From an uncultured Clostridia bacterium (GTDB taxonomy: Bacteria > Bacillota > Clostridia > Lachnospirales > CAG-274), in NCBI GenBank assembly GCA_947631975.1, contig CANRNM010000009.1:1-32192 (forward strand): a stretch of DNA of 32,192 nt, in the 5' to 3' direction. This document shows, in pieces, positions 1 through 32,192 of this stretch; the first letter of the stretch is position 1, and every line of letters starts with the position of its first letter. The position numbers and the translations under genes are program-made. The notes under the pieces were generated by a model. It was not told the origin of the DNA and did no database searches. It saw only the letters and a program-made list of their open reading frames with translations.

Positions 1-562
1 TTCCGGAGCGGGTAACCTTGTCTATATTTTCTATGACCTGAGCCATGACCTTATCCATTGACACAAAGTCATCTCTATTTATATTCTGCGAAATATCCAG
101 TATGCTCTGTTCTGCCTTAACAATGAGCATGTCAGAGCTTTCTCCGCCGTCATATGCCGCGGAGGAGATACCGTCGCCCGCCTTTATAAGCTTTCGGAGT
201 ATGGATTTTTCTTTTACGATATCCACATAAAACCTTGTTTTGGCTGTAGTGGGCGCAAGACTGCTGAGATTGACGAGATATTCTATGCCTCCCACCTGTT
301 CAAGCTGTCCAAGCGATTCGAGCTTATCCTTTGCCACAACAAAGTCAACGGGCTTGTTGTTGTTATAAAGGTCAACAAAAGCGCTGAATATAAGTCTGTG
401 GGCAGGACTGTAGAAATCATCCGCCGAAAGATTTTCAGCCGCTGATCTCACTCCCTCGTCATCGGGATAGAGCATACAGCCCAGCACCATCTGTTCGGCT
501 TCGTTGTCATGAGGCGGTATTCTGTTGATATATGAATTTTCATTGTTATTATCGGGCATCAT
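1..562 (-). CDS. dnaB: Replicative DNA helicase DnaB, N-terminal part (runs off the window)
   Basis: Minus-strand reading MMPDNNNENSYINRIPPHDNEAEQMVLGCMLYPDDEGVRSAAENLSADDFYSPAHRLIFSAFVDL matches the DnaB N-terminal domain; RBS taaggaggca upstream; located just downstream of rplI. Confidence 0.9.
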   Translation of the reverse strand, partial: MMPDNNNENSYINRIPPHDNEAEQMVLGCMLYPDDEGVRSAAENLSADDFYSPAHRLIFSAFVDLYNNNKPVDFVVAKDKLESLGQLEQVGGIEYLVNLSSLAPTTAKTRFYVDIVKEKSILRKLIKAGDGISSAAYDGGESSDMLIVKAEQSILDISQNINRDDFVSMDKVMAQVIENIDKVTRSG

Positions 563-581
563 ACTGCCTCCTTAAAGTATA

Positions 582-1025
582 TTACTGCTCGGAAACCGAT
601 ATTTTAAGCTTTGCGCTCACCTGCGGATGGAGCTTTATTACAGCCTCGGAGCTGCCCACATTCTTGATAGGCTCTACGGTTATCTTTTTCTTGTCTATAT
701 CAAGATCAAACTGTTCCTTCAAAGCCGCAGAAATTTCCTTGTTCGTAACGGCGCCGAAGAGCTTGCCGTTTCCACCTACCTTGACCTTTATATCAATGGT
801 TTTGGCTTCTATCTCCGCGCAGAGCTTCTTTGCCTTTTCAAGCTCTTCCGCCGCCTTTGCCGCCTCGTCCGCTTTTTTCCTGTCAAGCTTTTTTATATTG
901 GCGTCCGTAGCCTCCACAGCCAGCTTCTTGGGTATGAGATAGTTCTTTGCATAGCCGTCGCTTGCGTTTATTGTCTGGTCTTTTTTGCCGACATTCTTAA
1001 CATCTTCCAAAAGAATTACTTTCAT
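582..1025 (-). CDS. rplI: 50S ribosomal protein L9 (start at MKVILLEDVKNVG rather than the longer ORF)
   Basis: MKVILLEDVKNVGKKDQTINASDGYAKNYLIPKKLAVEAT is the L9 signature; RBS ggagaaaaa precedes this ATG. Confidence 0.95.
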   Translation of the reverse strand: MKVILLEDVKNVGKKDQTINASDGYAKNYLIPKKLAVEATDANIKKLDRKKADEAAKAAEELEKAKKLCAEIEAKTIDIKVKVGGNGKLFGAVTNKEISAALKEQFDLDIDKKKITVEPIKNVGSSEAVIKLHPQVSAKLKISVSEQ

Positions 1026-1026
1026 A

Positions 1027-2745
1027 TTATTTTTTCTCCTCCAGATATTCTTCAATTTTTTTCTTGAGCATTTCTATGGCTTCATCTATGGTAACGCCCT
1101 CAAGCTGCGCCGCTGCGCCCGCCTGATGACCGCCGCCGCCAAGCTTTTCCATAAGCTTCTGAACATTTATCTTGCCTAAGCTTCTGGCGCTTATATTTAC
1201 GGAGCCCTCAAATTCGCAGAGCACAAAGCTTGCCTCTATGCCAAGTATATTCAAAAGCTCGTCTGCCGCCTGCGCTATGAGCAGAACGGGATTGTCGAGC
1301 TCCGCCTTGCTGTCAAGCACGGAGAGCGCCATATCCTCGTATATTATCACGGCGTTTCTTATGACGCTTGAACGCGCCATATATTCGTCAAATGAGTTCT
1401 TGAATAGTCTTCTGACAGAAACCGTGTCCGCTCCGTTCTTTTTGAGGTATGCAGCAGCCTCGAATGTCTTTATGCCCGTCTTGAAGGCAAAGTTCTTGGT
1501 GTCTACGGTTATTCCCGCAAGAAGTCCGTCTACCTCCGTTCTTGTGAGCCTTATGCCCTTTATATGCATGAGCATTTCTGTAACGAGCTCGCAGGTGGAC
1601 GAAGCGTAAGCCTCATGGTACACAAGAGAACAGTTCTCTATAGCTTCCGTAGCCTTTCTGTGGTGGTCGAGCATGACTATGCTCTTTGCTCTGTCCAGAA
1701 GCTCGGGACATTCCGTGAGGAAGGGTCTGTGCGTGTCTACGACTATAAGCAGAGTGTTGCGCTTTATAAGCTTCTGAGCCTCGTCGTTGTTTATGAATGT
1801 ATCTTCATATCTGCCGTCGTCCGAAAGTCTTTCGTAAAGCGCCTTTATGCTGCTGGTTATTTTGTTGAGCACAATATAGCACTTTTTGTCGTAGAACTTG
1901 GCTATTGCGGATATGCCCGCAGCCGCTCCCAGGCTGTCCAGATCGGGATTTTTATGTCCCATGACTATTACATCCCTTGCCGAGAGCATAAGCTCCACAA
2001 GTCCCTGTGCCTTTACTCTGGCTCTTACTCTCGAGTTTTTGTTGACTTCCTTACCGTCGCCTCCGAAGAATTGATAGCTGTCCTCCGATTCCTTTATTAC
2101 TATCTGGTTGCCGCCTCTGCCCAGAGCAAGGTCGAGAGCGCCCCTTGCATACGCCATGCTCTCGTTTACGGTATTTCCGTTCATGCCTATGCCTATGCTT
2201 AAGGTAGCGGGAACGTCGTTTCCCATGTCCAGCTTGCCAATATTTTCAACAAGTGAAAATTTATCCTCCTTAAGCTGAGCAAGAGTATCCTTGTTGAGTA
2301 CAAAAAGATATTTTCCGCTTTCGTACTTTCTTACAAATCCGCCGAGATTGTTGAAATAGTCGTTTATCTTTCTCTCGATTATGGCGCAGAAATGCGGATA
2401 TCTTATCTCATCCATAGTTTCCTGTATTTCTATGCTGTTGTCAATTATAACCATACCAATAAGAATATTGGTGCAGAGCATACCCTTGCTGTTTATATAG
2501 GGATTTTCAACGAATATTACATTTTTGCCCTCTCCGTCCGCCATGGTATAGAGGTCATAATATTTCTCGCCTATAAGCGCTCTCTGCTCGGCTTTATCCG
2601 CATCAAATTCGGGCATAAGGTCAAAGATGGTCTTTATATCTTTGAAGCCTTCGATCCACTTTTTGTATACAGAATTGTACTCAACTATGTTAAGCGTCTT
2701 ATCCAGCCCCACATAGGGGAAAGGAACGGCAATACGCTCATTCAT
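1027..2745 (-). CDS. DHH/DHHA1 phosphoesterase, GdpP-like (c-di-AMP phosphodiesterase type) without N-terminal transmembrane helices
   Basis: Degenerate GGDEF-like region, then VMGHKNPDLDSLGAAAG, VVDTHRP, MLDHHRK and GGGGHQAGAA. An in-frame TAA lies just upstream of the ATG at 2754, so there is no TM extension. Confidence 0.85.
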   Translation of the reverse strand: MNERIAVPFPYVGLDKTLNIVEYNSVYKKWIEGFKDIKTIFDLMPEFDADKAEQRALIGEKYYDLYTMADGEGKNVIFVENPYINSKGMLCTNILIGMVIIDNSIEIQETMDEIRYPHFCAIIERKINDYFNNLGGFVRKYESGKYLFVLNKDTLAQLKEDKFSLVENIGKLDMGNDVPATLSIGIGMNGNTVNESMAYARGALDLALGRGGNQIVIKESEDSYQFFGGDGKEVNKNSRVRARVKAQGLVELMLSARDVIVMGHKNPDLDSLGAAAGISAIAKFYDKKCYIVLNKITSSIKALYERLSDDGRYEDTFINNDEAQKLIKRNTLLIVVDTHRPFLTECPELLDRAKSIVMLDHHRKATEAIENCSLVYHEAYASSTCELVTEMLMHIKGIRLTRTEVDGLLAGITVDTKNFAFKTGIKTFEAAAYLKKNGADTVSVRRLFKNSFDEYMARSSVIRNAVIIYEDMALSVLDSKAELDNPVLLIAQAADELLNILGIEASFVLCEFEGSVNISARSLGKINVQKLMEKLGGGGHQAGAAAQLEGVTIDEAIEMLKKKIEEYLEEKK

Positions 2746-2813
2746 AAATAACATCTCCTCTTAGTACATTTGATCTGTTTTATTGCTGAATAAATTATTA
2801 TATCACATTTCTT

Positions 2814-3650
2814 TTATTTTTTCAACCTTTTGTCTATTATTGGATAACAGCCTAGGTTCTTGCAGAATGTGGTCTTCCGCTCCAGAAGCCTTAAAGCTTC
2901 CCTTATGTCGTCGGAATTTCCGTCTACATCCAGGTCTATGACAAATACATATTCAAGCGGTCTGTTCCTCATGGGTCTTGAAAATATCTTTGACATATTT
3001 ACATCGAATATTGAAAATATATCAAGCATCTTAAGAAGCTCGCCGGGCTTGTTGGCTGTCGAAAAGCATACCGTAGCCTTATTGCCGTTTGTATAGTTTT
3101 CATTCTTTTTCTTTGAAAGCCTCACAAACTCCGTGAAGTTGTCGTTTGTGTCCTGTATGCCCTCCGCAAGCACATCCAGCCCGTAAAGCTCCGCCGCGCA
3201 CTGCGCGCCTATGCCCGCAATGTTGTTTTCGCCCTCGGCGACGGCTTTTATTGCTCCCGCAGTGGACGCCGTTGTTTCAATTTCGGCATCGGGCAAATTG
3301 GCGTTTATGAAATTTCTGCACTGCGGTATTGCGTGGGAATGGCTCATTATTTTTTTTATATCCGATAGCTTTGTACCCTTGCGGGCTATAAGACACTGCT
3401 CTATAGGCATTATAATAAGCTGCTGTATATATAGTTCCACATCAAATGTAAGACAGTCTATAGCCGCGTTCACAACGCCCTCTATCGAATTTTCTATGGC
3501 TGCTACAGCCTCGTCCGCCTCGCCCGCTTCAACCGCCTTCATGGCTTCGGCAAAGCTGTGATAAGGCACAAAAACGCTGTCCTTGGGGCTAAGAAGTCTT
3601 GCCGCCTGTTCCGTAAAGGTACCCTCGGGTCCCAGATAACCAACTTTCAT
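2814..3650 (-). CDS. pheA: Prephenate dehydratase with C-terminal ACT domain
   Basis: MKVGYLGPEGTFTEQAA start motif; ACT region NKPGELLKMLDIFSIFDVNMSKIFSRPMRNRPLEYVFVIDLD. The ORF-track start at 3836 is too long. Confidence 0.9.
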   Translation of the reverse strand: MKVGYLGPEGTFTEQAARLLSPKDSVFVPYHSFAEAMKAVEAGEADEAVAAIENSIEGVVNAAIDCLTFDVELYIQQLIIMPIEQCLIARKGTKLSDIKKIMSHSHAIPQCRNFINANLPDAEIETTASTAGAIKAVAEGENNIAGIGAQCAAELYGLDVLAEGIQDTNDNFTEFVRLSKKKNENYTNGNKATVCFSTANKPGELLKMLDIFSIFDVNMSKIFSRPMRNRPLEYVFVIDLDVDGNSDDIREALRLLERKTTFCKNLGCYPIIDKRLKK

Positions 3651-3816
3651 AATTTTTCTCCCATGTATATTAAACTGATTTATATTATAATACCACAATT
3701 TTACAAGTAATACAATGTTTAATTTACGTATACAAAATAAATTTTTCATATTTACCTTTACAAATAAATGTGATATACTTAATAAAATGTGTTTTAGAAT
3801 ATGCCGGAGGCAGGAT

Positions 3817-4488
3817 ATGGCGAATATAGAGAGCATAAATATAGACGAAGCCTTGAGATATATGGGCTATAAAGACAATATTGACATAGAAAATATAAGG
3901 GATATTATATGTTCCTGCGAAAAAAAGCTTCTTTCCTCTGCCGAGCCAAGATACTGCTATAAAATAGCCGATATAGAACGCTCCGACAAAATAACCGTCA
4001 AAAATACAGACCTTATGCTCGCAGGAAAGAGCATTTCAAGCCATCTTGCAGAATGTCAAAAGGTTATACTGCTTGCCGCAACGCTTTCCGACAAGGCGGA
4101 CAAGCTCATAAGTCTTATGAACGTTACGGATGTTACATCCGCGCTCATAACGGACGCTATGGCAAGCGCCATGACCGAACAGCTCTGCGACATAGCCGAG
4201 GAAGAAATAAGGCGGGAGCACGGCATAAAGCATACCACCTTCAGATTTTCGCCGGGCTACGGTGATTTCCCCATTGATATACAGAGGGATTTCATAAAGA
4301 TATTAAGCGCCGACAAAAAGATAGGACTGACCGCAAACGACAGCAATATTCTCATACCGCGCAAGTCCGTAACGGCAGTAATAGGCATATCGGATAAGCC
4401 CCTGCCCCAAAAGAAAAGAGGCTGTGCGGTATGCAGCATGAACAAAAGCTGTCAATACAAAAAGAGAGGTGCTCACTGTGGATTTTAA
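3817..4488 (+). CDS. Stand-alone methionine synthase activation-domain protein (B12-dependent MetH reactivation)
   Basis: RFSPGYGDFPIDIQRDFIKILSADKKIGLTANDSNILIPRKSVTAVIGIS resembles the MetH activation domain; RBS gccggaggcaggat; overlaps metH. Confidence 0.85.
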   Translation: MANIESINIDEALRYMGYKDNIDIENIRDIICSCEKKLLSSAEPRYCYKIADIERSDKITVKNTDLMLAGKSISSHLAECQKVILLAATLSDKADKLISLMNVTDVTSALITDAMASAMTEQLCDIAEEEIRREHGIKHTTFRFSPGYGDFPIDIQRDFIKILSADKKIGLTANDSNILIPRKSVTAVIGISDKPLPQKKRGCAVCSMNKSCQYKKRGAHCGF

Positions 4489-6832
4489 AAAACTGCTTGA
4501 AAAAGACTACATAATACTTGACGGCGCAATGGGTACCATGCTCCAGAAAATGGGACTTAAGCTTGGAGGGATACCCGAGCTTCTGAGTATAACAGACCCC
4601 GAAAAAATAATAAGCATACACAAGAGCTACATTGAAGCGGGCTCCGACATAGTATATGCCAACACCTTCGGAGCGAACAGATATAAGCTAAAGGATTGCA
4701 AATACAGCGTGAGCGAGGTCATACAGGCATCCGTAAAATGCGCCAAGAAGGCATGCGAAGGAACTGACACGCTCACGGCTCTTGACATAGGGCCTATAGG
4801 TCAGCTTCTGGAGCCTACGGGAACTCTCGGCTTTGAGGACGCCTACGATATATTCAAAGAACAGATACTAACCGGCAGTGATGCGGACATAATCGTGCTT
4901 GAAACAATGACGGACCTCTACGAGGTCAAGGCGGGACTGCTTGCGGCAAAGGAAAACAGCGACAAGCCCGTTATAGTAACAATGACATTTGAAGAAAACA
5001 AGAGGACGTTTACGGGCTGCTGCATACCCTCAATGGCGCTTACTCTGGAAGGACTTGGAGCGGACGCAATAGGCGTTAACTGCTCTTTGGGTCCTAAAGA
5101 GCTTATACCGATAATAGATGAGCTTTCAAAATGGACAAGGCTTCCCATCGCAGTAAAGCCTAACGCAGGACTGCCCGACCCCGTTACAAACGAATACAAT
5201 GTCGGCGCGGATGAATTTGCCGAGTATATAGCCGAAATGAACAAATACGGCATAAATCTTGTAGGGGGATGCTGCGGCACAGACCCGGAATATATAAAAG
5301 CGGCTGTAAAAGCACTTTCGGGACTTGAGCCAGTTAAAAGGGAAAAAAACATTCCCTCCGCAATATGCTCGCCCACCTCGGCGGTCGTCATAGACCAACC
5401 CAGAATAATAGGCGAAAGGATAAATCCCACGGGCAAAAGGCTATTCAAGGAAGCCCTTAAAAACAAAAATATAGAATATATACTCGGTCAGGCTGTGGAG
5501 CAGATACAGGGAGGCGCCGAAATACTCGATATTAATGTCGGTCTTCCCGATATTGACGAAAAAGAAATGATGGTTAAGGTCATAAAGGCTGTTCAGGGTA
5601 TAGCGGAAACGCCTTTGCAGATAGATTCCACAGACCCCGCAGTGTTGGAGGCTGCGCTTAGGGTCTATAACGGAAAACCGCTTGTTAACTCGGTGAACGG
5701 CGAGGATGAAAGTCTTGAAAAAATACTTCCTCTTATCAAAAAATACGGCGCGGCGGTGCTTGGACTTACTCTGGATAAAAACGGCATACCCAAAAAAGCC
5801 GATGAAAGATTTGAAATAGCAAAAAAAATAATGAACAGAGCCCTTGAATACGGCATATCTAAGGAAAATATATTCATAGACTGCCTTACTCTCACTGCCT
5901 CGGCAGAACAGGAGGCGGTTATGGAAACGCTTGACGCTCTTGAAAGAGTTAAAAAGGAATTGGGGCTTAAGACCGTTCTGGGCGTTTCAAATATTTCTTT
6001 CGGACTGCCAAACAGGGGACTTATAAACAGTACATTTCTCACTATGGCGCTCACAAAAGGTCTTGACCTCCCTATAATAAATCCCAATATGGAAGCCATG
6101 ACGGGCGCTGTGAGAGCTTACAGACTGCTTGCCTGTCATGATAAAAATTCAAGCGATTTTATAGAGCACTACGGCTCGGATGTGCATGAAACAACAGAAA
6201 AAAAGGACGCAGACTACAGCCTCGAATACGCCATAGAAAAGGGACTAAAGGAAAAGGCAAGAGAAATAACCACGGCTTTGCTTGAAAAGCATGACGCCAT
6301 GGAGATAATAAACACAATGATAATACCCGCTCTGGACAAAGCGGGCTCGGATTTTGAAACGGGCAGAATATTCCTTCCTCAGCTTATACTCTCGGCAGGA
6401 GTGGCGCAGGAGGCTTTCGACGTGCTAAAGAAAAGCATAGCATCATCGAATGAAAGCTCCGTTGAAAAAGGCAAAATTGTATTGGCGACCGTAAAGGGAG
6501 ATGTGCACGACATAGGCAAAAACATTGTAAGGGTACTGCTTGAAAACTACGGCTACAATGTTATAGACTTGGGCAAGGATGTGGCGTACGAGGAGGTATT
6601 GAGGGCTGTTAACGAAAACGACTGTCATCTCGTGGGGCTGAGCGCGCTTATGACTACAACGCTTGGCTCTATGGCTGATACAATAAAGCTTTTGAGAGAG
6701 AATAACTGCGACTGTAAAATAATGGTGGGCGGAGCCGTGCTCACACCCGAATATGCAGAAAAAATAGGCGCCGACTATTATTCAAAAGACGCAAAGCAGT
6801 CTGTGGACATAGCAAAAGAAGTACTCGGCTGA
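4478..6832 (+). CDS. metH: Cobalamin-dependent methionine synthase without activation domain (Hcy, pterin, B12 cap and B12-binding domains)
   Basis: DGAMGTMLQ; GGCCGTDPEYI; RIIGERINPTGKRLFKEAL; B12 motif VKGDVHDIGKNIV. GTG start (4469 or 4478), overlapping the 3' end of the upstream gene. Confidence 0.92.
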   Translation: MDFKKLLEKDYIILDGAMGTMLQKMGLKLGGIPELLSITDPEKIISIHKSYIEAGSDIVYANTFGANRYKLKDCKYSVSEVIQASVKCAKKACEGTDTLTALDIGPIGQLLEPTGTLGFEDAYDIFKEQILTGSDADIIVLETMTDLYEVKAGLLAAKENSDKPVIVTMTFEENKRTFTGCCIPSMALTLEGLGADAIGVNCSLGPKELIPIIDELSKWTRLPIAVKPNAGLPDPVTNEYNVGADEFAEYIAEMNKYGINLVGGCCGTDPEYIKAAVKALSGLEPVKREKNIPSAICSPTSAVVIDQPRIIGERINPTGKRLFKEALKNKNIEYILGQAVEQIQGGAEILDINVGLPDIDEKEMMVKVIKAVQGIAETPLQIDSTDPAVLEAALRVYNGKPLVNSVNGEDESLEKILPLIKKYGAAVLGLTLDKNGIPKKADERFEIAKKIMNRALEYGISKENIFIDCLTLTASAEQEAVMETLDALERVKKELGLKTVLGVSNISFGLPNRGLINSTFLTMALTKGLDLPIINPNMEAMTGAVRAYRLLACHDKNSSDFIEHYGSDVHETTEKKDADYSLEYAIEKGLKEKAREITTALLEKHDAMEIINTMIIPALDKAGSDFETGRIFLPQLILSAGVAQEAFDVLKKSIASSNESSVEKGKIVLATVKGDVHDIGKNIVRVLLENYGYNVIDLGKDVAYEEVLRAVNENDCHLVGLSALMTTTLGSMADTIKLLRENNCDCKIMVGGAVLTPEYAEKIGADYYSKDAKQSVDIAKEVLG

Positions 6833-6870
6833 AATAAAAACCCACCCGTTTTACGGGTGGGTTTTTATTT
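6832..6870. terminator. Bidirectional Rho-independent terminator between convergent metH and htrA-like genes
   Basis: AAATAAAAACCCACCCG-TTTTA-CGGGTGGGTTTTTATTT: perfect 17-bp stem. Confidence 0.93.
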
Positions 6871-8009
6871 TAGAAATTATCCGCGCTCTCGCGCATCTTT
6901 ACGGAAACTGTCTTTGTCTGACCATTCCTTACGATAGTTATATTTACAGTCTGTCCTATCTTGCACTTCTTGACAGCCGACATAAGCTGTTCGGTATTGA
7001 ATACCGGAGTGCCGTCAAACGACGTTACAAGGTCTCCCGGCTGTATATCGGCATAGCTTGCGCTTCCTCCGGGTATTATCTGTTCTATCTTAACGCCTGC
7101 CTGCGGGAGATTGTTCTGCTGAGCTATCTCCGCGGATACGCTTGTGATATATACTCCGAGGGTGGGCGTGCTCTTGCTGTTCATAAGCTCCTCTATTATG
7201 GGCTTTGCAACATCGGAGGCAATGCTGTAGCCTATGCCCTCAACGGTCGTCATAGATATTTTTGCGGTGTTTATACCTATTACCTGTCCTCTGCTGTTAA
7301 CAAGCGCGCCGCCACTGTTGCCGGGGTTTATAGCCGCATCCGTCTGCAAAACGGTAAGCTCTGTACCCTGAATATTAACATCTCTAGTCTGCGAGCTCAA
7401 TATGCCCTTTGTGGCTGTATTGCCCTCGCCCAGCGCGTTTCCTATGGCTATGACGGTTTCGCCTACCTTGACCTCCTCGGAATTTCCGAATTCGGCAACC
7501 TGAACGTTGCTTACGCCTGCCTTTGCAAGGTCGCTTAATGAAACGGATATTACCGCAAGGTCTGCGTTTGCATCCTTGCCCACAAGCTTGGCGTTTACAA
7601 GGTCGCAGTTGTTAAGCGATATGCTTACAGTTGACGAACCCGAAATAACATGGTTGTTTGTGACGATATAAGCGTTTTCGCTGTCCTTATGGAATACTAC
7701 GCCCGAGCCTGCGCCCTTGCTCTGATAAGCCATATTGAAATAGCTTATGCCTTCCGTAATGGTTGTTATACAAGCTATAGAAGGCTGTACCTTATTTATT
7801 ATCTCAACGGTATTTTTTGACGCCTCGTCCATTGTCGTTTTGACTTCTCCGTCGTTTTCGGAGGGCAGAAGCGCGACATCATCCGATACGGCAGGCTTCC
7901 TGCTGTTTTCTATCACATGCGTTGTTACGGGTATCACCGCGCCTGTGCAAAGTCCTATGACACCGCAGGCAACTACAGCCGCAGCCATTTTTTTGATATA
8001 CTTCATCAT
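6870..8009 (-). CDS. HtrA/DegP-like trypsin-fold serine protease with PDZ domain (copy 1)
   Basis: N-terminal TM; triad motifs TNNHVI, DLAVI, NPGNSGGAL; C-terminal PDZ. Confidence 0.92.
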   Translation of the reverse strand: MMKYIKKMAAAVVACGVIGLCTGAVIPVTTHVIENSRKPAVSDDVALLPSENDGEVKTTMDEASKNTVEIINKVQPSIACITTITEGISYFNMAYQSKGAGSGVVFHKDSENAYIVTNNHVISGSSTVSISLNNCDLVNAKLVGKDANADLAVISVSLSDLAKAGVSNVQVAEFGNSEEVKVGETVIAIGNALGEGNTATKGILSSQTRDVNIQGTELTVLQTDAAINPGNSGGALVNSRGQVIGINTAKISMTTVEGIGYSIASDVAKPIIEELMNSKSTPTLGVYITSVSAEIAQQNNLPQAGVKIEQIIPGGSASYADIQPGDLVTSFDGTPVFNTEQLMSAVKKCKIGQTVNITIVRNGQTKTVSVKMRESADNF

Positions 8010-8026
8010 TTTATATCACCCTCCTT

Positions 8027-9451
8027 TCAGAACTGCTCATTCTGATTTTGAAGCACGGCTGTTATAGTCATTTCTTTCATGCCGTCCCTCACTATGGTAA
8101 GCTGTATGCTGTCGCCCGATTTATGCGACGATATGGCTTTTGAAAGAGCATCCACATCCGACACGGCTTTTCCGTCTATGGCGGTTATTATATCGCTGAC
8201 CTGAAGCCCCGCCTTTTCTGCGGCAGAGCCCGATTCAATGCTGTAAACGAATATGCCCGGTATGTCTATGCCGTATATCCTCTCAAAGTTATCGTCTATG
8301 GTATAGCCCGATATGCCGAGATAAGGCTTATCAACGGTGCCGTTCTGCATGAGCGTGTCTATTATGGACTGCGCTGCCGACATAGGTATTGCATAGCCTA
8401 TGCCCTCAACGGCGCTGCTGGAAAGCTTAGCGGTATTAATGCCTATTACCTCGCCCGCGGTATTGATGAGCGCGCCGCCGCTGTTGCCGGGGTTTATTGC
8501 CGCGTCTGTCTGTATGACGGTAAGCTTTTTGCCGTCTATATTTATTTCCTTATTCTGTGCGCTTATTATGCCAAGCGTGGATGTCTTGCCCTGTCCCAGA
8601 GCGTTTCCTATGGCGATCACATTTTCGCCTACCTCCATATTGTCGGAGCTTCCGAACTTAGCCGCCGTAACGTCGTTTACGCCTGCCGCCGCAAGGTCCT
8701 TCTTGGATACGGATATTACTGCCAGATCCGATGTTGCGTCCTTGCCCACAAGCTTGGCGTTGACCTGTTCGTTTCCCGTTATGGAAATGGCAACCGAATT
8801 TGCATCCTCCACAACATGATTGTTTGTAACAATATAAATGGTATCTCCGTCGACCTTATATATTACGCCCGAGCCCGAGCCCTCGCTTTCATATACCTGA
8901 CCGAACCAGTCGGCTGCCGACTGAGCCTTTATTGAAATATTTACAACGGAATTTTTCACGCCGTCTATTACCTTTACAATGCTGTCCTCCGATGCCGTGA
9001 GATTGACTGCGGGAGAAGCGTCCACACCGCTGTCTTCGCTTTCTTCAGCCTTGTTATTGCTGAAGCTGAAGCCGCCTGTAACGGCGTCCGTAAGAGCCTT
9101 TGAGGTGTTGAGCCCAAGCCCCAGGCAATAGCCCAGAGAGCCGCCGCACAAAAGAACTCCCGCAAGCCCTATGGCAATACTCTTTTTGTAAGAATATTTT
9201 TTTGCCGTGTCCTTGGCGTTATCCTCCGCGCCGTTTTCATCGGTCTTATAAGCTTCGGCTTCGTCCTCCGTATTCTGTGCGAACACGGTGTCGCTCCCGC
9301 CGTCATTATTGTATTCAGAGGCTTCTGTTACCGACTCGGCGCTTTCTGCGTTTTCAAAAGAGGTTACATCGGCTTCTGAATTGTCCGGCTTATTATCAAT
9401 AAACTCATTTTCGTTTTCATTTACGTTTGTTTTTTCAAATTCTTCATTCAT
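8027..9451 (-). CDS. HtrA/DegP-like serine protease with acidic cytoplasmic N-terminus, TM and PDZ (copy 2)
   Basis: MNEEFEKTNVNENENEF start with good RBS; KKSIAIGLAGVLLCGGSLGYCLGLGL TM; TNNHVV, DLAVI, NPGNSGGAL; PDZ. Confidence 0.92.
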   Translation of the reverse strand: MNEEFEKTNVNENENEFIDNKPDNSEADVTSFENAESAESVTEASEYNNDGGSDTVFAQNTEDEAEAYKTDENGAEDNAKDTAKKYSYKKSIAIGLAGVLLCGGSLGYCLGLGLNTSKALTDAVTGGFSFSNNKAEESEDSGVDASPAVNLTASEDSIVKVIDGVKNSVVNISIKAQSAADWFGQVYESEGSGSGVIYKVDGDTIYIVTNNHVVEDANSVAISITGNEQVNAKLVGKDATSDLAVISVSKKDLAAAGVNDVTAAKFGSSDNMEVGENVIAIGNALGQGKTSTLGIISAQNKEINIDGKKLTVIQTDAAINPGNSGGALINTAGEVIGINTAKLSSSAVEGIGYAIPMSAAQSIIDTLMQNGTVDKPYLGISGYTIDDNFERIYGIDIPGIFVYSIESGSAAEKAGLQVSDIITAIDGKAVSDVDALSKAISSHKSGDSIQLTIVRDGMKEMTITAVLQNQNEQF

Positions 9452-9672
9452 AATAAAAACCTCCTTTGCTGTTTTCAAACATATTTTATCAGCATTTGAA
9501 GCAAAAAGTGTGAATATTTTGTGAACATTTGCCTGCTTTATGCAATTTTAATGCCTCTTTAATATTTGCTTAATAAATTCATAATCGCTATTTAAGAATT
9601 GTATATAAATTGCGGGGTAACAGCGAGACGGCATACCGCATATAATTAAATATATATTATTTAGGTGATTAT

Positions 9673-10203
9673 ATGAGGATATTTTTAGACCCGGGTCATG
9701 GAGGTTCAAATCCCGGCGCAGTGGGAGCAAACGGACTTGAAGAAGCGGATGTAAATCTGGATGTGGCGCTTAAAACGGGCAGACTGCTGCAAGCTGAAGG
9801 CTATACAGTAAACTATTCCAGAACGGACGATAAAAACGTAAGCCTTGCCGAAAGAGCGGCTCTTGCCAATCAATGGGGAGCGGACTATTTTGTGAGCATA
9901 CACTGCAACTCAAATGTAAACCCCATTTACAAGGGCACATCGACATATTTTTACAGAACGGGCACTATAGCCGAAAGTCTTGCACTTACCGTAAACAATG
10001 CTCTTGTTGAGGAGACAGACACAAAGGACTTGGGTATATTTTCCGCTAATTTTGCAGTGCTTAGGCTCACAAGAATGCCCGCGGTGCTTGTGGAGCTTGC
10101 CTTCATAAGCAATCCCGAGGAGGCGGAGCTTCTTGGCACGGAGAGCTTCAGACAAAAATGCGCCATAGGCATTTCAAGAGGAATAATAGCCTTTACAAGC
10201 TGA
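9673..10203 (+). CDS. N-acetylmuramoyl-L-alanine amidase (Amidase_3), no signal peptide
   Basis: IFLDPGHGGSNPGAVGANGLEEADVNL, VSIHCNSN, VLVELAFISNPEEAELL. Confidence 0.9.
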   Translation: MRIFLDPGHGGSNPGAVGANGLEEADVNLDVALKTGRLLQAEGYTVNYSRTDDKNVSLAERAALANQWGADYFVSIHCNSNVNPIYKGTSTYFYRTGTIAESLALTVNNALVEETDTKDLGIFSANFAVLRLTRMPAVLVELAFISNPEEAELLGTESFRQKCAIGISRGIIAFTS

Positions 10204-10209
10204 AACACA

Positions 10210-10236
10210 AAACCACCGACAAAAAATCGGTGGTTT
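10210..10236. terminator. Terminator hairpin between convergent genes
   Basis: AAACCACCGA-caaaaaa-TCGGTGGTTT. Confidence 0.85.
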
Positions 10237-10255
10237 ATATAATTTATAATTTTTA

Positions 10256-11071
10256 TTAATATGTTCCAATATCTATGCTGTTTATAATTACATCCTCTAT
10301 GGGCTTGTCGTTTTGAGTCGGTACTGCAGCGATCTCATCTACAATGGTTATGCCCTCGTACACCTGACCGAATACGGTATATGCCAGGTCGAGATAGGGA
10401 TAGCCGCCGCCTGCGTATGCGTCTATTACTTCCTGCGGGAATACATCGCCGTTTGTGAGCGTCTTGCCGTCCTTATTCTTGAACATAAGATTGCCGTTGA
10501 TATAGTCCTCGTCCATATTGAAGCCCTTTATTGCGTTCTGCATTTCCTCTCCCTGCGAATTCTGTACAATATAGAACTGGCTTCCGTTTGTGTCGGGACC
10601 TGCGTTTGCCATGCAAAGCGCGCCTCTTATATTTCTGAGGTCAAGCGACACCTCGTTTTCAAAAGCATCGCCCCATATGCTCTCTCCTCCGGTACCGTTG
10701 CCGTTGGGATCTCCGCCCTGTATCATGAACTGATTTATAACTCTGTGGAATGTAAGACCGTTGTAATAGCCCTCCGTTGCGTGAGTTGTGAAGTTTTCAA
10801 CTGCCTTGGGCGCATACTCGGGGAAAAGACGAACCTTTATGTCGCCGTGATTTGTATGGAAAACCGCTACGGGGTCTCCCTGCTTTACTGCCTCAAGCTG
10901 AGGAAGCGACTTGAAATCATCCAAAACAACAGTGCCGTACTGAGGCTGTTCTTCATCCGCAATGCCCGATTCCTCGGAGCTGCTCGAAGCGGAGCTCTCA
11001 CTCTTTCCGCATGCGCATAAGCTTGTCAAAGCCATTACAAGTGTAAGCGCAATAATAACTTTTTTCTTCAT
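10256..11071 (-). CDS. Cyclophilin-type peptidyl-prolyl isomerase, lipoprotein
   Basis: Lipobox MALTSLCACGKSES; FHRVINQFMIQGGDPNGNGTGG; NGSQFYIV. Confidence 0.93.
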   Translation of the reverse strand: MKKKVIIALTLVMALTSLCACGKSESSASSSSEESGIADEEQPQYGTVVLDDFKSLPQLEAVKQGDPVAVFHTNHGDIKVRLFPEYAPKAVENFTTHATEGYYNGLTFHRVINQFMIQGGDPNGNGTGGESIWGDAFENEVSLDLRNIRGALCMANAGPDTNGSQFYIVQNSQGEEMQNAIKGFNMDEDYINGNLMFKNKDGKTLTNGDVFPQEVIDAYAGGGYPYLDLAYTVFGQVYEGITIVDEIAAVPTQNDKPIEDVIINSIDIGTY

Positions 11072-11188
11072 ATCCTTATCCCCTTTACAAAATGATTATA
11101 GGATTTATATCCATTATATCTATAATATTTAATTATCCTTTTTTTGTCAAGAGATAAATTGAAATTTAATTATTAAATATAGCATATA

Positions 11189-11722
11189 TCAATTAAGAGC
11201 GTCATATATGCTGTCGGCTATCACCTCGGACATATTCATCACTACGGACAATCTGGTGCTCTGGAGCTGATTTATGCCGTTTAGGCTCCATTTATTTACT
11301 ATACCCGTTATTGAAATGTCCCCTATTCTGGAAAGCTTTTTGGATATTCCCGCGCCGGGGCTGAGAGAGCCCTCCCAAATGCTTAGGCTGCCAATGTGGT
11401 CGTATATGCCGAGGCTGGCGTCAATAGCTATTACCATGGGTTTATCGTAGGTATCATAGAGCTGTTTTATTTTTTCATCCATATTGACGGCGTGTACGGG
11501 TCTGTCTATAGTGCCCATTACATTATCCATACCCAAGGACATAAGCCTTGTGCCCACAAGAGGACCCAGCGAGTCGCCCGTCGCCCTGTCGGTGCCGATG
11601 CAGAATATAACTATGCAGTTATGTTTGTCCTTATGGTTTGAGATATGTTTTTTTATACTGCTGCTAAGCATATGCCTGCAGTTGATGTCCGATACAGATA
11701 TATATTCCCTGTCGCTGTACAC
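11189..11722 (-). CDS. yyaC: YyaC-like spore protein (DUF1256 family, GPR-like)
   Basis: CIGTDRATGDSLGPLVGTRL, IDASLG, GSLSPGAGISKKLSRIGDISITGIVN. Confidence 0.85.
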   Translation of the reverse strand: MYSDREYISVSDINCRHMLSSSIKKHISNHKDKHNCIVIFCIGTDRATGDSLGPLVGTRLMSLGMDNVMGTIDRPVHAVNMDEKIKQLYDTYDKPMVIAIDASLGIYDHIGSLSIWEGSLSPGAGISKKLSRIGDISITGIVNKWSLNGINQLQSTRLSVVMNMSEVIADSIYDALN

Positions 11723-11899
11723 TTTACCACCTCTTTTATTAATATAAACAAAATTAAATTAATTATGTATCGGGCGCACCGCACCTAATTTGAAATTATT
11801 TGCGGATAAAAATAACATATGTGCAACAGACTTTGACATAATACTTTTTTGCTATCTGCTATTATTTGTACATAAATCATTAACGAAAGGGTGTCTTGA

Positions 11900-12976
11900 A
11901 TGACGAATGACGAAGCTAACAGCTTACCTAACAATGTTAAACAAATAGGCAGTATCTCGGGAAACGACAGAATATATCTTGAGGACTATGCCGGTACATA
12001 TCTTGAACAATATGCCTCATCACAGAACGGGAGCGAAAAGATTGCCCTGCTCGTGGGCAGAAATCTTACAATAAATAATGACAACGTGCTTTTTATAAGC
12101 GGAGTGATACAGGGAAAATATACCATACAGAAAAACGGTATGCCCGAGCTTACCGAAAAAAGCTGGCAATATGCCGAAAAGCAGATAGAAATGTATTTCA
12201 AGGACTGCGCCGTTGTGGGCTGGGCATATGTACAGCCCGGCTTTGAGGACTATATAAGCGAAAAGCTCTGCAGCTTTCAGAAGCAGTGCATAGCCAAGGG
12301 GCTCCAGGTGCTCTACATAACCGATCCCGCCGAAAAGATATCGGGCTTTTACAGATGGAACAACAACGAAGAAAACTTCGAGGCTATAAACGGATACATA
12401 ATATATTATGAAAAGAACGAGGGCATGCACGAATATATGCTTGAAAACAAAATAAAGGAGGACAAGCCATCGGAGGAAAGCAGAGATGAAGCCACGGATG
12501 CGGGAGCCAGAGCCAGAGCCGTTACATCGGCAAAGAAAAAGAAAAAAGGCAGGCACTATTCGCAGGCAGACCAGACAAGGACTATAAATCTTTTGGGCAG
12601 TCTGAGCTTTGTTATGCTTTTGGTTTGCTTTATAATGGGAGTGGGACTGGTACAAAATGACGAAAGGATAAATTCTTTAGAGCTTCAGCTGGCATCGCTT
12701 GAAAACGAATTTGAGAACACAAAGGAAGTATTTGCGGCGTATACCGCGGCACAGGAAACCACCGCACAGACCACCATCGAAACGACCACAGAGGAAACAA
12801 CGCTTCAGAAAAAAGCCGAAGCCGAACCTGTGAGATATACCGTAAAAACAGGCGATACTCTTATTAAGATAAGCAATACAAAGTACGGAAGCTCCGCAAG
12901 AGTGGACGATATCAAAGAGCTTAACGACCTTAAGAGCGATAAAATTATAGTGGGCAAAACATTGCTTCTGCCCTAG
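11900..12976 (+). CDS. Single-pass membrane protein: JAB/MPN-like N-terminal region, TM, coiled coil, C-terminal LysM
   Basis: VVGWAYVQPGFED...LYITDPAEKISGFYRW resembles a degenerate JAB fold; basic KKKKKGRH then TM LLGSLSFVMLLVCFIMGVGLV; LysM YTVKTGDTLIKISNTKYGSSARVDDIKELN. Confidence 0.75.
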   Translation: MTNDEANSLPNNVKQIGSISGNDRIYLEDYAGTYLEQYASSQNGSEKIALLVGRNLTINNDNVLFISGVIQGKYTIQKNGMPELTEKSWQYAEKQIEMYFKDCAVVGWAYVQPGFEDYISEKLCSFQKQCIAKGLQVLYITDPAEKISGFYRWNNNEENFEAINGYIIYYEKNEGMHEYMLENKIKEDKPSEESRDEATDAGARARAVTSAKKKKKGRHYSQADQTRTINLLGSLSFVMLLVCFIMGVGLVQNDERINSLELQLASLENEFENTKEVFAAYTAAQETTAQTTIETTTEETTLQKKAEAEPVRYTVKTGDTLIKISNTKYGSSARVDDIKELNDLKSDKIIVGKTLLLP

Positions 12977-12991
12977 GAGAGTGAAAAAAAT

Positions 12992-13615
12992 ATGAACAAT
13001 GAACTTGCTGCGGCTCTGGCGCATGAAATAAAAAATCCCATAGCGCTTATAAGAGCTAATATAGATTATCTTAAGCTGAGCACAGGACAGGAATACGAAA
13101 GGTATTTTGATATAATAAATAAGGAGCTTAACAAGCTTAACAGCCTTATTTCCGACTACACGGAGATACTTCAGCCGGAGATAAGAAACGAAATAATATA
13201 TCCCGAGGACCTTATATACGATGTTACAGAGGAATTTGCCATACTCGGCAAGAAGGATATAAGCTTTGAGTTTAAAATTGACGGCGATATAAGGCTTAAG
13301 GGCGACTACAAAAAGCTGTCAATACTGCTCTTTAATATTTACAAAAATTCGGCAGAGGCAATAAAGGAAAACGGAGTAATAAGGACAAGCCTATACGGCA
13401 AAGACGGCAATATAATAATAGAAATCGAGGACAACGGAGGAGGAATAGCGCAGGATATAATAAAAAATGTAGGGACGCCTTTTTTTACTACAAAATCGGG
13501 CGGAAGCGGGCTTGGAATAATGATTTGCAGGACCGTTATGGAAGCCCACGGCGGAGAGATACATATTGAGAACACAAAAAACGGCTGTCTTACAAGACTG
13601 ATATTCCACAAATAA
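12992..13615 (+). CDS. Short soluble histidine kinase (HisKA + HATPase, no sensor domain)
   Basis: H-box LAAALAHEIKNPIALIRANIDYL; N-box NIYKNSAEAI; IEIEDNGGGI; GGSGLGIMIC; starts 15 nt after the LysM gene. Confidence 0.9.
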   Translation: MNNELAAALAHEIKNPIALIRANIDYLKLSTGQEYERYFDIINKELNKLNSLISDYTEILQPEIRNEIIYPEDLIYDVTEEFAILGKKDISFEFKIDGDIRLKGDYKKLSILLFNIYKNSAEAIKENGVIRTSLYGKDGNIIIEIEDNGGGIAQDIIKNVGTPFFTTKSGGSGLGIMICRTVMEAHGGEIHIENTKNGCLTRLIFHK

Positions 13616-13680
13616 ATTTGCTATTTATTTCAAATTGAGTTATACTAATATAAACGCAATAAAACTCAAGGAGAATAGCT

Positions 13681-15624
13681 ATGGAAAGAATGCAGGAACT
13701 TATAGAAATACTTAACAGGGCGTCAAGAGCCTATTATCAAGAGGACAGAGAGATAATGAGCGACTTTGAATATGACAGGCTCTACGATGAGCTTTGCTCG
13801 CTCGAAAACGAAAGCGGTATAGTGCTTTCGTCAAGCCCTACGCAGAAGGTAGGACATCAGGTCTTGAGCTCCCTGCAAAAGGTCAGACACGAAAGCCGTA
13901 TGCTCTCACTTGACAAAACAAAGAGTATTGAGGCTCTTAAGGACTTCTTAGGGGAGCACAGGGGTATTCTTTCCTACAAAATGGACGGGCTTACCGTGGT
14001 GCTTACCTATCGCGACGGAGAGCTTTATCAGGCTGTTACGAGAGGTAACGGCGAAATTGGCGAGGATATAACGCATAACGCCAGATTTTTCAAAAACATA
14101 CCTCTTAAGATAAGCTTCAAGGGCGAGCTTGTGCTAAGAGGCGAGGCTGTCATTTCATTTGATGACTTCAATATAATAAACGAAAAGCTGGAAGCCGACG
14201 ACAAATATAAAAATCCCAGAAATCTTTGCAGCGGAACGGTAAGACAGCTCAATTCCGAGATTGCGGCAAAGAGAAATGTATGCTTTATAGCCTTCGCCCT
14301 TGTTAAGGCGGACGATATAGACTTCGGCGACGACAAGAACAGCAGATTTAAATGGCTGGAAAAAATGGGCTTTGAGTGCGTTCAGCGCAAAATAGTGGAT
14401 AAGGACAATATAGAAAATGCCGTAAAGGAATTTGAAGCGCAGATACCCGACAATCCCTTCGCTACGGACGGACTTGTGCTCACATTCAGCAGTATGGAAT
14501 ATTCCTCATCCTTGGGCGAAACTGCCAAATTCCCCAGAGATTCCATTGCCTTTAAATGGGCGGACGAGCTTGCCGAAACAAGACTTCTGGCTGTGGAATG
14601 GAGCACATCCAGAACGGGACTTATAAATCCCATAGCTATATTCGAGCCCGTGGAGCTTGAAGGAACGACGGTCGAAAGAGCCTCTCTTCACAATATCAGC
14701 ATAATTGAAGGGCTTGAACTGGGCATAGGCGACAAAATAAAGGTATATAAAGCCAATATGATAATACCGCAGGTCGCCGAAAACATCACAAGAAGCAACA
14801 GCCTTGAAATACCCTCCGTATGCCCCGTATGTAAGGAAGAAGCCGAAATAATAGGCTTAAGGGACGGAAAGGCTCTTAAATGCACAAATCCTAACTGCAG
14901 AGCGCAGAGAGTTTGCTCTCTCGAGCACTTTGTGTCAAGGGACGCAATGAATATAGAGGGTCTTTCGGAAGCTACAATAGAAAAATTCATAGATAAGGGC
15001 TTCTTGGATAATTATACCGATTTTTTCAGGCTTGAAAGATACAAAGACGATATAATCGCTATGGAGGGCTTCGGCGAAAAATCCTATAACAATCTTATAA
15101 ACGCCATAGAAAGAAGCCGTGATGCAGCCCTGCCCAACTTTATATATGCCCTTGGAATAAACAATGTGGGCTTGAGCAATGCAAAGCTTCTTTGCAAAAA
15201 ATACAGAAATTCGCTTGAGGATATAAGGAACGCGGAGTTTGACGAGCTTATTGCCGTTGACGGCTTCGGCGAGGTGATAGCCAGAAACATAATAAAATAT
15301 TTTGATTCGGAGAGCAGTAACAAACTTCTTGACGAGGCTCTTGAATTTATACACTTTAAACAAAGCGACGAAGACGAAGGCGGAACACTACTTGAGGGAA
15401 AGACCTTTGTAATAACGGGCGATGTGCATATATTCAAAAACAGGAAGGAAATGCAGTCAAAAATAGAAGAACTCGGCGGAAAGGTTACAGGAAGTGTGAG
15501 CGCAAAAACAACATACCTTGTAAACAACAACATAAACTCCTCATCCTCAAAGAACAAAAAAGCCAAGGAGCTTGGAATACCCATAATAAGCGAAGAGGAC
15601 TTCATGGAAATGATAAGAGAATAA
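13681..15624 (+). CDS. ligA: NAD-dependent DNA ligase
   Basis: YKMDGLTVVLTYRDG (KxDG), CPVCKEEAEI...CTNPNCRAQ zinc finger, HhH repeats, C-terminal BRCT (KTFVITGDVHIFKNR). Confidence 0.96.
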   Translation: MERMQELIEILNRASRAYYQEDREIMSDFEYDRLYDELCSLENESGIVLSSSPTQKVGHQVLSSLQKVRHESRMLSLDKTKSIEALKDFLGEHRGILSYKMDGLTVVLTYRDGELYQAVTRGNGEIGEDITHNARFFKNIPLKISFKGELVLRGEAVISFDDFNIINEKLEADDKYKNPRNLCSGTVRQLNSEIAAKRNVCFIAFALVKADDIDFGDDKNSRFKWLEKMGFECVQRKIVDKDNIENAVKEFEAQIPDNPFATDGLVLTFSSMEYSSSLGETAKFPRDSIAFKWADELAETRLLAVEWSTSRTGLINPIAIFEPVELEGTTVERASLHNISIIEGLELGIGDKIKVYKANMIIPQVAENITRSNSLEIPSVCPVCKEEAEIIGLRDGKALKCTNPNCRAQRVCSLEHFVSRDAMNIEGLSEATIEKFIDKGFLDNYTDFFRLERYKDDIIAMEGFGEKSYNNLINAIERSRDAALPNFIYALGINNVGLSNAKLLCKKYRNSLEDIRNAEFDELIAVDGFGEVIARNIIKYFDSESSNKLLDEALEFIHFKQSDEDEGGTLLEGKTFVITGDVHIFKNRKEMQSKIEELGGKVTGSVSAKTTYLVNNNINSSSSKNKKAKELGIPIISEEDFMEMIRE

Positions 15625-15660
15625 TAAATATCCCCTGCGTTGGCGGGGGATATATTTATT
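15623..15660. terminator. Terminator hairpin between convergent genes
   Basis: AAATATCCCCtGCgttgGCGGGGGATATATTT. Confidence 0.8.
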
Positions 15661-16821
15661 ATTTATTTCCGTATAATAATTTATACAATGTGGGATTCAG
15701 CTCATATTCCTTGATAAGAGCTTCAAGCTCGGCTTTTTTATGTTCATCGGGCTTTTTGTCTGTCTTGACCGACCTTATCATTATATTTTTGGGCGTATGC
15801 TCCATGTCTATAAATTCCATCACCTTGACATCATAGCCCATAAGCTCGATAAGTCTTGCTCTTATTGCGTCCGTCATGAGAGCCGAAAAGCGTTCTTTTA
15901 TAATACCGTGTTCCAGCATAATATCCATTTTGTCATTTTTTATCTGAGAAAAAAGCTCGTGCTGACAGCAGGGAACATTCATCATTACTTTACAGCCCCA
16001 ACGTATGCCGTGATATATAGCGTAGTCGGTTGCGGTATCGCAGGCATGGAGGGTTATTATCATGGATATTCGCTCATCCTTGTTTTCAATGTCCGCAATG
16101 TCCTCGCAGTAAAACTTAAGATCGTTAAAGCCGAATTTATCCGCAAGCGAATTGCAGTAGTCCACAACATCTTTTTTGAGGTCATAGCCCCTAATTTCAA
16201 TATTTTTGTTATTCAGAATATTGAAATAATGATAAATTGCAAATGTAAGATAGCTTTTTCCGCAGCCCATATCTATAATGACGGAATTATCGGGTATATA
16301 TTCTTCCACATCCCTAAGCATTTCAAGAAATTTATTTATCTGTCTGAATTTCTTTTGCCTGTGGGCGGGCACAATGCCCTTTTATCCATGAGCCCCAGCT
16401 TATAAAGCCAGTCCGTATATTCGCCTTCGGGTATGATATAATTTTTATGCTTGTTGTGCTCTCTTACGGAATGTGAAAAATTTATATTGTCCTTTACTCC
16501 CGTGAGCGTAAACTGCCTTTTCTTATTCATAAGCAGGGTGCACAGCTTATCCGCTCTTATGTTGCACTGCTTGAAATTTGCCTGCATCCTCTCCAGCACA
16601 GCGTCAAACACATCGTCGGGAGATATGTTGCTGTGCACGACCTTATCCTTTGTATATTCGGAAAACTGATAGCAAAGCCCATCTTTTAGCATTATGGCTT
16701 CCGCCTTTATTTTTATGACGGCTTCGCTCTTTTTTATGGGAGAGCTTATTGTTATGCTTTCTATTGAATTTTTGTCTATCAAGCCTTCAAGCTGATTTTT
16801 TACATCTGTAATATCAAGCAT
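15659..16821 (-). pseudogene. Class I SAM-dependent methyltransferase split by a -1 frameshift into 16821..16336 and 16372..15659
   Basis: Downstream ORF has IIDMGCGKSYLTFAIYHYF; upstream ORF ends YTDWLYKLGLMDKR then runs out of frame. Adding one A to the A4 run (T4 at 16380-16383 on +) gives LGLMDKKGIVPAHRQKKFRQINKFLE. Confidence 0.8.
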
Positions 16822-17094
16822 TTATTCTTCCTCGCAAATTTTTAGACATTTTTCGCGGTCTGTATCCACCAGAATTATGTCCGAACCTATTTTTACAACA
16901 TTGCACCAGTCTATACAGTATTCCTTCTTTTTGCCGAAAAATGAGAAAATACCTTTTACAGCGGGTACAATTATATGCCTTATCTTTCCGTCGCAGCAGT
17001 CAACGCTCACATCGCACTCAGAGCCCAGTCTGCTGCCGTCGCGCACATTTATGACCTCCTTGTCCATAAGTCTTGATGTTTCAAAAGCGTTCAT
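16822..17094 (-). CDS. YlmC/YmxH family sporulation protein (PRC-barrel)
   Basis: LMDKEVINVRDGSRLGSECDVSVDCCDGKIRHIIVP. Confidence 0.9.
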   Translation of the reverse strand: MNAFETSRLMDKEVINVRDGSRLGSECDVSVDCCDGKIRHIIVPAVKGIFSFFGKKKEYCIDWCNVVKIGSDIILVDTDREKCLKICEEE

Positions 17095-17142
17095 ATTATC
17101 ACCCCTAGAAATATATGCGGGGCAAAGAATGTACTAAAACAC

Positions 17143-17937
17143 CTAAAAGCCTATTCTTTCAAGCCAGTTGCAGTAGAGGGAAAACCACTGCTCCGTTCCC
17201 CTTATGCCTTCGGCAAGGTCTATGCCGTGTTTGCCGTCCGGGAAAATATGAAGCTCGAATACACAGCCTTTTTCTTTTAAAGCCGATGCCATTTCAATGG
17301 AATTTCGGCAGTCAACGCCCTTGTCACCTACGGTATGCCATATAAATACCGGAGGCATATCCTCTCTGACAGAATTTTCAAGCGAAAAATCATACTTAAG
17401 TTCTTCGCTTCCCATGCAGAGATTATCGCCCGAACGGAAATGCGACACGGGCTTTGTGAGGCTTATTACGGGATAGCAAAGACAGAGAGCGTCGGGTCTT
17501 GCCGACAATGCGTCCGCGCCGTCTATTGCTTCATAGTCGTATTTGTCATAAAATTCCGTGGTAAGTCCTGCAAGATGAGCGCCTGCACTGAAGCCCATTA
17601 TGCCTATTTTGTCGGCATATATGTTGTATCTATCGGCATTATATCTTATGTAGCGCATAGCTCTTTTGCTGTCCCAAAGCTGAATGGGATGCGCGTAGGG
17701 CGCAATTCTGTAATATAGCACAAAGGCGCTTATGCCCTTTTCGTTGAGTCTTTTTGCAACATTTGCTCCCTCGTGGTCTGCCAGATGGTCATAGCCGCCG
17801 CCCGGAAGTATGAGCACACAGCTGTGCTTTTTGCCGTCGTATATTACAAATTCCTCAAGCTCGGGCTTGTTTATATTTTGTCCGCAGTCATATTCCTCAT
17901 TGTAGCCAAGAGGCTTATCATTCCATATATTCAGCAT
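17143..17937 (-). CDS. Alpha/beta hydrolase, acetyl-esterase/BD-FAE-like
   Basis: ILPGGGYDHLADHEG, GIMGFSAGAHLAGL (GxSxG), PVFIWHTVGDKGVD, GKHGID; RBS aaaggagaaaaca before ATG 17937. Confidence 0.9.
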   Translation of the reverse strand: MLNIWNDKPLGYNEEYDCGQNINKPELEEFVIYDGKKHSCVLILPGGGYDHLADHEGANVAKRLNEKGISAFVLYYRIAPYAHPIQLWDSKRAMRYIRYNADRYNIYADKIGIMGFSAGAHLAGLTTEFYDKYDYEAIDGADALSARPDALCLCYPVISLTKPVSHFRSGDNLCMGSEELKYDFSLENSVREDMPPVFIWHTVGDKGVDCRNSIEMASALKEKGCVFELHIFPDGKHGIDLAEGIRGTEQWFSLYCNWLERIGF

Positions 17938-17951
17938 TGTTTTCTCCTTTG

Positions 17952-18827
17952 TCATAGCGTGAGTATTTCATATCCGTTTTCGGTAACGAGCACCGTATGC
18001 TCCCACTGCGCCGAAAGGCTTCCGTCCGCCGTTGTAACCGTCCAGCTGTCCTCGGAGGATACCTTGCAGTCCCATGTGCCTTCGTTTATCATAGGCTCTA
18101 CGGTGAACACCATTCCGGGCACCATTATCATTGTTTTTCTGTCCGTTCTGTAGTGATTCACAACGGGGTCCTCGTGAAATTTCAGCCCTACTCCGTGTCC
18201 GCAAAGCGCCCTCACAACGCCGTAGCCGTTTTCATCCGCAATGTCGTTTATAACATTGCCTATGTCCGAAACGGGTCTGTAGGGCTTTATGGCGTCTATT
18301 CCCGAAAGCATACATTTTTTTGTAACCTCCACAAGCTTCTTTGCGTTTTCGGGTACGTCGCCTATCATATACATTCGGCTCATATCCGAATAATAGCCGT
18401 TAAGTATTGTCGTTATGTCCACATTTACAATATCTCCGTTTTTGAGTATTTCCCTCTCCGAAGGTATGCCGTGGCAGACAACATTGTTTATGGATGTACA
18501 GCAGTGCTTGGGGAAGTCCTCATACTTATAGTCTGCGCATATTCCGCCCGCGTCCTCCGTCATTTCATACACAAGCCTGTCTATCGCCTCCGTGGACACC
18601 CCTTCTTTTATAAATCCATCAAGCGCGTCCATGATGGCTATTGATACCCTTGCGCTTTCTCTTATGCCCTGTATCTGTTCGGGAAACAGTATAAGATGTC
18701 TGTCGGGTATGGGATAGCCCTTTTCAACATATTCCTTAAGATTTTCTTCGTCGCTTCTTTCGTGGCACTGCTTGTATTTTTTGCCGCAGCCGCACCAGCA
18801 TTTATCATTTCTGCCTATTTTAAACAA
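17952..18827 (-). CDS. map: Methionyl aminopeptidase type I with N-terminal SEC-C zinc motif
   Basis: GRNDKCWCGCGKKYKQCH; VCHGIPSEREILKNGDIVNVDITT; CGHGVGLKFHEDP; VFTVEPMIN. Confidence 0.95.
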   Translation of the reverse strand: MFKIGRNDKCWCGCGKKYKQCHERSDEENLKEYVEKGYPIPDRHLILFPEQIQGIRESARVSIAIMDALDGFIKEGVSTEAIDRLVYEMTEDAGGICADYKYEDFPKHCCTSINNVVCHGIPSEREILKNGDIVNVDITTILNGYYSDMSRMYMIGDVPENAKKLVEVTKKCMLSGIDAIKPYRPVSDIGNVINDIADENGYGVVRALCGHGVGLKFHEDPVVNHYRTDRKTMIMVPGMVFTVEPMINEGTWDCKVSSEDSWTVTTADGSLSAQWEHTVLVTENGYEILTL

Positions 18828-19504
18828 AGCTCAGGCTCCTTTCTGTAAAACTCGACTATATCCTCATAGTCCTTTATTTTGAGCGTTTTCATGCCCTCCT
18901 CGCGGGCAGTATACACTCCCCTTTTAATACGCACAAAATAATTGTAGTGGTTTCTGCTCAAAACCTTTTTTATATTTTCCTTACATTCCCTCATGTTTAT
19001 ACTGCCGTATTTCTCTATGTAGCAAAGCGCGGCTATAAGGCTTTCCTTATGCGCCGTAACTATTTTTCGCCTTGACTGACCGCCGAGGTTCAGAGACATT
19101 TTTCTGGCGGAGACCTCTTTTTCTATGCCCCTTCGCCTTGACCGCTTTGCGCTTGTGTCTTCTCCACGGGGCTCCAGCACTATGTCCGCCCTTTTGGTGG
19201 AATTGAGCACAACTATAAGTCCGCAGTCAATCGCCCTTAAGATATCCAGTTTTTTTCTGAACGCCGCCGAACGCATATTCTTGGGTCTTGGTATGACGGC
19301 GTATACATAGGGCGTCATTTTTTTGCGGTTGACAAGCTGATATATGAGCTCTATGGTAAAGCCTCTTTTTAGCTCGCATATCACAGTTATATCATCCCTT
19401 GTAGCCACAACGTCGCAGTTCATGACCTCTGCGTCCACCTTGAAACCCAAGCCTTCAAAGAATTTTTGAACGGGAGCATAAAGCTCTGTTTCGCTTTTTA
19501 TCAT
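18815..19504 (-). CDS. DUF2161-like protein: PD-(D/E)xK-type core with C-terminal winged-helix-like region
   Basis: MNCDVVATRDDITVICELKRGFTIELIYQLVNRK (D...ExK); C-terminal IAALCYIEKYGSINMRECKENIKKVLSRNHYNYFVRIKRGVYT. Confidence 0.7.
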   Translation of the reverse strand: MIKSETELYAPVQKFFEGLGFKVDAEVMNCDVVATRDDITVICELKRGFTIELIYQLVNRKKMTPYVYAVIPRPKNMRSAAFRKKLDILRAIDCGLIVVLNSTKRADIVLEPRGEDTSAKRSRRRGIEKEVSARKMSLNLGGQSRRKIVTAHKESLIAALCYIEKYGSINMRECKENIKKVLSRNHYNYFVRIKRGVYTAREEGMKTLKIKDYEDIVEFYRKEPELCLK

Positions 19505-20751
19505 ATGAGTTTACCTGCCATAAAGTTTTCTATGTCCTCGGCTTCTTTTATTATGTCGGAAGAAAGCACTCGGCAGCCGTCGCTTGTAACAAGAACGTTG
19601 TCCTCTATTCTTATGCCTATGCCCTCTTCTTCTATATAAAGCCCGGGCTCAACGGTAAACACCATGCCTTCTTCAAGCAAGCCCTCGTTATGTCTGCCCG
19701 CATCGTGGGTCTCAAGTCCGAGGCTATGGCTCACGCCGTGATAATAATATTTGCTTACTTCCGATTTGTCCTTTATAAGTCCCAGCTCTTTAAGAGCTTT
19801 TTCGTAGTATTCGATAAGTATTGTATTGAGAGAACCGAATTCAATGCCGGGTCTTATGGATGAGATCACTTTTTTCTGACCCTCAAGCACTATATTGTAT
19901 ATTTCCTTCTGCCTTTCGGTAAATTTGCCGTTTACGGGAAATGTCCTTGTTATGTCTCCGTTGTAATAATGCCATTGAGCGCCCAAATCGCAGAGTATAA
20001 GGTCGTTTTCGCAGGTTATGCCGTCGTTGGAGCTGTAGTGGAGTACGGTCGCATTTTTACCGCTTGCCGCTATTGTCTTGAAAGCAAAGTCCTTAACGCC
20101 GTTTTTCTTCAGCTCAAAGTCAAAATATGCCTCTATCTCATATTCTGCCATACCCGCCTTGGCGTTTTTCATCATGGAATAAATGCCTTTTTTTGTTATA
20201 TCTATAGCCTTCTCGATTTCCGCTATCTCGCAGGGCTCCTTTATTCTTCTGAAATTTGCAATGGTATCGTATACATTCAGAATATTTACATAGGGATAGC
20301 CCGATTTTATTTTTTCGGCAAGCCTTATGGCTTGTGTTGAGTATGATATATTCCTGTTTTCCAGGTCTAAATATATATTCTTAAGCCTATTGTTGAATAT
20401 TGCGGAGGAAAGAGATTTTTCAAAATTATCCGTATAGCTTACGGACGAAATACCGCTTATTTCCTTAGCTTCATCTATAGTTACGGTTTCACCCGTCCAC
20501 TTTGCCTCCACGGGATCGGGACGCTTTATAAAAAGCGTAGTCTGAATATTTCCCTTGCTTTTGAGCATAAGAAGTATAATATTTTCATCGTCTATGCCCG
20601 TCATATAATAAAAATTTCTTGAAGGCGTGAAGGTATAAAATTCATCGCCCGCCTTGACGGGCGAGGCTCCGCTTAAAAGTATTACCGCCGAATTGTCCTC
20701 TATTTCGGAGCAGAGCTTTTTTCTGTTGTTCAAATAAAAACTGCTTTCCAT
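19501..20751 (-). CDS. Aminopeptidase P family (Xaa-Pro) metallopeptidase
   Basis: DLGAQWHYYNGDITRTFPVNGKFTERQ, HGVSHSLGLETHD, GMVFTVEPGLYI, GIRIEDNVLVT. Confidence 0.95.
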   Translation of the reverse strand: MESSFYLNNRKKLCSEIEDNSAVILLSGASPVKAGDEFYTFTPSRNFYYMTGIDDENIILLMLKSKGNIQTTLFIKRPDPVEAKWTGETVTIDEAKEISGISSVSYTDNFEKSLSSAIFNNRLKNIYLDLENRNISYSTQAIRLAEKIKSGYPYVNILNVYDTIANFRRIKEPCEIAEIEKAIDITKKGIYSMMKNAKAGMAEYEIEAYFDFELKKNGVKDFAFKTIAASGKNATVLHYSSNDGITCENDLILCDLGAQWHYYNGDITRTFPVNGKFTERQKEIYNIVLEGQKKVISSIRPGIEFGSLNTILIEYYEKALKELGLIKDKSEVSKYYYHGVSHSLGLETHDAGRHNEGLLEEGMVFTVEPGLYIEEEGIGIRIEDNVLVTSDGCRVLSSDIIKEAEDIENFMAGKLI

Positions 20752-20768
20752 TGTTTTCTCCTATATTA

Positions 20769-20984
20769 TCACAGGCATTTTTTGAGCCTTTTTTCTATAT
20801 TTTTGACTATGTCGTCCAGCCTGAAGCACACATCCACATTTTCTATGCTTTTTATTTCTGCGTTTGTAACAGGTTTTCCGCTGTTGTCTATTCCCAGATC
20901 CGCAATGCTTAGCCATATCTTATTTTCAGCAATCACAGCGAAGGTCAGAAGGGACATATAAATTATTTTTTTCACAAAAATCAC
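20769..20984 (-). CDS. Small hypothetical protein (~69-71 aa) with hydrophobic N-terminus; GTG start
   Basis: RBS gaggtgat upstream of GTG at 20975/20984; no convincing antisense ORF. No family recognised. Confidence 0.5.
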   Translation of the reverse strand: MIFVKKIIYMSLLTFAVIAENKIWLSIADLGIDNSGKPVTNAEIKSIENVDVCFRLDDIVKNIEKRLKKCL

Positions 20985-21023
20985 CTCATACGAAGTATTG
21001 ACTCATTTTGTGAATATAATACG

Positions 21024-22070
21024 TCAATCCTCCCTAAGCTTTACGACTCTTGCGGCTTTTCGCCTGTTCTGATCCTGCATCTGAGCATAGTGCCGTCTTG
21101 TGGTGTTTACATCCTTATGTCCCAGAACATCGGCTACAAGATATATATCTCCCGTTTCGTTATAAAGCGTTGTGCCGTATGTGCTCCTAAGCTTATGGGG
21201 CGATATCTTTTTTAACATCGTAACCTTGCCCGCATATTTTTTAACGAGCTTTTCAACGGAACGCACGCCTATCCTCTTGTTTTGCAGGGAGAGAAAAAGA
21301 GCCTTTTCACTGCCTTCCTTGGGTTCTTTTTTGCTTCTTTCCTCCAGATAGTCCTTAAGTGCCTTTTCGACCTCCTCGCCGAAATAGACTACCATTTCGT
21401 TTCCGCCCTTGCGCGTAATTTTAACGCCGTTTATGTCAAAGTCGATATTGTCGATATCTATGCCCACGCACTCCGAAACTCTCATTCCCGTACCGAGCAG
21501 CAGAGATACTATAGCGAGGTCTCTTTTGGATGTGATATCATGAAACTTTTTCTCGCCTTCGGTGAGCCTTTCGCCGTTTTCTATGACATCCAGAAGCTCT
21601 GCCGTTTCGTTAGGCTCAAGCCTTATTATTTCCTTTTCATGCACCTTGGGAGTGATGACAAGTTCCGCGGGATTAGCGGATATCTTCTCCATTCTGTAGA
21701 AGTACTTAAAAAGCGCGCGCACCGCCGCAAGCTTTCTAAGCTTTCCGTTTTCGTGATTTGATTTTTCCTCGCCGTCGGAATTTATATAATATTCCGTATA
21801 GCTCATAAATTCGTTCAAGTCAGTAGCCGTTACCTTTGAAAGGTCATCTATTGTGAGCTCTTTAACGCTTTTGCCCTCGAACTTGGGATTTTCTTCCACC
21901 AGGAAATTAAAAAACACCTTGAGGTCATAGCTGTATGCAACTCTTGTGCGTATCTCCCTGCTGTTTGCAAGCGCAAGAAAAAACTCCCTGCAAAACATGG
22001 GAAGCTCTTTGAGCATATCTCTTAGCTTTAGCGTGAGCTTATTTTTTACTTCCTCGTGATATCCCGGCAT
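21024..22070 (-). CDS. Tyrosine recombinase (Xer-like)
   Basis: LLLGTGMRVSECVGIDIDNID, HKLRSTYGTTLYNETGDIYLVADVLGHKDVNTTRRHYAQ. ATG 22070 overlaps the ttcA stop (TGATG). Confidence 0.9.
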   Translation of the reverse strand: MPGYHEEVKNKLTLKLRDMLKELPMFCREFFLALANSREIRTRVAYSYDLKVFFNFLVEENPKFEGKSVKELTIDDLSKVTATDLNEFMSYTEYYINSDGEEKSNHENGKLRKLAAVRALFKYFYRMEKISANPAELVITPKVHEKEIIRLEPNETAELLDVIENGERLTEGEKKFHDITSKRDLAIVSLLLGTGMRVSECVGIDIDNIDFDINGVKITRKGGNEMVVYFGEEVEKALKDYLEERSKKEPKEGSEKALFLSLQNKRIGVRSVEKLVKKYAGKVTMLKKISPHKLRSTYGTTLYNETGDIYLVADVLGHKDVNTTRRHYAQMQDQNRRKAARVVKLRED

Positions 22071-22789
22071 CAGTCTATCCTCCATCCCTCTATGTCCGAA
22101 CGCTTTATAGCGTTGAATGTTCTTTCCTCAAAGTGGTCGTATTTGAGCGAAAACTCCTTTACCATATTTTTTATGTCCTCTCTCGTGGTTTTACCGTCTA
22201 CGGGACACTTGTTTTTTACAATAGGCAGATTTTCTTTGTTTGCAAAGCCTATCACATCCCTTTCGGGAACATATATGAGAGGCCTTATAGATGAGATCTT
22301 GCGTCTGCTGAGATATGTGCATGGGCTGAAGCAGTGTATTCTGCCCTCATATAAAAGCGCCATAAGGAAGGTCTCTATAACGTCATCCCTGTTGTGTCCA
22401 AGCGCCATTTTATTGCATTTAAGCTCATCGGCAAGAGTATTGAGCGCGCCTTTTCGCATCTTGGCGCATAGGGCGCAGGGATTTTTCTCCTCCCTCGCTT
22501 CAAAAACTATGGGCGCTATGTCCGTATCTATGATATGATAATTAACGCCTATTTTATCACAAAACGCCGTAACGGGCGAAAAATCCATGCCCTCAAAGCC
22601 AACATTTACCGTTATGGCTTCCAACTCGTAGCGCTTGGGATAAAACCTCTGCATTGCTTTCAGCACTGACAGGAGCGCAAGGCTGTCCTTGCCTCCCGAT
22701 ATGCCTACGGCGATTCTGTCGCCGTCCTCTATCATATTGTAATCCTGCACTGCCCGTCTGACAAGACTTAGCATTTGCTGCATTTTCAT
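22070..22789 (-). CDS. TtcA/TilS-like tRNA thiolation ATPase (PP-loop)
   Basis: VGISGGKDSLALLSVL PP-loop, CALCAKMRKGALN, GHNRDDVIETFLMALLY; RBS ggagg before ATG 22789. Confidence 0.88.
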   Translation of the reverse strand: MKMQQMLSLVRRAVQDYNMIEDGDRIAVGISGGKDSLALLSVLKAMQRFYPKRYELEAITVNVGFEGMDFSPVTAFCDKIGVNYHIIDTDIAPIVFEAREEKNPCALCAKMRKGALNTLADELKCNKMALGHNRDDVIETFLMALLYEGRIHCFSPCTYLSRRKISSIRPLIYVPERDVIGFANKENLPIVKNKCPVDGKTTREDIKNMVKEFSLKYDHFEERTFNAIKRSDIEGWRID

Positions 22790-22823
22790 ACAATTCCTCC
22801 AACTATTCGTAAAATACAAATAT

Positions 22824-22896
22824 ATTATATAACAACGAAAATATTAAGTCAACAAAAAACCAAAATATTGACTTAATAATAAATTTATTTTATAAT
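22824..22896. promoter_or_regulatory. Divergent sigma-A-type promoter pair for ttcA (-) and GNAT (+)
   Basis: Minus: TTGACT (22852-22847) N17 TATAAT (22829-22824). Plus: TTGACT (22868-22873) N17 TATAAT (22891-22896). The -35 regions lie in inverted repeats ATTAAGTCAA/TTGACTTAAT. Confidence 0.85.
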
Positions 22897-22919
22897 GGTG
22901 ATAATAAGGAGAAATGAAT

Positions 22920-23420
22920 ATGAAAAACATACAGTTAAGAAAGGCACGGAAAGATGATGTGCCCGCGATAAACAATATATTGAATTATGCCATAATGAAC
23001 ACAAATTACAATCTGAACGAAAAACCCAGAACGCTTGAGGATGCTTACAAATGGTACGACGAGCACATGACTGAAGGCTATCCCGTATATGTTGCGGAGG
23101 TGGACGGCAAGGTCGAGGGCTGGGCATCGCTTTCGCACTTCAGAGCCTATTCGGGATATGACACTACGGCTGAAGTCTCTGTGTATGTGGACAAGAACTA
23201 CAGACACAAGGGGCTGGGAACACTGCTTGTAACAGAGCTTGAAAGAGATGCATCACGTTTTCACACGCTCATAGCCGTTATAACGGACAACAACACCGCG
23301 AGCATATCTCTGCACAGCAGATGCGGTTTTGTGCCAATGTGCACCATGAGAGAGCTTGCAAAGAAAAATAATGAATATGTGGATATAACATTTATGACAA
23401 AGAGAATAAATAAAAAATAA
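22920..23420 (+). CDS. GNAT-family N-acetyltransferase (phosphinothricin acetyltransferase-like)
   Basis: IQLRKARKDDVPAINNILNYAI, EVSVYVDKNYRHKGLGTLLVTELE, SISLHSRCGFV. Confidence 0.9.
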   Translation: MKNIQLRKARKDDVPAINNILNYAIMNTNYNLNEKPRTLEDAYKWYDEHMTEGYPVYVAEVDGKVEGWASLSHFRAYSGYDTTAEVSVYVDKNYRHKGLGTLLVTELERDASRFHTLIAVITDNNTASISLHSRCGFVPMCTMRELAKKNNEYVDITFMTKRINKK

Positions 23421-23446
23421 AAGCGCATAATAATAACGACAAAATG

Positions 23447-23480
23447 AGCAGTACAGAATGAAGTTGTACTGCTTGTTTAT
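23447..23480 (+). terminator. Terminator-like hairpin downstream of GNAT gene
   Basis: AGCAGTACA-gaatgaagt-TGTACTGCT followed by TGTTTATT. Confidence 0.6.
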
Positions 23481-23504
23481 TAAAAAAAACAGGAGGTCGT
23501 TATT

Positions 23505-23891
23505 GTGGAAAAACCCGAATTTCTTATATGCGAAAAATGCGGTAATCTTGTAGGACTTATACACGACGCAGGCGTTCCTATGTGGTGCTGCAAGCAGCAG
23601 ATGACGGAGCTTAAGGCTAACAGCACGGAAGCGTCGGGAGAAAAGCATCTGCCGGTTGTAAATGTGGAGGGAGATACCGTGAGGGTATGCGTAGGCTCGG
23701 ATATGCATCCCATGGGCGAGGATCATTATATACAGTGGGTATATCTCCTTACCGACAGAGGCGGACACAGAAAGATATTCAAGCCCGGCGACAAGCCCGA
23801 GCTTCTTTTCAACGTAGCGGGCGAAAAACCGTTGAGTGCCTATGCATACTGCAACAACCACGGACTTTGGAAAACGGACATAACAAAATGA
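23505..23891 (+). CDS. dfx: Desulfoferrodoxin / superoxide reductase (GTG start)
   Basis: FLICEKCGNLVGLIHDAGVPMWCCKQQMTEL (desulforedoxin-like), EDHYIQWVYL, AYAYCNNHGLW. Confidence 0.95.
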   Translation: MEKPEFLICEKCGNLVGLIHDAGVPMWCCKQQMTELKANSTEASGEKHLPVVNVEGDTVRVCVGSDMHPMGEDHYIQWVYLLTDRGGHRKIFKPGDKPELLFNVAGEKPLSAYAYCNNHGLWKTDITK

Positions 23892-23915
23892 GCAGGGGCA
23901 AGCCCTGCTCATTTT
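23885..23915. terminator. Bidirectional terminator between dfx and trmB
   Basis: AAAATGAGCAGGG-gcaag-CCCTGCTCATTTT. Confidence 0.9.
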
Positions 23916-24576
23916 ATGTTTGTTGCGGTTTTCTGTTGTAATAGCCTTCAAGTCTGTATATGGGCATGCCCTGTTCCGAAAACTTTTTTTCATATTCTGT
24001 CATAATATTGCCCTCGTAATCGCTATTGTGAAGGTCAAGAGTGATATTATGCAGTGTCCATCCCTTATCCGCTATTTCGTTAAGGCTGAACTCAAAGAAA
24101 ATGCGATTGTCGGTTTTGAGGAAAAGCTCCCCGCCCTTCTCACCGAAAAGCTGTTCGTATAAATTGAGAAAATTCCTGTGAGTAAGCCTTCTTTTAGCCC
24201 ACTTCTTTCTTCTGTGCCAGGGATCTGAAAAATTGGAATATATCCTGTCTATCTCGCCCTTTTCAAAAATTTCAAGGCAGTTTGCGACATCCTCGCAGAA
24301 AAACTTTACATTTTCCCCTACTCCCATTTCACGGCTTTTTCTGAGAGCCGAAACAATGACCATATTTTCTCTTTCAATGCCTATATAGTTTATATCGGGG
24401 TGAGCAATACTCATTTCGCTTATGAAATTGCCCTTTCCGCAGCCAATTTCTATATGAATGGGATTATCATTTCCAAAGAGCTCATGCCATTTGCCCTTAT
24501 ATTCTCTTGGGTCGTCTATTATAGTTGTGTTTTGGCTGAACTCCTTATCCGCCCATGATTTTTTTCTTATGCGCAT
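23914..24576 (-). CDS. trmB: tRNA (guanine-N7-)-methyltransferase
   Basis: HIEIGCGKGNFISEMS, IDRIYSNFSDPWHRRKKWAKRRLTHRNFL. Confidence 0.95.
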   Translation of the reverse strand: MRIRKKSWADKEFSQNTTIIDDPREYKGKWHELFGNDNPIHIEIGCGKGNFISEMSIAHPDINYIGIERENMVIVSALRKSREMGVGENVKFFCEDVANCLEIFEKGEIDRIYSNFSDPWHRRKKWAKRRLTHRNFLNLYEQLFGEKGGELFLKTDNRIFFEFSLNEIADKGWTLHNITLDLHNSDYEGNIMTEYEKKFSEQGMPIYRLEGYYNRKPQQT

Positions 24577-24597
24577 ATATGTTTCCTTTCCTCTGTG

Positions 24598-25464
24598 TCA
24601 GCATTTCATAATATAATAACAGCTCTTGCCCTGTTCCAAAGGCTCGTTTACGGGCGGTTTTATATCCCTGAAGCCCTGAGCCTGCGCCTCCAGTCTGTAT
24701 TCCCTGTCATATATGCCGGGGACTGCCAGATAACAGCAGTTGTTATCCCTGCCCAGAAGTATATAATGATAATCGCGGCAGCTTTTTATGACAAAGGGAT
24801 TGTTTATGTATTTCCACATTCCCTTGACAAGGCAGAGCTCCTTAAGATTTGCCTTTACCCACTTTATGCCGTCGTCGCCGAACGGCTGCTCGCAGCCCCT
24901 TTCAAACAGAGCGTTTTCGCTCTCCTGCATACTTGTTTTGGTATATTCCTTTATATCGTTTATGTTTTTGTCAAATTCGTTTATTATGCATATAAGCTTT
25001 TCCTTGCTCTCATCTGCGGAAGCTTCTTCAGCCTCGCCGAATGGCGTTTTTGTCTCTGCCGCGCTTACGGACGGCACCCTCGTCTTTGCCATAAGACAGC
25101 GCTGCCAATTATATTCGCCCTCTGTAAAGCCTATGAGCGGGGCTTTATCCCCCGAAAGCACAGCGACAGCCTTTATGTCCGATACCTCTATGCCCGCTTT
25201 CGACGGTATAAACTCCCACCTTATCTCGCTTTTGCCCGACGCATCCACATAAAACGGCTTTGTAACCTCCGTATAGCTGTCTCTTGTGAGCAAACACACT
25301 CTGTAATCGCAGTCGTTTCTCAAGCCCTGCGTCTGAAGAATAAGCCTTCCTACGCCGTTTCTTAGCTCAATTATACACCTGCCTACGGCGCCGCGCGCAT
25401 CCCTTGTGAAATCATTGCAGCCCTGCTTGAGAGCAATAAATATTCTTGAATATGCCATAATCAA
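24598..25464 (-). CDS. Hypothetical protein of a Clostridia-specific type (possibly DUF6128-like)
   Basis: RGAVGRCIIELRNGVGRLILQTQGLRNDCDYRVCLLT; C-terminal HYILLGRDNNCCYLAVPGIYDREYRLEAQAQGFRDIKPP. Family name recalled, not checked. Confidence 0.55.
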   Translation of the reverse strand: MIMAYSRIFIALKQGCNDFTRDARGAVGRCIIELRNGVGRLILQTQGLRNDCDYRVCLLTRDSYTEVTKPFYVDASGKSEIRWEFIPSKAGIEVSDIKAVAVLSGDKAPLIGFTEGEYNWQRCLMAKTRVPSVSAAETKTPFGEAEEASADESKEKLICIINEFDKNINDIKEYTKTSMQESENALFERGCEQPFGDDGIKWVKANLKELCLVKGMWKYINNPFVIKSCRDYHYILLGRDNNCCYLAVPGIYDREYRLEAQAQGFRDIKPPVNEPLEQGKSCYYIMKC

Positions 25465-25532
25465 ATAAGAACCTCCAAAGCATAAGAACTTATTTAATTA
25501 TATGTGATATAAATAATATAAAGAATATATTT

Positions 25533-26393
25533 TTACGCTCTGAATACAAGCATTTTGTCGCTGAGCGCGGCATAGTCGTTTAAACTTAGGCTTTCGCCCC
25601 GCACTCTCTCGTAATAGCCCAGCTCTTTTAAAACCGAGGCTATGCCTTCCTTGTCAAGAGATGTGATGCCGCTGTTGTAAATACAGTTTACAAGAGTTTT
25701 TCTTCTTTGAGCGAAGGCTGCCTTTATAAACAAAAACATGAACTGTTCGTCCTTCACCTCCACCTCGGGCTTATCGAGAACGGTAAGCTTTATGACGGCG
25801 GAGTCTACATTGGGTCTTGGCATAAAGCAGTTCTGCGGTACATTTGCCACAAGATATGGCTTGCAGTAATACTGTGTAACAAGCGAAAGCGAGCCGTAGT
25901 CCTTTGTGGACGGCGAGGCGTTCATTCTGTACGCCACTTCCTTTTGTATCATTACCGTAAGGCTTTCCATGGGAATATGCTTTTCAAGTATATTCATTAT
26001 TATGGGTGTTGTGATATTATAGGGGAGGTTTGCCACCATTTTGACGGTCATGCCGGGGTGAGCCGATATAATATCGTTTAAATCCACCTTAAGTATGTCC
26101 TCGTTTATTATCTCCACATTGTTATGATCGGAGAGAAGCTCCTCCAAAATTGGCACAAGTGTTTTGTCTATCTCTACGGAAATCACCTTACCCGCCTTTT
26201 TTGCCATTGCCTGCGTGAGCGTACCTATGCCGGGGCCCACCTCTATAACAAGGTCGTTTTCGCCTATGTCGGCAGCGGAAATTATTTTGTCCAGAACTCT
26301 CTCATCCACGAGAAAGTTCTGTCCAAAATTTTTTTTGAAATTAAATTCGTAATGCTTTATTATTTGCTTTGTCTTATAAGCCAGACTTTCCAT
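25533..26393 (-). CDS. ksgA: 16S rRNA (adenine1518/1519-N6)-dimethyltransferase
   Basis: KKNFGQNFLVDERVL, VIEVGPGIGTLTQAMA, MVANLPYNITTPI; start overlaps the alaS stop (TAATG). Confidence 0.95.
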   Translation of the reverse strand: MESLAYKTKQIIKHYEFNFKKNFGQNFLVDERVLDKIISAADIGENDLVIEVGPGIGTLTQAMAKKAGKVISVEIDKTLVPILEELLSDHNNVEIINEDILKVDLNDIISAHPGMTVKMVANLPYNITTPIIMNILEKHIPMESLTVMIQKEVAYRMNASPSTKDYGSLSLVTQYYCKPYLVANVPQNCFMPRPNVDSAVIKLTVLDKPEVEVKDEQFMFLFIKAAFAQRRKTLVNCIYNSGITSLDKEGIASVLKELGYYERVRGESLSLNDYAALSDKMLVFRA

Positions 26394-29029
26394 TATTTTA
26401 AACTTTCCTCAACAGTCTTCATTGCGCTTTCGAGTGCCTGCGGTATCTTTGAAGCGTCCTTGCCTCCCGCCTGAGCCATATTGGGGCGTCCGCCTCCGCC
26501 GCCTCCGCATACGGTCGCAGCGGCTTTGACGATATTCCCTGCGTTTGCTCCCGCTTTAACGGCGGACTCGCTGCACATAACAACAAAGCTGCATTTGCTG
26601 CCTTCGCCGCTTGCAAGAACTATTATGCCGTCAAGCTTATCCTTTATCTGGTCGCCCATCGTCCTTAAGCCGTTCATATCAAGACCCTTGGCTTCGGACA
26701 TAACCACATCTATGCCCTTTACATTTACCTTGCTGTTTATTATATCGTCCACGAGAGAACCGCTCATCTTTGCTTTAAGGCTTTCTATCTCCTTTGAAAG
26801 ACGCTTATTTTCATCCACAATGTGAGCTATTCTCTTGGGTATATCCCCCGTTGTGATCTTGAGAAGGTCGCCTATAGACTTAAGAGCAAATTCCTGCTCC
26901 TCGTAATACGAAAGAGCTCCTGCGCCCGTGAGGGCTTCTATTCTTCTGACGCCCGCAGCCACTCCGTTTTCGGAAAGAAGCTTGAATGTACCGCAGTAAG
27001 CGGAGTTTGTAAGGTGTGTGCCTCCGCAGAATTCTATTGAATATCCGCCTATATCCACTACTCTTACTATATCGCCGTATTTTTCACCGAAAAGCGCCGT
27101 TGCTCCCGTCTTCTTAGCCTCGTCTATGGACATTTCCTTTACTGTTACGGGCAGAGCCTCAAGTATTTTTTCATTCACCTTTTTCTCTATAGTACCGAGG
27201 GTCTCCTTGTCTATGGCTTCAAAATGAGTGAAGTCAAATCTAAGTCTTTTATCATTTACGAAAGAACCCGCCTGCTCAACATGGCTTCCAAGCACTTCCT
27301 TTAAAACAGCCTGCAGAATATGCGTTGCGGTGTGGTTTCTGGCTGTGGAAAGTCGCTTTGCGCCGTCTACCTCCAAGGTGAGGGTATCGCCCGTGTTTAC
27401 CGCGCCCGAAACAACTGTGCCGGTATGAACATATTTATTACCGCCGAACTTTGTGCAGTCCTCGATCTCTATTTTAACATTGTCGTTATAGGCTATACCG
27501 CTGTCGCCTGCCTGACCGCCCATTTCTGCATAGAAAGGCGTATTGTCCATGATTATGGAAACCTTATCGCCCTCGGATGCGCTTTCTGTTATTTCATCAT
27601 CCAAAACTATTGCAAGTACCTTTCCGTCTGCCTTAAGATCGTCATAACCGCAGAACTCCGTGGACATTGCGGGATCTAACCTATGGAATACGGTCTCCTC
27701 GGCGCCCATGTAGGTGTCGGTCGCTCTGGCGTTTCTTGCCCTCGTCCTCTGCTTTTCCATTTCAGCCTTAAATGCTTTTTCATCGAGGCTGAAGCCCTCG
27801 TCGGCAAGTATTTCCTCCATAAGGTCAACGGGGAAGCCGTAGGTATCATACATCTTGAAAGAGTCCTCTCCGCCAAGCACCTTTTTGCCGTTTGCTTTAA
27901 GCTCCTCAAGCTTGGAGGCAAGCATTGCCATACCCGTGTCGAGAGTGGCATAAAATCTTTCTTCCTCCGTAGTGAGCACCTTAAGTATCATATCCTGCTT
28001 TTCAACAAGCTCGGGATATGCCTTGCCCGAATTGTCTATAACCACCTTGCAGAGCTCCGCAAGGAATTTTCTGTCTATACCAAGGAGCTTGCCGTGTCTT
28101 GCCGCCCTTCTCAAAAGTCGTCTCAAAACATAGCCCCTGCCCTCGTTTGAGGGAAGAACGCCGTCTGCTGTCATGAATGTAACGGAACGCACATGGTCTG
28201 TTATGACTCTTATTGAAACATCCTTTTTGTAGTCCTCGCCGTATTTTGCTCCGCATATGCTGCATACGGCATCTCTTATGGCTTTCACGGTGTCTACATC
28301 GAATATTGAATTTACACCCTGCATAACGGTGGCTATTCTTTCAAGACCCATGCCCGTGTCTATGTTGGGATGAGAAAGGTCGGAATAAGAGCCGTCCTCC
28401 TCCTTGTTGAACTGGGTGAAAACAAGGTTCCATATCTCCATGTATCTGTCGCAGTCGCAGCCTACGGTACAGTCGGGCTTTCCGCAGCCGAATTCCTCGC
28501 CCTTATCGTAATATATTTCCGAGCAGGGACCGCAGGGACCTACGCCGTGCTCCCAGAAATTGTCCTCCTTGCCCATTCTGAAAATCCTTTCGGGCGCAAG
28601 ACCTATTTCCTTGTTCCATATGTCATAGGCTTCGTCGTCGTCCTGATAGACCGAAACATAGAGTCTGTCCTCGGGAAGCTCCACTACCTTTGTGAAGAAC
28701 TCCCAAGCCCAAGCGATAGCCTCGTGCTTGAAATAGTCTCCGAATGAGAAATTGCCCAGCATCTCAAAGAATGTGCCGTGTCTTGCCGTCTTTCCCACAT
28801 TTTCGATATCGCCCGTTCTTATGCACTTCTGGCATGTGGTTACCCTTTTCCTCGGGGGTATCTGCTGACCCGTAAAAAAGGGCTTTAAAGGCGCCATGCC
28901 CGAATTGATGAGAAGAAGGCTCTTGTCGTTTTGAGGCACCAAAGAGGCGCTTGCCATTCTGAGATGACCCTTGCTCTCAAAAAATGAGAGATATTTTTCT
29001 CTTATTTCGTTTACACCCATGAATTTCAT
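26393..29029 (-). CDS. alaS: Alanine--tRNA ligase
   Basis: YLSFFESKGHLRMASASLVPQNDKSLLLINSGMAPLKPFF; HTATHILQAVLKEVLG; CGGTHLTNSAYCGTFKL; C-terminal GGGGGGRPNMAQAGGKD. Confidence 0.98.
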   Translation of the reverse strand: MKFMGVNEIREKYLSFFESKGHLRMASASLVPQNDKSLLLINSGMAPLKPFFTGQQIPPRKRVTTCQKCIRTGDIENVGKTARHGTFFEMLGNFSFGDYFKHEAIAWAWEFFTKVVELPEDRLYVSVYQDDDEAYDIWNKEIGLAPERIFRMGKEDNFWEHGVGPCGPCSEIYYDKGEEFGCGKPDCTVGCDCDRYMEIWNLVFTQFNKEEDGSYSDLSHPNIDTGMGLERIATVMQGVNSIFDVDTVKAIRDAVCSICGAKYGEDYKKDVSIRVITDHVRSVTFMTADGVLPSNEGRGYVLRRLLRRAARHGKLLGIDRKFLAELCKVVIDNSGKAYPELVEKQDMILKVLTTEEERFYATLDTGMAMLASKLEELKANGKKVLGGEDSFKMYDTYGFPVDLMEEILADEGFSLDEKAFKAEMEKQRTRARNARATDTYMGAEETVFHRLDPAMSTEFCGYDDLKADGKVLAIVLDDEITESASEGDKVSIIMDNTPFYAEMGGQAGDSGIAYNDNVKIEIEDCTKFGGNKYVHTGTVVSGAVNTGDTLTLEVDGAKRLSTARNHTATHILQAVLKEVLGSHVEQAGSFVNDKRLRFDFTHFEAIDKETLGTIEKKVNEKILEALPVTVKEMSIDEAKKTGATALFGEKYGDIVRVVDIGGYSIEFCGGTHLTNSAYCGTFKLLSENGVAAGVRRIEALTGAGALSYYEEQEFALKSIGDLLKITTGDIPKRIAHIVDENKRLSKEIESLKAKMSGSLVDDIINSKVNVKGIDVVMSEAKGLDMNGLRTMGDQIKDKLDGIIVLASGEGSKCSFVVMCSESAVKAGANAGNIVKAAATVCGGGGGGRPNMAQAGGKDASKIPQALESAMKTVEESLK

Positions 29030-29036
29030 TTTGTTT

Positions 29037-29284
29037 TCCTCCTGTAAATTAAAAAGCCCCCGCTAAAGTGCAGGGGCGAAAATATTTTCACGGTACCACC
29101 CTGATTTACGCTAAAAAGCGTATCTCATAGCTATCGTTAACGCCGATAAAACGGCAGAGTATTGGTCTGCGCGGGATAATGAATATCAAAAGGGAGCTTC
29201 GCCTTACACAGCGCAAATGCTTTCACCTGCCGCATTCTCTCTGGAGCTTATGCATAAGACTACTTATCCTTCCGTTTTAAGCTG
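29037..29284 (-). ncRNA. T-box leader (tRNA-Ala responsive) upstream of alaS
   Basis: T-box AGGGTGGTACCGTG (29102-29089); terminator GCCCCTGCACTTTAGCGGGGGCTTTTT; Stem I closing GGATAA/TTATCC; candidate specifier GCU in GGCGAAGCUCCC; hairpin TACGCTTTTTAGCGTA. Confidence 0.93.
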
Positions 29285-29290
29285 TTAAAT

Positions 29291-29319
29291 ATTATATAGT
29301 AAATGCACGGCTTTGTCAA
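29291..29319 (-). promoter_or_regulatory. Sigma-A-type promoter of the T-box/alaS transcript
   Basis: TTGACA (29319-29314) N17 TATAAT (29296-29291). Confidence 0.85.
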
Positions 29320-29326
29320 TCTGTTT

Positions 29327-29791
29327 TTACATTATTTTGTTCAAAATAAAGTATACCACGGTATAGACAAACAGTATAAAACAGGCAAAATAAATGATGG
29401 TGTTGCTTACTGTAATATTAATGGGCAGATAATATACATCCAGAATGAGCGCGGCAATAAATGAAATATTGACGGCAATATACATAGCCTTATTGCTTAG
29501 CATTATATTTCTTTCATCCTTTGAACGAGTGATATACTTCTTTAAAAGTTTTTCATTCTTTAGAAGCTTTAACATACGTAAAATACCGACCGCGCCTATA
29601 ACCGTAAATACCGCCGAAAGGCTCTCATACTGCACAAGCGACCTTCCTTCGAACTTTGCAATGTAGTCTATATTTGTAAACTTAAGCAATATCATTATTA
29701 TGCCTCCCAAAAGATATACCGCATACAGCATATGTTTTAACATATATTCCTTTTTTGCGCCTTCCATATCAAAGTTATTGTTATTTTCCAT
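29327..29791 (-). CDS. Small multi-TM membrane protein, ancestral operon partner of the HTH gene at 31340
   Basis: Four hydrophobic segments in MENNNNFDMEGAKKEYMLKHMLYAVYLLGGIIMILLKF...; start adjacent to the IS110 left end. Confidence 0.75.
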   Translation of the reverse strand: MENNNNFDMEGAKKEYMLKHMLYAVYLLGGIIMILLKFTNIDYIAKFEGRSLVQYESLSAVFTVIGAVGILRMLKLLKNEKLLKKYITRSKDERNIMLSNKAMYIAVNISFIAALILDVYYLPINITVSNTIIYFACFILFVYTVVYFILNKIM

Positions 29792-29819
29792 TATTTTTCC
29801 TCCTCGTATTATATAGTTA

Positions 29820-30023
29820 TAGTGTTTAAAGCCCTGAAACAGGACTTATGTTATAATGTATAAGATACTGTGGATCAGTGAATTCCTCCTACCACATGAT
29901 GGTTTAATATAAGGCTCTGACCACAGTCTCTTTGTACACTTGTTAATTAGTTAGATACCGCATGACGGTTTATTTAGAACGAGGTTACAATCGCAAGGAG
30001 TACCTGTGGCTCTAAACAGTATC
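29820..30023 (+). ncRNA. Candidate IS110 bridge RNA (5' stem-loop, target-binding loop, donor-binding loop)
   Basis: 5' SL AAGcCCTG-AAA-CAGGaCTT (29829-29847). TBL stem GATACTGTGGaTCAG/CTGACCACAGTcTC (29864-29878/29917-29930). DBL stem GTACaCTTG/CAAGgaGTAC (29934-29942/29994-30003). Guide arms match target and donor. Exact 5' and 3' ends unknown. Confidence 0.8.
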
Positions 30024-30051
30024 AAATTTATTTTAAAAGGAGTTTTTCTGT

Positions 30052-31221
30052 ATGATTTTTGTAGGTATCGATGTTGCTAAGAATAAACATGACTGCTTTA
30101 TTATCAATTCTGATGGTGAAATCCTTTCTGATGTATTCACCATAGAAAACAACAAGGTGGGTTTTGATAAGCTTTATGAGAAAATTACTTCCGTTGCTGT
30201 TGATTTGTCCAATATAAAAGTAGGACTTGAGGCTACGGGACATTACAGCTATAACATTCTGGAGTATCTCCTCAATAAGGGTTTATCTGCGTATGTTATA
30301 AACCCACTACATACTAGTCTTTACAGAAAAAGTCTAAGCCTTAGAAAGACGAAAACCGATAAGGTGGACGCTCGCACTATCGCTATGATGTTAATGTCTG
30401 ATGTAGACCTTAAGTCCTACTCAGATACATTATACCACAACCAAGAGCTAAAGTCACTAACTCGTTATCGTTTTGATAAGGTTTCTGAACGTGCCAAGCT
30501 CAAGCAGTCCGTTTCAAGACTTGTTACCATACTCTTCCCAGAGCTTGAAAAGCTTGTCTCAACTATCCATTCAGCTTCGGTATATGCTTTGCTCTGCGAA
30601 TTTCCCGGTGCTTCCCTTATTGCCAATGCAAATATCACAAGGCTTTCAAACTTATTGATAAAGGCTTCAAAGGGAAGACATACTAAAGACTTTGCTTTGA
30701 CTGTAAAGGAAGCTGCCATAAATTCCATAGGCTCATCTATGCCTGCTAAATCTCTTGAATTAAAGCATACCATAAAGCTTATACAAGAACTAAACAGCGA
30801 AATAGATGAAATAGAAGCCGAAATACTTAATATCATGAATGAGATCGATTCTCCTATTTTAAGCATCCCCGGTATCAACTACCGTATGGGAGCAATGATA
30901 CTTGCCGAAATCGGTGATTTCAACAGATTTGATTCTCCCGATAAGATACTTGCTTATGCAGGTCTTTCTCCCTCTACTTATCAATCGGGACAGCTTATAT
31001 CCTCTCATTCAAAAATGGAGAAAAGAGGTTCCAGATACTTGCGATATGCTCTCTTTAATGCTGCAAAATATGTTTGCATATGGGATCCTACCTTTGCCGC
31101 TTATCTTGCCAAAAAACGTGCCGAAGGTAAGCATTATTATGTTGCAGTATCTCATGCAGCCAAAAAGCTTGTAAGAGTTATTTTTCATCTTGTAAAAACA
31201 GGTGAGCTTTATGCAAAATAA
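30052..31221 (+). CDS. IS110-family transposase/recombinase (DEDD_Tnp_IS110 + Transposase_20)
   Basis: FVGIDVAKNKHDCF, VGLEATGHYSYN, KTDKVDARTIAMM; C-terminal IPGINYRMGAMILAEIGDFNRFDSPDKILAYAGLSPSTYQSG...KRGSRYLRYALFNAA. Confidence 0.97.
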   Translation: MIFVGIDVAKNKHDCFIINSDGEILSDVFTIENNKVGFDKLYEKITSVAVDLSNIKVGLEATGHYSYNILEYLLNKGLSAYVINPLHTSLYRKSLSLRKTKTDKVDARTIAMMLMSDVDLKSYSDTLYHNQELKSLTRYRFDKVSERAKLKQSVSRLVTILFPELEKLVSTIHSASVYALLCEFPGASLIANANITRLSNLLIKASKGRHTKDFALTVKEAAINSIGSSMPAKSLELKHTIKLIQELNSEIDEIEAEILNIMNEIDSPILSIPGINYRMGAMILAEIGDFNRFDSPDKILAYAGLSPSTYQSGQLISSHSKMEKRGSRYLRYALFNAAKYVCIWDPTFAAYLAKKRAEGKHYYVAVSHAAKKLVRVIFHLVKTGELYAK

Positions 31222-31247
31222 CCGTTAATTTTTAAACTCCTTCTTTC

Positions 31248-31270
31248 GAGCACCTTTTGATGCTCTTTTT
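31248..31270 (+). terminator. Terminator of the IS110 transposase transcript
   Basis: GAGCA-ccttttga-TGCTC followed by TTTTT. Confidence 0.75.
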
Positions 31271-31339
31271 GTCATGCAGTTTTCAATGTTCTTTTGATTC
31301 AAAATATTTCTTTGGATTTTAATAATTTTGTCTTGACTT

Positions 31340-31540
31340 TTAATAGTTAGTCTTGTATAAAAATATTTCCTCTATGGGCAGTTCAAAAAGCCTCGATATT
31401 TTGAAAGCAAGCTCCAGAGAGGCGACATACTTTTCCTTTTCAAGCGATATGACCGTCTGCCTTGTAACTCCAAGAGCCTCTGCCAGCCCTTCCTGAGAAA
31501 GCCCTCTTTGCTTTCTCAGCTCTTGTATTCTTGTTTTCAT
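31340..31540 (-). CDS. XRE-family HTH regulator (YozG-like, 66 aa) with 3' end replaced by IS110 sequence
   Basis: MKTRIQELRKQRGLSQEGLAEALGVTRQTVISLEKEKYVASLELAFKISRLFELPIEEIFLYK; final TNY* is encoded by the IS right end. Confidence 0.93.
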   Translation of the reverse strand: MKTRIQELRKQRGLSQEGLAEALGVTRQTVISLEKEKYVASLELAFKISRLFELPIEEIFLYKTNY

Positions 31541-31554
31541 AAAACACCTCCTTA

Positions 31555-31618
31555 TGTAAAGTTAACTTTACAATATCAATATATCATATATAATTATAAA
31601 TGTCAAGTATGCTTTACA
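31555..31618 (-). promoter_or_regulatory. Promoter of the HTH gene flanked by two palindromic operators
   Basis: TTGACA (31606-31601) N17 TATATT (31583-31578); palindromes TGTAAAGTTAACTTTACA (31555-31572) and TGTCAAGTATGCTTTACA (31601-31618). Confidence 0.8.
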
Positions 31619-31640
31619 TTTTTTATAAAAATTATTAAAA

Positions 31641-31667
31641 TACCCGACAGGCAAGGCCTGTCGGGTA
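31641..31667. terminator. Strong hairpin terminator downstream of the GyrI-like gene
   Basis: TACCCGACAGGC-AAG-GCCTGTCGGGTA. Confidence 0.85.
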
Positions 31668-31709
31668 TATGAAGCGTTTTTTATGAAAAATATTCTAAAA
31701 TATATTTTA

Positions 31710-32162
31710 TCACTTTACGGGGAAATAAATATCCGTTTCCCATTCGTCAGCGGGAACATTGTCAACATGGGATATGCGATATATCTCATAGGGCGGAGCG
31801 GCAATTTCATAGCCGTTTTCATTTATCCATCTTACAACGGCTGCATAGGCTTCCGTAAGATTGGCGTAAGAGCCTTTATGCATGGTAACCGCGCATTTTC
31901 CGCCCGAAATTATCCTCGTAGCCTTGTTTGCGTCTTTAATGCCTATACCCACTTCAATATCGCTGTCGTTTTCGTCAAACTCGTCATCGTGGTATATGGC
32001 AAGTACATCTCCCGTTGTGGTTATTGCCTCCCTTGCAATTTTTGTAAACAATATGCCGTAGTACTTTCCGAAGTCCTCAACGGACATACTCTGTCTGCTG
32101 CTCAGTATAGGCATATCTTTGGTTGTTGTGATGCTTATTTTGTAATTGTTCTGATAATCCAT
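31710..32162 (-). CDS. Stand-alone GyrI-like / AraC effector-binding-domain protein
   Basis: MPILSSRQSMSVEDFGKYYGILFTKIAREA...DIEVGIGIKD...AVTMHKGSYANLTEAYAAVVRWINENGYEIAAPPYEIY...ETDIYFPV. Confidence 0.85.
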   Translation of the reverse strand: MDYQNNYKISITTTKDMPILSSRQSMSVEDFGKYYGILFTKIAREAITTTGDVLAIYHDDEFDENDSDIEVGIGIKDANKATRIISGGKCAVTMHKGSYANLTEAYAAVVRWINENGYEIAAPPYEIYRISHVDNVPADEWETDIYFPVK

Positions 32163-32192
32163 AATTTTACCTGTCCTTTCAAAATTTTTGAT

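What the first reader, a model, noticed from the sequence alone, without database searches (positions are those of the whole stretch)
29943..29983. Donor-binding-loop guides match the element's own ends
The 5' arm contains TAGTTAG (29948-29954), identical to the right end TAGTTAG (31344-31350) one nt before the core. The 3' arm contains ACGAG (29979-29983), exactly complementary to core plus left end CTCGT (29803-29807). The wider arm TTATTTAGAACGAG pairs imperfectly with CTCGTATTATATAG. The boundaries came independently from the operon reconstruction, so this is a cross-check.
Basis: partly seen in the sequence, partly recalled or inferred. Interest (0 to 1): 0.82.

Follow-up and report, generated by a model that had tools for sequence, protein, structure and literature searches.

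The report
IS110 bridge RNA matching its ends
This is an ordinary-looking jumping gene (IS110 family) whose own small RNA carries short guides that match the element's two ends and, in a second loop, the ribosome-binding sites into which it inserts; comparison with about 120 relatives shows that the guides and the DNA change together.

Summary
The window holds an IS110-family insertion sequence (29805-31351, CT core at 29803-29804 and 31352-31353) with a bridge RNA upstream of the recombinase. Two sibling genomes carry the empty site with a single CT, so the ends are established independently. TAGTTAG in the donor loop equals the right end, and ACGAG is the reverse complement of core plus left end. 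A column scan over 79 distinct relatives puts the strongest donor-RNA covariation on the predicted diagonals (right-end positions 3 and 5 with RNA 29951 and 29953; left-end position 10 with 29981; core with 29982). Two corrections. The left guide stops one base short: position 7 is mismatched and the core C can form only a G-U pair. The 'wider arm' pairing is not supported as written; an IS621-like discontiguous pairing fits better. Beyond the finding, the target loop carries TTCCTCCT, an anti-Shine-Dalgarno sequence: 67 of 89 relatives sit just upstream of an opposite-strand start codon (random control 20%). IS900 is a precedent for that habit. No experiment was run: circle formation, RNA expression and activity are inferred from IS621.

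The parts
29803..29804 (+). CT core, left copy
   Evidence: Single CT in the empty sites of G001 and G002
29805..31351 (+). IS110-family insertion sequence (cores excluded)
   Evidence: 97% copies L002/L003 end at the same points in other contexts; empty sites
29805..29811 (+). Left end CGTATTA (right-donor half); contains TATTA, the inverted repeat of TAATA at 31341-31345
   Evidence: Sequence; position 10 covaries with RNA 29981
29864..30023 (+). Bridge RNA gene body (approximate limits)
   Evidence: Consensus fold of 67 distinct relatives with compensatory pairs in the closing stem and both loop stems; RNA ends not determined
29883..29890 (+). Left target guide TTCCTCCT (includes core CT), anti-Shine-Dalgarno sequence
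   Evidence: Matches own left target better than permuted targets: 4.87 of 7 vs 3.06 +/- 0.11
29891..29903 (+). Target-loop hairpin ACCA/TGGT
   Evidence: Four pairs, all with two or three standard pair types
29907..29913 (+). Right target guide ATATAAG
   Evidence: Pairs with right target: 3.79 of 5 vs 1.79 +/- 0.13 permuted
29928..30000 (+). Donor-binding-loop stem and loop
   Evidence: Compensatory pairs at 29928-29935/29993-30000
29948..29954 (+). Left donor guide TAGTTAG
   Evidence: Identical to 31344-31350; covaries with it at two positions
29957..29969 (+). Donor-loop hairpin ACCG-CATGA-CGGT
   Evidence: All four pairs kept in at least 65 of 67
29972..29973 (+). AU, probable distal part of the right donor guide (partners of positions 14 and 13), followed by looped-out TTAGA 29974-29978
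   Evidence: By analogy to IS621 A157-U158 with U159-U160 flipped out; relatives have 2 or 5 nt here; not testable by covariation
29979..29983 (+). Right donor guide ACGAG
   Evidence: Reverse complement of 29803-29807; covaries at positions 9 and 10
30052..31221 (+). IS110 recombinase, 389 aa; D7, E60, D103, D106, S312 align with the IS621 active site
   Evidence: PF01548 2e-40, PF02371 3.8e-23; NF033542 above cutoff; IS621 8wt6 alignment; residue positions
31333..31351 (+). Right end TTGACTTTTAATAGTTAGT: -35 box plus left-donor half
   Evidence: Joined to core and left end gives TTGACT-17-TATTAT; conserved in nearly all relatives
31352..31353 (+). CT core, right copy
   Evidence: As for the left copy
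29327..29791 (-). 154-aa gene whose Shine-Dalgarno sequence was the target
   Evidence: Empty site ...AAGGAGGAAAAATAATG on the minus strand in G001 and G002

Best explanation
The element is an IS110-group insertion sequence that moves by the bridge-RNA mechanism. The recombinase cuts it out as a circle in which right end, CT and left end join (...TTAATAGTTAGT-CT-CGTATTA...). That junction builds a promoter (TTGACT-17-TATTAT) that transcribes the bridge RNA and the recombinase gene. [quoted passage not shown] In the first loop, UUCCUCCU and AUAUAAG pair with a target of the type TTCCTC-CT-TATAT, the complement of a ribosome-binding site, and the element recombines into it at CT. Shown here: the ends, the 2-bp core, the RNA fold, guide-donor and guide-target covariation, and the insertion habit. 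Inferred from IS621: circle, promoter activity, RNA expression, catalysis.
For: Recombinase family and active-site residues. Boundaries and core from empty sites in two sibling genomes and from copies elsewhere. Donor covariation on the predicted diagonals: the right-end six-mer and the guide change together among AGTTAG, AGTTGG, AGCTGG, AGCTAG and AGTTTG, and core plus left end and right guide change together among CTCGT, CTTGT, CACGT and, by inspection, CTACT/AGTAG. On the recombinase tree, 13 independent pairs change the same way, none the other way, one shows no RNA change (5/0/1, 3/0/0, 3/0/0, 2/0/0). Consensus fold with compensatory changes. Guide-target matching far above permutation.
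Against: Position 7 of the right end is mismatched to the guide in most members (51 of 62) and core position 8 could form only a G-U pair, so the left donor guide is shorter than that of IS621. The single-sequence fold is not better than shuffles (z -1.0). No single tree test reaches p < 0.05 because few changes are independent. No transcript, circle or activity was observed.
Confidence: 0.94

Rival explanations
1. The matches are chance resemblances in AT-rich sequence, and the ends are recognised by the protein alone.
For: A 7-mer of the right end occurs somewhere in shuffled non-coding regions in 32% of cases; the right end is almost invariant, so most relatives say nothing.
Against: Correct place and register for both arms: 7e-5. 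Guide and end change together in several clades, at exactly the predicted columns.
Confidence: 0.02
2. The shared TAGTTAG and ACGAG strings are homologous duplicates (for example old end fragments inside the element) without a guide role.
For: Both copies lie in one element and could be kept similar by gene conversion.
Against: The similarity is limited to the guide positions. One arm matches as a direct copy and the other as a reverse complement. The target loop, whose partner is host DNA, shows the same two-strand logic.
Confidence: 0.02
3. The element is a dead remnant in which the donor loop is only a fossil.
For: Only one copy in its own genome; inherited matches persist after inactivation.
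Against: Intact 389-aa frame with active-site residues, intact ends, 97-98% identical copies at two other sites in a related genome, empty sites in two sibling genomes.
Confidence: 0.1

Closest known systems
IS621 (IS110 group; PMC11208160, PMC11208158)
   Same: Bridge RNA in the left non-coding end upstream of the recombinase gene; two loops, each with a 5' arm reading the bottom strand and a 3' arm reading the top strand; CT core; discontiguous right donor guide; promoter rebuilt at the circle junction.
   Different: Recombinase is longer (389 vs about 326 aa) and distant. Left donor guide pairs up to position 6 (mismatch at 7, G-U at 8), not 8. Five nucleotides are looped out of the right donor guide instead of two (two in some relatives). 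Targets are ribosome-binding sites, not REP elements.
IS900 of Mycobacterium avium subsp. paratuberculosis (IS110 family; motif in PMC8141618, title of Doran et al. 1997 cited there)
   Same: Insertion motif CATGNNNNNNTCTCCTT: start codon and Shine-Dalgarno complement in the same order and orientation as here.
   Different: Its bridge RNA guides were not examined here; the motif includes the start codon, whereas the guides here cover the Shine-Dalgarno part and spacer only.
ISEc21 / seekRNA IS110-type elements (PMC11187229)
   Same: RNA from the upstream non-coding region that matches both target strands.
   Different: The description centres on target matching; donor-end guides of the kind tested here come from the IS621 work.

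Membership tests
IS110 family, IS110 group | Recombinase with DEDD RuvC-like and Transposase_20 domains and a catalytic serine | tested here: met
   PF01548 and PF02371, NF033542 above cutoff; D7, E60, D103, D106, S312 align with IS621
IS110 family, IS110 group | Long left non-coding end that holds the bridge RNA, short right end | tested here: met
   247 bp left vs 130 bp right; fold and covariation in the left end
IS110 family, IS110 group | Short subterminal inverted repeat, not 7-17 bp as in IS1111 | tested here: met
   TAATA / TATTA, 5 bp; longer than the 2-3 bp reported, shorter than IS1111
IS110 family, IS110 group | Scarless 2-bp core shared by target and donor | tested here: met
   Empty sites with single CT
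Bridge RNA system | Donor loop whose two arms covary with right end and core-left end | tested here: met
Bridge RNA system | Target loop whose two arms covary with the insertion site | tested here: met
Bridge RNA system | Promoter rebuilt at the circle junction | tested here: met
   TTGACT-17-TATTAT by sequence only; activity not tested
Bridge RNA system | RNA expressed, bound by the recombinase, directs recombination | not testable with these tools
   Needs experiment
IS621 subtype | Left donor guide paired through position 8, two nucleotides flipped out of the right donor guide | tested here: not met
   Mismatch at 7 and five looped-out nucleotides in this element; two in some relatives
IS1111 group | Bridge RNA in the right end, 7-17 bp inverted repeats | tested here: not met
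   RNA is upstream of the gene; repeat is 5 bp

The most novel reading that the evidence does not exclude
A broad clade of Clostridia IS110 elements (36-98% identity) carries bridge RNAs whose target guides copy the anti-Shine-Dalgarno sequence of 16S rRNA. They insert antisense just upstream of start codons at almost any gene. In the branch of this element the host Shine-Dalgarno sequence is rebuilt at the junction, so the downstream gene may stay translatable. This would be guide-RNA targeting of a functional signal rather than of a particular locus.
Probability: 0.6. Interest if true: 0.6.

Novelty: new member of a known kind. Interest (0 to 1): 0.48.

Why it matters
It confirms by comparative data alone that the donor-guide logic of IS621 holds in a distant Clostridia branch, with a shorter left guide and a longer looped-out segment, which is useful for choosing new bridge recombinases. 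It also gives an RNA-guide explanation for a habit known from IS900, insertion at translation start signals: the guide is a near copy of the anti-Shine-Dalgarno sequence, so very many sites per genome would qualify (not counted here).

Tried and rejected
A single-sequence fold was uninformative (z -1.04), so I relied on the comparative fold. A viral-contig scan added two loci only. Rfam has no bridge RNA match in the window at gathering thresholds. A possible CA core in one branch (L051, L065, L162-L164): the base at position 9 covaries with both loops, and the empty site of L164 exists in G765 at 100%, but a TCAC direct repeat leaves the exact core undecided there. The empty-site search for L163 gave no clean empty site. 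My first regular-expression tally of guides was constrained by its pattern and misread a few rows; the column scan does not depend on it.

Full report
Observation. All strings named in the finding are at the stated coordinates. The 389-aa frame 30052-31221 is an IS110 recombinase with the IS621 active-site residues aligned: D7, E60, D103, D106, S312. By shuffling, the joint match of both arms in place has probability about 7e-5, but a 7-mer of the right end alone turns up somewhere in 32% of shuffled non-coding regions, so the string match alone would be weak evidence.

Boundaries. Two 97% copies in a related rabbit-gut Clostridia genome lie at other sites and end at the same points. Two genomes of the window's own genus carry the window's left flank (to 29802) and right flank (from 31354) separated by exactly 2 bp, reading ...CATTATTTTTCCTC-CT-TGTATAAAA.... 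The element is therefore 29805-31351 with a CT core, independent of any guide argument.

Covariation. About 120 relatives were collected. The RNA region was aligned and every donor position tested against every RNA column over 79 distinct elements, with permutation as control. The top same-strand pairs are right-end position 5 with 29953 and position 3 with 29951. The top complementary pairs are left-end position 10 with 29981 and core position 9 with 29982 (donor loop) and 29912 (target loop). These are the predicted diagonals. Examples: right end and guide both AGCTGG (L093, L094, L096), AGTTGG (L120, L124, L098), AGCTAG (L155-L158), AGTTTG (L163). For core plus left end and right guide: CTTGT/ACAAG (L010, L011, L016) and CACGT/ACGTG (L051, L163), and by inspection CTACT/AGTAG (L030; misparsed by the script). 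On a recombinase tree, independent pairs that differ in the donor base differ the same way in the RNA in 13 cases, the opposite way in none, with one case of no RNA difference, a T-G wobble in L008. No single position reaches p < 0.05 alone.

Refinements. In the IS621 structure the left donor guide pairs with positions 1-8 and two nucleotides are flipped out of the right donor guide. Here the left guide AGUUAG pairs with positions 1-6 (plus U at 0), RNA A faces T7, and U faces core C8 (a possible G-U pair). Position 7 is also the tolerant position in the IS621 screen. In some relatives position 7 does match: A/A in L077 and L127, T/T in the L007 and L162-L163 branches. The right guide ACGAG is preceded by UUAGA and a conserved AU. 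The simplest reading is five looped-out nucleotides, against two in IS621 and in the L151-L158 branch. Positions 13-14 scarcely vary, so this part is inference.

RNA and promoter. The comparative fold of 67 distinct sequences gives a target loop and a donor loop with compensatory changes in their stems and hairpins. Joining right end, CT and left end gives TTGACT-17-TATTAT, as IS621 rebuilds its promoter. Transcription was not observed.

Target loop. TTCCTCCT (29883-29890) and ATATAAG (29907-29913) match the insertion site on both strands. Over the relatives the left guide matches its own target at 4.87 of 7 positions (permuted 3.06 +/- 0.11) and the right guide at 3.79 of 5 (permuted 1.79 +/- 0.13). 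One 98% copy (L070) has a T-to-A change in the guide and the matching A in its own target. The target is the complement of a ribosome-binding site: 67 of 89 elements sit 4-14 nt upstream of a start codon of an opposite-strand ORF of at least 50 aa, against 20% at random positions (10% for ATG only; 63 of 89 observed) and 5 of 74 on the other side. In the closer branch (60% identity and above), 56 of 58 junctions keep a Shine-Dalgarno-like 4-mer next to the gene. In the window the element split an HTH regulator and a 154-aa membrane-protein-like gene whose stop and start overlap in the empty sites (TAATG), changing the regulator's end from YKEEK to YKTNY.

Known systems. The donor-guide logic is that described for IS621 (PMC11208160, PMC11208158); this is a distant member. 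Insertion at translation start signals is known for IS900: motif CATGNNNNNNTCTCCTT in PMC8141618, and Doran et al. 1997 as cited there. I found no held paper that links such a habit to bridge-RNA guides, but the library lacks most subscription papers.

Verdict. The finding is real and the interpretation sound. It is a new member of a known kind, with a shorter left donor guide and an anti-Shine-Dalgarno target guide as the points of interest.

Noticed in passing
29883-29913 and loci L002-L167: Target guides of the clade are anti-Shine-Dalgarno sequences; elements sit antisense just upstream of start codons (67 of 89).
   Followed up: yes
29327-29791 (-) and 31343-31540 (-): The element splits a coupled operon of an HTH_3 regulator and a 154-aa gene without a Pfam match; in empty sites stop and start overlap (TAATG), and the insertion replaces the regulator's last three residues EEK by TNY.
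   Followed up: yes
L051, L065, L162, L163, L164: A branch with an apparent CA core in which the changed base pairs with both loops, although T at this core position is described as almost invariant for IS621 relatives; a TCAC direct repeat leaves the exact core open.
   Followed up: partly
29069-29285 (-): T-box leader (RF00230) upstream of an alanyl-tRNA synthetase gene (26393-29029, -).
   Followed up: no
L007 right flank: The right end is followed by CGTATAATTG, which resembles a left end of this family; could be a tandem remnant or a chance target.
   Followed up: no
29883-29890 and the Shine-Dalgarno sequence of the recombinase gene (AAAAGGAG, about 30034-30041): The target guide could pair with the element's own recombinase ribosome-binding site in the same transcript (CUCCU with AGGAG), a possible self-regulation; untested.
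   Followed up: no
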